DNA from: Imtechella halotolerans
GTDB taxonomy: Bacteria; Bacteroidota; Bacteroidia; Flavobacteriales; Flavobacteriaceae
NCBI RefSeq assembly: GCF_028743515.2
Contig: NZ_CP117969.2
Span: forward strand, 1,423,001-1,487,000
Length of the DNA: 64,000 nucleotides
Direction of reading: 5' to 3'
Numbering within the stretch: position 1 is the stretch's first letter; the number at the start of each line of letters is the position of its first letter. Shown piece after piece: positions 1 through 64,000 of the stretch. The translations under genes and the position numbers were made by a program. Under the pieces are notes generated by a model. That model made no database searches, was not told where the DNA came from, and was given only the letters and a program-made list of their open reading frames with translations.

Positions 1-37
1 ATATAAATTCCTTTATTCATTGGCTTTAAATTTTACA

Positions 38-45
38 CAAAAGTA
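38..45 (-). promoter_or_regulatory. Possible -7 box of a gene leaving the window to the left
   Basis: Read on the minus strand this is TACTTTTG, which fits the Bacteroidota -7 consensus TAnnTTTG. It would serve a minus-strand gene starting left of position 1. No TTG-type -33 element was found at the usual distance, so this is a weak call. A short inverted repeat (TACCTC at 44-49, GAGGTA at 59-64) overlaps it. Confidence 0.2.
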
Positions 46-113
46 CCTCCTATTAGAAGAGGTATCCATGATTTTTATCAGTTTTCCATACCTTTACCAT
101 TAAAATAAAGAAT

Positions 114-1352
114 ATGTCAAAATTGCTTATCAATATAAAAGAATTGCTCCAAATACGGAAATCTACTGAACAAAAAGTAAGTGGTGCTGCCATGAAGGAA
201 CTCCCAACTATAAAGAATGCCTTCCTGCGAATTGAAGATGACCTAATTGTGTCTTTTGGTCATATGGATGAATTACTAAACAACCAAGCGGATCAAATCA
301 TCGATTGTAGTGGACAAATAGTGTTACCTTCTTGGTGTGATAGCCATACTCACATCGTATACGCGGGTAATAGGGAACAAGAATTTGTAGATCGCATTAA
401 CGGACTTTCATATGAAGAAATTGCCAATCGTGGTGGGGGGATTTTAAATTCCGCTAAACGACTTCAAGAAACAGATGAGGACACTCTTTTTAACGAATCC
501 AAAACACGGCTGGAGGAAGTAATCCAACAAGGGACAGGTGCAGTGGAAATAAAAAGTGGCTATGGTCTTACAACGGAGGCCGAACTAAAAATGTTACGCG
601 TAATTAAACGACTTAAAGAGACCTACTCTCTTCCTATCAAAGCTACTTTTTTAGGAGCTCATGCAGTACCTAAAGAATTTAAAAATAACAAACAAGGCTA
701 TTTAGATCTTATCATACATGAGATGTTGCCTAAAGTGGCTGAACATAAATTAGCTGACTTCATTGATATTTTTTGTGAAACTGGTTACTTTTCTGTTGAA
801 GACACGGAGGCTCTTTTGGAAAAAGCTGCAACTTATGGTTTCATTCCTAAAATACACGTTAATCAATTTACCGCGATTGGAGGTGTTCAAGCAGGTGTTA
901 ACCAACAGGCCCTATCAGTAGACCACCTTGAAATAGTAACCGATAAGGATATAGAAGTATTAAAAGATACCATTACAATGCCTGTAGCTTTACCTTCATG
1001 CTCTTTTTTTATAAGTATCCCCTACACCCCAGCTCGAAAAATAATAGATGCGGGATTACCCCTTGCGTTAGCCACTGATTTTAATCCCGGAACCACACCT
1101 AGTGGAAATATGAATTTTGTAGTAGCTACTGCTTGTATTAAAATGAAAATGACTCCAGAAGAAGCGATTAATGCGGCTACCTTAAATGGCGCATACGCTA
1201 TGAATTTATCGAACGATTACGGTAGTATTACTGAAGGTAAAAAAGCGAATTTAATCATCACAAAACCCATTCCATCATACCACTATTTGCCCTATGCTTT
1301 TGGAAGTAACTGCATTGACAAAGTGATGATTCATGGAGAATTTATTTCATAA
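114..1352 (+). CDS. hutI: Imidazolonepropionase (histidine degradation)
   Basis: Hydrolyses 4-imidazolone-5-propanoate to N-formimidoyl-L-glutamate, the third step of cytoplasmic histidine breakdown. At 412 residues it has the usual length of the family. The amidohydrolase metal motif is intact: His78 and His80 in DSHTHIVYAGNR, His248 in KIHVNQF, the SVDH motif with His271, and Asp322 in ATDFNPGT. The substrate-binding stretch GAVEIKSGYGL lies near residue 142. The ATG at 114 gives a normal N-terminus. A strong hairpin follows the stop codon. hutG lies about 1.1 kb downstream beyond an opposite-strand gene. hutH and hutU are not in the window. Confidence 0.95.
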   Translation: MSKLLINIKELLQIRKSTEQKVSGAAMKELPTIKNAFLRIEDDLIVSFGHMDELLNNQADQIIDCSGQIVLPSWCDSHTHIVYAGNREQEFVDRINGLSYEEIANRGGGILNSAKRLQETDEDTLFNESKTRLEEVIQQGTGAVEIKSGYGLTTEAELKMLRVIKRLKETYSLPIKATFLGAHAVPKEFKNNKQGYLDLIIHEMLPKVAEHKLADFIDIFCETGYFSVEDTEALLEKAATYGFIPKIHVNQFTAIGGVQAGVNQQALSVDHLEIVTDKDIEVLKDTITMPVALPSCSFFISIPYTPARKIIDAGLPLALATDFNPGTTPSGNMNFVVATACIKMKMTPEEAINAATLNGAYAMNLSNDYGSITEGKKANLIITKPIPSYHYLPYAFGSNCIDKVMIHGEFIS

Positions 1353-1381
1353 AAAAAGCATCAGGATCCCTGATGCTTTTT
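1353..1381. terminator. Bidirectional terminator between hutI and the coiled-coil gene
   Basis: A 13-bp perfect stem (1353-1365 with 1369-1381) closes a three-base ATC loop around the core GCATCAGG/CCTGATGC. A-tracts and T-tracts flank it, so it can end transcripts from either strand. It sits between the convergent stop codons. Confidence 0.85.
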
Positions 1382-1401
1382 AGTTTCATTTAACTTTAAA
1401 T

Positions 1402-2286
1402 TTATTTCAACGAGAACTTAGTGCTTCCCAATTCATTTAACTTCGTGTCAAATATTTTGATTTCGTAATTACCACCTGTGAACCCTGCACTAGACTTACT
1501 CAGATATTCACATACATCCAAGGCAGTGTTTTCAAAATAGAAATTTGAAAGCATACTATAGGTTATGGTTTTATCTTCTGTAGTAGCTTCCGCCTTAGCT
1601 CCCATAATAGCTCCAGAAGGACCAGTAATCTGAATATAGAATTGTTTATCTCCAGCTAGGGCGATTTTATTAGAAGCAATGGTAAAACAAACTTTTAATT
1701 TATCTGTTCTACTAGAACGTTGGGTAGAAACAAGTTTTCCACTTGAACGCTCAATAACAGCATCCACGGCAAGACGAGATAGACTTAGGGTAGCTCCAAT
1801 TTCAACTACCTTGGCTAATTGAGTATTCTGCTCTACCAAAGAGTCACTGAAGACTACTTGTTTAGTAAGCTCCACCATAGTACTGTCTCTTTGGAAGGAA
1901 ATAAGCGAGTTGGAACGGCGAAGTGAATCGTTTTGAGCTAGTAATACTTCTCGCTCCTTTTTTAATACATTGACCTGATTACGATATTTCCATAAAACAG
2001 AAATATCAGCCTTCATAGACTTTACAGAATCAATATACTTTTCAATTCTTCCCCTGGCTTCGATGAGCTCTTCATCGGCGGCGTCTGCATCAGCTATTGC
2101 CTTATCGTAATCACTCTTTAGGGAATTGAGTTCATCGATTACGAGCTCTTTTTGCTCCGTCAACTTCTGGGTAGTATCCTGTTTATCTTTATAAAGAGTA
2201 ACTGTATAAGCAGCGACTCCAATTAAAGCGACTCCCAAAAGACCGGCCAGTGCCTTTAAACCACTGGAACTTTTTGACTGTGTCAT
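1402..2286 (-). CDS. Membrane-anchored coiled-coil protein of unknown function
   Basis: I do not recognise a characterised family. The 294-residue protein has one N-terminal membrane segment at about residues 10-30 (LAGLLGVALIGVAAYTVTLY). A long charged helical region at about 38-155, rich in Glu, Lys, Asp and Leu, reads as coiled coil. A C-terminal domain of beta-type composition at about 160-294 contains the run KVCFTIASNKIALAGDKQFY. The likely topology is an inner-membrane anchor with the rest in the periplasm. It sits on the opposite strand between hutI and hutG, so it is probably not part of the hut pathway. Confidence 0.75.
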   Translation of the reverse strand: MTQSKSSSGLKALAGLLGVALIGVAAYTVTLYKDKQDTTQKLTEQKELVIDELNSLKSDYDKAIADADAADEELIEARGRIEKYIDSVKSMKADISVLWKYRNQVNVLKKEREVLLAQNDSLRRSNSLISFQRDSTMVELTKQVVFSDSLVEQNTQLAKVVEIGATLSLSRLAVDAVIERSSGKLVSTQRSSRTDKLKVCFTIASNKIALAGDKQFYIQITGPSGAIMGAKAEATTEDKTITYSMLSNFYFENTALDVCEYLSKSSAGFTGGNYEIKIFDTKLNELGSTKFSLK

Positions 2287-2375
2287 AAGTATATCTGTTT
2301 TAATTTACCAATACTATAACTCCAATATGTTAATTTTATTGTTATGATTTTTTAACAAAAAATAATCCTAAGCTA

Positions 2376-2406
2376 TTTAGCATTGACCGCAGCTATAGTA
2401 TATTTG
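2376..2406 (+). promoter_or_regulatory. Predicted promoter of hutG
   Basis: The -7 element TATATTTG (2399-2406) matches TAnnTTTG exactly. A TTTA at 2376-2379 stands 19 bases upstream in the place of the TTTG -33 element (three of four bases match). Transcription would begin about 10 bases before the hutG ATG. Confidence 0.5.
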
Positions 2407-2423
2407 AATAAACTTTACCAAAC

Positions 2424-3446
2424 ATGAACTATCTACATCCGTTCACACTTAAAGAGCTTAATGCTTTAGTGAATTTTCGCAAAGGAGAAACGAAATATGG
2501 CGAGAAGGTTATTACCATGCATCTGGAAGAATCCTTTGAGGCTCAATTACAAAAATCGGATGCACCTTATGTCCTTCTAGGAATTAGCGAAGATATTGGA
2601 GTACTTGCTAATTTTGGTTTCAAAGGCACTCGTAATGCTTACACTTCGGTTATAAAAAGCTTACTTAATACCCAACACAATAAATATAACAAAGGGAGTT
2701 TGTTACATATATTAGGAGAATTGAGATTTGACGATTTACAAAAAAAGGCTGACTCCTTGAATCCCCAAAAGGAAGCTGAATTGAATCAGTTATATGATTT
2801 TGTTGATATTATTGACAAAGAAGTGTCTTATTGGATACAACAAATTGTGGCTGCTGGAAAAAAACCAATTGTTATTGGAGGTGGACATAATAATGCTTAT
2901 GGTATTATAAAAGGATGTGCGTTAGCGTTAAATAAAAGCATGAATGTCATTAATTTTGATGCACACACTGATCTTCGCAAACTCGAAGGCAGGCATAGTG
3001 GTAATGGATTCTCTTATGCGTATGAAGAAGGCTTTTTAAAGAAATACTATGTTTTTGGGTTGCATGAAAATTACACCCCTAAAACCATCTTTAAAAACAT
3101 GAAAGCACAGCCTGAAATTTTTCAGTATGCCACCTTTGAAGAACTTTACACTCGAAGAGAAAAAGGAGCAGATTATGAACTAAACAAGGCCATCGAGTTT
3201 ATTAAAGGGACTAAGTTTGGTGTAGAAATCGATTGTGACGCTATCGAAGGAGTTCCTTCCAGTGCGATGTCACCAAGTGGATTTACTGTAAATGAAATTC
3301 GCAGATTTATTGCCATGCTAGCTACCAATAAAAACATTGCCTATATTCATCTCTGTGAATCTGCACCTAATATAGAAAACACCATAGAAACGCGACAAGT
3401 AGGTAAAATGCTTACTTATTTCATCACTGACTTTATACAATCCTAA
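2424..3446 (+). CDS. hutG: Formimidoylglutamase (arginase-family ureohydrolase)
   Basis: Predicted to cleave N-formimidoyl-glutamate to glutamate and formamide, the last step of the hut pathway. The ureohydrolase manganese ligands are all visible: His155 in IGGGHNNAYG, Asp179, His181 and Asp183 in NFDAHTDLR, and Asp270 and Asp272 in EIDCDAIEG. The 340-residue length is normal for the family. Agmatinase or arginase are alternatives by fold, but the neighbouring hutI favours HutG. Its stop codon TAA shares its last base with the ATG of the following GNAT gene, which implies translational coupling. Confidence 0.88.
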   Translation: MNYLHPFTLKELNALVNFRKGETKYGEKVITMHLEESFEAQLQKSDAPYVLLGISEDIGVLANFGFKGTRNAYTSVIKSLLNTQHNKYNKGSLLHILGELRFDDLQKKADSLNPQKEAELNQLYDFVDIIDKEVSYWIQQIVAAGKKPIVIGGGHNNAYGIIKGCALALNKSMNVINFDAHTDLRKLEGRHSGNGFSYAYEEGFLKKYYVFGLHENYTPKTIFKNMKAQPEIFQYATFEELYTRREKGADYELNKAIEFIKGTKFGVEIDCDAIEGVPSSAMSPSGFTVNEIRRFIAMLATNKNIAYIHLCESAPNIENTIETRQVGKMLTYFITDFIQS

Positions 3447-3913
3447 TGGAAAAGCAATTGGATATTGTTCCATTTAAACCTAATATGGCAAAAGCCTTCA
3501 AGGAGTTAAATCTTGATTGGCTTGAAGCTTTTTTCTCAGTCGAACCTCATGACATTGAACTCCTTGATCATTGCGAAGAATCCATAATAAACAAAGGAGG
3601 TTTTATTTTTTTTGCAAAAATTGGAGAAAATGTCGTAGGTACCTTTGCTCTTTTAAAAATAGATTCCGGCATTTACGAATTGGGCAAAATGGCTGTTGAC
3701 AGGTCTTTTAGAGGTCAGAAGATAGGCCAGCAGTTGTTAGCCTTTTGTATTCGATATGCCGAAAAGCATCACTGGAAAAAGCTTGTACTATATTCGAGTA
3801 CAAAGCTTTCAGATGCCATTCACATCTATGAAAAGTATGGTTTTATTGAAGTACCATTAGAGGTTGGTAATCCCTATCTCAGAAGTGATATCAAAATGGA
3901 ATTAAATCTCTAA
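3446..3913 (+). CDS. GNAT-family N-acetyltransferase
   Basis: A 155-residue single-domain acetyltransferase. The acetyl-CoA loop is seen as RGQKIG at residues 89-94, preceded by the beta-4 stretch YELGKMAVDRSF and followed by the helix QQLLAFCIRYAEKH. The C-terminal IYEKYGFIEV is the usual beta-6/7 signature. Coupling to hutG through the shared TAATG suggests co-expression with histidine degradation, but the acceptor substrate is unknown. Its stop codon overlaps the stop codon of the convergent kinase gene by a few bases, and no terminator lies between them. Confidence 0.88.
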   Translation: MEKQLDIVPFKPNMAKAFKELNLDWLEAFFSVEPHDIELLDHCEESIINKGGFIFFAKIGENVVGTFALLKIDSGIYELGKMAVDRSFRGQKIGQQLLAFCIRYAEKHHWKKLVLYSSTKLSDAIHIYEKYGFIEVPLEVGNPYLRSDIKMELNL

Positions 3914-6120
3914 TTTCTACTAGCATTTATGTTTCTGAAAATTGTTTGGTAGAATTCATAATTATCATATGGTTTAATTATGATATCATTAATTCCACTC
4001 TCCAGTACTTTTACCTTGATTTCATCTAACTCAGATGCGGTAAGAGCCACAATGGGTGTATGGGTATTAAACTTCCGGATTTCCTTAGAAGCTTGATATC
4101 CGTTCATAATTGGCATATTTAGATCCATCAGAATGAGATCAAATTCCTGCTCCTCTACTACTTTTATAGCGGCCTCTCCATTACTAACTATGGTACAGGC
4201 AAAATTTTCCTTTTCTAGAATATTTTGAGTAACAATCTGATTAATCTTATTATCCTCTACTACCAAGATATGTCTGTTCTTAACAGGTACATCTTCTGCA
4301 AGTTGTTTTACCTCTACTGCCTCGGCCTCATGGTCAATTTCAAGATTTAAATCGAAAAAGAATTTGGATCCTTTACCTTGTTTACTCTCTAGGAAAATAT
4401 CACTCCCGTATAATGAAACCAACTTTTTAACAATTGACAAACCAAGTCCAGTACCTTGATATTCCGTTTTCTCCCGTTCAATCTGTGAGAAGTTTTCAAA
4501 AATCGCCTCTTGTTTGTCCTCTGGAATACCTGGGCCATCATCCTCAATTTCTACTCCTAATTTAACGAATTGACCATCAATTGATTTTACCTTCAATCGC
4601 AACCAAATATTACCATTTGAGGTAAACTTCACAGCATTTCCTAATAAATTAATTAAAATTTGTGAGATCCGTACGGAATCCAATTTTAACATAATAGGCA
4701 ATCCTTCATCTAGTTCAACATGCATTTTATTATGACGATGTTCTAATTGATAATTAAAGGACCCTACTATATTATCGATAAGGTTTCTTATATTGGTAGT
4801 GGTATTATGTATTTTAACTTTGTTAGACTCAATCTTACTTATTTGAAGCACATCATTTATTAGGTTCAAAAGATAATCTCCAGAGAACTTTAAGGATTTT
4901 AAGAAATGTTGGTCCTTAGTATCAAGCTTATTATTCTCAAGTAGTAATGAGGTTAATCCAACGACACCATACAGAGGTGTTCGAAGCTCATGACTAACTG
5001 TAGATATAAACTGTGATTTAAGTTGAGATAATTTTTCTGCTTCATCTTTGGCAGCTTCCAATTCCTTGTTATTTTGCTCCAGAAGCTTCGTAAGACGATT
5101 CTTTGCTTTATAATTATAAAAGATAGTCACTAAAAGCACCCAAAAAATAAATGCGGTTATAAAAGCTACTATCGTAATAATTCGGTTTTTATAAGCCAAT
5201 GATTCCTGAAATTCCTTTTCTCGACGTGTTTTATCTAACTCCCGACGATACTCATCTACACTAAATCGCGCTTTGGTAATTTCTAACTGACTCAAATTTG
5301 ATGCATTGAACACCTTGTCCTTGTATTCATTGTGCTTGGTTAACGCTTTATAGGCCAAATCCGGCTTCTCCATTTCTGAATACATTTGAGATTTGGCTAG
5401 CCATACATCCGAAAGCTCTACAAGCATATTTAGCTCCATTCCTTGAACGGTAGCTTTCTCAAAAAAGATATCAGCCTGAGCGTATTCTTTACGCAATAAG
5501 TGATACTTCCCAAACAAAAAGTTAATTTGAACACTTGCTGTCTTATCGCCTAATTCATTTATAATCTTTTGGGCGTCTATTAAAAAAGGATAGGCCTCAT
5601 TTGGTTTGGATTCATCTATAAAGGTCCAACCAATATTAAGTGTTGGTGCCAATTCATCATTTGGTCTATCAAGCTCCCTTGCAATAGTCAAAGCCTTCTG
5701 GTAATAAAACAACGCCTTATCAATGTCTCTAAACCCTTCAGAATACACGTTGGCGATATTATTATACAACCAACTTATTAAAAATGTACTGTCTGATTGT
5801 TGGGCATTTACAAGAGCTTTTCCGTAATTAATTTCAGCATTTTCATAATCTTTTATCAGCTCGTAGTTAAAGCCAATATTATTATAGCCTTGAGCTTTGT
5901 AGTAGGCGTTATTTATTTTGTGAGCTAAATCAACCACCTTGGCTGCTTCCTCAATAGATTCCTTTAGTTGATACTGGGTGTGATACTTTACAGACTCCTT
6001 TAAATGTTTCTTAATACTATCAATAACGGCCTTATCGTTTTGTGCGGACAAAACAGCAGGAATTAGTATAAGAAAAAAGGCAAATCGTTGAAGCACTCTG
6101 GTTAAGTTAATTAAGTGCAA
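3910..6120 (-). CDS. Hybrid sensor histidine kinase/response regulator with periplasmic TPR domain
   Basis: Signal peptide at about 1-26 (ending VLSAQ), TPR-type helical repeats at about 50-290, a membrane segment at 314-336, a coiled linker, then a HisKA domain with phospho-acceptor His377 in SHELRTPLYG. The HATPase domain shows its N box around Asn495, G1 DDGPGIP (528-533) and G2 GTGLGLSIV (556-564). A C-terminal receiver domain carries phospho-acceptor Asp666, Thr694 and Lys716. No output domain is present, so the signal must pass to another protein. The best start is a TTG at 6120; the frame upstream is open but has no ATG. It is monocistronic. Confidence 0.9.
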   Translation of the reverse strand: MHLINLTRVLQRFAFFLILIPAVLSAQNDKAVIDSIKKHLKESVKYHTQYQLKESIEEAAKVVDLAHKINNAYYKAQGYNNIGFNYELIKDYENAEINYGKALVNAQQSDSTFLISWLYNNIANVYSEGFRDIDKALFYYQKALTIARELDRPNDELAPTLNIGWTFIDESKPNEAYPFLIDAQKIINELGDKTASVQINFLFGKYHLLRKEYAQADIFFEKATVQGMELNMLVELSDVWLAKSQMYSEMEKPDLAYKALTKHNEYKDKVFNASNLSQLEITKARFSVDEYRRELDKTRREKEFQESLAYKNRIITIVAFITAFIFWVLLVTIFYNYKAKNRLTKLLEQNNKELEAAKDEAEKLSQLKSQFISTVSHELRTPLYGVVGLTSLLLENNKLDTKDQHFLKSLKFSGDYLLNLINDVLQISKIESNKVKIHNTTTNIRNLIDNIVGSFNYQLEHRHNKMHVELDEGLPIMLKLDSVRISQILINLLGNAVKFTSNGNIWLRLKVKSIDGQFVKLGVEIEDDGPGIPEDKQEAIFENFSQIEREKTEYQGTGLGLSIVKKLVSLYGSDIFLESKQGKGSKFFFDLNLEIDHEAEAVEVKQLAEDVPVKNRHILVVEDNKINQIVTQNILEKENFACTIVSNGEAAIKVVEEQEFDLILMDLNMPIMNGYQASKEIRKFNTHTPIVALTASELDEIKVKVLESGINDIIIKPYDNYEFYQTIFRNINASRN

Positions 6121-6322
6121 TTTTACTAAAATTAACTGTATTAGGAAATTAATTCGATGAACAACCTGAAAAACAAACCATATTTTTCAAAAAAAATACT
6201 TTGAAATAAAAAATATTTCGATTTTAAACAATTTAAAAGAGAAAAAAATACCTAACTTTCACTAAACAACCTTGGTGCTCACAATTTTATAACACTTAAA
6301 AAACTATAAGACCATAATTTTG

Positions 6323-7060
6323 ATGAAAACAATACTTACACTTCTTTTTATACTTGTGTTATCCCCATTGGCCGCACAAGATACTCCTGACACAATAGGT
6401 AGTATCAAAATTCAACCCATTTTCCATGGATCTCTAGTTATTTCTTATGATAACGCTGTTATCTATGTTGATCCCTATGGAGATATAGAAAAATTCGCTC
6501 AGCAACCAAAACCAACCATTATTCTAATTACCGATATCCATGGTGATCATCTAAACATGGAGACTTTAGAAGCTTTGGACACTTCATCTGCTCAGTTCAT
6601 TGTACCTAAAGCGGTTGCCGAAAAATTACCAGAGAAATATACCTCTAGGGTAATCACAGTTAGTAACGGAAAAAATATCCTTGTTAAGGACAATATAAAT
6701 ATACATACCATCCCTATGTATAATCTGCCGGAAAGTGAAGACTCCCGTCATCCAAAAGGTAGAGGAAATGGATATATTCTAACGTTAGGAAATCAAAATG
6801 TATATATTTCCGGTGACACTTCTGGGATTCCAGAAATGAGAGATTTGAGAAACATTGATATAGCCTTTATATGCATGAACTTACCATATACTATGGATAT
6901 TCATGAAGCTGCTGAAGCGGTACTTGATTTTAAACCTAAGGTAATATATCCATATCACTACAGAGGTTCGAATGGGCTTAGTGATATAGAAGAATTTAAA
7001 AACCTAATTTCAAAGAGTAGCAATACCATTGAAGTCAGGTTAAAGGAATGGTATCGATAA
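6323..7060 (+). CDS. Secreted metallo-beta-lactamase-fold hydrolase (UlaG/Lactamase_B_3 type)
   Basis: Signal peptide at about 1-19 (LFILVLSPLAAQ), then an MBL fold. The metal motif is DIHGDH (residues 71-76), a DxHxDH variant of the usual HxHxDH. The later ligands appear as the Asp of ISGDTSG and the His of YPYHYRG. The ATG at 6323 is preferred over an in-frame TTG one codon earlier. A TAATTTTG box touches the ATG, which may be coincidence. Substrate unknown; periplasmic location inferred. Confidence 0.85.
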   Translation: MKTILTLLFILVLSPLAAQDTPDTIGSIKIQPIFHGSLVISYDNAVIYVDPYGDIEKFAQQPKPTIILITDIHGDHLNMETLEALDTSSAQFIVPKAVAEKLPEKYTSRVITVSNGKNILVKDNINIHTIPMYNLPESEDSRHPKGRGNGYILTLGNQNVYISGDTSGIPEMRDLRNIDIAFICMNLPYTMDIHEAAEAVLDFKPKVIYPYHYRGSNGLSDIEEFKNLISKSSNTIEVRLKEWYR

Positions 7061-7066
7061 GAATAA

Positions 7067-7097
7067 AAAAAACTGCTGTTAGTTCAGCAGTTTTTTT
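7067..7097. terminator. Bidirectional terminator between the MBL gene and ettA
   Basis: Stem AAAAAACTGCTG (7067-7078) pairs with CAGCAGTTTTTT (7085-7096) across a six-base loop. A- and T-tracts lie on both sides and the flanking genes converge. Confidence 0.85.
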
Positions 7098-7111
7098 ATA
7101 TCAACACGCAA

Positions 7112-8806
7112 TTATTCACGAATTAATTTCTTGTATTTAATTCGTTTAGGAGTTAAATCAGTACCTAAACGTTTACGTTTATTTTCTTCGTACTCCGAGA
7201 AGCTGCCTTCAAAAAAGTACACCTGGGAATCCCCTTCAAACGCTAAAATATGTGTACAAATACGATCTAGGAACCAACGGTCGTGAGATATAACTACAGC
7301 ACATCCAGCAAAATTCTCTAAACCTTCTTCAAGTGCCCGAAGTGTATTTACATCCAAATCATTGGTAGGCTCATCCAAAAGCAATACGTTTCCTTCCTCT
7401 CTAAGGGTCATTGCCAAATGAAGACGGTTACGTTCCCCACCAGAAAGTGCAGAAACTTTTTTATTCTGATCACTTCCACTAAAATTAAATCGACTCAAAT
7501 AGGCTCTAGAATTTACCTGACGGCCTCCCATCATAATAAGCTCTTGACCATCACAGAAATTTTCCCAAATGGTCTTTTCTAGATCTATGTTTTTATGGGA
7601 CTGATCTACATAGGCTATCTTGGCAGTTTCTCCAACAGTAAAGGTCCCTTTATCAGGAGTTTCTTCTCCCATAATCATTCTGAAAATAGTTGTTTTACCT
7701 GCACCGTTTGGTCCGATAATACCAACTATACCTGCTTGTGGTAACACAAAATTCAAATCTTCATATAACAACTTATCTCCAAAAGCCTTAGCCACACCTT
7801 GAGCTTCAATAACATTAGTACCTAAACGCGGACCATTAGGGATGTAGATTTCTAACTTCTCATCCAGTTGTTTTTGATCTTCACTTAGCAATTTATCGTA
7901 GTTATTTAAACGTGCCTTTTGCTTGGCCTGTCTACCTTTAGGTGCCATCCGTACCCATTCAAGCTCTCGCTCTAATGTTTTCTGACGCTTGGAAGCTACT
8001 TTTTGCTCCTGTGCTAATCGCTTGGCTTTTTGATCTAACCAAGAAGAATAATTTCCTTTCCACGGTATTCCTTCTCCTCTATCCAATTCAAGAATCCAAC
8101 CCGCGACGTTATCCAAAAAGTAACGGTCGTGTGTTACAGCAATGACTGTTCCACTATATTGTTGAAGGTGTTGCTCTAACCATAGCACTGATTCTGCATC
8201 AAGGTGGTTGGTAGGTTCATCTAATAATAAGACATCTGGTTGCTGTAATAATAATCTACAAAGTGCTACCCTACGACGTTCCCCTCCAGACAATACACTA
8301 ATGGGTGTATCTCCTTCTGGAGTGCGTAATGCATCCATAGCGATTTCTAACTTGGTGTCAAGCTCCCAGGCATTAGTTGCGTCAATTTTATCTTGTAATT
8401 CTGCTTGGCGATCCATAAGTTTTTGCATCTTATCAGCATCCTCATACACTTCAGGCAAGCCAAACATATCATTGATCTTATTGTATTCTTCTAATACTGC
8501 AACAACTTCAGCCGCTCCTTCCTTAACTATTTCAAGTACCGTTTTGGACTCATCCAATTTTGGCTCTTGCTCGAGATACCCTACTGAATATCCAGGAGCA
8601 AAAACAACGTCTCCCTGATAGTTCTTCTCCACCCCCGCAATGATTTTGAGCAAGGTTGATTTTCCTGAGCCATTAAGTCCTAAGATTCCAATTTTGGCCC
8701 CATAAAAGAAACTCAAATAAATATCTTTGAGTACCTGTTTATTGGTTCCCGGGTACGTTTTGGAAACCCGATTCATCGAAAAAATGACTTTCTTATCGTC
8801 TGACAT
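7112..8806 (-). CDS. ettA: Energy-dependent translational throttle protein EttA (ABC-F)
   Basis: A soluble 564-residue protein with two ABC ATPase cassettes and no membrane domain, as in the ABC-F family that acts at the ribosomal E site. Cassette 1 has GLNGSGKST, LSGGERRRVALC and LLLDEPTNHLD. Cassette 2 has GPNGAGKTT, LSGGERNRLHLA and LLLDEPTNDLD. The linker with the arm and P-site tRNA interaction motif includes WVRMAPKGRQAKQKARLNNY. The length is close to Escherichia coli EttA (about 555), which favours EttA over Uup or antibiotic-resistance ABC-F proteins. Regulatory role inferred from the family. Confidence 0.93.
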   Translation of the reverse strand: MSDDKKVIFSMNRVSKTYPGTNKQVLKDIYLSFFYGAKIGILGLNGSGKSTLLKIIAGVEKNYQGDVVFAPGYSVGYLEQEPKLDESKTVLEIVKEGAAEVVAVLEEYNKINDMFGLPEVYEDADKMQKLMDRQAELQDKIDATNAWELDTKLEIAMDALRTPEGDTPISVLSGGERRRVALCRLLLQQPDVLLLDEPTNHLDAESVLWLEQHLQQYSGTVIAVTHDRYFLDNVAGWILELDRGEGIPWKGNYSSWLDQKAKRLAQEQKVASKRQKTLERELEWVRMAPKGRQAKQKARLNNYDKLLSEDQKQLDEKLEIYIPNGPRLGTNVIEAQGVAKAFGDKLLYEDLNFVLPQAGIVGIIGPNGAGKTTIFRMIMGEETPDKGTFTVGETAKIAYVDQSHKNIDLEKTIWENFCDGQELIMMGGRQVNSRAYLSRFNFSGSDQNKKVSALSGGERNRLHLAMTLREEGNVLLLDEPTNDLDVNTLRALEEGLENFAGCAVVISHDRWFLDRICTHILAFEGDSQVYFFEGSFSEYEENKRKRLGTDLTPKRIKYKKLIRE

Positions 8807-8830
8807 CTTTATGTACGTATTAAATAACTA

Positions 8831-9013
8831 TTAAACTCTTCCTTTAAGGGCATTAAATACCCATGCAATAGCAAAAAAGCCTATCCCTACTGAGGCAAAT
8901 CCCCATCCTGCAACATCATCATATCGAAATGCACCTAAAGCTATCAAGGCTATTCCTACAATAATCATAATCAGGGTAGCATACCCTAAAACTGTATTCT
9001 TATTCATTCCCAT
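8831..9013 (-). CDS. Small two-helix membrane protein
   Basis: A 60-residue protein with two membrane segments: YATLIMIIVGIALIALGAF, and after a short polar turn FASVGIGFFAIAWVFNAL. It ends in a basic KGRV tail. Similar tiny CAL67264-type membrane proteins are common in Flavobacteriaceae and have no known function. It lies 24 bases upstream of ettA on the same strand and may be cotranscribed with it. An alternative start is the second Met, two codons in. Confidence 0.75.
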   Translation of the reverse strand: MGMNKNTVLGYATLIMIIVGIALIALGAFRYDDVAGWGFASVGIGFFAIAWVFNALKGRV

Positions 9014-9100
9014 TATTGAAAATTTTATATTCTTATCATTGGTCAGTTATGAATGCAAATATCGCTTTTTTTATCAGATAAAATCGAATACAAGCATTCC

Positions 9101-9742
9101 TTAAGAAGAAAGAAGTCCCTTTTCTAAGGTAAATTTTATTAGTCCTACCACGTTTTTTGATCCTGTCTTAGAAAGTAGGCTTGCTCGGTGAGTTTCCACT
9201 GTATTTATACTAATGCACAATTTTTGGGAAATCTCCGAAGTGGTAAACTCTTCCATTATCAATTTTAACACTTCATTCTCACGCCTTGTAAGTTTAGGCA
9301 CATATTCATTGTTTACTTTACCTTCAACAGGTCCAAAAGTTAAATCCTTATGCAAGTATAACTGCCCATTTACCACCGTATCAAAGGCCGTTATCAATTC
9401 CTCATACCCCACGTTTTTAGGCAAGTATCCTTTTGCTCCATTTTTAATGGCCTCCAATACTAAACTTTGCTGAGTTAAACTCGTTAACATGATACAGCGT
9501 ACCTCCGGATAGTTGATACTTAATTCTTTGCATACTTTTATACCATCCTCTCCATTCAAATGAATATCAAGTAATACTATCTGAACGACATGATCTGCTT
9601 CCAAAAATGAAGACAGTTGTTTGCTATTGGAAAATCCCTTAATAAATAAGTATTTCTCACTTTTCTGCAGCATCGATTCTATAGCTTCAGCTATAAGATT
9701 ATGATCATCTAGTACAGCTATGGTATACTCCTTCTGATTCAT
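9101..9742 (-). CDS. NarL/FixJ-type response regulator
   Basis: A receiver domain covers residues 5-122, with phospho-acceptor Asp59 (LLDIHLNG), switch residue Thr87 and Lys109 (YLPKN). A LuxR-type helix-turn-helix follows at about 149-208 (LTRRENEVLKLI, then SINTVETHRASLLSKTG). Four bases separate it from the upstream histidine kinase gene, so the two form an operon and a cognate pair. The divergent envelope genes at 11747-15960 are candidate targets by position only. Confidence 0.92.
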   Translation of the reverse strand: MNQKEYTIAVLDDHNLIAEAIESMLQKSEKYLFIKGFSNSKQLSSFLEADHVVQIVLLDIHLNGEDGIKVCKELSINYPEVRCIMLTSLTQQSLVLEAIKNGAKGYLPKNVGYEELITAFDTVVNGQLYLHKDLTFGPVEGKVNNEYVPKLTRRENEVLKLIMEEFTTSEISQKLCISINTVETHRASLLSKTGSKNVVGLIKFTLEKGLLSS

Positions 9743-9746
9743 TCAT

Positions 9747-11606
9747 TTACAATTCTAGTTCAATATAAACTGAAGTTCCAAGAGATTCACTTGAATCCAC
9801 CTCCATTTTTCCCCTAACTAACGAAAGTCGAGACTCAATATTGAGGAGCCCTATTCCTTTTTTATCTTTTATATAATTAAATCCTTTTCCATTATCCTCG
9901 ACTGTAATAACTAACGTCTTATTATGCTGGTTAATTTGAACTATTGCCTCTGTGGCCCCTGAATGCTTGATAATATTATTAATCAATTCCTGAATAATTC
10001 TGTACACAGTAAGTTGCAACCCTTGAGGTAGGTCATCACTAAGTTGAATAGCTTGGTAGGTTGCTTTTAATTGCTTACTATCATTTATAGCTGAAACAAA
10101 GTCTTGCAAAGCTATATCCAGGCCTTTATTTAATAAAGATTCAGGAAGTAGATTATGTGAGATTCGACGAGTTTCTTTAGAGGCATTATCTATCAAATCG
10201 ATTAGTTTTTGTCCATTTTCGCTTGCTACATTGGCATAAGATGCACTTGCCAACATTTTTGAAGCGGCCAGCATACTACCAATTCCATCATGGAGCTCTT
10301 TTGAGATGCGTGCCCGTTCCTTTTCTTCTCCAGTCATCAGTGATTTCAAAGCAACATTCTCTTGCTCTTGCTCCAAGGCTTGGATTTTTTGTTTTTGATT
10401 TTTTTGTTGCTGTTTATAAACAATAATGATAAGTAAAGAAACTATAGTGAGCATAATCACCAATAGGACTAACACATTCTTTTGATTTTCCCTTTTAATA
10501 ATCTCAGCTTCTTGCTGGGCTATTTTTAGTTCATTTTCTGCGGTATTGTATTTAACTCGAAGCCCCTTTAAAGATTGATCAATCTCCAAACTATTTAACG
10601 AATCTGTAAATACTTTAAGTTGTTTTAAATAAGTATAAGCCTTATCCATTTGATTAGATGAAGCATAATAGCCATGTAGCAATCCTATGGTTTGAATGGC
10701 TTGCATTTGAAAACCATTTTTCTTAAAAATTTCATAGGCCTTTTCTGCTTCATCTATTGCCCTTAATGGCTGATTCATATGACCATAAATAGTCGATTTC
10801 ACCTGATGAGCAGCAGCTAGCATTCCCGGATGATTTATTACTTGAGCAATGGCATATGCACTATCTATAGATGTAAGAGCTTCATCATACCTATTTAATT
10901 GACCTTTATAATCTGCATCATTTTGATATGCTAAATAAGCTATCTCATTAACCTGCTTATTTTTATAGGCAATTTTTAAAACTTTATCATTGTAATAAAT
11001 GGCGGAATCTATTTCTTCATAAGTACCGTAGGTACGAGACAAATTGGCGTAAATTCCGGCCAAGGCTGCCTCATCATTATTTTTTTCAGGAAAGTCTAAT
11101 GCCATTTTAAAATAGTGTCGAGCTTCCATCATTGAATTACTAAAGAAAGAAACATTCCCTAAAACTTTTAAGGTATGTGATACGCTTTTTTTGTCTCCTA
11201 ATTCCTCGAAAACAGCTAAAGCTTTTTTCAGTTGTTCTATACTTTGTTGAGAATCACCCTGTTTAGATAACGTAATTCCTTTTTCGAGATAACCTGCCCC
11301 CTTAAATGACAAATCTACATCTTGCATTATTAGAGAATCTGATAATTCAAACACTCTATCACCTCGTTCTTGCATACTATAATAAATTACCTCCTGACGT
11401 ATAACTCTATAGTAGGCTTTTTGTAGTTTATGAGTATGAGCCAATTCTTTGGCTTTTGAAAAATATCCAAGCGTTCGAAGGGTGTCTTTAAGACCAATAT
11501 ATCTTGTAGAATCTATATATTGATCTATTTTTTCTTCTATTAAGTTTTGTCCGTTGCATACTCCAAAAACGAACCATATAATTACGTAGATTCTGAATTT
11601 AGTCAC
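9747..11606 (-). CDS. TPR sensor histidine kinase (HisKA_3 type)
   Basis: N-terminal signal segment at 1-19, TPR repeats over about 105-345, a coiled stretch, one membrane helix at about 377-397, a dimerisation/phospho-acceptor domain with His439 in SKELHDGIGSM, and an HATPase domain with QELINNIIKHSG (N box), DNGKGF and GIGLLNIESRL. The 619-residue layout is that of NarX/DesK-like kinases that pair with NarL regulators, and its partner follows 4 bases downstream. The start is most likely a GTG at 11606, 14 bases after a good -7 box. The periplasmic TPRs probably sense a protein or envelope signal. Confidence 0.9.
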   Translation of the reverse strand: MTKFRIYVIIWFVFGVCNGQNLIEEKIDQYIDSTRYIGLKDTLRTLGYFSKAKELAHTHKLQKAYYRVIRQEVIYYSMQERGDRVFELSDSLIMQDVDLSFKGAGYLEKGITLSKQGDSQQSIEQLKKALAVFEELGDKKSVSHTLKVLGNVSFFSNSMMEARHYFKMALDFPEKNNDEAALAGIYANLSRTYGTYEEIDSAIYYNDKVLKIAYKNKQVNEIAYLAYQNDADYKGQLNRYDEALTSIDSAYAIAQVINHPGMLAAAHQVKSTIYGHMNQPLRAIDEAEKAYEIFKKNGFQMQAIQTIGLLHGYYASSNQMDKAYTYLKQLKVFTDSLNSLEIDQSLKGLRVKYNTAENELKIAQQEAEIIKRENQKNVLVLLVIMLTIVSLLIIIVYKQQQKNQKQKIQALEQEQENVALKSLMTGEEKERARISKELHDGIGSMLAASKMLASASYANVASENGQKLIDLIDNASKETRRISHNLLPESLLNKGLDIALQDFVSAINDSKQLKATYQAIQLSDDLPQGLQLTVYRIIQELINNIIKHSGATEAIVQINQHNKTLVITVEDNGKGFNYIKDKKGIGLLNIESRLSLVRGKMEVDSSESLGTSVYIELEL

Positions 11607-11620
11607 GATTCTTTTTCTTA

Positions 11621-11654
11621 CAAATATAAAAAACTAGTGGTTTTCCACTACAAA
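11621..11654 (-). promoter_or_regulatory. Promoter of the histidine kinase/response regulator operon
   Basis: On the minus strand, TTTG (11654-11651), 22 bases of spacer and TATATTTG (11628-11621) match the Bacteroidota promoter. The transcript would start a few bases before the GTG start at 11606. Confidence 0.55.
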
Positions 11655-11698
11655 TTACTTTCATTGTTTTCAATGAACATACTCATATTCAACAACTT

Positions 11699-11706
11699 TA
11701 ATTTTG
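11699..11706 (+). promoter_or_regulatory. Predicted -7 box for the envelope-protein cluster
   Basis: TAATTTTG fits TAnnTTTG and lies about 40 bases before the ATG at 11747, divergent from the kinase promoter. No clear -33 element was found. Confidence 0.4.
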
Positions 11707-11746
11707 ACCTATCAAATTACAACGGACATTATTAAACTATTGAATT

Positions 11747-12610
11747 ATGAAAACCTATCTACTATTTTATGCAATACTTCTTGGGAGCTATCAGAATTCA
11801 GAAGGGCAAATATTAAAAAAATTAGAAAAAAAAGCCAAAGAATCTGTGGAACGTACCCTTGAGAGAAAAACGGAAGAAAAAGTAGCTAATACCACTGAAA
11901 AAGCGATAGATTCTGTTTTCGAGGCTCCAAAAAGGAATTCAAAAAAAAACCACACGAAAAAAGAAATTGCATCCAATGGAATCTTGACACGCAATACTAC
12001 TGTAGAAATTGAAGATCGTTACCTATTTCAATATACAGCTACTATAGAACTTGAAGACTTTACAAACAAAAATTCCAAGACAGTTATCAAACAAGGCTAT
12101 GGTGATCAATCGCTAATAACAACCATGGAGCAAGCCAACAATCCTATAATTATAGACCTGAAAAACCAATCAGCAATTATGCTGAATATCAACAAAGGAA
12201 CTGCCCAAATTATAGCCCTTGACTGGATGAAAAAAATAACTAATAATACATCCTATTCTTCCTCTAAAAAGCAGCAGCTACCTAAGGTTGAAAAAACAGG
12301 AAACTCCATAAGTATAAATGGTAATACCTGTCACGAATATAACATCTATCATGAAGGTGGATTTATAAATGCCTGGTTTGCGCCAAATGTTCCATTCCAC
12401 TACCAAGATTATTTGAGTGGTATGAACAAATTATTTGATCCAAATCAAAACAATAACTCAACAAACCTCCTACCCTCAGAATATGGCTATCTCATGTTGA
12501 TGACCATGTACTCAAAGGAGAAAGAAAAACAATCTTCACTTAAAGTTACTCAAATAGATAATAATGTTAGAATGATATCCATGTCCAATTTTAAAGTGCA
12601 AAAGCTATAA
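11747..12610 (+). CDS. DUF4412-like secreted protein
   Basis: Signal peptide at 1-21 (ending SEGQ), then an amphipathic Lys/Glu-rich helix at about 22-65 (KKLEKKAKESVERTLERKTE). A C-terminal beta-rich domain at about 80-287 resembles DUF4412, with the typical statement of a value held by the cell (QSAIMLNINKGTAQIIALDWM) and a Cys at about residue 195 (GNTCHEYNIYH). Function unknown. It is the first gene of a five-gene same-strand run. Two bases separate it from the next gene, whose N-terminus has a similar helix. Confidence 0.75.
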   Translation: MKTYLLFYAILLGSYQNSEGQILKKLEKKAKESVERTLERKTEEKVANTTEKAIDSVFEAPKRNSKKNHTKKEIASNGILTRNTTVEIEDRYLFQYTATIELEDFTNKNSKTVIKQGYGDQSLITTMEQANNPIIIDLKNQSAIMLNINKGTAQIIALDWMKKITNNTSYSSSKKQQLPKVEKTGNSISINGNTCHEYNIYHEGGFINAWFAPNVPFHYQDYLSGMNKLFDPNQNNNSTNLLPSEYGYLMLMTMYSKEKEKQSSLKVTQIDNNVRMISMSNFKVQKL

Positions 12611-12612
12611 GT

Positions 12613-13236
12613 ATGAAAAACTATTCAATTTTAATTCTAAGTATAGTATTCTTATTTGGCTCTTGTAAGGATATTCAAGAAAAAGCCATTGAGAAAACAG
12701 GCAACACTGTTATTGAAAAAACAATGAAACATATTGGAGGAGCCACAGATAATATTGAAAGAGTAAACAAAAATGATGCACAGGTATCTATAGAATATGA
12801 TGGGAAAAAACTTTTCGTAGGTGATCAATTCAACACCATTGTGAATGTTTCGAAACAAATGATACTTTTTTCTATAGACAGCCAGAAAGATGATGCAAAA
12901 ATCAACATAACCTTTTCAGGTCTAAAGGATATGTTAGAATCAAAACCCATAATTGGAATTCACGAAATAGGAAAATCAAATCCAAAGGAATTAAATGGGA
13001 CTACTATAAATATCCTTTTAGCCAAAGAAAATGATTTCGCATATACTCTTTTCCAAGGAGAAGGCTCTATTATTAGCTTTTCTCAAGAGACAGTATTGAT
13101 TAAATTTTCTGGAAAAGCAGGTTCATTTACACAAGCGAATCAACCTGAAAACTGGAGAAATATTAGTGGAGAAATAAAAATAAAATACCCCATTACCAAT
13201 CTTATTCAAGTAGACAAAAAACACCTTTATTATTAA
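12613..13236 (+). CDS. Hypothetical lipoprotein
   Basis: A 207-residue protein with a lipoprotein signal (SIVFLFGSC, acylated Cys18). A charged helix follows (QEKAIEKTGNTVIEKTMKHI), then a beta-rich domain ending in ISGEIKIKYPI. No family is recognised. The helix resembles that of the preceding protein, which suggests the two could interact or share ancestry. The gene starts 2 bases after the upstream stop codon. Confidence 0.65.
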   Translation: MKNYSILILSIVFLFGSCKDIQEKAIEKTGNTVIEKTMKHIGGATDNIERVNKNDAQVSIEYDGKKLFVGDQFNTIVNVSKQMILFSIDSQKDDAKINITFSGLKDMLESKPIIGIHEIGKSNPKELNGTTINILLAKENDFAYTLFQGEGSIISFSQETVLIKFSGKAGSFTQANQPENWRNISGEIKIKYPITNLIQVDKKHLYY

Positions 13237-13254
13237 CTATTAAAATTACAATCA

Positions 13255-14019
13255 ATGAAAAATTTTGTAAAAGCCCTATTTATCCTATTCTTGACTTTTG
13301 GACATATGAGTTGTTCAAAAAACGATGACGAGCCAAAAAAAGAAACCCTTCAACCAGCTAAGGCTATAATGATGACTTTTTATGAGCCTGATGGAAGTAT
13401 TTCTATCACTTCAGAAATAAACATTACCTATCAAAATGAAAAAATTTCTAAAATGACATTTGATAACAATGGGGAAATAGAAACACGTATTTTCAACTAT
13501 GATCCAAATGGTAAAATTAATAAAGTATCAAGAACTAGTGATGGAGTTGAAAACTCATTAGACATAGTCTACAATGGAAATAATTTTACAATAACCTATA
13601 CCGATACTAATGGTAGCAAAGTGTCAGATTTCATTTTTAACAGTACAACAAATACCTATACAATTCATACGGAAGGTAGTCCATTAAAACCAACCATAGA
13701 ATTCGATGATTTAGGTAATATAACCAAAGTAGACGACACCTCCTTTCTTGTAATAACAAAATCGATAAACTCTGAATTGCCAAGTATTTATAGGGCCCAA
13801 GATAAACTCTTCCCAGTATTTAACCTATTTGGTTCTGGAGAGTTTTTCAGTGGTATCATTTTTGGAAACCATAGCATTGACAAAGTCACTTTTACTACTG
13901 GTACTTCAACACTAAATTTAATTGCCACAAACGTAAAATCAGATATAGGAATTTCAAAGCTTAGCTTGACAAACGAAGCTGATGGAAAACTGTATTTGGA
14001 GGCTTTAATCTCCTACTAA
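13255..14019 (+). CDS. Hypothetical lipoprotein with DUF4595/YD-like strands
   Basis: A 254-residue lipoprotein (LTFGHMSCSKNDDE, acylated Cys20). The mature part carries tandem strand-turn units of the kind seen in YD-repeat and DUF4595 proteins (FDNNGEIETRIFNYDPNGKI, then FDDLGNITKV). The Cys-Ser-Lys-Asn-Asp-Asp start is shared with the next gene, so the pair may be diverged paralogues. Surface or periplasmic location is inferred; function is unknown. Confidence 0.65.
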   Translation: MKNFVKALFILFLTFGHMSCSKNDDEPKKETLQPAKAIMMTFYEPDGSISITSEINITYQNEKISKMTFDNNGEIETRIFNYDPNGKINKVSRTSDGVENSLDIVYNGNNFTITYTDTNGSKVSDFIFNSTTNTYTIHTEGSPLKPTIEFDDLGNITKVDDTSFLVITKSINSELPSIYRAQDKLFPVFNLFGSGEFFSGIIFGNHSIDKVTFTTGTSTLNLIATNVKSDIGISKLSLTNEADGKLYLEALISY

Positions 14020-14075
14020 TTCATCTGGATGACATCTAATTTTCAATTTGTGAAAATCATAAATATTTCATTAGA

Positions 14076-14987
14076 ATGAAAAAATTAATACATTTATTAT
14101 TAGGTTCCATTGTAATTATAGCATGTTCCAAAAATGATGATTCTATAAAAGTAGAAAAGTCATTATCCTCGGTTGAAATGTTATTAAATAATGGGCAACG
14201 TATTTCTGCCAGCTACCATTACAACAATGACATGCAATGGATTGGAGGCAGCAATAGTAATAATGAGGATTATACACTATCGTATCAAAATGGAAAACTG
14301 TATTCATTTGAGTTTAATTCAATTCCTGATCGCAAAACCATATATAGCAGAGATTCCAATGGAAACATATCTGAAATTGTAGAAAGCATTTCAGGTGACA
14401 GGTATAAATTAAACTATATAAACAATAGACTTTCCAGTATTGCAATTGTAAGCCAAAACAATACCCCTATTAATACAACGTCGTTTACCTACAATAGTAA
14501 GGGTCAAATATCAATGGCTATTACTGAAGAAAGTCATGGGATTGATGGTAGGAGATTTGATTATATGTATGACACTAAAGGTCGCCTCAATGAAGCGTGG
14601 GAGTACTACCGAAACAGTAACACGGATCCTTGGTCCTTGGCCTTTAAAAAGCGCTATACGTATATTAGTAAATCAAATCCTTTCTACAAATTATACCAAG
14701 AAAGTTGTTCACAAGATGAGCTTATGATTAGCCGTGTATTCTTTCAAGATGAATACGCTCTGTATTTTGAAAACTTTTCATCCGTTAACCTATTTATGAT
14801 GGCAGAAGACCTACTCTCAACAGTCAAAATCTATGAAGGTACACAGGATACTTCCTTGATAATAGATAACAACTATGAATATGTATATGATGCCGATGGC
14901 TATCCAACACAGGCTGTAAAAACAAGCTACCATCCACAATCAAACATAACCTTAAAAGAAACCTACACATATTATTATGAAGAATAA
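14076..14987 (+). CDS. Hypothetical lipoprotein with YD-type repeats
   Basis: A 303-residue lipoprotein (IVIIACSKNDDS, acylated Cys17). Several repeat units of the form SYQNGKLYSFEF, YSRDSNGNISEIVE, FTYNSKGQISMA, YDTKGRLNEAWEYY and YDADGYPTQAV are spread from residue 60 to the end. They resemble YD/RHS strands but are too few for a full RHS shell. The stop codon overlaps the start of the OmpA-like gene by 11 bases, so the two are coupled. Function unknown. Confidence 0.65.
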   Translation: MKKLIHLLLGSIVIIACSKNDDSIKVEKSLSSVEMLLNNGQRISASYHYNNDMQWIGGSNSNNEDYTLSYQNGKLYSFEFNSIPDRKTIYSRDSNGNISEIVESISGDRYKLNYINNRLSSIAIVSQNNTPINTTSFTYNSKGQISMAITEESHGIDGRRFDYMYDTKGRLNEAWEYYRNSNTDPWSLAFKKRYTYISKSNPFYKLYQESCSQDELMISRVFFQDEYALYFENFSSVNLFMMAEDLLSTVKIYEGTQDTSLIIDNNYEYVYDADGYPTQAVKTSYHPQSNITLKETYTYYYEE

Positions 14988-15960
14988 TGTAATTGTAACC
15001 TTGTTGTTCTGTTTCCATTCGTTTGTAAACGCTCAAGATGTGTCAAATTCAAAAGACCATGAACTTCTTACTCGATACCCTGGTACAGAAATAAAAAACT
15101 ATTACGAACGAGCATACTATGAAACACGGTTTGCTATCTCTCCAGGGAGCTATGAAAAAGGTCCTGAAAAATGGTTAGAGGTTTCAGGAAAACAAACTTC
15201 TTTAGTATATGAAGCTCCCAAAGACAGAAGTACATTAGAAATCATGAAAAATTATGAAGAAACATTCAAACGTCAAAATGCGGAAATCCTTTTTTCATGT
15301 AAAGGAGGGGAATGTGATGGGACTACATCTTGGTATGCAGCAAAGTTTTTCAACACCATTTATAGTGAGAATAACAGACAAAGTAATGGTGAAAATGATC
15401 ATTACTTTGATTTTGGAGCTTATCATGTATCTCAACGATATCTAGTTGCAAAAATTACAACTGCTTCCAAAGTGTATTATATTGAAATCGCAGCTACACC
15501 TACCTATGATGACAAACCCGTAAAGATACTTGTTGAAATTATGGAATCAGACATTTTGCAAACGGGAATGATAGAACTCAATGCCGATATCTTTAAAGAA
15601 ACCTTGGAAAAGGAAGGTAAAATTGCCCTCTACGGAATTTTATTTGATACTGGTAAAACAGACATAAAAAAAGCATCCCTAAAAGAAATTGAATTAGTTA
15701 GTACGTATTTAAAACAACATCCAAAGGCTCATATTTATATAGTTGGACACACGGATGATGTTGGAAATTTTGGTGACAATACCTTACTTTCCGAAGGAAG
15801 AGCTATTAAAGTTACCCAAGCATTAAATCAATTAGGTAATTTCCAAGACCATGTAACTCCAATCGGTGTAGGTCCTGTCTGCCCCGTAGCAACCAATGAG
15901 ACCGAGGAAGGAAGGGCGAAAAATCGAAGAGTCGAAATTGTGTTAAGAAAAAAATTCTAA
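14977..15960 (+). CDS. OmpA-family protein with N-terminal DUF4892-like domain
   Basis: Signal peptide at 1-19 (ending VNAQ). The N-terminal half (about 25-195), beginning DHELLTRYPGTEIKNYYERA, resembles DUF4892. A C-terminal OmpA-like peptidoglycan-binding domain spans about 210-327, with ILFDTGKTDIKKAS, IYIVGHTDDVGN and the closing AKNRRVEIVLRK. It probably sits in the periplasm, tethered to the cell wall. As the last gene of the cluster it is followed by a strong hairpin. Confidence 0.85.
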   Translation: MKNNVIVTLLFCFHSFVNAQDVSNSKDHELLTRYPGTEIKNYYERAYYETRFAISPGSYEKGPEKWLEVSGKQTSLVYEAPKDRSTLEIMKNYEETFKRQNAEILFSCKGGECDGTTSWYAAKFFNTIYSENNRQSNGENDHYFDFGAYHVSQRYLVAKITTASKVYYIEIAATPTYDDKPVKILVEIMESDILQTGMIELNADIFKETLEKEGKIALYGILFDTGKTDIKKASLKEIELVSTYLKQHPKAHIYIVGHTDDVGNFGDNTLLSEGRAIKVTQALNQLGNFQDHVTPIGVGPVCPVATNETEEGRAKNRRVEIVLRKKF

Positions 15961-15985
15961 TAGCCCTTTAAAAGCTCCTCCACTA

Positions 15986-16024
15986 AAATGTCTCCAAATA
16001 GTCACCTTCTTTTTGGAGACATTT
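15986..16024 (+). terminator. Terminator after the OmpA-like gene
   Basis: Thirteen perfect base pairs: AAATGTCTCCAAA (15986-15998) pairs with TTTGGAGACATTT (16012-16024) across a 13-base loop. It ends the 11747-15960 unit. Confidence 0.8.
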
Positions 16025-16143
16025 CTAATTTAAAATTTTAGTCAATTCAACCGCAGTTCTTCGGAATCACCATATTTTTCAACCCAGGAATACTCCCTGA
16101 TTCACATGAAACTTTTGTATTTTAGCAGCAAACTATTTCAAAC

Positions 16144-17772
16144 ATGGACATCAACTTCAATAAGAACGAAGATCACAATAAACTCCTACTTTCTGATGTA
16201 AGGCAACGTTTTGCTAAAATAAAACTAGGCGGCGGTCAAAAGCGTATTGAAAAATTACACGGTGAAGGAAAAATGACTGCTAGAGAACGTATTGATTATC
16301 TGTTGGATGATAAAGCACCTAGAATTGAAATTGGTGGCTTTGCCGGTGAAGGAATGTATCAGGACCATGGAGGATGCCCATCTGCCGGAGTGGTAGTAAA
16401 AATAGGCTATATCAGAGGAAAACAATGTATAGTTGTTGCCAATGACGCTACAGTCAAGGCCGGAGCTTGGTTTCCTATAACTGCTAAAAAAAATCTACGC
16501 GCGCAAGAAATTGCAATGGAGAATAGGCTCCCTATCATTTACCTAGTAGATAGTGCAGGTGTGTACCTTCCCATGCAAGATGAAATATTCCCCGACAAAG
16601 AGCATTTTGGACGCATCTTTAGAAATAATGCCATAATGAGCAGTATGGGAATCACTCAAATTGCAGCGGTAATGGGTAGCTGTGTAGCTGGTGGCGCATA
16701 TCTTCCAATTATGAGCGATGAAGCTTTAATTGTAGATAAGACAGGAAGTATATTCCTTGCAGGAAGTTATCTAGTTAAGGCAGCCATTGGTGAAGAAATA
16801 GACAACGAAACTTTAGGTGGCGCTACTACACATTGTGAAATAAGTGGTGTGACAGACTATAAGGCTAAGAATGATAAAGATGCCTTAGATACCATTAAAA
16901 ACATTGTAGATAAAATCGGAGATTATGAAAAGGCCGGCTACAATCGTACGACTCCATCAAAACCAAAAGAAAACCCGGAAGATATTTTTGGGATCCTACC
17001 TAAATCCAGAAGCGACCAATATGACATGCGTGAAGTTATTCGAAGAATAGTGGACAATTCTGATTTTGAAGAGTACAAAGAAGGATATGGCCAAACTATA
17101 CTTACAGGGTATGCCCGTATTGATGGATGGGCAGTTGGTATTGTAGCAAACCAACGTAAAGTAGTAAAGACAAAAAAAGGTGAAATGCAATTTGGAGGGG
17201 TTATTTACTCCGATAGTGCCGATAAAGCCACCCGATTTATAGCTAATTGCAATCAGAAGAAAATTCCATTAGTTTTTTTACAAGATGTAACTGGTTTTAT
17301 GGTTGGTTCAAAATCTGAACATGGAGGTATTATTAAAGATGGTGCTAAAATGGTTAATGCAGTAAGTAACTCAGTGGTTCCTAAATTTACTATTATAATA
17401 GGCAATAGCTATGGAGCAGGTAACTATGCCATGTGTGGTAAAGCATATGATCCTAGGTTGATAGCAGCATGGCCTAGTGCCGAATTAGCTGTAATGGGAG
17501 GTGCTCAGGCTGCCAAAGTCCTATTACAAATAGAAACCGCTTCTCTTAAAAAAACTGGTGAGTCTCTATCTCCAGAAAAGGAAGCCGAGTTATTTGATAA
17601 AATAAAATCTCGTTATGATGCCCAGGTATCTCCTTATTATGCGGCAGCTAGGCTATGGACAGATGCCATAATAGATCCATTAGAAACCAGAACATGGATT
17701 AGTATGGGAATTGAAGCAGCGAATCATGCTCCAATCGAGAAACAATTCAACTTAGGGGTCATACAAGTATAA
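16144..17772 (+). CDS. Acyl-CoA carboxylase beta subunit, methylcrotonyl-CoA carboxylase type
   Basis: Carboxyltransferase subunit of a biotin-dependent acyl-CoA carboxylase, 542 residues. The opening KMTARERIDYLLDD and the oxyanion regions MGSCVAGGAYLP and GNSYGAGNYAMCG are typical. The stretch DSAGVYLPMQDEIFPDKEHF matches 3-methylcrotonyl-CoA carboxylase beta much better than propionyl-CoA carboxylase beta, so leucine catabolism is the likely role. The biotin-carrying alpha subunit is not in the window. No strong promoter was seen. Confidence 0.9.
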   Translation: MDINFNKNEDHNKLLLSDVRQRFAKIKLGGGQKRIEKLHGEGKMTARERIDYLLDDKAPRIEIGGFAGEGMYQDHGGCPSAGVVVKIGYIRGKQCIVVANDATVKAGAWFPITAKKNLRAQEIAMENRLPIIYLVDSAGVYLPMQDEIFPDKEHFGRIFRNNAIMSSMGITQIAAVMGSCVAGGAYLPIMSDEALIVDKTGSIFLAGSYLVKAAIGEEIDNETLGGATTHCEISGVTDYKAKNDKDALDTIKNIVDKIGDYEKAGYNRTTPSKPKENPEDIFGILPKSRSDQYDMREVIRRIVDNSDFEEYKEGYGQTILTGYARIDGWAVGIVANQRKVVKTKKGEMQFGGVIYSDSADKATRFIANCNQKKIPLVFLQDVTGFMVGSKSEHGGIIKDGAKMVNAVSNSVVPKFTIIIGNSYGAGNYAMCGKAYDPRLIAAWPSAELAVMGGAQAAKVLLQIETASLKKTGESLSPEKEAELFDKIKSRYDAQVSPYYAAARLWTDAIIDPLETRTWISMGIEAANHAPIEKQFNLGVIQV

Positions 17773-17827
17773 CTTTCACAAGTCCTTAAAAATTAGTATC
17801 TTAGAGTATAACAAAAACTAAGGTATT

Positions 17828-18250
17828 ATGGGAATAGTAAAAACTTGGAATAAATGGGCCAATGCGCATACATACTATCCGCTTGACCTCATTCGTATTG
17901 CTTTGGGTGTTTTTCTTTTCTTTAAAGGATTACATTTTATGTCCAATAGTATGATTTTAATTGATCTTATAAGCCCTTTAAGAGGATGGGCAGGATCGAT
18001 GCTTATTATTCATTATGTGGCTCCTGCTCACATCATTGGAGGGATATTAATTGCATTTGGACTTTTAACCCGGTGGTCTGTGATGGCGCAAATGCCTATT
18101 CTCTTAGGAGCAATTTTTATAAATTTCTTTGGAGTATTAAATACTAGCAATCTTATTCTTGCTATTGCAGTATTTATCGGTTGTCTTTTTTTCCTAGTAT
18201 ATGGTAGTGGAAAACATTCAGCGGATTATTATTTCAAGATGCAACAATAA
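17828..18250 (+). CDS. DoxX-family membrane protein
   Basis: A 140-residue integral membrane protein with four hydrophobic helices at about 20-36, 57-78, 85-105 and 109-128. The pattern LDLIRIALGVFLFFKGLHF and the later HIIGGILIAFGLLTRW are characteristic of the DoxX-like superfamily. Precise role unknown; relatives are linked to redox and oxidative-stress functions. It lies 55 bases after the carboxylase gene and ends at a hairpin. Confidence 0.82.
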   Translation: MGIVKTWNKWANAHTYYPLDLIRIALGVFLFFKGLHFMSNSMILIDLISPLRGWAGSMLIIHYVAPAHIIGGILIAFGLLTRWSVMAQMPILLGAIFINFFGVLNTSNLILAIAVFIGCLFFLVYGSGKHSADYYFKMQQ

Positions 18251-18285
18251 AAAAGGCTGTTTCTTTTATAGAGAACAGCCTTTTT
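18250..18285. terminator. Terminator between DoxX and the S9 peptidase
   Basis: AAAAAGGCTGTT (from 18250) pairs with AACAGCCTTTTT (18274-18285). T-tracts on both strands suit the two convergent genes. Confidence 0.8.
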
Positions 18286-18298
18286 ATCGTTATTTATA

Positions 18299-20662
18299 TT
18301 AGTCTTTTAGGAGTACTGAATTAAACAGCTTTAAGATTCTTTTGTATTCATCTGTCCAACTACTAGGCTCTACAAACCCGTGGTCTTCAGCTGGATACAC
18401 AGCCATTTCCCAATTATCCTTACCCAACTCAATCAAACGCTGTGACAAACGCACTACGTCTTGAAAATGCACATTCACATCAACCATCCCATGAGCAATG
18501 AGCAAATGTCCTTTTAATCCTTCTGCAAAATAAATAGGTGATGATTTTCGATAGGCTTCTGGATCATATTTGGGTTCATTTAATATATTAGAGGTATATC
18601 CATGATTATAATGGGCCCAATCAGTCACAGAACGTAATGCGGCACCAGCAGCAAACGTATCAGATTCATTAAACATAGCCATTAGGGTAATAAATCCACC
18701 ATAGCTTCCACCATAAATACCAATTTTATCAGCATCTATACCTTGAGTACCTATTAAATACTTCGCTCCATCAACCTGGTCGCTTAAATCTTTACCGCCC
18801 ATATGACGATAAATACCCGTACGCCAATCTCTACCATATCCCGCACTTGCTCTGTAATCGATATCAAGAACTGTGTACCCTAAATCTGTAAGTAAATTAT
18901 GGAACATATATTCTCTAAAATAGGAGGACCACCATTTATGAACATTTTGGAGGTAACCAGCTCCATGGACAAAAATAACAGCAGCGCCATTTTTGGCCTC
19001 TGGACTAGGTGTATATAATCTTGCCGGAACTTGTGCTCCGTCTGTAGCAGTAAAACGGATATATTGAGGGTCTCTCCAATCATATTGCTTAAACTCCTCA
19101 GATTGCCCGCTTGTCAAAGCAACCGCATGTTCAGTAGCCTTGTTACGTTTATAATACAATTCCCAAGGTTTATTACTATAAGAATATAGAATTGCTAAGT
19201 GCTTCTCATCAGGAGAAAGGGCTACTTCATTATTACCGGTAAGGCTTGTAAGTTTTTCCATTTTCCCACCAAATAATGGCATTTTATAAAAGTGGCGTTC
19301 TCCTGGATCAACTTCAGAGGTTGTTAAATACCAATGTGAACCATCTTTAGAAACAAATGGATCAAATACTTCATAAGAACCTTTAGTCAATGCCTTCTGA
19401 GTCCCTGAAATAACATCGTGTATATATAAATGAGAATATCCGGTTGCTTCAGATTGATAATAAATATGTCGATTATCAGGTAACCATCCTAAGGTTCCTC
19501 CTCCCATTGACCAACCAATTCCAGGGCCAGAAATCCAGGCTTCATCACGTTGTCTATCTAATGTATTCAATGCCCCTGTTTCCATATCGACCCTTGCAAT
19601 CCAACGATCCTTATTATCCTTAGAACGAATATTTACAACGGCTTTGGAACCATCATTTGAAAAATAAAGTCTAGAGAAAAAAACATCGCGTTCAGTCGGT
19701 TCCCATTCCTTATCAGGATAGTCCTTTACGTAGTCAGGAAGATCCTTTATTCCCGGTAGCTGATCTGCTTTCACAAAATACACGGTATCTTTTTCAATAT
19801 GATAAATGGCTAACTCTACTTGGGTTTTGTCATCACCTACTTTTGAACGGGTGTTTAAATCTACAGTGTATCCGGATGCATCAATATAATCAGGTACAAT
19901 GGTTCGATCACCACCTGTCCGTGTTATTAAATTAAAGGAAACATAGGATCCATTTGGAGATACTTGGATGTTGGAAATTGACTTTTTACCAGTGTAAAAG
20001 GTAAAAGGTTCTTTATCCTTAATCATATCACGATAGCTATCACTACTTTTCTTATTCTCAACACGTTGATTTACTACCTTTAAAAGTTTTAAATTTTCAT
20101 CCTCTAACCATTTGTCTTTTTCAGAAATGTCCTCAGATTTTTGTTTTGGGGCATCTCCCTGTACAATACGTGTTATTTTTGTTAACTTTCCGGAACTTCT
20201 ATTAAATATATAGGCATTGTTCTCATACTGGAAAGCAATTTTGTTTTCATCCTCCAAAAAGATTGGAGTGCTTATGGTCCCAGGTAACTCTATTATGTCT
20301 GCTACTGTTCGTTGACGAAGATTATAAATTTTTAAAATATTTTTCTGCGTAAAAACCTTTAACGTCTTCGTTGCATTATAGGTACCATTGGCTGGCAATT
20401 GCTCCTTTTGAGCTTTCCAATTCACTTTCTCTATTGCCTTTTTTCCGACTGCTATCCGGTAGAGTGAGTCTGCAGGGTTGCCCTCCGGATTATAATTAAA
20501 ATACATATACTCACTATGCTCATCCCAATGAACATTAGAAGGAAACGTACCCATCCACTTAGGATCTTTCATTATTTTTTCTACAGAAAGTACACTTGTT
20601 TGGCCACAAACTATGGTGCTAAAAAACAAGAATGCTAGGGTGTAATAAAAATGTTTGGTCAT
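18299..20662 (-). CDS. Secreted S9-family prolyl oligopeptidase/dipeptidyl peptidase
   Basis: A 787-residue serine peptidase with a signal peptide (1-20, ending VCGQ), a central beta-propeller over about 60-540, and a C-terminal alpha/beta-hydrolase domain. The catalytic Ser653 is in GGSYGGF, Asp728 in GMVDVNVH and His761 in AEDHGF; the HGAGYLQ oxyanion loop precedes them. The layout fits the DPP4/acylaminoacyl-peptidase group, which release dipeptides in the periplasm. The exact specificity cannot be read. The upstream DUF2911 gene has its own terminator, so the two are separate units. Confidence 0.9.
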   Translation of the reverse strand: MTKHFYYTLAFLFFSTIVCGQTSVLSVEKIMKDPKWMGTFPSNVHWDEHSEYMYFNYNPEGNPADSLYRIAVGKKAIEKVNWKAQKEQLPANGTYNATKTLKVFTQKNILKIYNLRQRTVADIIELPGTISTPIFLEDENKIAFQYENNAYIFNRSSGKLTKITRIVQGDAPKQKSEDISEKDKWLEDENLKLLKVVNQRVENKKSSDSYRDMIKDKEPFTFYTGKKSISNIQVSPNGSYVSFNLITRTGGDRTIVPDYIDASGYTVDLNTRSKVGDDKTQVELAIYHIEKDTVYFVKADQLPGIKDLPDYVKDYPDKEWEPTERDVFFSRLYFSNDGSKAVVNIRSKDNKDRWIARVDMETGALNTLDRQRDEAWISGPGIGWSMGGGTLGWLPDNRHIYYQSEATGYSHLYIHDVISGTQKALTKGSYEVFDPFVSKDGSHWYLTTSEVDPGERHFYKMPLFGGKMEKLTSLTGNNEVALSPDEKHLAILYSYSNKPWELYYKRNKATEHAVALTSGQSEEFKQYDWRDPQYIRFTATDGAQVPARLYTPSPEAKNGAAVIFVHGAGYLQNVHKWWSSYFREYMFHNLLTDLGYTVLDIDYRASAGYGRDWRTGIYRHMGGKDLSDQVDGAKYLIGTQGIDADKIGIYGGSYGGFITLMAMFNESDTFAAGAALRSVTDWAHYNHGYTSNILNEPKYDPEAYRKSSPIYFAEGLKGHLLIAHGMVDVNVHFQDVVRLSQRLIELGKDNWEMAVYPAEDHGFVEPSSWTDEYKRILKLFNSVLLKD

Positions 20663-20703
20663 TATTAGTGTTAGATTGGTTTATATTCGTAAACATCAAA
20701 AAA

Positions 20704-20737
20704 GTAAAAAAAAACCGCCTCATATAAAGAGGCGGTT
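20704..20737 (-). terminator. Terminator of the DUF2911 gene
   Basis: On the minus strand AACCGCCTC pairs with GAGGCGGTT (20737-20729 with 20721-20713) across a seven-base loop, followed by a long T-tract. It separates the DUF2911 gene from the peptidase gene. Confidence 0.8.
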
Positions 20738-20756
20738 CAACTCTTATGGTAATGCT

Positions 20757-21599
20757 TTATTTAGCACCCCATTCTTTTAAGGAATCCTTATTCATTTTTA
20801 CATAATCAGCATTACCTGCTGCCTCAGCCATTTGTAATGATTTTTTAGCAATTTCAATGGCTTCTTTTTTCAATCCAGCTTTTGCATATATAAGAGACTG
20901 TTGTCTGTATTGCCAAAATTGTGGTGAAGGACTCATTGAAATGGCCTTATCCATCCACTCCTTCGCTTTAGCAATATCCTTACCTTCTTCTAAATAATAA
21001 ACTGCTGCTGTGTAATAATCTCCAGAAGATGGACCTGCCAAAACTTTGTTTATATTGGCAAGCGTCTTTGATTCTGTTGGTACCATAAATGGAACGGAAA
21101 CATGTGTATTTTCCCAACGAATATGAAGTGTTGCTCCATTATTAGAAACATCTCCTATTTCCATTGTAAAAGTCTCTGTAGGTATGCTTGATTTTTGAAC
21201 TGGTACATTTATCATAGCTGCCACTTTGGAATCATCCCAGTTAGCAGGCATTCCCCAATTATTGGTGTCCGCATAAAAATAAACACTCCATGACCCTGCC
21301 GAAGGCTTTGTAAACACAGCATAACTTCCTTTTTTCAACGTTTTACCACCTATGGTTACTTCATCACTGAATGTCACTACTGAATTAGCATTCGCTCCAG
21401 TACGCCACATTACATCATAAGGAACTAAATTTCCAAAAACAACACGTCCCTTCATGGAAGGTCGAGAATAATTCAAGGTCACATCAGTAAGTCCTACTTT
21501 TTGTTCCACTTTAGCTGCAGGACTTGGTTGTGGTGCCTCTATTTGAGACCATGCAAGGCAACCGGATAATAACAGCGTAAATAATACTAGTTTTTTCAT
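20757..21599 (-). CDS. DUF2911 protein with C-terminal TPR-like helices
   Basis: A 280-residue secreted protein with a signal peptide (1-19, ending CLAWS). A DUF2911 domain at about 27-172 holds the family landmarks VTLNYSRPSMKGR, MWRTGANANSV and GSYAVFTKPSAGSW. Helical TPR-like repeats occupy about 180-270 (YYLEEGKDIAKAKEWMDKAI). DUF2911 is common in Bacteroidota and has no established biochemical role. The periplasm is the likely site. Confidence 0.85.
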   Translation of the reverse strand: MKKLVLFTLLLSGCLAWSQIEAPQPSPAAKVEQKVGLTDVTLNYSRPSMKGRVVFGNLVPYDVMWRTGANANSVVTFSDEVTIGGKTLKKGSYAVFTKPSAGSWSVYFYADTNNWGMPANWDDSKVAAMINVPVQKSSIPTETFTMEIGDVSNNGATLHIRWENTHVSVPFMVPTESKTLANINKVLAGPSSGDYYTAAVYYLEEGKDIAKAKEWMDKAISMSPSPQFWQYRQQSLIYAKAGLKKEAIEIAKKSLQMAEAAGNADYVKMNKDSLKEWGAK

Positions 21600-21709
21600 G
21601 TTAGTAGTGGTTTATTGTTTGGACAACTAAATTACTATTTCTTGAATTGCTTATATGTTAACAAAACCTTAAAGAAAATAGTCTTTCTTATTTTTGTTTA
21701 TTCTTTTTG

Positions 21710-21717
21710 TATTTTTG
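21710..21717 (+). promoter_or_regulatory. Possible -7 box of the SRPBCC/photolyase operon
   Basis: TATTTTTG fits TAnnTTTG and ends 18 bases before the ATG at 21736. A second copy lies at 21689-21696. No TTTG was found at the expected -33 distance. Confidence 0.35.
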
Positions 21718-21735
21718 TTAAACAAAATAATTTAT

Positions 21736-22197
21736 ATGTATTCAATACACAAGACAGTTGAACTACCCATCCCGATGGAAAAGGCCTGGGATTTTTTTTC
21801 ACGTCCTGAAAATTTATCCACCATGACACCAACTCACATGAACTTCAGGATATTAAATGGTAAACCAAAACCAATGTATGCAGGTCAACTAATTTCCTAC
21901 TACGTTTCACCTTTTAAAGGAATTAAAGTTTTATGGGTTACCGAAATCACTCATGTTACCGATAATAGTTTTTTTGTAGATGAACAGCGTATAGGCCCTT
22001 ATAAGCTATGGCATCATCAACACTTTATCAAACCCATCAAAAACGGTGTACTTGTCGAGGATATTGTTCATTACGCTATGCCTTATGGCTTTATCGGGAA
22101 AATTTTAAATACCTTCCTAGTTAGAAAAAAATTAAGGCACATTTTTGAATACAGATCAAAAAAACTCATAGAACTTTTTGGATCCTATGAACACTAA
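21736..22197 (+). CDS. SRPBCC-family (START/Bet v1-like) protein
   Basis: A 153-residue helix-grip protein (VELPIPMEKAWDFFSRPENL, later FVDEQRIGPYKLWHHQHFI) of the polyketide-cyclase/SRPBCC superfamily. The ATG at 21736 is preferred over an upstream TTG, because the hydrophobic extension is absent from relatives and the predicted promoter overlaps it. It overlaps the photolyase ORF by 11 bases and precedes it. Such pairs recur in flavobacterial light-response loci, so a role in DNA repair or light response is a guess. Confidence 0.82.
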   Translation: MYSIHKTVELPIPMEKAWDFFSRPENLSTMTPTHMNFRILNGKPKPMYAGQLISYYVSPFKGIKVLWVTEITHVTDNSFFVDEQRIGPYKLWHHQHFIKPIKNGVLVEDIVHYAMPYGFIGKILNTFLVRKKLRHIFEYRSKKLIELFGSYEH

Positions 22198-23500
22198 ATT
22201 ACGTATATCGATTTGTTGGTTTAGAAGGGACTTACGTTGGGATGACCACACGGCATTATGGCACGCACTTCAAAGTAATTTCCCAGTACTTCCTATTTTT
22301 ATATTCGACCCTGAAATTTTATCCCAGTTCCCGGAGAATGATTCCAGAGTGCATTTTATTTATAACAAACTTCAGGAATTAAACAAACTAGTTTCTATAG
22401 AGAACCGGGGAATTGCACAATATTACGGAACGGTTGAATCTGTTTTCAATCATCTTCTAAAAGAATTTGATATCCAGGGTGTCTATACTAATGAAGACTA
22501 TGAACCTGCATCTATTGAAAGAGACCAAATGGTTTCCGCACTGCTTAGTGTACATAATATCCCTTTATACTCATTTAAAGATCAATTGATCTTTGCGAAA
22601 AATGAAGTATGCAAACCTGATGGATCTCCTTATGTTGTTTACACCCCTTTTATGAAAAAGTGGAAAGAAAATTATGCAACACAAAAACCGCTAGTTCACC
22701 CCTCTGATAGCGAACTAAGTAAGCTGCTGCAAATGGACTCATTACCTAGAGTATCTATGACAGAAATTGAGCTTACAACGCCAACCCATCAAGTTGAATC
22801 ATACAATATTGACACAGAATTTTTAGATACCTACGCTCTAACTCGCAATACCCCTTCCATTAAAGGGAGCGTACTAGGTCCTCATCTTAGATTTGGCACT
22901 CTCAGTATCCGAAAGTTAGTTCGATTGGCCTATGCATCTTCAAAACAGGAAATATTTTTAAATGAATTAATATGGAGGGAATTTTTCAGCAGTATTTTAT
23001 GGCATTTTCCTCATACGATTACTAAAAGTTTTAAACCAGCTTATGACACTATTAAATGGAGAAACAATCCTGAAGAGTTCAAGGCATGGTGTGAGGGTAA
23101 AACCGGATATCCTCTAGTGGATGCAGGGATGAGGGAACTTAACAAAACGGGATATATGCACAATAGAGTGCGAATGGTTGTGGCAAGTTTTCTGTGCAAA
23201 CACTTATTAATTGACTGGAGATGGGGGGAGGCTTACTTTGCAGAAAAATTACTTGACTACGAAATAGCGAGCAATATAGGTAACTGGCAATGGGTTGCCG
23301 GTTGTGGTGTAGACGCTGCACCCTACTTCAGGATTTTTAATCCCACAGAACAGCTTAAAAAATTTGATTCCGATAAAAAATACATTCATAAATGGGTAGT
23401 CGATATCAATGAATTTACCTATCCACACCCAATTGTAGACCATTCCTTTGCAAGAGAACGTTGTTTAGCCACCTATAAGGAGGCTCTTTCGGTTATATAG
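22187..23500 (+). CDS. Cryptochrome/DNA photolyase family protein
   Basis: Flavoprotein of about 437 residues. The N-terminal alpha/beta antenna domain opens with ICWFRRDLRWDDHTAL. The C-terminal FAD domain contains LNELIWREFFSSIL, TGYPLVDAGMRELNKTGYMH, FLCKHLLIDWRWGE and IASNIGNWQWVAGCGVDA. These are class I CPD photolyase landmarks, including the tryptophans that relay electrons to FAD. The likely role is light-driven repair of cyclobutane pyrimidine dimers; a blue-light receptor cannot be excluded. ATG 22187 is favoured over the TTG at 22178. It follows the SRPBCC gene with an 11-base overlap and ends 1 base before the convergent GntR gene. Confidence 0.9.
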   Translation: MNTKLRISICWFRRDLRWDDHTALWHALQSNFPVLPIFIFDPEILSQFPENDSRVHFIYNKLQELNKLVSIENRGIAQYYGTVESVFNHLLKEFDIQGVYTNEDYEPASIERDQMVSALLSVHNIPLYSFKDQLIFAKNEVCKPDGSPYVVYTPFMKKWKENYATQKPLVHPSDSELSKLLQMDSLPRVSMTEIELTTPTHQVESYNIDTEFLDTYALTRNTPSIKGSVLGPHLRFGTLSIRKLVRLAYASSKQEIFLNELIWREFFSSILWHFPHTITKSFKPAYDTIKWRNNPEEFKAWCEGKTGYPLVDAGMRELNKTGYMHNRVRMVVASFLCKHLLIDWRWGEAYFAEKLLDYEIASNIGNWQWVAGCGVDAAPYFRIFNPTEQLKKFDSDKKYIHKWVVDINEFTYPHPIVDHSFARERCLATYKEALSVI

Positions 23501-23501
23501 T

Positions 23502-24503
23502 TTATAATGAATTCCGAATAATTAAGGACGATTCATTGGCAATCTGAGAACTATTTTTGTGTTTAATCATTGTTGCCAATAAGGATCCCATAGCTTTAAA
23601 ATCAGTTGAAATTGTGGTAATACCTTCGGCTACTACTTCCTTTAAAGGTGTATCATTATAAGAAATAACACCTATATCCTCACCTACTATTAACTTCTGT
23701 GTTTTAGCAGCTTTAAGTAAGTGTACTAGGTCGTTATCATTTGGTAGTATATACACACTTGATGGCTTTAATAAATTGGACTGAAATTCAGCTGTTACTT
23801 CATAAGAGAATGAAAACATAGTACAAAAACGAATAAATCCTTCTTGCATACCTAAAGGTTCCTTTCGTCTGTCAAACACTAGAACAAGACGCTCGTACTT
23901 TTTTAATAGGTCCATTCCGGAATATAATGCCTTGCTGATATCTTTAGAAAAATGTTGATAAACAGCTCCATAAGAGTCGGTACCAGATTCGCGTACTTGA
24001 TCCAAAAGATACACCTGTTTAGCAGGCAATAATTTAATGGGTTCCAAGGCGTTGGGTAAATTGGCAGGCATAATAGCATACGCATCATAACTACCAGCAC
24101 TCTCTTCAATTAGTTTTTTGTACATCACAGGATTAAAATGATGCACGAAAATATCAACTTCAGCTGCTTCTCCTAGGGCTTCTAAAAAAGAATTATAAAG
24201 CACTTCTTTAAAAGCGTTAAGTTCATCAAACAACAAAAAAACACGCTGCTTATAATCCGTTTTAACGCTCTTTATGTAATATCCTTTTCCAGGAACACCT
24301 ACAATAACACCTTTATTTTTTAAAGCTGCATATGCTGTAAGGACTGTGTCCCGAGAAAAATCATGTGCTTCACAAATGGTATTTACAGAAGGCAACTTAT
24401 CCCCTTTCTTGAGGGCTCCATTACTAATAGCCTCTTGAACCGCCACGATAATCTGCTTATACTTTTGCAAATTAGAATTCTCAAATGCTTTTGATGTCAA
24501 CAT
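23502..24503 (-). CDS. GntR-family regulator with LacI-type sugar-sensing domain
   Basis: A 333-residue regulator. An N-terminal winged helix-turn-helix of GntR type (about 10-75; KYKQIIVAVQEAISNGALKK, then SRDTVLTAYAALKNKG) is fused to a periplasmic-binding-protein-like effector domain (about 85-325). ATG 24503 is chosen over a TTG five codons upstream. It is divergent from galM and likely controls galactose uptake and Leloir genes through the inverted repeats at 24524-24544. Effector and sign of regulation are inferred. Confidence 0.85.
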   Translation of the reverse strand: MLTSKAFENSNLQKYKQIIVAVQEAISNGALKKGDKLPSVNTICEAHDFSRDTVLTAYAALKNKGVIVGVPGKGYYIKSVKTDYKQRVFLLFDELNAFKEVLYNSFLEALGEAAEVDIFVHHFNPVMYKKLIEESAGSYDAYAIMPANLPNALEPIKLLPAKQVYLLDQVRESGTDSYGAVYQHFSKDISKALYSGMDLLKKYERLVLVFDRRKEPLGMQEGFIRFCTMFSFSYEVTAEFQSNLLKPSSVYILPNDNDLVHLLKAAKTQKLIVGEDIGVISYNDTPLKEVVAEGITTISTDFKAMGSLLATMIKHKNSSQIANESSLIIRNSL

Positions 24504-24523
24504 GGTGGCAAGATACAAAATTT

Positions 24524-24544
24524 ACCAACTGGTGGGTACCGGTA
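24524..24544. promoter_or_regulatory. Putative operator in the galactose divergent region
   Basis: The spacer between the regulator and galM holds overlapping inverted repeats: ACCA-AC-TGGT (24524-24533) and the palindrome TACCGGTA (24537-24544). The half-sites ACTGGT (24528-24533) and ACCGGT (24538-24543) recur 10 bases apart. It is the most symmetrical sequence in this intergenic region. Confidence 0.35.
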
Positions 24545-24592
24545 TGTTTTAACTCTTTTGAATTTGTACTTTTAAACTGAAAAATAATTCTC

Positions 24593-25606
24593 ATGATCCC
24601 TTCTATAAAAAAACAACCATTTGGAACCATCGAAGAACAACCCATTTGGCTATTCATGCTCTCAAATTCCAATGGAATGAACGTAAGTATTACAAATTAC
24701 GGTGGAATAATCACTTCCATACAGGTTCCTAAAAACGATGAACTAATAGAAACCACACTAGGATTCAATACCTTAGAAGAATATCTATCTGAAGACTATC
24801 GAAAAAACTATCCCTACCTTGGAGCTCTTATAGGTCGAAATGCAGGGAGAATTCAAAATGGTAACTGTCCCCTTGAAGGTCATATGTGGCAACTGACTGT
24901 AAACCATGGAAAGCATCAACTTCATGGAGGTTTTAAAGGGTTTGACAGTATGGTATGGAAAGTTGTGGATTATGGAGCACAACCTAATCCTTTTGTCAAA
25001 CTAGAGCATTTTAGCCCTGACGGTCATGAAGGTTATCCAGGAAATATTACTGTAGAAGTAACTTACAGTCTATCAAATACGAATGAACTTAAAGTTACCT
25101 ATGAAGCCCAGACGGATGCCACAACATTGCTTAATTTAACTCAACATGCCTACTTTAACTTTAATAACGCCAAAGGACCTGTAACTTCCCATGTATTACA
25201 ATTAGAGGCTGATCATTATATTCCTGTGGATGACGAATTAATTCCATTTGGAACAACAAAAAATGTAGAGGGTAGCCCTCTTGATTTTAGAGAAGCAAAA
25301 CAAGTCATCCCATCAATTGATCATTCCTTCATTCCTTCAACACCTGGGAAAGTTGGATCGCTCTTCCATGAAGGCTACGACATACTAATGAATGTATATA
25401 CTGATAATCCGATAATACACATTTACACTGGTGATTACATTCCCGTTCTTCACCCTAAAAATCGAAACGCTATGGGGCCATTAAGTGGAATATGTTTTGA
25501 AGCACAAGGTTATTCTGACGCTCCTAACCAGCCCAATTTCCCTAATAACTATCTGACCCCACAAGAAAAATACAGTAGGTATACGATTTTTGAATTTATT
25601 TTTTAA
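24593..25606 (+). CDS. galM: Galactose mutarotase (aldose 1-epimerase)
   Basis: Interconverts alpha- and beta-galactose so that galactokinase receives the alpha anomer. The catalytic residues align with the family: His111 in QLHGGFKGF, His185 in TQHAYFNF and Glu303 in CFEAQGYSD. The binding landmark GRNAGRI sits at about 81-87. At 337 residues it has normal length. It opens an operon with galK (2-base gap), galT and a sugar symporter and has no signal peptide, so it acts in the cytoplasm. Confidence 0.92.
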   Translation: MIPSIKKQPFGTIEEQPIWLFMLSNSNGMNVSITNYGGIITSIQVPKNDELIETTLGFNTLEEYLSEDYRKNYPYLGALIGRNAGRIQNGNCPLEGHMWQLTVNHGKHQLHGGFKGFDSMVWKVVDYGAQPNPFVKLEHFSPDGHEGYPGNITVEVTYSLSNTNELKVTYEAQTDATTLLNLTQHAYFNFNNAKGPVTSHVLQLEADHYIPVDDELIPFGTTKNVEGSPLDFREAKQVIPSIDHSFIPSTPGKVGSLFHEGYDILMNVYTDNPIIHIYTGDYIPVLHPKNRNAMGPLSGICFEAQGYSDAPNQPNFPNNYLTPQEKYSRYTIFEFIF

Positions 25607-25608
25607 TC

Positions 25609-26766
25609 ATGCAAACATTATTACAACAAGAATTTCGTTCTCGATATAATCACGATTTTGATCGATTATTTTTTGCTCCGGCACGAGTTAATCTCATCGG
25701 TGAACATATCGATTACAATGGTGGACTCGTTATGCCATGCGCTATAACACATGGAACTTATTTAGCAATTAAACGAACCGAAGAGCCCGTTCTGAAATTT
25801 AGTAGTCTCAACTTTCCAGAAGATACTTTTGAAATTCCAATTCAAAACTCCTATACAAAGAATAAAGACTATTGGGTAAATTACCCCTTAGGAGTAGTGG
25901 ACTATTTCACTCAAAAAGGATTGGAACCCGGAGGCATGGAATTTCTTTTCTACGGGAATATACCAAATGGAGCCGGTCTTTCTTCATCTGCATCCATTGA
26001 GGTAGTTACGGCTTATGCTATTAAAACACTATACAATGTATCCTATGGCACTACCCAAATTGCATTACTTTCACAGGAGGTTGAAAACAATTTTGTGGGG
26101 GTAAATTGTGGTATAATGGATCAGTTTTCAATTGCCATGGGAAAAGCCAACCATGCGTTGGTACTTGACTGTGAAACCTTAGAATTCAACTATATTCCTT
26201 TTCAATTAAAGGATCACACGTTACTTGTTCTTAACACAAACAAACAAAGAACCTTAGCGGCTTCTAAATATAATGAGCGTAGAGCTACTTGTGAAGCCGC
26301 ATTAAAGATTTTTAATCAAAAAGGATCCTTCTCGAGTTTATGTACGATTCCAGAAGATTTCTTTGAGAATCATAAAGAAATGCTCACTCCGGAAATGCAA
26401 CAAAGGGTAAAACACGTTATTTATGAAAACCAACGGGTGCATCAAAGTGCACAAGCACTCAAGCAAAATAACATTATTGAATTTGGCCAATTGATGAATG
26501 CTTCACATGAATCGCTGATGAACGATTATGAGGTTACCGGATTGGAACTTGATACAATCTATCTTGAAAGCATTGCTTTTTCAGGAGTGGTTGGCTGTAG
26601 GATGACAGGTGCCGGTTTTGGAGGTTGCGCTATCGCTTTGGTTGAAAATAACCGAGTTGAAGACTACAAAACCCACATCTCAAATCAATATTTTAACAAA
26701 ATAGGCTATGCCCCAACTATTTACGAAGTTTCCATAGGTGGTGGTGTGCAAGAAATAATTCTATAA
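25609..26766 (+). CDS. galK: Galactokinase
   Basis: Phosphorylates alpha-D-galactose to galactose 1-phosphate. It is a GHMP kinase of 385 residues. The galactokinase signature is ARVNLIGEHIDYNGG. The ATP motif is NGAGLSSSASIE. The third GHMP motif is RMTGAGFGGCAIAL. The stop codon lies 9 bases before galT. Confidence 0.95.
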   Translation: MQTLLQQEFRSRYNHDFDRLFFAPARVNLIGEHIDYNGGLVMPCAITHGTYLAIKRTEEPVLKFSSLNFPEDTFEIPIQNSYTKNKDYWVNYPLGVVDYFTQKGLEPGGMEFLFYGNIPNGAGLSSSASIEVVTAYAIKTLYNVSYGTTQIALLSQEVENNFVGVNCGIMDQFSIAMGKANHALVLDCETLEFNYIPFQLKDHTLLVLNTNKQRTLAASKYNERRATCEAALKIFNQKGSFSSLCTIPEDFFENHKEMLTPEMQQRVKHVIYENQRVHQSAQALKQNNIIEFGQLMNASHESLMNDYEVTGLELDTIYLESIAFSGVVGCRMTGAGFGGCAIALVENNRVEDYKTHISNQYFNKIGYAPTIYEVSIGGGVQEIIL

Positions 26767-26775
26767 ATTAGACAC

Positions 26776-27831
26776 ATGATTTTATTCGACCCTACCGAAC
26801 ATCCTCATAAACGCTTTAACCCTTTACAAGACGAATGGATTTTGGTCTCTCCTCATAGAGCCAAACGCCCTTGGCAGGGTCAGCAAGAAAAGACTCCAGC
26901 CGATAATCGCCCCGATTACGATGATACTTGCTATCTATGTCCGGGAAATATTCGTGCCAATGGAATAGCAAATCCTGACTATGAAGACAGCTATGTATTC
27001 GACAATGACTTTGCCGCGTTAAAAAATGAAATAATTGCCCAACCTGAAGTTGCTTCAACTAGTTTTTTCAAATTTCAACCCGAATACGGTATTTGCAGAG
27101 TGGTGTGTTTTTCACCTAAACACAACCTTACCATTCCTGAAATGGAAGTGTCTCAACTCACTAAAGTAGTTCAAACCTGGATTCATGAGTATCGTACCCT
27201 TGGTGCCATAGAAGAAATTAACTACGTTCAGATATTTGAAAATAAAGGAAGTATTATGGGGTGTAGTAATCCACATCCTCATGGTCAAATTTGGGCTCAG
27301 CACACACTTCCAACAAAAGTTGCTAAAGTAGCCACTCAACTTAATGCTTATTTTCAAAAACATCAACGTACCTTATTAGAGGACTACCTTACGGAAGAAA
27401 CCAATGCAGAAGAACGTATCGTAGTTCGAAATGACTTCTTCACAGCACTGGTTCCATATTGGGCTACTTGGCCATTTGAAACTATGATCATTAGTAATAG
27501 AGCAATTAGTAATATTACAGAAATGACCAAAGAAGAACAACTTGCCTTTGCAGAGATACTACAACAGCTTACCATCAAATACGACAATCTATTTGAAACT
27601 TCCTTCCCATACTCAGCTGGAATTCACCAAGCACCAACAGATGGAAAGGAACACCCTGAATGGCATTTCCATATGCATTTTTACCCACCCCTTTTAAGAT
27701 CGGCTTCCGTCAAAAAATTCATGGTGGGTTATGAAATGTTAGCAGAATCTCAGCGGGACATTACCCCAGAGAGAAGCGCACAATTATTACGAGAGCAATC
27801 TACCATACATTATAAAAAACAACGTATATGA
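26776..27831 (+). CDS. galT: UDP-glucose--hexose-1-phosphate uridylyltransferase
   Basis: Exchanges UMP between UDP-glucose and galactose 1-phosphate. The HIT-type nucleophile motif is HPH, His167 and His169 within NPHPHGQIW. The zinc-type cysteines Cys52 and Cys55 lie in TCYLCPGN, and the C-terminal half has HMHFYPP. The 351-residue length is usual. The stop overlaps the ATG of the symporter gene by four bases (ATGA), so the two are translationally coupled. galE is not in the window. Confidence 0.95.
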   Translation: MILFDPTEHPHKRFNPLQDEWILVSPHRAKRPWQGQQEKTPADNRPDYDDTCYLCPGNIRANGIANPDYEDSYVFDNDFAALKNEIIAQPEVASTSFFKFQPEYGICRVVCFSPKHNLTIPEMEVSQLTKVVQTWIHEYRTLGAIEEINYVQIFENKGSIMGCSNPHPHGQIWAQHTLPTKVAKVATQLNAYFQKHQRTLLEDYLTEETNAEERIVVRNDFFTALVPYWATWPFETMIISNRAISNITEMTKEEQLAFAEILQQLTIKYDNLFETSFPYSAGIHQAPTDGKEHPEWHFHMHFYPPLLRSASVKKFMVGYEMLAESQRDITPERSAQLLREQSTIHYKKQRI

Positions 27832-29474
27832 ATCAATCATTTTCCACATTAGATTATGTAGTTTTCATCCTTTACGGCCTTCTTATCATAGGAGTAGGTC
27901 TTTGGGTTTCCAGGGAGAAAAAAGGTCATAAAAAAGAAGCAGTTGATTACTTCTTGGCAAGTAAATCTTTGCCCTGGTGGGCTATTGGTGCCTCACTTAT
28001 TGCTTCTAATATTTCGGCAGAACAATTTATTGGTATGTCTGGATCAGGCTTCGCTGTAGGACTGGCCATTTCATCTTATGAATGGATGGCAGCATTAACC
28101 TTGATAGTGGTTGCCAAATTTATGCTTCCTATTTTTATTAAAAATGGTATTTATACCATGCCACAATACCTTGAGATGCGATTTGACCATCGAGTGCGCT
28201 CCGTAATGGCAACCATTTGGTTATTAATATATGTCTTTGTAAACCTTACCTCTGTGGTGTATTTAGGAGCTTTAGCAATGAAGACCATTATGGGTGTACC
28301 TATGCATTATGGAATGATTGGCTTGGCTATCTTCTCTTTGGTATATTCATTATACGGCGGATTAAAGGCGGTAGCGTGGACCGATGTGATTCAAGTTATT
28401 TTCTTGATTGCTGGAGGTTTCATCACTTCATACCTTACACTTCAAGCGGTATCGGGAGGAGAAGGGATTTGGGCAGGTCTTACCAAACTATATCAAGAAA
28501 TCCCAGAACACTTTGATATGATTTTAGAGCCTGGACAGTTAATGATTCCCGATGGAAGTGGTGGAACAAAGGATGCTTATCTTGACTTACCTGGTATTGG
28601 TGTATTAGTGGGTGGAATGCTCATAGCGAATTTCTCCTATTGGGGCTTTAATCAGTATATCATTCAACGTGGATTGGCGGCAAAAAGCATTACAGATGCG
28701 CAAAACGGGCTATTGTTTGCAGGTTTCCTAAAACTACTTATTCCTTTCCTAGTTGTTGTACCTGGTATCGCTGCATTCCTTATTAATCAAAATCCTGCTG
28801 AATACGGAATTGATCCTTCACATATCATCCAAAAGTCAGATGAAGCATATCCTTGGTTATTACACAACTTTATTCCCTCAGGGATAAAAGGGCTGGCTTT
28901 CGCAGCTTTAATTGCAGCCATTGTTTCTTCATTATCATCCATGCTGAACTCTACCTCTACCATATTCTGTATGGATATTTACAAAAAGAATATCAATCCA
29001 GCCATTTCTGAAACCAAGCTAGTAACCTTAGGACGATTAGTAGCGGTTGTTGCGTTAATCATTGCTACTTCTGTGGCCTACCCATTACTAGGACAATTAG
29101 ACCAAGCATTCCAATTCATTCAAGAATTTACAGGGTTTGCTACTCCTGGTGTTTGTGTTATTTTCCTTGCTGGTTTGTTTTGGAAACGTGCTACACCAAC
29201 GGCAGCTCTTGCCACTTCATTACTTACCTTCCCTGTCTCATGGTTATTAAAGGTAACAACGGACGCTCCATTCCTAGATCGTATGGGCTATGTCTTTTTA
29301 ATTTTAGCCTTGGTAATGATTGCCATTAGTTTACTTACCAAGCCTAAAGAAAAAGGTGCGGGTACTGCAGAAATTGAAAAAGGTATGTTTGCAACAAGCA
29401 CTATTTTCAATATTGGATCAGTGATAATCTCAGGAATACTATTTGTACTTTATTGGTTTTTCTGGAATACCTAA
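27828..29474 (+). CDS. Sodium/sugar symporter of the SSS family (SglT type)
   Basis: A 548-residue membrane protein with about 14 transmembrane helices (for example FILYGLLIIGVGLWVS and LIASNISAEQFIGMSGSGFA). Length and sequence style are close to the Vibrio sodium/galactose transporter vSGLT (about 543). As the last gene of galM-galK-galT it is the likely galactose entry route in the inner membrane, driven by sodium. A clean hairpin follows. Confidence 0.92.
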   Translation: MNQSFSTLDYVVFILYGLLIIGVGLWVSREKKGHKKEAVDYFLASKSLPWWAIGASLIASNISAEQFIGMSGSGFAVGLAISSYEWMAALTLIVVAKFMLPIFIKNGIYTMPQYLEMRFDHRVRSVMATIWLLIYVFVNLTSVVYLGALAMKTIMGVPMHYGMIGLAIFSLVYSLYGGLKAVAWTDVIQVIFLIAGGFITSYLTLQAVSGGEGIWAGLTKLYQEIPEHFDMILEPGQLMIPDGSGGTKDAYLDLPGIGVLVGGMLIANFSYWGFNQYIIQRGLAAKSITDAQNGLLFAGFLKLLIPFLVVVPGIAAFLINQNPAEYGIDPSHIIQKSDEAYPWLLHNFIPSGIKGLAFAALIAAIVSSLSSMLNSTSTIFCMDIYKKNINPAISETKLVTLGRLVAVVALIIATSVAYPLLGQLDQAFQFIQEFTGFATPGVCVIFLAGLFWKRATPTAALATSLLTFPVSWLLKVTTDAPFLDRMGYVFLILALVMIAISLLTKPKEKGAGTAEIEKGMFATSTIFNIGSVIISGILFVLYWFFWNT

Positions 29475-29491
29475 CAGCTGAACTATATCAT

Positions 29492-29520
29492 AAAAAAAAG
29501 AGGCAAGTGCCTCTTTTTTT
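29492..29520. terminator. Terminator between the symporter and murA
   Basis: A-tract plus GAGGC (to 29504), loop AAGT, then GCCTC (29509-29513) plus a T-tract. It works for both convergent genes. Confidence 0.8.
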
Positions 29521-29539
29521 TATCCCTTAATTTATCTAT

Positions 29540-30850
29540 TTAATCTACTCGAATAATTTTAGCGCCAATAGCTCTTAAGCGCTCATCTATATTTTCGTAT
29601 CCTCTATCTATCTGTTCAATATTATGGATAGTTGATGTGCCCTTAGCGGATAAAGCCGCTATAAGTAATGATATTCCAGCCCTAATATCAGGAGAAGTCA
29701 TCACAGTAGCCTTTAACTGAGAAGTAAAATTATGCCCAATAACTGTAGCACGATGTGGATCACACAAAATGATTTTCGCCCCCATATCAATTAACTTATC
29801 TACAAAAAACAAACGGCTCTCGAACATTTTCTGGTGTACTAACACTTCCCCTTTGGCCTGGGTTGCAACCACAAGAATTATACTTAATAAATCCGGAGTA
29901 AATCCTGGCCAAGGAGCATCTGAAATGGTAAGAATCGAACCGTCTATATAGTTTTGAATTTCATACCCATCAGTATGTGCAGGAATGTAGATATCATCCC
30001 CTTTACGTTCAAGTGTTATTCCTAACTTTTTAAAGACATTAGGAATTTGACCCAAATGTTCCCAACCAACATTTTTAATAGTCAGCTCGCTTTGAGTCAT
30101 TGCTGCCAATCCAATCCAACTACCTATTTCTATCATATCCGGAAGCATGGTATGCTCACAACCTCCCAAACTATCTACGCCTTCTATAGTTAGTAAGTTA
30201 GAGCCAATACCACTGATTTTTGCACCCATTCTATTAAGCATATTACAAAGCTGCTGCAGATAAGGCTCACAGGCGGCATTATAAATAGTTGTTATTCCCT
30301 GGGCCAGCACAGCTGCCATTACAATATTGGCAGTTCCCGTTACAGAAGCTTCATCAAGAAGCATATAAGCACCTTTTAGACGCTTCGCCTCTACTCCATA
30401 AAAATACTCCTCTTTGTTATAGCGAAAAGTAGCTCCAAGGTTGATAAATCCTTCGAAGTGAGTATCCAAACGACGACGTCCAATCTTATCGCCACCAGGC
30501 TTCGGAATATATCCCTTACCAAAACGAGCCAACAACGGACCTACAATCATAATAGATCCTCTAAGCCCTTTTCCTTCATCCTTAAACTGACTAGATTCTA
30601 AATATGAAAGGTTAACTTCATCCGCTTGAAATGTATAGGAACCTTTACCGTTTTTCTTAATTTTTACACCTAGATTACCCAATAGGACGATCAGTTTATT
30701 GACATCTACAATATCAGGTATATTATGAATTGTCACTTTTTCGCCCGTTAGTAATACGGCACATAATATTTGTAAGGCTTCATTCTTTGCTCCTTGAGGA
30801 GTTATCTCCCCTTTAAGCTGATGGCCTCCTTCTATTTTAAACGTTCCCAT
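29540..30850 (-). CDS. murA: UDP-N-acetylglucosamine 1-carboxyvinyltransferase, Asp-type active site
   Basis: Transfers enolpyruvate from PEP to UDP-GlcNAc, the first committed step of peptidoglycan synthesis. It is a 436-residue EPSP-synthase-fold protein. The catalytic-loop sequence KPGGDKIGRRRLDTH puts Asp121 where Escherichia coli MurA has Cys115. This Cys-to-Asp change is known from Mycobacterium and Chlamydia and gives insensitivity to fosfomycin. It is the downstream member of a minus-strand DUF493-DUF4290-murA group, 31 bases after DUF4290. Confidence 0.95.
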   Translation of the reverse strand: MGTFKIEGGHQLKGEITPQGAKNEALQILCAVLLTGEKVTIHNIPDIVDVNKLIVLLGNLGVKIKKNGKGSYTFQADEVNLSYLESSQFKDEGKGLRGSIMIVGPLLARFGKGYIPKPGGDKIGRRRLDTHFEGFINLGATFRYNKEEYFYGVEAKRLKGAYMLLDEASVTGTANIVMAAVLAQGITTIYNAACEPYLQQLCNMLNRMGAKISGIGSNLLTIEGVDSLGGCEHTMLPDMIEIGSWIGLAAMTQSELTIKNVGWEHLGQIPNVFKKLGITLERKGDDIYIPAHTDGYEIQNYIDGSILTISDAPWPGFTPDLLSIILVVATQAKGEVLVHQKMFESRLFFVDKLIDMGAKIILCDPHRATVIGHNFTSQLKATVMTSPDIRAGISLLIAALSAKGTSTIHNIEQIDRGYENIDERLRAIGAKIIRVD

Positions 30851-30881
30851 GAAAAGTTTTCAGAATTTTTTGTGTATCGCT

Positions 30882-31541
30882 TTATTTAGATTGCTTCCGT
30901 TGGTATTTTTGATGCCCCTTGGATTTCTTTTTATTGGCATTATTTTTATTGTAGTGAGGTTGCTTGTTATTTACGCGCATTAAATCACTGGTCTGGGCTA
31001 AATTTTCTTCAAAATTTTCCATCTGAATTCTTCCTCCACTTAACTCAAACAAATGCTGTAAGATAACCTCATCTTCCACGGTATCTTTGTTCCAGGTAAG
31101 GAAACTTTTTTTCATATGGTTGGCAATGGTATACTTCAAGGCCGTTTTTAAATCTCCTTCTTCCCAACTATTACACACATCTATCATGCGCTTGATATTG
31201 TTCCCATAAAATCGGTATTTAGGGAAATTCTGAGGATAATTTAGTGGATCAGGTCTCGCCTCCAAGGCTTCTCTTGAAGGTTTGGGATAAGGAGAATCAA
31301 CATCCAATTCAAAATTGGAGATGATAAATAATTGATCCCATAATTTATGTTGAAAATCAGGCACATCTCGTAAGTGAGGATTGAGATTTCCCATAACGGT
31401 TATAATGGCTTGCGCCACTTTATTACGTTCTTCGCGATCTTGAATCTGCACAGTATCCTCAATCATCTTCTGAATATGGCGCCCATATTCTGGAATGACC
31501 AAGCGTTTACGTTCGGTATTGTATTCTAAATGCTCTACCAC
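30882..31541 (-). CDS. DUF4290 family protein
   Basis: A 219-residue protein beginning VEHLEYNTERKRLVIPEYGR, the recognised start of the Bacteroidota DUF4290 family. The body is helical. The C-terminus (about 193-219) is a strongly basic Lys/Asn/Gln tail that could bind nucleic acid, which is inference only. The start appears to be GTG. It sits between DUF493 and murA on the same strand, and its function is not established. Confidence 0.85.
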   Translation of the reverse strand: MVEHLEYNTERKRLVIPEYGRHIQKMIEDTVQIQDREERNKVAQAIITVMGNLNPHLRDVPDFQHKLWDQLFIISNFELDVDSPYPKPSREALEARPDPLNYPQNFPKYRFYGNNIKRMIDVCNSWEEGDLKTALKYTIANHMKKSFLTWNKDTVEDEVILQHLFELSGGRIQMENFEENLAQTSDLMRVNNKQPHYNKNNANKKKSKGHQKYQRKQSK

Positions 31542-31615
31542 AATTGTGTTTTTTTTGTTTTGTGAAGTTGCTATATTGCGTATGCAAAATAGTAAAAAAA
31601 AGGTTGCTTCCCTAC

Positions 31616-31906
31616 TTATAACGAAACAATTCCTTCTATGGTACTCACCTCTTTATAGATTTTAATAACTTCATCAGGATTCTTCAGACGAAGATTCACC
31701 GAAAAACTTATATAATTCCCAGAGGAAGATTTTTTTGTAGTAATTGCAGCCCCCTTATTATCAAAGACCTTTTGCAATTGTTGAATACGTTCTTCAACAT
31801 TAGGAATTATGAATTTATACAAATACTCTGATGGCCACAAAGTACTGTTGGTCAACTTTTCTTTTAAACTTGCATAAAATTCTTCCTCGTCTCTGTGATG
31901 ATTCAT
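31616..31906 (-). CDS. DUF493 family protein (YbeD-like fold)
   Basis: A small 96-residue protein of alpha/beta ferredoxin-like pattern (SEYLYKFIIPNVEERIQQLQ, then GNYISFSVNLRLKNPDEVIK). It matches DUF493, whose Escherichia coli member YbeD resembles regulatory ACT-like domains. Its role is unknown. It is the upstream gene of the DUF4290-murA group, 74 bases away. Confidence 0.85.
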   Translation of the reverse strand: MNHHRDEEEFYASLKEKLTNSTLWPSEYLYKFIIPNVEERIQQLQKVFDNKGAAITTKKSSSGNYISFSVNLRLKNPDEVIKIYKEVSTIEGIVSL

Positions 31907-32051
31907 ATTCTAAAAAAATAGTAATTTTAAAGGTACAAAGATACGGTTTAAGTTTAAATAATTAAGTGCTTACTGCTTCCTGCCTACTCATGGCAAGCTT
32001 TTTTTGTACTGCAACTGCTATTCCGTATTTTTGCTGGCTATTTATATTTCT

Positions 32052-32585
32052 ATGAGTCATCGTAAAATAGTTATAACAGGCGGTCCCAGCACCGGAAAAA
32101 CTTCGGTTATTGATTCTCTTACAGAATTGGGGTATGTTTGTTTTCCTGAGATATCAAGGCAAGTGACGCTAGAAGCTCGCAAATTAGGCATTGAACAATT
32201 ATTCTTGGAAGACCCTATTCTTTTCAGTGAAAAATTACTAGAAGGGCGTATCAAACAATATATCGAGGCTGAGAAACATTCAAACCACTTGGTTTTCTTA
32301 GACAGGGGAATCCCAGATGTTATTGCTTACATGGATTACATTGGTGACTCCTATCCAGCGCATTTCAGCAAGGCTTGTCAGCAGAATTCCTATGATACCG
32401 TTTTTTTACTTCCCCCTTGGCAGGCTATTTACACCTCGGATAGTGAGCGCTATGAAAGTTTTGAGCAAGCCATTGCCATTCATGACCATCTCGAAAACAC
32501 CTATAGACGATTTGGATATAACCTAGTTGAAGTCCCAACAGGTACTGTAGAAGATCGAGTGTCATTTATTATCAAGCATTTGTAA
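32052..32585 (+). CDS. AAA-type ATPase/NadR-like kinase domain protein
   Basis: A 177-residue P-loop protein. Walker A is GGPSTGKTS near residue 9 and the second motif is VFLDRGIPDVIAY at about 77-89. This matches the AAA_28 group related to the NadR kinase domain and points to a nucleoside-kinase-like phosphotransfer. Substrate unknown. ATG 32052 is used because the upstream extension is not conserved in character. It lies 2 bases before recQ. Confidence 0.8.
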   Translation: MSHRKIVITGGPSTGKTSVIDSLTELGYVCFPEISRQVTLEARKLGIEQLFLEDPILFSEKLLEGRIKQYIEAEKHSNHLVFLDRGIPDVIAYMDYIGDSYPAHFSKACQQNSYDTVFLLPPWQAIYTSDSERYESFEQAIAIHDHLENTYRRFGYNLVEVPTGTVEDRVSFIIKHL

Positions 32586-32587
32586 GA

Positions 32588-34489
32588 ATGAAGACTCCCC
32601 TTGACATATTACGTACATATTGGCAATACCCTGCCTTTAGAGGGGAGCAAGAAAATATTATAGAGGCTGTATTAAACGGAAAAGATACTATAGCCATATT
32701 GCCCACAGGTGGTGGTAAGTCACTGTGCTACCAAGTACCCGCCATGGCACGTGAAGGAATATGTGTGGTAATTTCACCTTTAATAGCCCTAATTAAAGAC
32801 CAAGTAGATGACTTAAAAACTAAAGGTATAAAAGCGCTAAATCTTGCTGGGGGACTTTCCTATTATGACTTAGACACTGCGTTAGATAATGGCATCTATG
32901 GAAATTACAAATTCATCTACCTTTCACCTGAGAGACTTCAACAAGAGCTTGTACAGGAACGTCTAAAGCAAATGCCAGTAAACCTTATTGCTATTGACGA
33001 AGCACATTGTATTTCGCAATGGGGAAATGACTTCCGACCTGCCTATAGAAACTGTAAAATATTAAAAGAATGGTTTCCAAATGTTCCACTCATTGCTCTT
33101 ACTGCAACCGCCACTAGAAAAGTAGTAGCGGATATTGAGGATAACCTGCAGATGAAGGATCCCTTTAAAACTTCAACCTCATTAAACAGAGCCAATTTAG
33201 CCTATATGGTTTTCCAAGTGGAAGACAAACAGATCCATTTAGAAAAAATTCTCACTAAAAACCCTGAATCCTCTATAGTTTATGTCCGAAGTAGAAATGC
33301 TACAGAACAACTTACCAACTATTTACAATCAAAAGGATTTACAGCTACCTTCTTTCATGGAGGACTTTCTACCGAAGAAAAGAACACTCGTTTAAAACAA
33401 TGGTTATCTGAAAAAGTACAAGTAATGGTTGCGACCAATGCATTTGGCATGGGTATCAACAAACCTAATGTACGAACCGTTATACACTTTTCCATACCTG
33501 AAAGTATAGAAAATTACTTTCAGGAAGCTGGACGGGCAGGACGTGACGGTGCAAAATCTTATGCTGTTTTATTCACACAAGAGGATGAAAAAAAACATCT
33601 TAAAACACAGTTTTTAAACACCACGCCTTCGGTAAGTTTTATCAAAGTTCTCTATCGAAAACTAACTAACTACTTTCAAATATCGTATGGTGAAGGTGAA
33701 GGTCAAAGCTTTTCATTCCATTTTCCAACCTTTTGTAGCACCTACCAATTTAGTGCACTTATGGCATACAACGCATTAAAAACACTTGATCGTCATTCAA
33801 TACTCGCATTCTCAGAACATTTTCATCGCAAGGCAACTATCCAATGTCTTGTGTCCAGTCAACAATTATTTGTCTACCTTGATAACAATCCCAGGATGCA
33901 ATCTATGGTACAAACAATATTACGTACCTATGCCGGTGTTTTTGACAACCCTACCCCTATTAATATAGAATTGATTGCCACTAAATCAAGGCTAGAGGAA
34001 TCCTATATTTTTAGACTCCTTGAACAACTCGAAAAGGATGCCATCATACAGTATCAAGGCGAAAGTACAGATGCTGAAATCACATTTCTCACACCACGTG
34101 AGGATGACAAGACAATAAACATGATTGCCAAAAGTATTGAAACCCAAAATCTCCAAAAAGAACATCAAATGGAGGCTATGCTTCAATACCTAAATAATGA
34201 AAATGAATGTCGTAGCAAGCTACTACTCACCTATTTTGGTCAAACCGAAAATTCGGATTGTGGAATATGTTCAACTTGTATTCAAAAAAAGCAAACACTT
34301 CCCTCTACTATACAAACAATCATAACCGAGGATATTATTAGACACCTCAAAAAACAGCAAATACAAGCAAACAAATTAATTGAACTCCTCCCTTATAAGG
34401 AAGACCACATTATACAGGTAGTGCAGCACTTACTACACCAGCAAAAAATAAGTCTTACTGATAAAAATTATTATACATTAAACATATAA
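32588..34489 (+). CDS. recQ: RecQ-type ATP-dependent DNA helicase
   Basis: A 633-residue SF2 3'-5' helicase. Motif I is LPTGGGKSLCYQ, motif II LIAIDEAHCISQWG, motif III ALTATAT, motif V ATNAFGMGINKPN and motif VI QEAGRAGRDG. The RecQ zinc region is reduced to a C-terminal cluster, CRSKLLLTYFG with CGICSTC. No HRDC domain is recognisable; instead a short winged-helix-like tail ends the protein. It unwinds recombination and repair intermediates. It is cotranscribed with the upstream kinase-like gene and the downstream fmt. Confidence 0.92.
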   Translation: MKTPLDILRTYWQYPAFRGEQENIIEAVLNGKDTIAILPTGGGKSLCYQVPAMAREGICVVISPLIALIKDQVDDLKTKGIKALNLAGGLSYYDLDTALDNGIYGNYKFIYLSPERLQQELVQERLKQMPVNLIAIDEAHCISQWGNDFRPAYRNCKILKEWFPNVPLIALTATATRKVVADIEDNLQMKDPFKTSTSLNRANLAYMVFQVEDKQIHLEKILTKNPESSIVYVRSRNATEQLTNYLQSKGFTATFFHGGLSTEEKNTRLKQWLSEKVQVMVATNAFGMGINKPNVRTVIHFSIPESIENYFQEAGRAGRDGAKSYAVLFTQEDEKKHLKTQFLNTTPSVSFIKVLYRKLTNYFQISYGEGEGQSFSFHFPTFCSTYQFSALMAYNALKTLDRHSILAFSEHFHRKATIQCLVSSQQLFVYLDNNPRMQSMVQTILRTYAGVFDNPTPINIELIATKSRLEESYIFRLLEQLEKDAIIQYQGESTDAEITFLTPREDDKTINMIAKSIETQNLQKEHQMEAMLQYLNNENECRSKLLLTYFGQTENSDCGICSTCIQKKQTLPSTIQTIITEDIIRHLKKQQIQANKLIELLPYKEDHIIQVVQHLLHQQKISLTDKNYYTLNI

Positions 34490-34494
34490 ATACC

Positions 34495-35445
34495 ATGTCC
34501 AAAAAATTGCGAATTGTATTTATGGGTACTCCCCATTTTGCCTTAGAAATTGTAAAATCAATTATTACCAACAATCATGAAGTTGTGGGTGTGGTGACTG
34601 TACCAGACAAACCAGCAGGAAGAGGACAAAAAGTTCAGGAATCCCCCGTTAAAACTTTCGCTGTTGAACAGGGACTAACTCTTTTACAGCCTACCAACCT
34701 AAAAGACGAAACTTTCCTTTCTGAATTACAAGCATTGAATGCCGATGTCTTTGTTGTGGTCGCCTTTCGAATGCTGCCCAAGGCCGTATGGAGCATGCCT
34801 TCTAAAGGGACCTTTAACCTTCATGCTTCCCTTTTACCACAATACAGAGGAGCCGCTCCTATTAACTGGGCCATAATTAACAAGGAAAAAGAAACCGGAG
34901 TTACTACATTCTTTATTGATGAACACATTGACACAGGAGCAATGATTCTTCAAGAATCACTACCCATTACAGCTGAGGAAACTGCTGGAAGCCTTCACGA
35001 TAAATTAATGCACTTGGGGGCCAAAGTAGTAGAAGACACTTTACACCTTATTAGCGAAGAAAAAGTAGAAACTACAATTCAACCTCAGCATGAAGAACTG
35101 CGGACAGCCCATAAAATACACAAAGACACCTGTCATGTTCAGTGGAATGCTACTGTAGAAGACATTGATGCCCTTATTCGTGGTATGAGTCCTTACCCGA
35201 CAGCATGGACCAATGTTTCCCAAGGAGGCAATACATTTAATATGAAAATATATGAAGCAACACCGCTTAGAGAAGAACATTCACTTATTCCCGGTTCTAT
35301 TTTGCAATTCAAAAAAGAAGTCCGAATTGCTGCAAATGATGGTTTTATAATTTTAAAAGAAATCCAACTTCCAGGAAAACGAAAAATGAACATTAAAGAT
35401 GTTTTAAATGGATTTGAGTTCCAATCGGACGCAAAAGCTCTGTAA
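34495..35445 (+). CDS. fmt: Methionyl-tRNA formyltransferase
   Basis: Formylates initiator Met-tRNA with 10-formyltetrahydrofolate. It is 316 residues, with the Fmt signature SLLPQYRGAAPINWAI and the downstream GVTTFFIDEHIDTG. Catalytic Asn, His and Asp are present in FNLHASLLP and DTGAMI. The C-terminal OB-like domain spans about 208-310. It lies 5 bases after recQ as the last gene of that operon. Confidence 0.95.
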   Translation: MSKKLRIVFMGTPHFALEIVKSIITNNHEVVGVVTVPDKPAGRGQKVQESPVKTFAVEQGLTLLQPTNLKDETFLSELQALNADVFVVVAFRMLPKAVWSMPSKGTFNLHASLLPQYRGAAPINWAIINKEKETGVTTFFIDEHIDTGAMILQESLPITAEETAGSLHDKLMHLGAKVVEDTLHLISEEKVETTIQPQHEELRTAHKIHKDTCHVQWNATVEDIDALIRGMSPYPTAWTNVSQGGNTFNMKIYEATPLREEHSLIPGSILQFKKEVRIAANDGFIILKEIQLPGKRKMNIKDVLNGFEFQSDAKAL

Positions 35446-35549
35446 AGCCTTATGTTTACTGACTTTATTAAAAAATACCGATAAACGGTAAAGTTTATTA
35501 ACAATGGCTCAAAGTTATTAACAAAAACCTCGATTTCCCTTGATTTTAC

Positions 35550-35579
35550 TTGCATGGTAAGAATATCCGTATAAATTTG
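35550..35579 (+). promoter_or_regulatory. Promoter of the HU gene
   Basis: TTG (35550-35552), a spacer of 19 bases and TAAATTTG (35572-35579) match the Bacteroidota promoter closely. The leader before the ATG at 35630 would be about 45 bases. Confidence 0.7.
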
Positions 35580-35629
35580 TGTAGCTTTTAAAACAAATGT
35601 TTAACCAAACAATTCTAAATTTTAAACTT

Positions 35630-35902
35630 ATGAACAAAACAGAATTAATCGATGCAATGGCTGCTGATGCCGGCATCACAAAAGCTGCCGCAAAAAAAGC
35701 ATTAGAGTCTTTCTTAGACAATGTTGGACAATCATTGAAAAAAGGTAATAGAGTATCATTAGTAGGATTTGGTTCTTGGGCTGTATCTGAAAGATCTGCA
35801 AGAGAAGGTAGAAACCCACAAACTGGAAAGACTATCAAAATTGCTGCTAAAAAGGTTGTTAAGTTTAAGGCTGGAGCTGAGCTTTCTAACGCTGTAAACT
35901 AA
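35630..35902 (+). CDS. HU-family DNA-binding protein
   Basis: A 90-residue histone-like protein of the HU/IHF fold. The N-terminus [20 protein letters not shown] and the DNA-binding arm region [18 protein letters not shown] are typical. It forms dimers that bend and compact DNA. ATG 35630 is chosen by homology; an in-frame ATG at 35597 would add 11 atypical residues. It has its own strong promoter and a terminator, so it is expressed apart from fmt. Confidence 0.93.
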
Positions 35903-35927
35903 TCTCCACCATAGAAAAGTATTAAAG

Positions 35928-35956
35928 ATGTCTCCCCTAAAAAGGAGACATTTTTT
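35928..35956 (+). terminator. Terminator of the HU gene
   Basis: ATGTCTCC (35928-35935) pairs with GGAGACAT (35944-35951), followed by a run of T. Confidence 0.85.
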
Positions 35957-36028
35957 ATTCACATTTTTACAAATAAAAATTTTTTTTTAATTCAAAAAAT
36001 GTTAAATTTAACATAAAATCCCTCATTT

Positions 36029-36589
36029 ATGGTAGCTCTAAAACCCCAGAAAGGACATTTGCTAATTGCCGAACCATCTATTATTGGAGACGTTTCCTTT
36101 AATAGGTCCGTTGTGCTATTAGCAGATCATTCCCAGGAGGGTTCTATTGGATTTATCCTAAACAAACCGCTACAATTTCGTTTGAACGAATTGGTTCCAG
36201 AAATATCAAAACCATTTAAGGTTTATAATGGAGGCCCTGTAGAACAGGATAATCTCTATTTTATTCATCGTGTACCCGAATTAATTCCGGATAGCATTGA
36301 GATTTCTAATGGTATATACTGGGGAGGCGATTTTAATGTAGCACTACAACAAATCAATAAAGACACCATAAAAGAAAAAGACATTAAATTCTTCCTTGGT
36401 TATTCAGGGTGGCAAGCAAGTCAACTTGAGGATGAACTATCTGTAAACTCTTGGGTTGTAACAGAAAATTGCTACAAAAGTAATCTCATCAAAAAGAGTG
36501 CTCTTTCATTCTGGAAAGAAAAAATGCTGGAACTAGGTGGGGATTACATGTTATGGTCTAACGCACCAGAGAATCCCAATTTCAATTAA
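36029..36589 (+). CDS. YqgE/AlgH family protein
   Basis: A 186-residue cytoplasmic protein of the YqgE/AlgH family. It shows KGHLLIAEPSIIGDVSFNRS at the N-terminus, GSIGFILNKP at about 45, YNGGPVEQDNLYFIH at about 72 and LGYSGWQASQLEDEL at about 126. The biochemical function of the family is unclear. Its stop overlaps the stop of the convergent aminotransferase gene. Confidence 0.92.
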   Translation: MVALKPQKGHLLIAEPSIIGDVSFNRSVVLLADHSQEGSIGFILNKPLQFRLNELVPEISKPFKVYNGGPVEQDNLYFIHRVPELIPDSIEISNGIYWGGDFNVALQQINKDTIKEKDIKFFLGYSGWQASQLEDELSVNSWVVTENCYKSNLIKKSALSFWKEKMLELGGDYMLWSNAPENPNFN

Positions 36590-37428
36590 GACAAACGTGC
36601 AATAGCATTTAATTTACCTACCAATTGTTGGGCTACCTGACTCGAAAACTCCTTTTTTCTATATTTTGTAATAGGCCTGATTCCAATTATAGTATTTGTC
36701 ATAAACAACTCATCCGCCTTCTGAAGTTCAAATGGAGAAATAGGAGTTTCCTCCAATGTCAAGCCTTCAGTCTTTTCGATGATTTTAATGAGCTCCTTCC
36801 GAATAATGCCGTTCATACAACCTTCTGAAAGTGGTGGAGTTTTAATTACAGAACCATTCACTAAGAATAAGTTTCCATTAAGAGCTTCAACCACATTTTT
36901 ATGATTATTTAGTAGTAAGCAATTATCCAACTCATTTTCATGAGCAAAAATACTTCCTACCACATGCAAAGCTTTATTATTAGTCTTTATAGTGGATAAT
37001 AGATCAGCATTAACATAAAAATCTTTAAATAAATCTACCTCATAAGAATTCTGAGAAAGTGTATAAAATGGAGAACTTAAAGCAGTAGCCTCGATTAAAT
37101 AACTTACTTCATTAGTTAAAGGTAAATAAAGACCTCCTTCATTTCGAAAAACAGTAAGACGTACCCTGGCAGGTTGGTCGGCAAGTTCATTAGCATCCAA
37201 CACCTTTTGAATTTCCTCTTGCAAAAACTCTAAAGTAAAATTCATAGGAATTTCCATACGCATAATACGCATACTAGCCATCAGTCTAAGGTAATGTGGT
37301 TCCCAAAACAACAGCCTCCCATTTACCGATTTAAGTGTTTCAAAAACACCATCTCCAAACTTAAATGCTCTATTGTTACTGGTTAATACTTCCGTCTCTT
37401 GTGCTAGGTTACCATTGAGATTAATCAT
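36586..37428 (-). CDS. Class IV (PLP-dependent) aminotransferase/aminodeoxychorismate-lyase-like
   Basis: A 280-residue fold-type IV PLP enzyme. It has FKFGDGVFETLKSVNGR at about 23, the PLP-binding Lys148 in STIKTNNKAL and the phosphate-binding loop EGCMNGIIRKEL at about 205. The family includes branched-chain aminotransferase, D-amino-acid transaminase and 4-amino-4-deoxychorismate lyase. The length fits the lyase/PabC group, but a folate role is not shown by context. A START-like gene lies upstream on the same strand. Confidence 0.85.
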   Translation of the reverse strand: MINLNGNLAQETEVLTSNNRAFKFGDGVFETLKSVNGRLLFWEPHYLRLMASMRIMRMEIPMNFTLEFLQEEIQKVLDANELADQPARVRLTVFRNEGGLYLPLTNEVSYLIEATALSSPFYTLSQNSYEVDLFKDFYVNADLLSTIKTNNKALHVVGSIFAHENELDNCLLLNNHKNVVEALNGNLFLVNGSVIKTPPLSEGCMNGIIRKELIKIIEKTEGLTLEETPISPFELQKADELFMTNTIIGIRPITKYRKKEFSSQVAQQLVGKLNAIARLS

Positions 37429-37481
37429 AAAAAAAGCCTTGAAAAATTCAAGGCAAAGATACTTTTTATCATGGTAATAAA

Positions 37482-37865
37482 CTACAAAGAACCTAAAACA
37501 TGTTTAAGATCTGAGATTTGATTTTCCCATAGCATTTTAGCTTCATCAACCTCGTCCTCTTCTGTAAAATCAGTTATAATAAGAGAAACGTCTTTGGTTA
37601 TTTCATCAACTACAATTCGCATTTCGAAAAATGTATCATCTTCGGCTTCTATCCAGCGAAATTTCACCAATTCATCTCCCTTTTTACGTAACAGCTTGGC
37701 TTGTTCTTCAGCATCATCCCATATGAATGTATATACCTCTCCACGAGAATTGACATTATCAGCAAACCATTCTGAAAGACCTGAAGGTGTTGAAATATAT
37801 TGATATAGCAATTGAGGGGAAGATTGGAATGTAAATTCCATTTCGTATTTTACTTTATTGTGCAT
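37482..37865 (-). CDS. START-like domain protein (AHSA1/SRPBCC)
   Basis: A 127-residue helix-grip protein of the START-like family known from Bacteroidota: FTFQSSPQLLYQYISTPSGL, GLSEWFADNVN, and a long acidic C-terminal helix. ATG 37865 is taken; the TTG at 37889 adds eight non-typical residues. Function unknown. Confidence 0.85.
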   Translation of the reverse strand: MHNKVKYEMEFTFQSSPQLLYQYISTPSGLSEWFADNVNSRGEVYTFIWDDAEEQAKLLRKKGDELVKFRWIEAEDDTFFEMRIVVDEITKDVSLIITDFTEEDEVDEAKMLWENQISDLKHVLGSL

Positions 37866-37950
37866 AGCTTGTTTATTTCTGTTGAACAATATAGGACTTA
37901 ATTAATAGCAAAGAAAGAAAAGAATTAAAAATATTTTTTTTGCCATAAGG

Positions 37951-37981
37951 TTTGCGGTATATAAATTTAGTTCTATATTTG
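37951..37981 (+). promoter_or_regulatory. Promoter of tRNA-Met
   Basis: TTTG (37951-37954), exactly 19 bases, then TATATTTG (37974-37981) form a perfect Bacteroidota promoter 27 bases before the tRNA. Confidence 0.75.
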
Positions 37982-38008
37982 CAGCCGCAATCAGGAATTG
38001 CGAGTCTT

Positions 38009-38082
38009 GGCGAGGTAGCTCAGTCGGTTAGAGCGCAGGATTCATAACCCTGAGGTCACGGGTTCAACTCCCGTCTTCGCTA
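38009..38082 (+). tRNA. tRNA-Met (anticodon CAT), elongator type
   Basis: A 74-base cloverleaf. The acceptor stem GGCGAGG pairs with CTTCGCT (two G-U pairs), the D stem is GCTC/GAGC and the T stem ACGGG/CCCGT. The anticodon CAT is at 38043-38045. The G1-U72 pair argues against the initiator; tRNA-Ile with a modified CAT is a less likely alternative. An A31-C39 mismatch ends the anticodon stem. The CCA end is not encoded. Confidence 0.93.
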
Positions 38083-38083
38083 C

Positions 38084-38113
38084 AAAACCCTTGTTTTTTG
38101 ACAAGGGTTTTTT
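38084..38113 (+). terminator. Terminator of tRNA-Met
   Basis: AAAACCCTTGT (38084-38094) pairs with ACAAGGGTTTT (38101-38111), followed by more T. It sits directly after the tRNA 3' end. Confidence 0.85.
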
Positions 38114-38264
38114 CTTTTAAAGATAGCAAATACATTAGCTGTTTTTAAGTGAATTTTTAATAGTATCACTAGCATCTGCATTGTATTAAAGAGATAATCG
38201 TACTTCCCTGAAATTCAACACTAGTTCTCATAAATTAATCACTTTAATCGCTTAAACTAGTTTT

Positions 38265-38295
38265 TTTGAAGTTTTCCTTTTTATATCTATCTTTG
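38265..38295 (+). promoter_or_regulatory. Promoter of the candidate small RNA
   Basis: TTTG (38265-38268), 19 bases, then TATCTTTG (38288-38295). This is the same geometry as the tRNA promoter 300 bases upstream. Confidence 0.6.
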
Positions 38296-38299
38296 GTTA

Positions 38300-38382
38300 T
38301 TAGAAAACACGTTTGATATTCTTAGCGGTGTAGATTTGGCTTTCATTTAAGTCCCTCCCGTCTGTTGAACGTGTTTTTTTTA
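38300..38382 (+). ncRNA. Candidate small structured RNA, about 80 nt
   Basis: The unit begins a few bases after a consensus promoter. AAAACACGTT at 38304-38313 pairs perfectly over ten positions with AACGTGTTTT at 38368-38377, and a T-rich run follows. The 54-base interior can form GGCTT with AAGTC, and AGAT with GTCT. It contains no ORF. Terminal pairing plus a U-tract is what an independent small RNA would show. The Flavo-1 motif and other Bacteroidota RNAs are comparison candidates; I cannot match it to one by eye. Confidence 0.45.
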
Positions 38383-38528
38383 TTTTTATACCTTCATACT
38401 ATTAGCATTGTAATTAAAAACCAAAGTCCATTGTCTTATAAACACAAGACATCGATATTAATCATCTTTTTGTATTAATTACACTTCAATTTCCTGATGA
38501 AAAGCTATTAAAATCAGCAGATTAATCT

Positions 38529-38536
38529 TAACTTTG
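38529..38536 (+). promoter_or_regulatory. Possible -7 box of the Mla-type operon
   Basis: TAACTTTG fits TAnnTTTG and lies 34 bases before the permease ATG. No TTTG at the -33 position was found. Confidence 0.35.
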
Positions 38537-38570
38537 AGAAGCACAACCAACTGCCAAAGGCGCTCATCCT

Positions 38571-39353
38571 ATGCTGTATTTTTCCAAAATTGTGTACTCT
38601 TTAAGGTCCTTTTTTCACGAGGTGGGTGAACTCAGCTACTTTTCATGGCGCTATTTAAAAGAAATTAGAAAACCTCCCTTTGAGTTTAATGAATTTTTGA
38701 AACAATGCTACCATTTAGGTAACCGATCTTTTCTTTTAGTTGGTATAACCGGATTCATCATAGGGCTTGTTTTCACTTTGCAATCAAGGCCAACCTTAGA
38801 AGATTTTGGAGCAGTAGCTTGGATGCCTTCCATGGTAAGCATTTCAATTATTCGAGAAATTGGCCCTATTATTACTGCATTGATATGTGCCGGACGAATT
38901 GGCTCAGGAATAGGAGCAGAATTAGGCTCTATGCGAGTTACCGAACAAATTGACGCCATGGAAGTTTCTGGAACCAATCCATTCAAATATTTAGTGGTAA
39001 CACGTATTAGTGCAGCGACCCTTATGTTGCCTCTACTAATTATCCTAGGCGATGCCATTGCAATTTACGCCTCCTATTTAGTTGAAAATATTAAGGGGAA
39101 TGTGTCATTTCAATTATATTACAATCAGGTTTTTGATGCATTGGAGTTTGGAGATTTATTACCAGCTACTCTAAAATCTTTCTTTTTTGGTTTTGCCATT
39201 GGTCTTGTGGGCTGTTACAAAGGATACTATTGTAAAAAAGGGACGGCTGGTGTTGGATTGGCAGCTAACTCAGCGGTGGTAATAGCTTCTATGTGCATTT
39301 TTATCATTGATTTTGTAGCCGTATTACTAACGGATATTTTTTATGATTTATGA
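38571..39353 (+). CDS. MlaE-family ABC transporter permease
   Basis: A 260-residue inner-membrane permease of the MlaE/YrbE family that works with MCE-domain proteins in lipid transport. Hallmarks are FLLVGITGFIIGLVFTLQS, REIGPIITALICAGRIGSGI, GAELGSMRVTEQIDAMEVSG and the C-terminal AANSAVVIASMCIFIIDF. The stop overlaps the ATG of the ATPase gene (ATGA), which marks a tight operon with the ATPase and MCE genes. Confidence 0.92.
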   Translation: MLYFSKIVYSLRSFFHEVGELSYFSWRYLKEIRKPPFEFNEFLKQCYHLGNRSFLLVGITGFIIGLVFTLQSRPTLEDFGAVAWMPSMVSISIIREIGPIITALICAGRIGSGIGAELGSMRVTEQIDAMEVSGTNPFKYLVVTRISAATLMLPLLIILGDAIAIYASYLVENIKGNVSFQLYYNQVFDALEFGDLLPATLKSFFFGFAIGLVGCYKGYYCKKGTAGVGLAANSAVVIASMCIFIIDFVAVLLTDIFYDL

Positions 39354-40099
39354 GCATTAACCACCAACATAAAGTCATACACATTGAAAACCTTTATAAA
39401 AAGTTTGGAGACAACCATGTATTAAATGGTTTTAACATGGACCTATATGAAGGTGAAAATCTTGTCATTATGGGTAAATCGGGTTCAGGTAAATCAGTAA
39501 TGATAAAATGCCTTGTAGGACTAGAAACACCTGATAGTGGCAGTATAGAAGTAATGGGTAGAAATATGATACATATAGGTCGTGAAGAGCTCAATCAAAT
39601 TAGGACTGATATTGGTTTTCTTTTCCAAGGAAGCGCTCTATATGATTCCATGTCAGTGAGAGAAAATCTAGAATTTCCGTTACGACGTCACCTAAAGAAA
39701 TTTGAAGGCATAACCGACACTACCCCTCTTGTTGAAGAAGCACTTACCAATGTAGGACTATTACACACCATTGACCTAATGCCTGAGGAACTTTCAGGTG
39801 GAATGAAAAGAAGAGTTGCGCTAGCCAGAACCCTCATACTTCGGCCTAAAATAATTCTTTATGATGAGCCTACCACGGGTCTTGATCCGATAACATCTAA
39901 AGAAATAATAGATTTAATGAAATCCATTCAAAACACATACAATACTTCTTCTTTAATTATAACACATGATGTTGATTGCGCTCGTGTTATTGCCAACAGA
40001 ATGATTCTACTGGTAGATGGAATTAATTATGCCCAAGGAAGTTTCCAAGAACTTTCTTCTTCCAATGATCCAAAAATAAAAGCCTTCTTTAAAACATAA
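39350..40099 (+). CDS. MlaF-like ABC transporter ATP-binding protein
   Basis: A 249-residue ATPase with Walker A GKSGSGKSV, the Q-loop in DIGFLFQGSALYDSM, signature LSGGMKRRVALAR, Walker B IILYDEPTTGLDP and the H-loop His in IITHDVD. The signature and context fit MlaF. It energises lipid movement between the membranes; whether import or export is not shown. The MCE gene follows 4 bases later. Confidence 0.93.
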   Translation: MSINHQHKVIHIENLYKKFGDNHVLNGFNMDLYEGENLVIMGKSGSGKSVMIKCLVGLETPDSGSIEVMGRNMIHIGREELNQIRTDIGFLFQGSALYDSMSVRENLEFPLRRHLKKFEGITDTTPLVEEALTNVGLLHTIDLMPEELSGGMKRRVALARTLILRPKIILYDEPTTGLDPITSKEIIDLMKSIQNTYNTSSLIITHDVDCARVIANRMILLVDGINYAQGSFQELSSSNDPKIKAFFKT

Positions 40100-40103
40100 A
40101 GGT

Positions 40104-41072
40104 ATGAAAAAAACAAGCGCACAAAAAGTACAACTTGGCATCTTAGTATCGGCAGCACTTCTTATTTTCATCGTTGCTGTTTATCTTATAGGAAACCGTC
40201 AGAATCTTTTCCAAAAAAGTGTTCCTATAACTGCCGTTTTTAGTAATGTTAATGGATTAATGCCCGGCAACAATGTACGCTATTCAGGTATCAATGTGGG
40301 AACGGTTCGCTCATTGGAAATGATAAATGATACAGTCATTAAGATCCACATGGCAATTGACGAAAAAATTATACATCATATTAAAAAGGATGCCATTGCT
40401 ACCATTGGATCTGATGGACTTGTAGGAAACATGATAGTCAATATCATTCCAGGTAAAGGTCCTTCTGTATCCGTTCAGGCCAATGACAATATCAAATCCT
40501 ATAGCAAGATACGTACAGAAGATATTCTCAGCACCTTAAGTGTTACCAATGAAAATGCAGCAATCCTAACAGCTGATCTATTAAAAATCACAAAAGAAAT
40601 TACTCAAGGACATGGTACAGTAGGAATGCTTATCAATGACACTACCATGGCGAATGATCTTAAAGAGACACTCAGTAATCTTAAAATGGCCAGTGAACGT
40701 ACCAACCATTCTGTTGCCTCATTACAAGAATTACTCCATTCTTTACAACAGGAAAACAATGTAATAAGCCTTATAAATAGTCCTGAAACATCTCAAAAAA
40801 TTGAACAGATAATTGATCGAATCCATCACTCTAGTGGAGATATTGATAGTGTTATTACAAACCTTAACAGCACCATTTTAAATATAAAAGAAGGTGATGG
40901 ACTTTTAAACTATTTAGCCAACAACCCCGATCTAGTCCAAGAGGTTGATTCTACCATGAAAAATGTCCATATAGCCAGTGAACGCTTAAATGAGAACTTA
41001 GAGGCTTTAAGACATAATTTCTTTTTTAGAAGGTATTTCAAGAAAAAAGAAAAGGAGGCAAAAAAACAGTAA
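40104..41072 (+). CDS. MlaD/MCE-domain substrate-binding protein
   Basis: A 322-residue protein with one N-terminal membrane anchor (LGILVSAALLIFIVAVYLIG, about 10-30) and an MCE domain at about 40-115 (ITAVFSNVNGLMPGNNVRYS, later IGSDGLVGNMIVNIIPG). A long helical region fills the rest and ends in a very basic tail (RYFKKKEKEAKKQ). MCE domains form hexameric rings that carry lipids across the periplasm. It completes the E-F-D set; no MlaC or MlaB is adjacent. Confidence 0.92.
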   Translation: MKKTSAQKVQLGILVSAALLIFIVAVYLIGNRQNLFQKSVPITAVFSNVNGLMPGNNVRYSGINVGTVRSLEMINDTVIKIHMAIDEKIIHHIKKDAIATIGSDGLVGNMIVNIIPGKGPSVSVQANDNIKSYSKIRTEDILSTLSVTNENAAILTADLLKITKEITQGHGTVGMLINDTTMANDLKETLSNLKMASERTNHSVASLQELLHSLQQENNVISLINSPETSQKIEQIIDRIHHSSGDIDSVITNLNSTILNIKEGDGLLNYLANNPDLVQEVDSTMKNVHIASERLNENLEALRHNFFFRRYFKKKEKEAKKQ

Positions 41073-41103
41073 ACCAAGCTTTATTAATTTAATCCATAAA
41101 AAA

Positions 41104-41127
41104 ATCCGGCCATTAGCCGGATCTTTT
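41104..41127. terminator. Terminator between the MCE gene and glyA
   Basis: ATCCGGC (41104-41110) pairs with GCCGGAT (41116-41122). A- and T-rich flanks let it act on both strands, between convergent genes. Confidence 0.75.
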
Positions 41128-41143
41128 ATTAGATCAAAATATA

Positions 41144-42421
41144 CTATTCGTAAGCAAATAAAGGACGCTCACTCATCATTTCATTTACTTTGACAGAAAT
41201 ACCCTCAAGTACGTCATCGTTTTGGAAATTAACCAGCGCCTCGTCAATTAGAGCAACTATGGTTTCCATATCATTTTCTTTTAATCCACGCGTAGTGATG
41301 GCTGGGGTTCCTATACGGATACCACTGGTTACGAATGGGCTCTTATCATCAAAAGGAACCATGTTTTTATTCACCGTAATATCTGCTTTACCAAGGGCCT
41401 CTTCAGCCTGCTTTCCAGTTATGTCCTTATTACGAAGATCAATAAGCATCATGTGATTATCCGTTCCACCTGATATAATATTATAACCGCGCTTTACAAA
41501 CGCCTGAGCCATAGCTGCAGCGTTATGCTTAACTTGAAGCATATATTCTAAAAACTCATCTGTTAAGGCTTCACCAAAAGCAATTGCTTTAGCTGCTATA
41601 ATATGCTCTAATGGTCCTCCTTGGTTTCCTGGGAAAACCGCACTATCCAATAGAGAAGACATCATACGTACATCTCCTTTAGGAGTTTTTAAACCAAATG
41701 GGTTTTCAAAATCTTTCCCCATTAGGATCATACCTCCACGAGGCCCGCGCAACGTTTTATGTGTTGTAGTGGTAACCACATGACAATGTGGAATTGGATC
41801 ACTCAATATTCCTTTAGCAATAAGACCTGCCGGATGTGAAACATCGGCTAGTAATAACGCACCTACACTATCCGCAATCTCTCTAAATCTTTTGAAATCG
41901 ATATCTCTCGAATACGCAGAAGCACCAGCAATAATCATTTGTGGCTTTTCCTTTTCTGCTATTTCTTGGATTTTATCATAATTAAGTACCCCTGTTTCTT
42001 TTTCTACACCGTAGAATACTGGATTGTAAAGTTTTCCAGAAAAGTTAACAGGAGATCCATGAGTTAAATGTCCACCGTGAGATAGATCAAAACCTAGTAT
42101 CTTATCTCCTGGCTTTAAGCAAGCGGCAAATACAGCTGTATTTGCTTGCGAACCACTATGAGGCTGAACATTCGCATAAACAGCTCCAAAAAGTGTTTTA
42201 GCACGATCTATCGCAATATTTTCAACTTCGTCTACAATTTCACAACCACCATAGTAACGCTTACCAGGATACCCTTCGGCGTACTTATTGGTTAATACCG
42301 ATCCAGCAGCTTCCATCACTTGACTACTCACAAAATTTTCAGACGCAATTAGCTCTAAACCATGTAGTTGTCTTTCTTTTTCAGCTTCAATTAATTCAAA
42401 AATTTGTTCGTCGCGTTGCAT
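41144..42421 (-). CDS. glyA: Serine hydroxymethyltransferase
   Basis: Converts serine and tetrahydrofolate to glycine and 5,10-methylene-tetrahydrofolate. It is 425 residues. The PLP lysine is Lys222 in [14 protein letters not shown], Asp193 lies in [10 protein letters not shown], and HGGHLTHG sits near residue 115. The N-terminal ELIASENF is the family signature. It is divergent from fahA and appears monocistronic. Confidence 0.96.
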
Positions 42422-42489
42422 TTTTTCAAGGTTTCGTTAAATAAAAGTCAAAAATAATAATTACATTCATTATCCTATTAGGAAAATGA

Positions 42490-42497
42490 TATATTTG
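42490..42497 (+). promoter_or_regulatory. Predicted -7 box of fahA
   Basis: TATATTTG matches TAnnTTTG and lies 37 bases before the ATG at 42535. The -33 region lacks a clear TTTG. Confidence 0.4.
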
Positions 42498-42534
42498 AAC
42501 AGGTTTTATTAAAAAAACAATTAATATTCTTATT

Positions 42535-43824
42535 ATGCCAGATATCACCAATGATCCCCTAAGAAAGTCATGGATAGATGTACCGGAAAACTCTGATTTT
42601 CCGATTCAGAACATTCCTTTTGGGGTATTTTTAACTCGTGAAGATATTATCACCATTGGAACCCGTATAGGAGACACTGCTATAGATCTTGGCGCTATGC
42701 ACCAATTAGGTTATTTTGACGGGATTCCTTTAACCGATGATATTTTTTTACAAGATAGCTTAAACGATTTTATTTCTGATGGCAAGAAAACATGGCGTTT
42801 AGTACGTAATCGCATAGGCGATATATTTGACAGTACAAACCCAGTCCTTCGCGATAATGAAAATCATCGAAACATTATCCTTTTTTCACTTGATGAAATC
42901 GAAATGCAACTACCTGTGCAAATAGGTGATTACACAGACTTTTATTCAAGTAAAGAACATGCCACCAATGTCGGCAAAATGTTTCGTGACCCAGATAACG
43001 CTTTATTACCAAACTGGTTGCATATACCGGTAGGTTACCATGGAAGAAGTTCAACGATAGTACCAAGTGGAGTGGCTGTAAGACGTCCTAATGGTCAAAC
43101 ACTACCCGTAGGAGAAACTCAACCTGTTTTTGGCCCTTCTCAGCGAGTAGATTTTGAATTAGAAACTGCCTTTATAACCACCGATGCCAATTTAATGGGA
43201 GAGCCTATTCCAATTGAAGAAGCCGAGGACTATATTTTTGGAATGGTCCTATTTAATGATTGGAGTGCCCGTGATATACAAAAATGGGAGTATGTTCCAC
43301 TAGGTCCGTTCTTAGCTAAAAATTTCGCTTCCTCGATTTCTCCTTGGATAGTAACCATGGATGCATTGGAGCCTTTTAGAGTGAAAGGTCCAAAACAAGA
43401 TCCCCAACCACTACCCTATTTACAACAAGAAGGTGCACACGCATTCGATATAAATCTAGAAGTTTCCATTCAACCGGAAAATACTGAGGAAACACTGGTA
43501 AGCACTTCCAATTTTAAATATATGTATTGGTCAATGGCACAACAATTGGCGCATCATACAGTTAATGGATGCCGTGTTAATTCAGGTGATATGATGGGAA
43601 GTGGTACTATTTCAGGACCAACAGAGGATAGTTATGGATCCATGATGGAACTTACATGGGGTGGAAAAAATCCTATCAAAATGAAGGATGGTACCGAACG
43701 AAAATTCATTAACGACAATGACACGGTTATTATGCGTGGATATTGTCAAAATGACGAAATAAGAATTGGATTTGGAGAAGTGTCAAGTAAACTTTTACCT
43801 GCATTTGATAGCAGTCAAAAGTAA
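42535..43824 (+). CDS. fahA: Fumarylacetoacetase
   Basis: Hydrolyses 4-fumarylacetoacetate to fumarate and acetoacetate, the last step of tyrosine and phenylalanine breakdown. It is 429 residues. The N-terminal domain opens SWIDVPENSDFPIQNIPFGV. The catalytic C-terminal domain has YHGRSSTIVPSG, VDFELETAFI (metal-binding Glu residues) and FNDWSARDIQKWEYVPLGP. The gene stands alone, with a perfect terminator downstream. The other homogentisate-pathway genes are not in the window. Confidence 0.95.
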   Translation: MPDITNDPLRKSWIDVPENSDFPIQNIPFGVFLTREDIITIGTRIGDTAIDLGAMHQLGYFDGIPLTDDIFLQDSLNDFISDGKKTWRLVRNRIGDIFDSTNPVLRDNENHRNIILFSLDEIEMQLPVQIGDYTDFYSSKEHATNVGKMFRDPDNALLPNWLHIPVGYHGRSSTIVPSGVAVRRPNGQTLPVGETQPVFGPSQRVDFELETAFITTDANLMGEPIPIEEAEDYIFGMVLFNDWSARDIQKWEYVPLGPFLAKNFASSISPWIVTMDALEPFRVKGPKQDPQPLPYLQQEGAHAFDINLEVSIQPENTEETLVSTSNFKYMYWSMAQQLAHHTVNGCRVNSGDMMGSGTISGPTEDSYGSMMELTWGGKNPIKMKDGTERKFINDNDTVIMRGYCQNDEIRIGFGEVSSKLLPAFDSSQK

Positions 43825-43874
43825 TATTATCCAAATCTTTACGATTAAATAACATTGTTATATATATTACTAGC

Positions 43875-43904
43875 AAACCTCGTAGGCGACCTACGAGGTT
43901 TTTT
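43875..43904 (+). terminator. Terminator of fahA
   Basis: AAACCTCGTAGG (43875-43886), loop CGA, CCTACGAGGTTT (43890-43901) and further T make a 12-bp stem. Confidence 0.88.
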
Positions 43905-43960
43905 ATATTTTTGGCACTGTAATTGTTTTGGGGCAATTAAACCACCTAAACAGATGTAAT

Positions 43961-45145
43961 ATGAAAAGACTTTTACTTATCTCCTCGGCCTTGCTAGTTT
44001 TTGCTTGTGGCGGAGTAAAAAAAACTCAGGAAGCACTTAATACCGGTAATTATGAAAGTGCCATTACTCGGGCGATCGAAGAACTTCGTAGTAACAAATC
44101 AAAAAAAGGAAATCAGCCTTATGTATATTTGTTAGAGGAGGCTTTTGCCAAAGCAACAGAACGTGATTTGGATCAAATAAATTTTTTAAAGAAAGATGGC
44201 AATCCTGCACATTTGGAAGAGATTTACCAATTATACCAAAATCTACAATCTCGCCAAGAACGCATTAAACCATTACTTCCATTACCTCTTATTGACGAAA
44301 ATAGAAATGCTGTTTTTAAACTAAAAGATTATTCTACAGAAACTCTGAAAGTAAAAAACAATTTATCTGAATATCTTTATAATAATGCGTCTACCTTATT
44401 GACAAAAGCGCGCAATAAGCATGACTATAGAGCTGCTTACGACGACTTCCAATATTTACAGAAAATCACCCCAAATTATAAAGATGTAACAACCAAAATT
44501 GATCAAGCTCATAAAAAAGGTATTGACTATGTAGTGGTATCTTTATTTAATGATACGGATAAAGTAATTCCACAACGGTTAGAAGCTGATTTATTAAACT
44601 TTAATACCTATGGTATAAATGACCTTTGGACCGTATATCATAGTAATCCGCAAAAGAACATGAAATATGATTATGCCATGGAACTAGCCTTCAAAGAAAT
44701 AATCATATCACCTGAACAAGTACGTGAGAGACAACTAATCAAGGAAAAACAAATCAAGGACGGGCAAAAGGACTTATTGGATAAAAATGGTAATGTAGTA
44801 AAGGATAGTCTGGGTAAACCAATTAAAGTGGATAATTTCAAGACCATAAAAGCGAGTGTTTATGAGTTTACACAATTTAAGAATGTGACCCTAACTGGTG
44901 CTGTCTCTTTTACGGATTTACAAAGTAAACAAATCATCAACTCCTACCCTTTAGGCAGTGAATTCGTTTTTGAACATATGTACGCTACAGCATCTGGGGA
45001 TCGCCGTGCATTAGACGATATTTTTCTGGATGCCATTAATCGTAGGCAAGTACCTTTCCCTAGTAATGAACAAATGATCTACGACGCAGGAGAAGATATT
45101 AAAGCAAAACTCAAAGCCATCATCTCTAGACATCGTTTCAATTAA
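43961..45145 (+). CDS. Hypothetical lipoprotein with TPR-like helices
   Basis: A 394-residue lipoprotein from ATG 43961 (ISSALLVFACGG, acylated Cys at about 17). The N-terminal third has repeat-like helices (EALNTGNYESAITRAIEELR). The middle contains ASTLLTKARNKHDYRAAYDD, and the C-terminal part is a mixed domain (VTLTGAVSFTDLQSKQIINS). No family is recognised. A TATTTTTG box at 43906-43913 could drive it. An upstream in-frame start at 43928 would bury the signal sequence. Confidence 0.75.
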   Translation: MKRLLLISSALLVFACGGVKKTQEALNTGNYESAITRAIEELRSNKSKKGNQPYVYLLEEAFAKATERDLDQINFLKKDGNPAHLEEIYQLYQNLQSRQERIKPLLPLPLIDENRNAVFKLKDYSTETLKVKNNLSEYLYNNASTLLTKARNKHDYRAAYDDFQYLQKITPNYKDVTTKIDQAHKKGIDYVVVSLFNDTDKVIPQRLEADLLNFNTYGINDLWTVYHSNPQKNMKYDYAMELAFKEIIISPEQVRERQLIKEKQIKDGQKDLLDKNGNVVKDSLGKPIKVDNFKTIKASVYEFTQFKNVTLTGAVSFTDLQSKQIINSYPLGSEFVFEHMYATASGDRRALDDIFLDAINRRQVPFPSNEQMIYDAGEDIKAKLKAIISRHRFN

Positions 45146-45170
45146 GATCGTTAAAAAACATTCGCACCAT

Positions 45171-45219
45171 TACTACAATACAACAAAGCTCATTGAATTC
45201 AATGAGCTTTGTTGTAGTA
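45171..45219. repeat. Perfect 34-bp palindrome between convergent genes
   Basis: Positions 45181-45214 read the same on both strands with no unpaired centre (centre GAATTC, ends CAACAAAG and CTTTGTTG). TACTA (45171-45175) and TAGTA (45215-45219) extend it after a short bulge. It lies between two converging stop codons and could act as a bidirectional terminator, although no T-tract follows. Confidence 0.85.
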
Positions 45220-45264
45220 AGTAAACTTCATAATTACAAATAAATAAAAACTATTGACCTTGTT

Positions 45265-45858
45265 TTAAGAAAATAACACGCAGGATTCATAATAACCTGT
45301 AATTGGATTCTGTTCTAACATTTTCTTTCCTATTACCTCTGAGGTATAATATCCATATAACGTGTAATGACGTACAAAGATTAAATATTTATAAATATAG
45401 TACACCTGCTTATTTTCCACTTCATCCTCTGGAGTTTCTAAATAAGTAAATATATCAGCTTGTTTTTCCCTTGTTACGTTAAAATACGAAGAAATAAGTT
45501 TTAAAAAGTCGTCCTCAGTTCCTTTAGAAATTTCCTTCTGAAATACCTTTTCAAACTTGACCTGAAAATAGTTCTGACCCTTTATAAAAACTACCTGCTC
45601 TTCTAAGGTTAGCACATCCTTAACCACTTTATCTATAAAATCTGATAAGGAAAGATCAGTGGCTCCAATAGTAGAGGAAACGGGAAGGATTATATTACAT
45701 ATTTGGGAAATAATAAAGAGTTGACTTTTATTGAGATACTGTTCCCCAGTTGATTCTTTTTCATTTTTACAAGAGGCCATTAATTGTAGTAAAAAAGGAG
45801 TACTGACCACACCCCCTAAAACTAATGGCATTTTTTCAAGTACTTCTCTTCTATTCAT
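45265..45858 (-). CDS. Gluconate 2-dehydrogenase subunit 3-like protein
   Basis: A 197-residue protein with a twin-arginine signal (MNRREVLEKMPLVLGGVVST) followed by a possible lipobox (LQLMASC). The mature part has the subunit-3 features QLFIISQICNIILP and TDLSLSDFIDKVVKD. In related sugar dehydrogenases this small subunit carries the GMC subunit through the Tat system. ATG 45858 overlaps the GMC stop by 8 bases; a TTG two codons upstream is less likely. It is the last gene of the locus. Confidence 0.85.
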   Translation of the reverse strand: MNRREVLEKMPLVLGGVVSTPFLLQLMASCKNEKESTGEQYLNKSQLFIISQICNIILPVSSTIGATDLSLSDFIDKVVKDVLTLEEQVVFIKGQNYFQVKFEKVFQKEISKGTEDDFLKLISSYFNVTREKQADIFTYLETPEDEVENKQVYYIYKYLIFVRHYTLYGYYTSEVIGKKMLEQNPITGYYESCVLFS

Positions 45859-47533
45859 CTTCAATTCCTTTTAATTGTTTTACCGCATGGTGGGCTGCCC
45901 GGGCGGTTAATGCCATATAGGTCAATGATGGATTCTGATAGGCTGAAGAGGTCATACAGGCACCATCAGTAACATAAACATTTGGAACACTGTGAATTTG
46001 ATTATGCTTATTCAAAACTGATGTCTTAGGACTATGTCCCATTCGGGCAGTCCCCATCTCATGAATAGCATGTCCTGGAAAACACTCTTCTTCATAGGCT
46101 TCAATATTTTTGAACCCTGCCATTTCAAACATTTTAACCGCTTCTTGCTGCATATCCTTTCTCATCTCCTTTTCATTGTCCTTAAACTCACAATCAAATT
46201 CAACTGTAGGCAATCCCCAGGTGTCTAACTTCTCGTAATTTAAAGTCATTTTATTTTCATGATACGGTAAGCATTCCCCAAAGCCTGTCATCCCGATTCT
46301 CCATGGTCCTGGTTTAAACAGTTCTTCCTTTAATTCTTTACCAAAGCTAAGTTCAGGGATAGCCCTTTGCCAGTTTAATCGACTCGCACTCCCTTGAAAA
46401 CCATACCCCCGCAAAAATTTATGTTCTCTTTTATGAGGATCTAAATTTCTGAATCTGGGAATATGAAAACTTGCAGGACGCATTCCTTTATAAAATTTGT
46501 CATCATACCCATCTACAATGGCCGTCGCACCTACTCTAAAATGATGATCCATTAAATTATGTCCTAATTCTCCACTATCATTTCCTAATCCATTTGGGAA
46601 TCTGTCTGAAATTGAATTAAGTAAAATAGATGTAGTAGCCACGGTAGATGCACAGCAAAATATAACTTTTGCATGGAACACTATCTTTTCATGAGTTAAG
46701 GCATCTATTACCTCTACCCCAATGGCCTTTCCTTGCTTATCATCATATACGATTTTAGAAACTATCGAGTGAGGCCTCAGGGTCATATTCCCAGTTCGCT
46801 CAGCGGCTGGTAGCGTGGATGAATTACTGCTAAAATATGCGCCAAATGGACATCCTCGATTACAGCGATTTCGATACATACACTTCCCACGACCTTCAAA
46901 TTGTTGATCTCCTGTAATATTTGCAAAACGACCAATTGTGAGTCGTCTATCAGGATAACTGGCCTGAATTTTATCCCTAAAGTCTGTTTCAACACAATTT
47001 AACTCCATAGGAGGTAAAAATTGTCCATCTGGCAAATGTGGTAAACCTAATGATTCTCCAAAAACCCCAATAAATTTTTCAACCTTATCATACCAGGGAG
47101 CTATATCTTTATATCGGATAGGCCAATCAACTGCTATATTATCAACTTTATTAGCTTCAAAATCTAAATCACTAAGTCTAAGACATTGTCGGCCCCAGGT
47201 TATAGATCTCCCACCTACATGGTAACCTCTAAACCAATCGAAACGCTTTTTTTCATTATAGGGATGTTTAAGATCATCCACAAACCAATGTTTAATGGCT
47301 GGGCTCGTTGCAAAACCTGTTCTTGCTTGTTTATATTGAGTCTTAACCTCCTGTTGAGATGGTAATCCCTGATAGTCAAAATCCCATAATTCCTTGTTCC
47401 AAGTTGGATAATCTTCCACGTGTTTAACATCTCTTCCACGTTCCAAAACCAACGTTTTTAATCCTTGCTCACATAATTCCTTTGCCGCCCATCCACCAGA
47501 AATCCCAGTGCCTATAACAATTGCATCAAACAT
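45851..47533 (-). CDS. GMC-family sugar oxidoreductase with three-cysteine cluster
   Basis: A 560-residue flavoprotein. The FAD motif is IGTGISGGWAAKEL (7-20), HVGGRSITWGRQ follows near 105, and the C-terminal catalytic His and Asn lie in GHAIHEMGTARMG and AYQNPSLT. Cys218, Cys224 and Cys228 (GKCMYRNRCNRGCPFG) form a C-x5-C-x3-C cluster like the iron-sulfur site reported in three-subunit FAD sugar dehydrogenases. There is no signal peptide, so export with the Tat-dependent subunit 3 next to it is the likely route. Oxidation of a sugar at carbon 3 is inferred from the locus. Confidence 0.9.
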   Translation of the reverse strand: MFDAIVIGTGISGGWAAKELCEQGLKTLVLERGRDVKHVEDYPTWNKELWDFDYQGLPSQQEVKTQYKQARTGFATSPAIKHWFVDDLKHPYNEKKRFDWFRGYHVGGRSITWGRQCLRLSDLDFEANKVDNIAVDWPIRYKDIAPWYDKVEKFIGVFGESLGLPHLPDGQFLPPMELNCVETDFRDKIQASYPDRRLTIGRFANITGDQQFEGRGKCMYRNRCNRGCPFGAYFSSNSSTLPAAERTGNMTLRPHSIVSKIVYDDKQGKAIGVEVIDALTHEKIVFHAKVIFCCASTVATTSILLNSISDRFPNGLGNDSGELGHNLMDHHFRVGATAIVDGYDDKFYKGMRPASFHIPRFRNLDPHKREHKFLRGYGFQGSASRLNWQRAIPELSFGKELKEELFKPGPWRIGMTGFGECLPYHENKMTLNYEKLDTWGLPTVEFDCEFKDNEKEMRKDMQQEAVKMFEMAGFKNIEAYEEECFPGHAIHEMGTARMGHSPKTSVLNKHNQIHSVPNVYVTDGACMTSSAYQNPSLTYMALTARAAHHAVKQLKGIEDE

Positions 47534-47666
47534 GTATATTTTTTAATTTTCGAATACCAATTAAACTTGTATCGATATGGTTCTTAAAACCAGACTTACT
47601 GATTCCTTCCAAATTTATACAAGTTTTTATTGGTAATCCGTTAAAAATAAATATCTCTCGTAAATA

Positions 47667-49115
47667 TTAAAACGATCGATATTCACCTGATAAAAATTCA
47701 TTGGCTTTTTCCTCTCTAAATCGAGCATTTTCTGCATCCCAATGTAATGTTTCTCCTGGAAATCTCCCTGCAATGGTACCCAAGAGTATAGTTTCAGTCA
47801 AACGAGCTGCATAACTAAAAGGAGCCGAACATTGGCCTTGTCCCAAACAAGCATTTACAAATTCATGGTAATGTTTAGGACCTTCAGTCTTGTAGTTTCG
47901 AATAGGATCTCCTAAGTTATGTTTCTTACTTAACCTGGAAATTTCATGACTTATATCTACATATTTACCTTTCACGATCTTTCTTGGTAATTGCATAAAG
48001 TGAGGAAGTAATAGCCTTCCTTTCTCACCAATGAACATAGCCCCTTGTTCCGGCAATTCATTGAGTTCTGCTATTTTTGCATCTAATGACATCTTATCCT
48101 TAATAGTGTCCTTATCAATGCTACTTTTCTTTTTAGTATTGTTTACACCAACATTACCCGGAAGGATTAAGTCTTCATGCATTTCAGGCGCACCTTCACC
48201 ATCATACCATACCCATTTTAAGGTATCTGCAGTATATTTTGTCCCAGGAAACTCATAAGTAACTGTATTCTTTTCTGGATACCCATATCCATTGGACTCA
48301 CGACATTTGGCCAAAATTGTAGTAGGCACATCTAACTCAAGAGCATTATAGGGTGTGTCAAAAATATGAACCCCCATATCGCCTAGTGTTCCACATCCAT
48401 AATCCATTTTTTTTCTCCAATTCCCAGGATGATATTCATCTTGTTTATATGGACGTTCAGCGGAAGTACCTAACCAAAGATTCCAATCTAAATGTGCAGG
48501 AACAGTATCCTCCCCTTCAGGCTTTTCACCATCATATCCCCAATTTTTAGGTGACCAGGCTCTTACAGTATGTACTTTACCTATAATTCCTGACTGGATA
48601 AGAAGTGTTGCTAACTTATAATCATAGAAAGAATGTACTTGAATCCCCATTTGTGTTACCAGTCCCTTTTCAGAAGCCATTTTATCCATTGCTCTTGACT
48701 CTGAAACATAATGACTTAATGGTTTTTGACAATATACTGGTTTGTTTAACTCCATAGCAAGCATAGAAGCAGGTGCATGTGTATGGTCAGGTGTAGACAC
48801 TACAACGGCATCAATTCTATCTCCCATTTCACTAAACATCTCTCTATAATCAAAAAATATTCGTGCCTTTGGATGTTCCTTTCGGGCTGAAGCTAAAAAT
48901 AATGCATCAACATCACATAAGGCTACTACTTCTACATTTGGATGGGAAGCAATGGCTTTCAAATCACTATAACCCATATTACCTACACCTATGTGAGCAG
49001 TCCTTAGTTTTTTATTAGCAGAAAAAGTTGCACCACTAACTAGAGATGGAACTAACATAATACCAAAAGCGCCTAAACCACTTTTCTTAATAAATTCTCT
49101 TTTATCCATAGTCAT
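47667..49115 (-). CDS. Secreted Gfo/Idh/MocA-family oxidoreductase
   Basis: A 482-residue protein with an N-terminal export signal that has Lys-Arg in place of the twin arginine (MDKREFIKKSGLGAFGIM). A Rossmann domain has GVGNMG (43-48), TPDHTHA at about 108, and CQKPL with Lys131 in place of the usual EKP. Long insertions in the C-terminal domain match the secreted Bacteroidota/Planctomycetes group. Related enzymes in Bacteroides oxidise or reduce carbon 3 of glycosides with a bound NAD(P). It starts 12 bases after the DUF1080 gene. Confidence 0.88.
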   Translation of the reverse strand: MTMDKREFIKKSGLGAFGIMLVPSLVSGATFSANKKLRTAHIGVGNMGYSDLKAIASHPNVEVVALCDVDALFLASARKEHPKARIFFDYREMFSEMGDRIDAVVVSTPDHTHAPASMLAMELNKPVYCQKPLSHYVSESRAMDKMASEKGLVTQMGIQVHSFYDYKLATLLIQSGIIGKVHTVRAWSPKNWGYDGEKPEGEDTVPAHLDWNLWLGTSAERPYKQDEYHPGNWRKKMDYGCGTLGDMGVHIFDTPYNALELDVPTTILAKCRESNGYGYPEKNTVTYEFPGTKYTADTLKWVWYDGEGAPEMHEDLILPGNVGVNNTKKKSSIDKDTIKDKMSLDAKIAELNELPEQGAMFIGEKGRLLLPHFMQLPRKIVKGKYVDISHEISRLSKKHNLGDPIRNYKTEGPKHYHEFVNACLGQGQCSAPFSYAARLTETILLGTIAGRFPGETLHWDAENARFREEKANEFLSGEYRSF

Positions 49116-49127
49116 GGGATTAAAAAA

Positions 49128-49928
49128 TTACAATCTTTTAATTTTAATATTTCGAAACCATATAGGGCTTGAATGATCTTGCAAGGCTATATATCCAGAG
49201 GAATACTTGCCGTAATCCGGACTATTTTTCCACTTATCAGAATTCTTTTTTTCATGCCAAGCGTCATCCCAAGGAACAAATGAAAGTATCAACTCTCCAT
49301 TTAACCAATGCTCTACTCTTTGAGGGGTAAAAACAATTTTAGAACTATTCCATTCCCCAACCGGGTGCAATATCTTATTCGGACTTGGTGGGTGCATTGC
49401 ATAATCAGCACCCGTCTGTTGTAAGGGTTTTAACTCTTCCGGTTTATCTACATATCCCAAACTAAGATTATACTTTGTCAGATTGTGAATTTTTGCATAG
49501 TTTAAATCATCAATAAGCTGATATTCGGGCGCAACAACATGAGGTCCATTATACCCCTCCTTCACATGATAAAAAATACCACTATTGCCCCCCTCAGGGA
49601 TTTTCCATTCTAAGTATAGTTCAAAATTTTCAAACTCTTCTGCACCATACATAATATCTTTTCCTCCTTTATAGTCTTGTTCCAGTCCAAGCTGTGTATC
49701 AAATGTAAGTGCTCCTTGAGAAATAATCCATCCAGGAGGTAAAACATCCATATTATAGCCTCTCCATCCTTTTGTACTGGTACCATCAAAAAGAATAATC
49801 CATTCACTATCGACCTCCTTATTTTGAGTTTCTGATGTAGATTTCATACCCGATTTACAAGAAATTGCAACAAGCGCACTTGTCAGCAAAGCTGCCCAAA
49901 CACTTGTGATTTGATATTTACTATTCAT
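49128..49928 (-). CDS. DUF1080 lipoprotein (3-keto-glycoside hydrolase-like)
   Basis: A 266-residue lipoprotein (SALVAISCKSG, acylated Cys24) with one DUF1080 domain: WIILFDGTSTKGWRGYN, FENFELYLEWKIPEGGNSGI, EWNSSKIVFTPQRVEHWLNG and PIWFRNIKIKRL. DUF1080 proteins are concanavalin-like beta-sandwiches, and members act on 3-keto-disaccharides and 3-keto-glycosides. Its neighbour Gfo/Idh gene (12-base gap) fits such a pathway. The substrate is not visible from sequence. Confidence 0.88.
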   Translation of the reverse strand: MNSKYQITSVWAALLTSALVAISCKSGMKSTSETQNKEVDSEWIILFDGTSTKGWRGYNMDVLPPGWIISQGALTFDTQLGLEQDYKGGKDIMYGAEEFENFELYLEWKIPEGGNSGIFYHVKEGYNGPHVVAPEYQLIDDLNYAKIHNLTKYNLSLGYVDKPEELKPLQQTGADYAMHPPSPNKILHPVGEWNSSKIVFTPQRVEHWLNGELILSFVPWDDAWHEKKNSDKWKNSPDYGKYSSGYIALQDHSSPIWFRNIKIKRL

Positions 49929-50032
49929 GAATTCTAAATTTCAATTATATAACTTATTTTATGTCTTGTAATAACCACAATGGTATACACTACAACATAT
50001 TACCTAGTAGGTTTTAATAGCTTTTAAAAATA

Positions 50033-50902
50033 CTAATATACTTTTAAAGTTGCTTTTACAGCCAAATGATCAGAGGCATAATTCTCTGGTAGCACACTGT
50101 GACTCATTTTTTTAATCTTATGATTCCCGTTGCGAAAGACTATATAATCAATAGTCTTATTTGGATTTGAGGCAGGTGAGGTATATGAGCAATTTACCCT
50201 GCAAGAAAATTGAAAGAAACCAGCTAAATAATTCATGGAATCTGCATCAGGTTTCGCATTAAAATCACCTGTCAAAATCACAGGGATATCACTTTGGCTT
50301 AAATTAGAACTCATAGTCTTTACCTGTTCCATGTTATTCGAAGCATTTGTGTAATCAAGATGTGTATTTGCAAATCGTATTTGTAAAGTATCATTAATTG
50401 TAACGGTAGCTACAGATAAAGTTCTTGGTTCAGATCCTGCAGGATTAGGTAGTGCTATAGTTTCAGTTTCTGATAACGGATACTTGGATAAAATGGCCGT
50501 TCCGTAAGCTCCCCCCTGATAATCAATTGATTTTGAAAAATAGTAATATGGATAATCAGCTCTTTCTGCTAATTCCTTTGTCATATCCAAGTCTTTACCA
50601 GAGCGCTCTGTAAACACATCAATCTCCTGAAGTCCAATAATAGCTGCTTCACTATTTTTTAAAACATTGGCAACAGCATCTAAGTCTATTACACCTGGCT
50701 TAGATGGTGGATTACAATGATGTACATTATAACTAAGCACTGTTAGTTCCATCCCTGATCCTTCTTCACTTACTTCAGGTTTATTGCCGACAATTTGCTC
50801 AGAACTGTCAACTTGACAACTAAACAAAGCCAGAATAACACCAAATATTACATTTTTAAAACACCACATACGTTTACTTCCTTTAAAAATATTTTTTTTC
50901 AT
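50033..50902 (-). CDS. Endonuclease/exonuclease/phosphatase-family lipoprotein
   Basis: A 289-residue lipoprotein (GVILALFSCQ, acylated Cys29) with a complete EEP catalytic set: Asn59 (SYNVHH), Glu93 (LQEIDVF), His181 (THLDYT), Asp213 and Asn215 (GDFNAKPD), Asp253 (DYIVF) and Asp278/His279 (SDHLAVKA). The fold serves DNases, sphingomyelinases and inositol-polyphosphate phosphatases. An exported form in a SusCD locus points to a phosphoester nutrient rather than DNA repair. The start could also be Met12. Confidence 0.85.
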   Translation of the reverse strand: MKKNIFKGSKRMWCFKNVIFGVILALFSCQVDSSEQIVGNKPEVSEEGSGMELTVLSYNVHHCNPPSKPGVIDLDAVANVLKNSEAAIIGLQEIDVFTERSGKDLDMTKELAERADYPYYYFSKSIDYQGGAYGTAILSKYPLSETETIALPNPAGSEPRTLSVATVTINDTLQIRFANTHLDYTNASNNMEQVKTMSSNLSQSDIPVILTGDFNAKPDADSMNYLAGFFQFSCRVNCSYTSPASNPNKTIDYIVFRNGNHKIKKMSHSVLPENYASDHLAVKATLKVY

Positions 50903-50911
50903 CTTAAAATC

Positions 50912-50943
50912 ATCAACCTATTTCATTAGTGAAATAGGTTGAT
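50912..50943 (-). terminator. Hairpin between susD and the phosphatase-fold gene
   Basis: A 14-bp perfect stem (50912-50925 with 50930-50943) with a four-base loop. On the minus strand no solid T-run follows, so it may only reduce read-through or act as an RNA-stability element. Confidence 0.6.
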
Positions 50944-50961
50944 TTATATATTACTATTAAA

Positions 50962-52611
50962 CTATTCCCAACCGGGATTCTGTTCTAAATCTGGATTACG
51001 TTCCATCTGCGGTAACGGTATAGGCCAAAGGTAATGTCTACTTGCATCAAAAGTTCGTCCTGTATGAGCAATAACAAACCCATCAGCATCCGTTCTTAAA
51101 TTCGCAGCTAACTCTGGGCGAGGAAGCCAGTTAACATTAACGCCTTTAACATCCTGACCCAGTACTTCTCCAATTTTCCATCTTTTTATATCAGAATAAC
51201 GTTGGCCTTCTAATGCCAATTCTATTCGACGTTCTCGTCTAATCTCATTACGCACATTAAGACCATTGGTCTCTAATTCCTGAAGATCCATAGGTTTCAT
51301 TCCTACACGTGATCTTAACAAATTTATTGTTTTATCAACATCGCTTTGAGTTAAAGTACCTTGTTCTAGTTTTGCTTCCGCATAGGTAAGTAAAACTTCT
51401 GCATATCTTAATAAATGAAAATCATTGTCATCCTTATTATAAGTAGGTACAGCCCCAAGGTCGCAATATTTAGTAAAATAATATCCAGTAAGTGTTACAG
51501 CACCTTTTTTATCGGATTGAAATTTAGGGGTATTAAATATTCCAGGAGTCGTATTGTTTAAACTACCATCATATCTTCCGCCCCAAGCAGCTCCTGGAGC
51601 TAGAATTGTTTGGGACATCCTTGGATCTCTATTTTTAAACACATCTTCGTACCCACTAACTTGATACAATGGGGACTTATCTATAGGTAAACCATCCACC
51701 ATTAAATAATCATCAACCAAATGTTTGGTTGGATTCCAACGTATAAATTGATCCGGTACCTGTATTTCTCGACTCAAATTATGCATACTTACATCTGCCA
51801 AACAAAGTCTACCTATGATGGTTTCCTTGTTTAACCCTGCTGATAATTTTCCTTTATCCGTAAATAGTGTATAATAATTTCTATCAGGATTTCCGATGTC
51901 AAACAAGCTGTATACCCCCAAATCCATTACACGTCTTGCGGCATCCTCGGCAACATCAAATCGACCGTGATACAGTGCAATTCTTGCTTTTAGGGCCAAA
52001 GCGGCACCTCTACTCATACGACCTAAATTTTCACCTACAGGTATTTCCACAGGTAAATTGGCGGCAGCAACTTCTAAATCGGTCATTAAAAAATCGATTA
52101 CTTCTTCTTTAGGAGTACGAGCAACCATTAATTCGTCAATCGTTAAGGTATGTGTTACCAGTGGAACATCACCCCAAAAATCAATCAAATAGCTATACAT
52201 TAAGGCGCGAATCACCCTAACTTCTCCAGCCAAACGATCTGCCAATATTGGATTGACATCCGCCTTTTGATAATTTTCTAAAAAGGAATTTGCCTGTCTT
52301 ACACCTCTATATTGGGAAATCCATTCAGAGTTAATTGTATTTTGATCAGGGCCATAGTTTCCACTACCAATTGCTTGATATTGTGTACTTGAGGGCCAAA
52401 GTGTATTGTCCCCCATATTTTCCATGTCTACTGTATTCTTTGACTTTATATTTCCATACAATGCATTGGCAGCAAGAATTAAATGTTCTTCTGTCTCCCA
52501 AAAGTTTGCATCTGTCAAAACATCCTTTGGTGGACGCTCAAGAAAATCATCACTACACGAAACGCATAATAAAGTTACGATTGATAGAATAAATATCTTT
52601 TTAACCATCAT
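50962..52611 (-). CDS. RagB/SusD-family nutrient-uptake lipoprotein
   Basis: A 549-residue surface lipoprotein (FILSIVTLLCVSCSDDFLER, acylated Cys at about 19). It has the SusD opening FLERPPKDVLTDANFWETEE, VRVIRALMYSYLIDFWGDVP, and the C-terminal NEIRRERRIELALEGQRYSDIKRW region (shortened here to its key part RRIELALEGQRYSDIKRW) followed by LWPIPLPQMERNPDLEQNPG. It binds the nutrient and caps the SusC barrel. Spacing to susC is 18 bases. An alternative start is the second Met. Confidence 0.95.
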   Translation of the reverse strand: MMVKKIFILSIVTLLCVSCSDDFLERPPKDVLTDANFWETEEHLILAANALYGNIKSKNTVDMENMGDNTLWPSSTQYQAIGSGNYGPDQNTINSEWISQYRGVRQANSFLENYQKADVNPILADRLAGEVRVIRALMYSYLIDFWGDVPLVTHTLTIDELMVARTPKEEVIDFLMTDLEVAAANLPVEIPVGENLGRMSRGAALALKARIALYHGRFDVAEDAARRVMDLGVYSLFDIGNPDRNYYTLFTDKGKLSAGLNKETIIGRLCLADVSMHNLSREIQVPDQFIRWNPTKHLVDDYLMVDGLPIDKSPLYQVSGYEDVFKNRDPRMSQTILAPGAAWGGRYDGSLNNTTPGIFNTPKFQSDKKGAVTLTGYYFTKYCDLGAVPTYNKDDNDFHLLRYAEVLLTYAEAKLEQGTLTQSDVDKTINLLRSRVGMKPMDLQELETNGLNVRNEIRRERRIELALEGQRYSDIKRWKIGEVLGQDVKGVNVNWLPRPELAANLRTDADGFVIAHTGRTFDASRHYLWPIPLPQMERNPDLEQNPGWE

Positions 52612-52629
52612 TTTTGATTTAGAATGTTG

Positions 52630-55600
52630 TTATTGTAAATTAACGTTTAGTCCCAGTACTACTGTTTTAAGTTGAGGATAAAACCCTCCTCCACTCACAG
52701 GAGATTCTGGATCATACCCACGGAAGAAATCTGAAATTGTAAATAGATTGTCAGCAGACACATAAGCCCTTAATTTATTTACTCTTAATTTTTTAGATAG
52801 TTCAACAGGAAGCGTGTATCCTATTTGTATGTTTTTCAATCGAACATAAGAAGCATCCTCCAGCCAAAAAGTTGACAATCTTTGGTTATATGTTTGTAAA
52901 TAAGTAAACCTTGGATAACTAGCATCCGTATTTTCAAATGTCCAACGATCCAAATGGACATCTTGAGGCAAAGCACTATTATTTATAAATGCATGCCTCG
53001 CATTTCCTGTTAGTAGCCCTGATGCTTTTCCAACACCCTGTATAACAAAACTGAAATCCAATCCTTTGTAATTCATAGCCGCTGAAAACCCATAAGTGTA
53101 CCTTGGAATATGACTTCCTATCACTTTTCTATCATTCATCAAATCCACCTCCCCATCGTTATTTAAATCTTTATAAATAAGATCTCCAGGCTGAACAGGG
53201 TCTCCTTGAATAATAGGGAAGTTAGGCGTATAAACTCCAGTAGATTCTTCATACGTAAAATCTGAAACCTGGGCAATACGATCGACAACTAAGCCATAGA
53301 AAGCATCTAAGGGTTGTCCCTCCATTCTAACTCTGTCCCCAATGGTAGGATCTGTTCCCCCAAGGTTAGTTACCTGATTTTTAACATCGGAGAGGTTAAA
53401 GTTTAGGCTATATCCAAAATCTCTCACTTGATCTTTCCATCCTAATTGAAGCTCCCAACCTTTGTTCTCCACAGCTCCTGCATTTTGATAAGGGTAAGCA
53501 GGCCCTCCAAATACATCAGGAATAGGAAGTCTTAACAATATATTCTCGGTCTTATTTACAAAATAATCACCTGAAAAATTTAACCTGTTATTGAAAAAAG
53601 CTAAGTCCAGTCCTAGGTTTGTTTTTTTAGCAGATTCCCAAGTTAACAACTTGTTTCCAACACTTGTCTGTCTATATCCAAAGGTAAGCTCATCTCCTAT
53701 TGGCATTGTACTAACAGGCCCAAGTATATCCATATAGGCTAAATCAGTGATTCGATCATTTCCTTGAACTCCATAAGAGAAGCGTATCTTTCCAAAATTT
53801 AAAGGTCCTAGGTTACTTAAAAAGTTCTCCTTAGTAAATACCCAGCCTAACGAAGCCGCAGAGAAAAGATCCCACCGTACATCTCCTGAAAATCTGGAAG
53901 AACCATCATATCTAAAATCAACCTCGGCAAGATATTTATCCTCATAAGAATAGTTTGCGCGGCCAAAAACAGATCGTAAAGCATTCTCTGAATTACTACT
54001 ACCATTTAACTGGTTTTCCGTCCCTAAATTAAGATTACCCGTTGTCGAAGACACTACATTTGTTCTAGAGGCACTCAAGTCATCCGAAATATTCTCTTCT
54101 TGAGAAGCACCTAATAATAATTTAATAGCATGACTATCAAAAAGGATCTTTTCATATTCCGCGGTCCCGATAAAAGTCTGATAGGTCCCTTTGTAACTAC
54201 TAGTAGTTATTTTATTTGGAAACCCTGTCTGCCATAGTAAATCCCCTGTTTCAGCACTATAGTAATTTATGGTTTTAACAAACACATTTCTTCGAGAATT
54301 GTATTTAATCAAACCATATCGGGCCTTTAATTTTAAATTGTCTGAAATATGTAATACCGCTTCAATATTCCCAGTAATCTCTTCTGAAGTAAAATCATCA
54401 GTTCCTGCATCACTTGCTGTAGCCACAGGATTACTTGAACCACCAATGTATCCCCAGCCTCCTGCTGTATTTCTAACAGGTGCCAAAGGTGTCATAGATA
54501 ATGCCATTGATAAAGGCCCCATACCTGCGGATGAACCAATTACATTTCGATCTACATATCCAATATTGGAATTGATATCTAATTTATCAAACACAGTCGT
54601 ACTTAATTTTAGCCTTACATTGTGGCGTTTAGCGCTATAATTATCTCCAACGATCAACCCTCCTTCATCAAGAAAACCATAGGACATAAAGTAATTAGAG
54701 TTATCCTTTCCTCCGTTAAGGGTCACATTATGATTTTGTTGGGGTGCATTTTTCTTATAAACTTCATCAATCCAATTCGTATTGGAATAATTATTAATAT
54801 CGGTTCCAGCTCTTGCTAATTCAATTTCGTCTTGCGAATAGGTAGGGTTTCTTCCAACATTAATTTGAGCTTCATTTTGTAACTCCATATATTCTGGAGA
54901 TCCTAAAAGTTTAGGTAATGCGGTAGGTTTTTGAAAACCATAGTAATAATCGTACGTCAATGTTGGAGCTCCGGATTTCCCTCTTTTGGTAGTTACCAAA
55001 ATAACACCATTGGCCCCTCTAACACCATATATTGATGAGGAGGCGGCATCCTTTAGAACAGATATACTTTCAATATCGCTTGGATTCAATATATTCAAAT
55101 TACCTCCAGGCACGCCATCAATGACTACTAAGGGTGTGGCATTTCCCCAAGTACCAATACCTCTAATTCGAATAGTTCCCTGATTACTTCCGGGAGCTCC
55201 CATTGCACCCGTGACAGTAACTCCAGGTAATAATCCTTGTAATCCTGAACTTATATTAGTGATAGGACGACTTTCAAAATCTTTTTCATTTACCTGAGAA
55301 ACAGCACCGGTAAGGTTTGCTTTCTTTTGCGTACTATAACCTACCACCATAACTTCATCAAGTTCATTTGAATCTAATGACATTACTATAGAAACATTGG
55401 CAGTTCCCTGAAGTGCAATTTGTTGAGAGATATACCCGATATAGGTCACTTCTATAATTGCGTTAGAACTACTCACCTGTAAACGGAAATTTCCATCGAA
55501 ATCTGTAGAAGTACCATTGGTTGTACCTTTTTCCCTTACAGTAGCGCCAGGCAATGGGATATGTTGTTCATCTTTAATTTGTCCCTGTACCTGAAAGCCT

Positions 55601-55935
55601 TGATTATTACTTTTTACACTTTGTGATGATTTGACAAACACCTGTTTCCCAACAAATTGAAAATCAAGATGTAATTGCTTAGAAATAATATCCAAACAGG
55701 TTCCTAAATTTTGCTTCCCCTTAGAGATATTCACTTCCCTACTGGCTTTAATACTTTCATTATAAGCAAATGTAAATTGGGTTTGGGCCTCTATTTCATG
55801 TAGAATTTCTTCTAAATGTGTTTTTGAAATAGCCACCTGAATTTCACTAGGATCTATTTTTTGGCTTGCATAAGTAACGCCAGATAACAGAATTACTAGA
55901 GAAATAAAAAAATTACGTACTACAAAAATTCTCAT
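52630..55935 (-). CDS. SusC/RagA TonB-dependent outer-membrane transporter with STN domain
   Basis: A 1101-residue transporter. Signal peptide at 1-23, an STN signalling domain at about 45-103 (HLEEILHEIEAQTQFTFAYN), a carboxypeptidase-regulatory-like domain at about 114-188 (GATVREKGTTNGTSTDFDGN), a TonB-box-like stretch ELDEVMVVGY (191-200), the plug at about 207-330 (IRIRGIGTWGNATPLVVIDG) and a 22-strand barrel ending in LGLNVNLQ. The STN domain lets substrate binding signal to FecR. It pairs with susD. No TAnnTTTG box was found just upstream, which fits control by the neighbouring ECF sigma factor. Confidence 0.95.
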   Translation of the reverse strand: MRIFVVRNFFISLVILLSGVTYASQKIDPSEIQVAISKTHLEEILHEIEAQTQFTFAYNESIKASREVNISKGKQNLGTCLDIISKQLHLDFQFVGKQVFVKSSQSVKSNNQGFQVQGQIKDEQHIPLPGATVREKGTTNGTSTDFDGNFRLQVSSSNAIIEVTYIGYISQQIALQGTANVSIVMSLDSNELDEVMVVGYSTQKKANLTGAVSQVNEKDFESRPITNISSGLQGLLPGVTVTGAMGAPGSNQGTIRIRGIGTWGNATPLVVIDGVPGGNLNILNPSDIESISVLKDAASSSIYGVRGANGVILVTTKRGKSGAPTLTYDYYYGFQKPTALPKLLGSPEYMELQNEAQINVGRNPTYSQDEIELARAGTDINNYSNTNWIDEVYKKNAPQQNHNVTLNGGKDNSNYFMSYGFLDEGGLIVGDNYSAKRHNVRLKLSTTVFDKLDINSNIGYVDRNVIGSSAGMGPLSMALSMTPLAPVRNTAGGWGYIGGSSNPVATASDAGTDDFTSEEITGNIEAVLHISDNLKLKARYGLIKYNSRRNVFVKTINYYSAETGDLLWQTGFPNKITTSSYKGTYQTFIGTAEYEKILFDSHAIKLLLGASQEENISDDLSASRTNVVSSTTGNLNLGTENQLNGSSNSENALRSVFGRANYSYEDKYLAEVDFRYDGSSRFSGDVRWDLFSAASLGWVFTKENFLSNLGPLNFGKIRFSYGVQGNDRITDLAYMDILGPVSTMPIGDELTFGYRQTSVGNKLLTWESAKKTNLGLDLAFFNNRLNFSGDYFVNKTENILLRLPIPDVFGGPAYPYQNAGAVENKGWELQLGWKDQVRDFGYSLNFNLSDVKNQVTNLGGTDPTIGDRVRMEGQPLDAFYGLVVDRIAQVSDFTYEESTGVYTPNFPIIQGDPVQPGDLIYKDLNNDGEVDLMNDRKVIGSHIPRYTYGFSAAMNYKGLDFSFVIQGVGKASGLLTGNARHAFINNSALPQDVHLDRWTFENTDASYPRFTYLQTYNQRLSTFWLEDASYVRLKNIQIGYTLPVELSKKLRVNKLRAYVSADNLFTISDFFRGYDPESPVSGGGFYPQLKTVVLGLNVNLQ

Positions 55936-56012
55936 AGATTATTTTGATTTATTATACAATTAAAAGAGTACTCCTTTTTGGCACTCCTCCTTTTGCCGTT
56001 GGTTGTTTCAAT

Positions 56013-56930
56013 TTATTTTATAATCAATTCCTGTCTTTCTATATTTAATTCATAGGTAAAAGGGGTTATATGGGTTAAACTATTTAACAGGTCAAAAACA
56101 CTGATATCTTCAGTAAACTTGGCACTAATCCGTAATCCTAGCTGACCTTTATCTATATTTTCTATACGGATGGTTTGACCAAATCGTTTGGAAACAATTT
56201 CAAGCACCTGATGCATTGGCATATTATTAAATAGCAATGCTCCTTGACTCCAGTAGCCTGATCGAGGAAATTCTTCTATTGATTTAACAGAGGATTGACC
56301 GGTAATTTTTAAAACATTATTTACTTTAAGGTCATAGGCTTCTAAAGCAGTGGTTGTAACGGTCACACTCCCTTCTTTTATGGCAACTTCCTGTTTTGTC
56401 TTTTTGGAATTAACAGTGAATTGAGTACCGGTCACTTCCAATTCATTACCTTCAAATCTGACTTTAAAAGGATGATTCTGATCCTTTTTAACCATAAAAA
56501 AGGCTTCTCCTTCTAGAATAACATCTCTAGTTTCATTAAAGTGATTGGCAAATTGTAATTTGGAAGATTTGTTTAGCCACACTTGGGTACTATCAGGCAA
56601 AATATAGTATTTGACCTCTGGCCCAGATGTTACCTCATTATACAATGTATTGGAATGAGATACGTACTGTCTATAAAGATGAACCCCTAAAAGGAGAACC
56701 AATATGGCTGCAATTTTTGACCAATAAAAACTTGGTTTTGATATCTTACGGTTTATAACACCAATGATAGATGACTTTAATTCCTCCTTATGCTGATCAT
56801 TAGTAAATATCTGATTAGCATTTTTCTTTTTTAGTTGATTTTCAAAAAAGCGAATATGCTCCTTATCGGAAGCCGTTGCTTTCCCTTCTTGGTATTTTTT
56901 TAGTAATGTTTTAAAATGTGCTTCTTTCAT
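56013..56930 (-). CDS. FecR-family anti-sigma factor
   Basis: A 305-residue inner-membrane regulator. The cytoplasmic N-terminus precedes a membrane helix at about 69-86 (YWSKIAAILVLLLGVHLY). A periplasmic FecR domain follows at about 100-200 (YILPDSTQVWLNKSSKLQFA and VILEGEAFFMVKKD), with a C-terminal DUF4974 domain at about 235-305. It receives the signal from the STN domain of SusC and releases the ECF sigma factor encoded 104 bases upstream. Confidence 0.95.
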   Translation of the reverse strand: MKEAHFKTLLKKYQEGKATASDKEHIRFFENQLKKKNANQIFTNDQHKEELKSSIIGVINRKISKPSFYWSKIAAILVLLLGVHLYRQYVSHSNTLYNEVTSGPEVKYYILPDSTQVWLNKSSKLQFANHFNETRDVILEGEAFFMVKKDQNHPFKVRFEGNELEVTGTQFTVNSKKTKQEVAIKEGSVTVTTTALEAYDLKVNNVLKITGQSSVKSIEEFPRSGYWSQGALLFNNMPMHQVLEIVSKRFGQTIRIENIDKGQLGLRISAKFTEDISVFDLLNSLTHITPFTYELNIERQELIIK

Positions 56931-57033
56931 AAGTAATAGTCATACCATTACATACCATGAAATTGGAGGACTCACATACTTAAAAACTCATTTAATGTTT
57001 TGATAACAACATGGGGGATTTGGCAACCTTCAA

Positions 57034-57621
57034 TTAAAGTAGATATAACATACATACCACAGAAGCAAACTCATGTGCCTTCAGATCGGTACGTATTCTT
57101 TTTAAGGCAATCGATAACTGATTTTCTACGCTACGCTTAGAAATATTAAGTTTTGAAGCTATTTCGTCATTGGTGTAACCCTCTAGTCTACTCATTTTAA
57201 AGATGGATCGACATTGAGAAGGTAATTTATTCATTGAATCTGTTAATGCATTATGTAGTAGGGTAACACTGCCCTGTTCTTCTTCAATGGTAAATTCTTC
57301 CTGAGGTAAAAGTTCGAGAACTTCCAATTGGACGGGTACAAATTTGTGATCCCTTAAATAATTAAATGCCTTATATTTTGCAGCTTTAAACAAATGCGCT
57401 CTAATATTATCGGTTTGAATTAAGGCACGTCGATTCCAATAATCTATCCATATTTCTTGAATAATATCTTTGGAAGCAGGTTCATCCATTATAATACTTT
57501 GAGTATGCCTGTATAAAGGCTCCCAAAGCTTATCAAATAATATATTAAAGGCTTTTTGATTACCTTCCTTTACTTGTAATGCTAAAAGGTGTATATCTTG
57601 ATATTTGGATTCCGCCTGCAT
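57034..57621 (-). CDS. ECF RNA polymerase sigma factor (Bacteroidota SusCD-linked type)
   Basis: A 195-residue sigma-70 family protein with region 2 at about 22-90 (AFNILFDKLWEPLYRHTQSI, then EIWIDYWNRRALI) and region 4 at about 130-180 (LPSQCRSIFKMSRLEGYTND, then LNISKRSVENQLSIALKRI). It probably directs transcription of susC-susD and the downstream enzymes. A TAAATTTG box (57634-57627, minus strand) is so close to the ATG that the transcript would be almost leaderless, so either the true start is a little further in or the box is fortuitous. Confidence 0.95.
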   Translation of the reverse strand: MQAESKYQDIHLLALQVKEGNQKAFNILFDKLWEPLYRHTQSIIMDEPASKDIIQEIWIDYWNRRALIQTDNIRAHLFKAAKYKAFNYLRDHKFVPVQLEVLELLPQEEFTIEEEQGSVTLLHNALTDSMNKLPSQCRSIFKMSRLEGYTNDEIASKLNISKRSVENQLSIALKRIRTDLKAHEFASVVCMLYLL

Positions 57622-57805
57622 AGGGGCAAATTTAGCCCTAGCTTAAAAAGTAGGTATTAACCTAATGTAAATTAAAAATCAAGAATAGTAAATTCAATTT
57701 TAATGGTACATATATAATTTGATCGCCATTTGGACTCAGGACACACCACTATTAAACACTAAAAACGAACACTTTATACTAAAAGCAAAACCATTTACTA
57801 TAAAA

Positions 57806-58447
57806 TTAACCTTTGTATTTATCATGGAACCCTATTCCCATAAAAATCTGCTGTTTATACTTTTCGATTCTTGCAATTCTTGTCTGAGTTTGCTTAGGCT
57901 GTGAAAAATAAATAATATAACCTCTTTGTCTACCCTGGGTTAAAGCTTCAAAGGCCTTTTTAAAAGAAGGATCATCTTCAAAAGCTTTTAAAAGCTCCAT
58001 AGGGATGGGTTCCGGATTCTTTACAAATAAGACCTTTTTACCACTTTCCTCTATGGCTATTGCTTCCAAAATATAGGACTTCAGAACTTCTTTTAATTTC
58101 ATTATGTCGTCTACATTGATAAACTTTACTATCCTAGACGATTGCATGCTTTTACCCTGTTTCTGTAAAATTTTATGTTTATCAGTTAGTAACACACCTT
58201 TATAAAAACCAATATTAGCTGAATCCTTAAGAGCATTAACTGTGACAATGTTTTTCCCTTTATGTGTATACACCGGAACTCCCCACTTTATTTCTTCGAC
58301 AAGACCTGTTTCTAATACCAGTTGTCTAAGAAATTCCAATTCTTCTCTCCAACTCCTAACCTTACATTGTGGTGTGCCACCATATTTACAGCGCATACAG
58401 CCGTCAATTAAATAAGTATCTACTTGAGGATTTAGTTCAATTTTCAT
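57806..58447 (-). CDS. DUF1801/YdeI-OmpD-associated family protein
   Basis: A 213-residue protein. It opens with a cysteine-bearing segment (DGCMRCKYGGTPQCKV, Cys18, Cys21 and Cys28 approx.). A DUF1801 domain follows at about 30-110 (EEIKWGVPVYTHKGKNIVTV). The C-terminal segment EALTQGRQRGYIIYFSQPKQ with TRIARIEKYKQQIF is the YdeI/OmpD-associated signature. The biochemical role is unknown. It is divergent from the Crp/Fnr gene and unrelated by strand to the sigma factor. Confidence 0.85.
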   Translation of the reverse strand: MKIELNPQVDTYLIDGCMRCKYGGTPQCKVRSWREELEFLRQLVLETGLVEEIKWGVPVYTHKGKNIVTVNALKDSANIGFYKGVLLTDKHKILQKQGKSMQSSRIVKFINVDDIMKLKEVLKSYILEAIAIEESGKKVLFVKNPEPIPMELLKAFEDDPSFKKAFEALTQGRQRGYIIYFSQPKQTQTRIARIEKYKQQIFMGIGFHDKYKG

Positions 58448-58713
58448 GATCAGCTTGAAGTGTTTTTCATTTGAATTGTCTAAAATAGAGAAATAATGTG
58501 ATAATTTATACCTATAAAGTATCTCAAAGCCTCTTAGTCATCTCCGGTCAAATAAGTTTTATAAATTATGTGAAACGCTAACAATCAAAATAATATACAT
58601 TTAAGGAATACGTTTCTTTAAGGGTTTTTACTATATTTCAAAAAAATTAAAGAAATTAAAGTAGCACGACTCAAGAAGATATATACAACCCAACCAAAAT
58701 AACCAAGATCCTA

Positions 58714-59295
58714 ATGCAAGAGTTATTATTTGATTTTATATCCAACTATGTTTCTTTGTCCGAAGAGGAAAAGAACGCAATAATTTCTTTGAACATATTT
58801 CATTCCAAACCAAAAGGATCAATTCTATTGAAAGAAGGTCAAAAATCGCAAGATGGCTACTTTGTATTAAAGGGATGTATTAGGACGTATTATGTAGTGG
58901 ATGGTGAAGAAAAAACAACAGCCTTCTACACAGAAATGGAAGGTATTACCCCAAATTGTGTTTTAAGCAAGACGCCTTCTGAATATTTTATATCATGCCT
59001 TGAAGATTCTATAATTTGTGTTTCAAGGCCTGACATGGAAATTGAAATGTTTACCAAATTTCCAATGTTTGAATCCTTATGTAGAATTCTATCAGAAGAG
59101 CAATTGGCAAAAGAGAAAATCAATTTTGACGAGTTTAAAACTTCCTCCCCAGAACAGCGATATCTAAACCTATTACAAAAAAGACCAGATCTTGTTCAAC
59201 GTGTTCCCCAGCATCAGTTGGCAAGTTACTTAGGAATAAAACCACAATCTTTAAGTAGAATAAGAACAAGAGTACTTCTAAAAACAAAAAGCTAA
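58714..59295 (+). CDS. Crp/Fnr-family transcriptional regulator
   Basis: A 193-residue regulator. A cyclic-nucleotide-binding-type beta-barrel occupies about 10-125 (GSILLKEGQKSQDGYFVLKG). A short C-terminal helix-turn-helix runs over about 150-190 (VPQHQLASYLGIKPQSLSRI). The classic cAMP-binding arginine motif is not clear, so another ligand or none is likely. It is isolated: the next gene on this strand begins 344 bases later. Confidence 0.88.
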   Translation: MQELLFDFISNYVSLSEEEKNAIISLNIFHSKPKGSILLKEGQKSQDGYFVLKGCIRTYYVVDGEEKTTAFYTEMEGITPNCVLSKTPSEYFISCLEDSIICVSRPDMEIEMFTKFPMFESLCRILSEEQLAKEKINFDEFKTSSPEQRYLNLLQKRPDLVQRVPQHQLASYLGIKPQSLSRIRTRVLLKTKS

Positions 59296-59639
59296 AACAT
59301 CTTTCTTAACTTAAGTGAATTAAATTTAAGTTATCTCCAAATTACATTTGCAGTATCACTAATTTATTAAACTGGGATTTGCAAAAGAAAATGGCATTAC
59401 TATCAAATACTATTGGATCAACCTATTTATTTCCACTCAAAAGGTACGATAACAAACTAGGTATTGGCCAGAAAATAGCCTTGATTTTATGCAACCAATA
59501 ATAGACTTTCTCGTCATAGAAAAGGACAATACTCAAAACTAACGACAAAGTTGTACTAGTGCCCTTAAGATTAAAATACAGAAACCCTTTGTGAATTTAA
59601 CTATTAAGTTTCTTATAAAACGAATATCCTAAGATCAAA
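59296..59639 (+). other. Gene-free stretch, possibly with a decayed gene
   Basis: No intact gene was found. Two short overlapping frames have protein-like composition: one from 59319 to 59501 (no ATG until 59391, containing MALLSNTIGSTYLFPLKRYD) and one shifted frame from 59462 to 59542 (YWPENSLDFMQPIIDFLVIE). Together they could be the remnant of one frameshifted gene, but no family is recognised. TACATTTG (59343-59350) resembles a -7 box. Confidence 0.3.
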
Positions 59640-60008
59640 ATGACTAAAGTAGACCAAATCATCGAATGCGAAAAAAGGCTGTTACAAGCCATACAATATG
59701 CCGATATTCACACACTCCAAGCATTACTTCACGACAGTTTAGTTTTTAATATCCCTACAGGAATCACCATTACAAAACAAATTGATATTGAAAATTATAG
59801 GGATGGATTAATGAAGGTTTATCACATTGAAATTCGCAACCAAGAAATACATATCATTGATGACATCGCAACTGTTGTAGCTACCATTCAATTAAAAGCA
59901 AACTATATAGACCAACTAATTAATGGAGATTTTAGATTCCTGAGAGTATGGAAGCTCAATGATACGGGATGGAAGGTAATTGCGGGAAGCAGTATTGAAA
60001 TTCAATAA
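59640..60008 (+). CDS. NTF2-like (SnoaL/DUF4440 type) protein
   Basis: A 122-residue cone-shaped NTF2-like fold: a long N-terminal helix (IIECEKRLLQAIQYADIHTL), then LLHDSLVFNIPTG and DDIATVVATIQLKA, ending FRFLRVWKLNDTGWKVIAGS. Members are small enzymes or ligand-binding proteins; the catalytic residues cannot be assigned. It precedes the dehydrogenase by four bases and is probably cotranscribed with it. Confidence 0.82.
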   Translation: MTKVDQIIECEKRLLQAIQYADIHTLQALLHDSLVFNIPTGITITKQIDIENYRDGLMKVYHIEIRNQEIHIIDDIATVVATIQLKANYIDQLINGDFRFLRVWKLNDTGWKVIAGSSIEIQ

Positions 60009-60012
60009 AAGC

Positions 60013-60939
60013 ATGGAGACAACAATGAGAGCAGTTATCTGTACAAAATACGGACCACCTGAAGTATTACAAATCAAAGAAGTGTCAAAACCAACACCAA
60101 AAGCTCATCAGGTCCTTATAAAGATAATGGCTACCGCAGTAAATTCGGGTGATGTCAGGATTAGAAAACTAGATGCCAATGGCCTAATGAAAATGATAAT
60201 GCAACTTATACTTGGTTTTTCTAGTCCACGGAAATCAATACTAGGAACAGTGTATTCAGGCGTCGTTGAGTCTATAGGAAATAAGGTCACCCATTTTAAG
60301 ATAGGTGACGATGTATTTGGAATGACTGGGCTAAATTTTGGAACCTATTCTGAATATATTACAGTTCATCAAAAAAGTAACATCGTTCAAATGCCGAGAA
60401 ACGCTACTTATCAAGAAGCTGCAGCTATTATTTTTGGAGGTCAAACAGCCATTCATTTTTTAAATAAAGCAAAAATTTCCACCAAGAAACAACCCGAAGT
60501 TTTAATTATTGGAGGAACAGGATCTGTGGGGTCCGCAGCTATCCAAATAGCAAAATATTATAAGGTATCACTTACCTCCGTATGCAGTTCTGAAGGAGAG
60601 GACCTTGTTCGAAGTCTAGGTGTCACCAACAGAATTCTGTATGATAAAGAAGACTTTACTAAGCATACCCAAAAGTATGATATCATATTTGATGCTGTTG
60701 GTAAATACCATAGAAAGATGTGTAAAAGGCTTTTAAACAAAAATGGGGTATACCTAAGTGTAAAAGTTGGATATGCCTCAGAAACAAAATATCAATTAGA
60801 GTTACTAAAAGAGTTATTTGAGAAAGGAGAATATAAAGCCTTAATTGACAAAACCTTCCGAATGGAAGAGGTTGTTGAGGCTCATAGATATGTTGAAACT
60901 GGAAGAAAAAAGGGAAATGTGATACTTAAAATCAGGTAA
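60013..60939 (+). CDS. NAD(P)-dependent MDR-family oxidoreductase (quinone-oxidoreductase-like)
   Basis: About 308 residues from ATG 60013 (60025 is an alternative). The N-terminal GroES-like domain has AVNSGDVRIRKLD and the family-conserved IGDDVFGMTGL. A Rossmann domain has IIGGTGSVGSAAIQIAKYY and the C-terminal EVVEAHRYVETGRKKGNVIL. The zinc ligands of alcohol dehydrogenase are missing, so it belongs to the zinc-free quinone reductase/zeta-crystallin branch. Physiological substrate unknown. Confidence 0.88.
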   Translation: METTMRAVICTKYGPPEVLQIKEVSKPTPKAHQVLIKIMATAVNSGDVRIRKLDANGLMKMIMQLILGFSSPRKSILGTVYSGVVESIGNKVTHFKIGDDVFGMTGLNFGTYSEYITVHQKSNIVQMPRNATYQEAAAIIFGGQTAIHFLNKAKISTKKQPEVLIIGGTGSVGSAAIQIAKYYKVSLTSVCSSEGEDLVRSLGVTNRILYDKEDFTKHTQKYDIIFDAVGKYHRKMCKRLLNKNGVYLSVKVGYASETKYQLELLKELFEKGEYKALIDKTFRMEEVVEAHRYVETGRKKGNVILKIR

Positions 60940-61019
60940 TTAAACCCCATCTATTGTTTACATTTCTTTTAAGACAATCACCTAAAATTCACATCAAATC
61001 ACACCTAATAATTTACTAT

Positions 61020-61724
61020 ATGATACAAAGCAATCAACTTTCTAAGCCCATGCCCTTGTCAAAAACCTTTGGTGTACTCATTGGGTTCCCAATAATGGCC
61101 ACGCTTCTTTCTTTATTATTATTAAATCAAAATGTATTCACAAATTTCGGGCTAGATTTCTTTAACACCTTTTGGATATTAATCATTATTTGGTACCTGG
61201 TTCAAATTTATATCGTTTCTAAAATTCTTATTTCAAGTGGATGGAAATGGTCAGATATTGGATTTACTCTTACTAAAAGGAAGACCTTTTATTTTATTGG
61301 AGGATACTTACTTATTGCTTTTGCCTTACTTGTTTTTATAGAATTAACACTCGCAAATTCCATCATAGATATAGAAAAATTAAATTCAATCTCTTCCCTA
61401 ACACCTAAAACAACTGCCTCACGTGTTATATTCATACTAATGGGATTAGTGGCAGGCCTGGCAGAAGAAATCGTCTATAGAGGGTTTGCGATCAAAGCCT
61501 TAGAAAGTAACACCATAAATAGATGGATTGCTATTGTCATGGCATCCATTCCATTCATTTTTCAGCATGGCTTAAAGTCTATTGATCAATTTTGGTGGTT
61601 TTTAACCTGGGGGCTCGTATTTGGAATTCTATTCGTACTACTTAAAAAGTTAACTTTAATTATCATTATTCATTGGCTCGTTATATTATCGGCTATGCTA
61701 GCAATTTTACAAGTAGTACAATAA
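61020..61724 (+). CDS. CPBP-family intramembrane metalloprotease
   Basis: A membrane protein of about 234 residues with about seven helices. The CPBP (Abi/Rce1-like) motif is EEIVYRGFAI, with a further His in FIFQHGLKSI and a final IIIIHWLVILSA. These provide the Glu and His residues of the intramembrane active site. The target is unknown; relatives process prenylated proteins or give immunity to bacteriocins. ATG 61020 is selected because the upstream extension has no counterpart and starts from TTG. Confidence 0.85.
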   Translation: MIQSNQLSKPMPLSKTFGVLIGFPIMATLLSLLLLNQNVFTNFGLDFFNTFWILIIIWYLVQIYIVSKILISSGWKWSDIGFTLTKRKTFYFIGGYLLIAFALLVFIELTLANSIIDIEKLNSISSLTPKTTASRVIFILMGLVAGLAEEIVYRGFAIKALESNTINRWIAIVMASIPFIFQHGLKSIDQFWWFLTWGLVFGILFVLLKKLTLIIIIHWLVILSAMLAILQVVQ

Positions 61725-61769
61725 TTAAGAGTATATAACCTCATTGTGAGTTCTAATCAATCTATCTTC

Positions 61770-62504
61770 ATGAAGCACTTCATTATCAGTATTTTGACCA
61801 TTACATCTTTAACAGTCAATGCGCAATCGATCCTTATGCCTTCCAAAAATTCTTTTGAAAAAAAATGGATTAAAAGCACAAGCTATCAAATGAAATGGTA
61901 TACAGTTAATGACTCGGCCAAACATGAAATTGGAATAGTTACAACCCAAATAGTTAAAGCCAATAAACAGCTGATAGTGGTGACTCAGGTCAATATGAAA
62001 AATATGAACACTCCATGGACAGATTCAACCGTTGCAAACTTAAAGACTCTAAAACCAATCAGACATACGTCCCATAATTTCCAAAGGGATATTATATTGA
62101 ATTTTGGAAAGACTATTACTGGGTATTATAATGACAAAACCAACCATAATAGAACAATAGTGAATGACAAACCAAAAAATGGTTATTTTGATAGTAATCT
62201 TTACCCATTTTTAGTATGTTGGCTACCTCTTGAAAATGATTACAAACAGAATATTTCTATTTATGATTTTAATCCTTCAAGAGGCAATGGAATAATCAAG
62301 GCTTCTATAAAGAATGTTTCAAGTGGTTCGTATCAAACAGAGAAAAACGGCATAAGAAATGTATGGGTGGTATGGGTTTCTAATGAAATTGTACAGAATA
62401 AAAATAGTTCAAGTACCTATTTTATAGATAAAGAAAACAGAAACCTATGGAAGCAAGAAATTGAGGTCAATGGCCGTAAAATGATGATGAAATTAGTTGA
62501 ATAG
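61770..62504 (+). CDS. Secreted protein resembling DUF3108
   Basis: A 244-residue protein with a signal peptide (ISILTITSLTVNAQ, 1-19) and a beta-rich body. It states a measured or stored quantity in the way of DUF3108-like proteins (DSTVANLKTLKPIRHTSHN, later NSSSTYFIDKENRNLWKQEI). The similarity is moderate. Start ATG 61770 fits the signal peptide. It lies 45 bases after the CPBP gene; function unknown. Confidence 0.65.
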   Translation: MKHFIISILTITSLTVNAQSILMPSKNSFEKKWIKSTSYQMKWYTVNDSAKHEIGIVTTQIVKANKQLIVVTQVNMKNMNTPWTDSTVANLKTLKPIRHTSHNFQRDIILNFGKTITGYYNDKTNHNRTIVNDKPKNGYFDSNLYPFLVCWLPLENDYKQNISIYDFNPSRGNGIIKASIKNVSSGSYQTEKNGIRNVWVVWVSNEIVQNKNSSSTYFIDKENRNLWKQEIEVNGRKMMMKLVE

Positions 62505-62632
62505 CAATGTGACACTATCTCTCAAAGTAAATAAAATAAAGTATTTGCGGTTTGATCTTCCCAAATATTTATTGGTCATAACTTAGTCTGACTGTTGCCT
62601 TAAAATAATTTTAAAACTGATTATTGAAAAAT

Positions 62633-64000
62633 TTATTTGACTTTATCCATTTTTAATTTAGGCAAAACAATCTGGTACTCCTTGTCATCATTTTTATCAT
62701 ACCAATATAAAATGTATTCGGCGTTAGCTTCTTTTATATCATACCCCTTTTTTTGCATTGGTTCAAAATGCTCTGAAATGAACCTCCTTGAAAACAGAAA
62801 CAGGCATTCATTTGATTTCACCCCCAATCCAAGGACCTCATTACCATTACTATACCTATTACTCTTTTCAAGATTATCGCCAGTTTTAATTGTCTTTAAA
62901 ATTGATTGTGATTTATGATATTTAAAATTACTTAGATTTATATCTTTATGACTCAAAATTATCTCATACTCCATGGGCTCACTCAACTCTCCGGAGTAGA
63001 TGCTTTTCATGATTTTCTTTGATTCAAATTGATCATAAAAACTACTATTAGTATGAATATGTAAGGTTTTCTTAGCCCTTGTACTGGCCACATATAACAA
63101 TCTTCTCGATTCATCTGTCGAATAATCATAATTTTCTAATAACATAAGTACATGGTCATATTCTTTACCTTTTGACTTGTGCATAGTTGATACCACAATG
63201 CTTTCAGAATCCGGTTTAATAGCATCTTCCATATTAATTTCTCTACAAAAATCTCTCCATTCCATTAAAAGCTTTTTATCAGGATATGATAAATCAAATT
63301 TTTTAATCAATGCCAAGCAGGTGTCAAAATGGATACTTTGTCTAAAATTATTTCTGAACCATTCAAATACCAATTCCCATGATGCTTCTAGAATAATTCC
63401 TGATTCACCAACCTCACTTCTTAATTTTTGATCAAAGCACCTAATTTCATACAAATCAGAAATTCGAAACCCATCAAAACCTGCCATCAACTTCACCTTA
63501 TACCCCACCGATTTTAACATTGAACTAACTTGTAAAGCCTGAATATTTGTTCGGGCTAGTACTGCTTTGGTCCCTGATAAAAGATTACTTTTCACATATT
63601 CAACTAATGGTTTCTCTAAATTTCTTCCATTATATTTAATAATATGGACACTTCCTTCCCCTTTATTTTGACCAGCAATTAACCTTTGAGTTTTCAACCT
63701 ATTAGTAAGATATTTTAGCACATAATTATTAAATTCTACAATTTCAGAATAACTCCTATAGTTTTTAGGCAGGGTATACAAGGTAGCACCATATTTACTT
63801 CTGAACTTACTCATAAAAGCATTTGAAGAGCCTCTAAATTCATATATGTTCTGATCATCATCTCCAACTGCAATAACTCTTGGATTATCAGCTTTTTCTA
63901 TAATCAACTCAATTAATTCCCATTCTTCTTGATTAATATCCTGAAACTCATCAAACATTAAAATACTTTTATTTTCAATGGATGAAATGTCGATTTCTCC
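62633..64000 (-). CDS. UvrD/Rep-type SF1 helicase, C-terminal part (cut by window edge)
   Basis: The frame is open to position 64000, so the N-terminus with Walker A lies outside. The visible part, about 455 residues, starts just before motif II (LMFDEFQDINQEE). It continues with motif III (VGDDDQNIYEFRGSS), motif IV (LPKNYRS), motif V (VVSTMHKSKGKEYDHVLML) and motif VI (RLLYVASTRAKKTLHIH). The C-terminus lacks the long 2B/AddA-type extensions and ends in a mixed region (SRRFISEHFEPMQKKGYDIK). A DNA-repair or defence helicase are both possible; the gene upstream is not visible. Confidence 0.9.
   Translation of the reverse strand, partial: GEIDISSIENKSILMFDEFQDINQEEWELIELIIEKADNPRVIAVGDDDQNIYEFRGSSNAFMSKFRSKYGATLYTLPKNYRSYSEIVEFNNYVLKYLTNRLKTQRLIAGQNKGEGSVHIIKYNGRNLEKPLVEYVKSNLLSGTKAVLARTNIQALQVSSMLKSVGYKVKLMAGFDGFRISDLYEIRCFDQKLRSEVGESGIILEASWELVFEWFRNNFRQSIHFDTCLALIKKFDLSYPDKKLLMEWRDFCREINMEDAIKPDSESIVVSTMHKSKGKEYDHVLMLLENYDYSTDESRRLLYVASTRAKKTLHIHTNSSFYDQFESKKIMKSIYSGELSEPMEYEIILSHKDINLSNFKYHKSQSILKTIKTGDNLEKSNRYSNGNEVLGLGVKSNECLFLFSRRFISEHFEPMQKKGYDIKEANAEYILYWYDKNDDKEYQIVLPKLKMDKVK

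Follow-up and report, generated by a model that had tools for sequence, protein, structure and literature searches.

A candidate orphan small RNA with a closing helix between tRNA-Met and an mla-type operon in Imtechella halotolerans

The closest described counterparts of the locus considered here are the small RNAs of Flavobacterium psychrophilum, which were found by transcriptomics and have a median length of 176 bp; 45 of them are independent and non-antisense, and 18 of these (40%) have strong predicted structure (PMC9723704). In the same genome, sigma-A promoters with TAnnTTTG, the flavobacterial sigma-A -7 element, which is located at -12 to -5, are the norm, and one small RNA of the Rfp series, Rfp18, is conserved in the genus and has a deletion phenotype (PMC9723704). 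Two Rfam families also offer themselves for comparison, namely Flavo-1 (RF01705), a predicted short RNA motif of 76 positions from Flavobacteriaceae, and 6S-Flavo (RF01685), in which a long closing helix surrounds a central unpaired region.

Within the 64,000-nucleotide stretch of Imtechella halotolerans DNA analysed here (hereafter, the window), we describe a unit that, if transcribed as predicted, resembles the Rfp series in being a short, stand-alone, non-coding transcript with a sigma-A TAnnTTTG promoter. Unlike the Rfp RNAs, which were seen by transcriptomics, the unit is a prediction from sequence, and no homologue of it was found in the genomes searched. With about even confidence, we regard it as an orphan, independently transcribed RNA of about 80 nt in which the closing helix doubles as the terminator, and which is probably a lineage-specific base-pairing sRNA. 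Transcription, the termination point and regulatory function are what we infer from the features given below: independent transcription appears likely, a regulatory function falls a little short of an even chance, and the identity of the unit as an RNA and its restriction to one lineage are firmer than its mode of action.

38265..38295, + strand: the unit's sigma-A-type promoter, made up of TTTG (-33 element), 19-nt spacer and TATCTTTG (-7 element), an exact pattern match
38299..38382, + strand: predicted transcript of about 80 nt, the putative start placed from the position of TAnnTTTG and the putative end from the U-tract
38304..38313, + strand: 5' arm of the closing helix, AAAACACGTT, complementary at 10/10 positions to 38368-38377; the predicted fold extends the arm to 38302-38318
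38319..38362, + strand: internal region, weakly structured with one small hairpin by base-pair probabilities, a candidate pairing surface
38368..38377, + strand: 3' arm of the closing helix, AACGTGTTTT, leading into the terminator U-tract (complementarity, stem scan)
38374..38388, + strand: U-rich tail, TTTTTTTTATTTTTA, as read in the sequence

With respect to the promoter, TTTG occupies 38265-38268 and TATCTTTG occupies 38288-38295, with 19 bases between them, and the promoter of the neighbouring tRNA-Met gene (37951-37981) reads TTTG-N19-TATATTTG, which has the same 31-base layout. Given the location of TAnnTTTG at -12 to -5, the unit is expected to start at about 38299-38303. The promoter pattern by itself is not rare (5 found versus 3 expected in the 64-kb window); TAnnTTTG with an upstream TTTG is what marks an independent flavobacterial sRNA as having its own sigma-A promoter, and the unit carries both elements.

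The two arms at 38304-38313 and 38368-38377 are 100% complementary and lie 54 nt apart, and once the unit is folded the helix comprises 17 pairs, G-U included. The predicted RNA (approximately 38299-38382) folds with -21.9 kcal/mol (z -4.04), a value matched by none of 200 shuffled sequences; across foldings the z-score of the unit ranges from -3.3 to -4.0, and the opposite strand gives a far weaker fold (z -1.9). The unit combines a significant fold with a stem and U-tract of the kind that signals termination, the efficiency of which is uncertain given the long loop, 54 nt being long for an intrinsic terminator. The initial annotation had drawn attention both to these promoter coordinates, with a geometry shared with the neighbouring tRNA, and to pairing over ten positions followed by a T-rich tail; its coordinates are all correct, the layout at tRNA-Met proves to be identical, and all ten positions pair.

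A scan of both strands of the 64 kb for long-loop terminator stems (at least 10 perfect pairs, at least 3 G/C, a loop of 30-74 and a T-rich tail) returned a single occurrence, against 0.2 expected per strand from shuffles. When the intergenic interval was shuffled 5000 times, the promoter appeared in 1.3% of cases, the stem in 0.16% and both in the right order in 0 of 5000, although this test is post hoc, in that its criteria were set once the unit was known, and the figures are accordingly optimistic. Chance is a poor explanation for the combination of promoter and stem, which is well beyond chance. On the sense strand, there is no ORF of at least 20 codons inside the unit, in agreement with the lack of an ORF remarked on at the outset; the nearest sense ORF, of 37 codons, has its TTG start at 38365, i.e., at the 3' end of the unit.

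We propose that sigma-A RNA polymerase would start at about 38299-38303 from TTTG-N19-TATCTTTG and yield an RNA of about 80 nt, the ends of which would pair as a helix of approximately 17 bp that, together with the U-tract, would also stop transcription, leaving the middle (about 38319-38362), with its weak structure, exposed as a loop. By analogy with what is thought of flavobacterial sRNAs such as Rfp18, the RNA would most likely act in trans by base-pairing with mRNAs. Target prediction over the 56 gene starts of the window, including that of mlaE, detected no better-than-chance pairing with the loop: for mlaE, 0.665 of the shuffled loops pair equally well, and for the other gene starts, the best uncorrected fraction among six compared with shuffles is 0.035, which is not significant over 56 genes. 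The DNA that follows tRNA-Met is variable, and such an orphan sRNA may have arisen there or diverged there until no longer recognizable.

Searches for relatives were negative at every scale. A blastn search of 397 Flavobacteriaceae genomes recovered no relative of the unit, only short, chance-level matches, and a covariance model, which was built from a single sequence and can overlook diverged homologues when stricter filters are applied, as in large searches, found none in 299 Flavobacteriaceae genomes, in the 35 nearest genomes (picked mainly by GlyA and the START_2 protein) or in 395 order-level genomes; no congener of the window genome was among the genomes searched. The unit is present at none of 80 named mlaE loci, only one of which, that of Croceivirga lutea, has tRNA-Met adjoining mlaE, and that one lacks the unit; phages, plasmids and viral contigs yielded nothing relevant to it. 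With no homologue among them, the searched genomes supply neither covariation in the helix nor a sign of purifying selection. The candidate matches that did surface were rejected: DNA matches in two relatives (L002 and L003), apparently inside protein genes, cover only the AT-rich promoter stretch; most of the covariance-model hits in relatives are ordinary terminators of about 34-41 nt; and the longer ones (L173-L176; E 1.6-2.3) are at chance level by score and in some cases overlap coding sequence, the one in L176 being antisense to the beginning of a gene apparently for ribosomal protein L35. As for the likeness of the loop to an anti-rpmI sequence, the loop 19-mer, itself aside, has only one site in its own genome, with 3 mismatches.

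The absence of a homologue from every genome searched fits the main rival of our reading, namely that the unit is transcribed but functionless, a chance promoter and terminator-like stem in fast-evolving DNA by a tRNA gene, under no selection. The DNA 3' of tRNA-Met is indeed variable across the family, and promoter-like strings are common in the AT-rich window; however, the failure of promoter and stem to occur together in any of 5000 shuffles and the strong fold z-score weigh against this explanation, which we consider unlikely. A bolder version of the sRNA reading, in which the unit is a structured RNA not described before and confined to a single flavobacterial genus, with an end-to-end helix that closes and terminates the RNA and a centre of about 45 nt that is a trans-acting regulator, seems to us distinctly improbable. 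The unit is plausibly an ordinary lineage-specific sRNA, not a new RNA family or class. If transcribed, it would be one more orphan sRNA in a phylum where small RNAs have received little study; moreover, the signature of promoter plus closing helix, being legible without any relatives, can point to candidate sRNA genes in cases where comparative genomics lacks material.

The neighborhood of the unit also speaks to its independence.

38084..38111, + strand: intrinsic terminator of the upstream tRNA-Met gene, from a terminator scan, which parts the unit from tRNA transcription
38529..38536, + strand: -7 box TAACTTTG, assigned to the mlaE-mlaF-mlaD-type operon that follows and distinct from the unit; its position with respect to mlaE matches that of the box in orthologues

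Given that tRNA-Met has its own terminator upstream and that the operon, the proteins of which match MlaE, ABC_tran and MlaD (Pfam), has its own -7 box downstream, the unit most likely stands alone, bracketed by other transcription units and not part of them. Lying on the mlaE strand, about 190 nt upstream of that gene, and having a stem with a U-tract that could attenuate, the unit might alternatively be the leader or attenuator of the operon, with a start at 38299, a conditional stop at the 38377 stem and otherwise transcription on into mlaE (38571). On indirect evidence we deem this very unlikely, since mlaE keeps a -7 box of its own (38529-38536), placed as in the orthologues, and the unit is absent from every orthologous mlaE locus examined, including that of Croceivirga lutea, where only about 150 bp separate tRNA-Met from mlaE.

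The register of this box emerged from a comparison of mlaE orthologues (L005-L021, L083-L106 and L134, with 38488-38542 as the window counterpart). A palindrome, TGAY-N4-RTCA, lies upstream of mlaE in 36 of 49 orthologous loci (1.4 expected from mononucleotide shuffles), and in 28 pairs of palindrome and TAnnTTT(A/G) box the start-to-start distance is exactly 35 nt. This pattern suggests that the palindrome is a Crp/Fnr-type activator site that replaces the -33 element and is conserved across Flavobacteriaceae for this mla-type operon. In the window genome the -7 box is kept and the palindrome lost, with only a TGAT half-site left, at 38495. Separately, between the unit and mlaE (38425-38460) there is an inverted repeat, TGTCTT-N8-AAGACA, with a fold z-score of -2.3, which is possibly a protein-binding site.

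Three further explanations fare worse still. It is highly improbable that the opposite strand of the locus encodes a small protein. An ORF of 19 codons, MKAKSTPLRISNVFSNNQR, runs there from an ATG at 38346 down to 38287 and is directly preceded by a purine-rich, Shine-Dalgarno-like run, but this ORF has no relatives, the fold of that strand is weak (z -1.9), and Shine-Dalgarno sequences are naturally absent from Bacteroidota mRNAs (PMC6847099). The run itself, GGGAGGGA, before the minus-strand ORF at 38287-38346, is unusual in a phylum that does without Shine-Dalgarno sequences and is probably a chance occurrence.

A mobile-element remnant or MITE, with the 10-bp arms as the terminal inverted repeats of a 74-bp element, would account for a short element with perfect inverted ends beside a tRNA gene, and tRNA genes are common integration sites. 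Against this, the sequence occurs as a single copy in the genome, the other model matches being ordinary terminators of about 34 nt, its flanks show no target-site duplication, and the tRNA 3' end is not repeated within the window, so that we find a mobile origin barely credible.

The size and closed-hairpin shape of the unit recall 6S-like RNAs, yet it is most improbable that it is a diverged version of a known housekeeping RNA (6S, Flavo-1, SRP RNA or similar), inasmuch as an Rfam scan detected no family inside the unit, whether the threshold was the gathering score or E up to 5, and the 6S-Flavo RNA of this genome is located elsewhere. Specifically, the true 6S-Flavo maps to G000:C1:1688058-1688165 with 99.8 bits, and this family (gathering score 85 bits) gives no match in the unit, despite the shared architecture of a long closing helix; likewise, the unit fails the covariance model of Flavo-1 (gathering score 42 bits) at E up to 5. 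Over the whole genome Flavo-1 gave no match, in a search whose own controls gave none either. For want of a match, every Rfam family, Flavo-1 and 6S-Flavo among them, was rejected as the identity of the unit. Of what the initial annotation had proposed, an independently transcribed RNA of about 80 nt is the reading that the promoter, the fold, the tail, the lack of an ORF and the separate mla promoter support best, and the possible link to a recorded motif such as Flavo-1 has to be given up.

Just before the unit promoter, at 38217-38264, lies a weaker long-loop hairpin, with 10-nt arms that are 90% complementary and are followed by a T-run; its fold z-score is -1.7 and no promoter is seen upstream of it. 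A weak 6S-Flavo match (38213-38274; 23.4 bits, E 0.6) overlaps this hairpin.

On the other side of tRNA-Met, the gene order is stable: the START_2-domain gene and the divergent tRNA-Met gene (37482-38083 in the window) adjoin in 29/29 family members inspected (L044-L072), and the pair stays while the DNA 3' of tRNA-Met differs from genus to genus. In two of these loci, L062 and L072, a similar integrase-like coding region was noticed by eye 3' of tRNA-Met.
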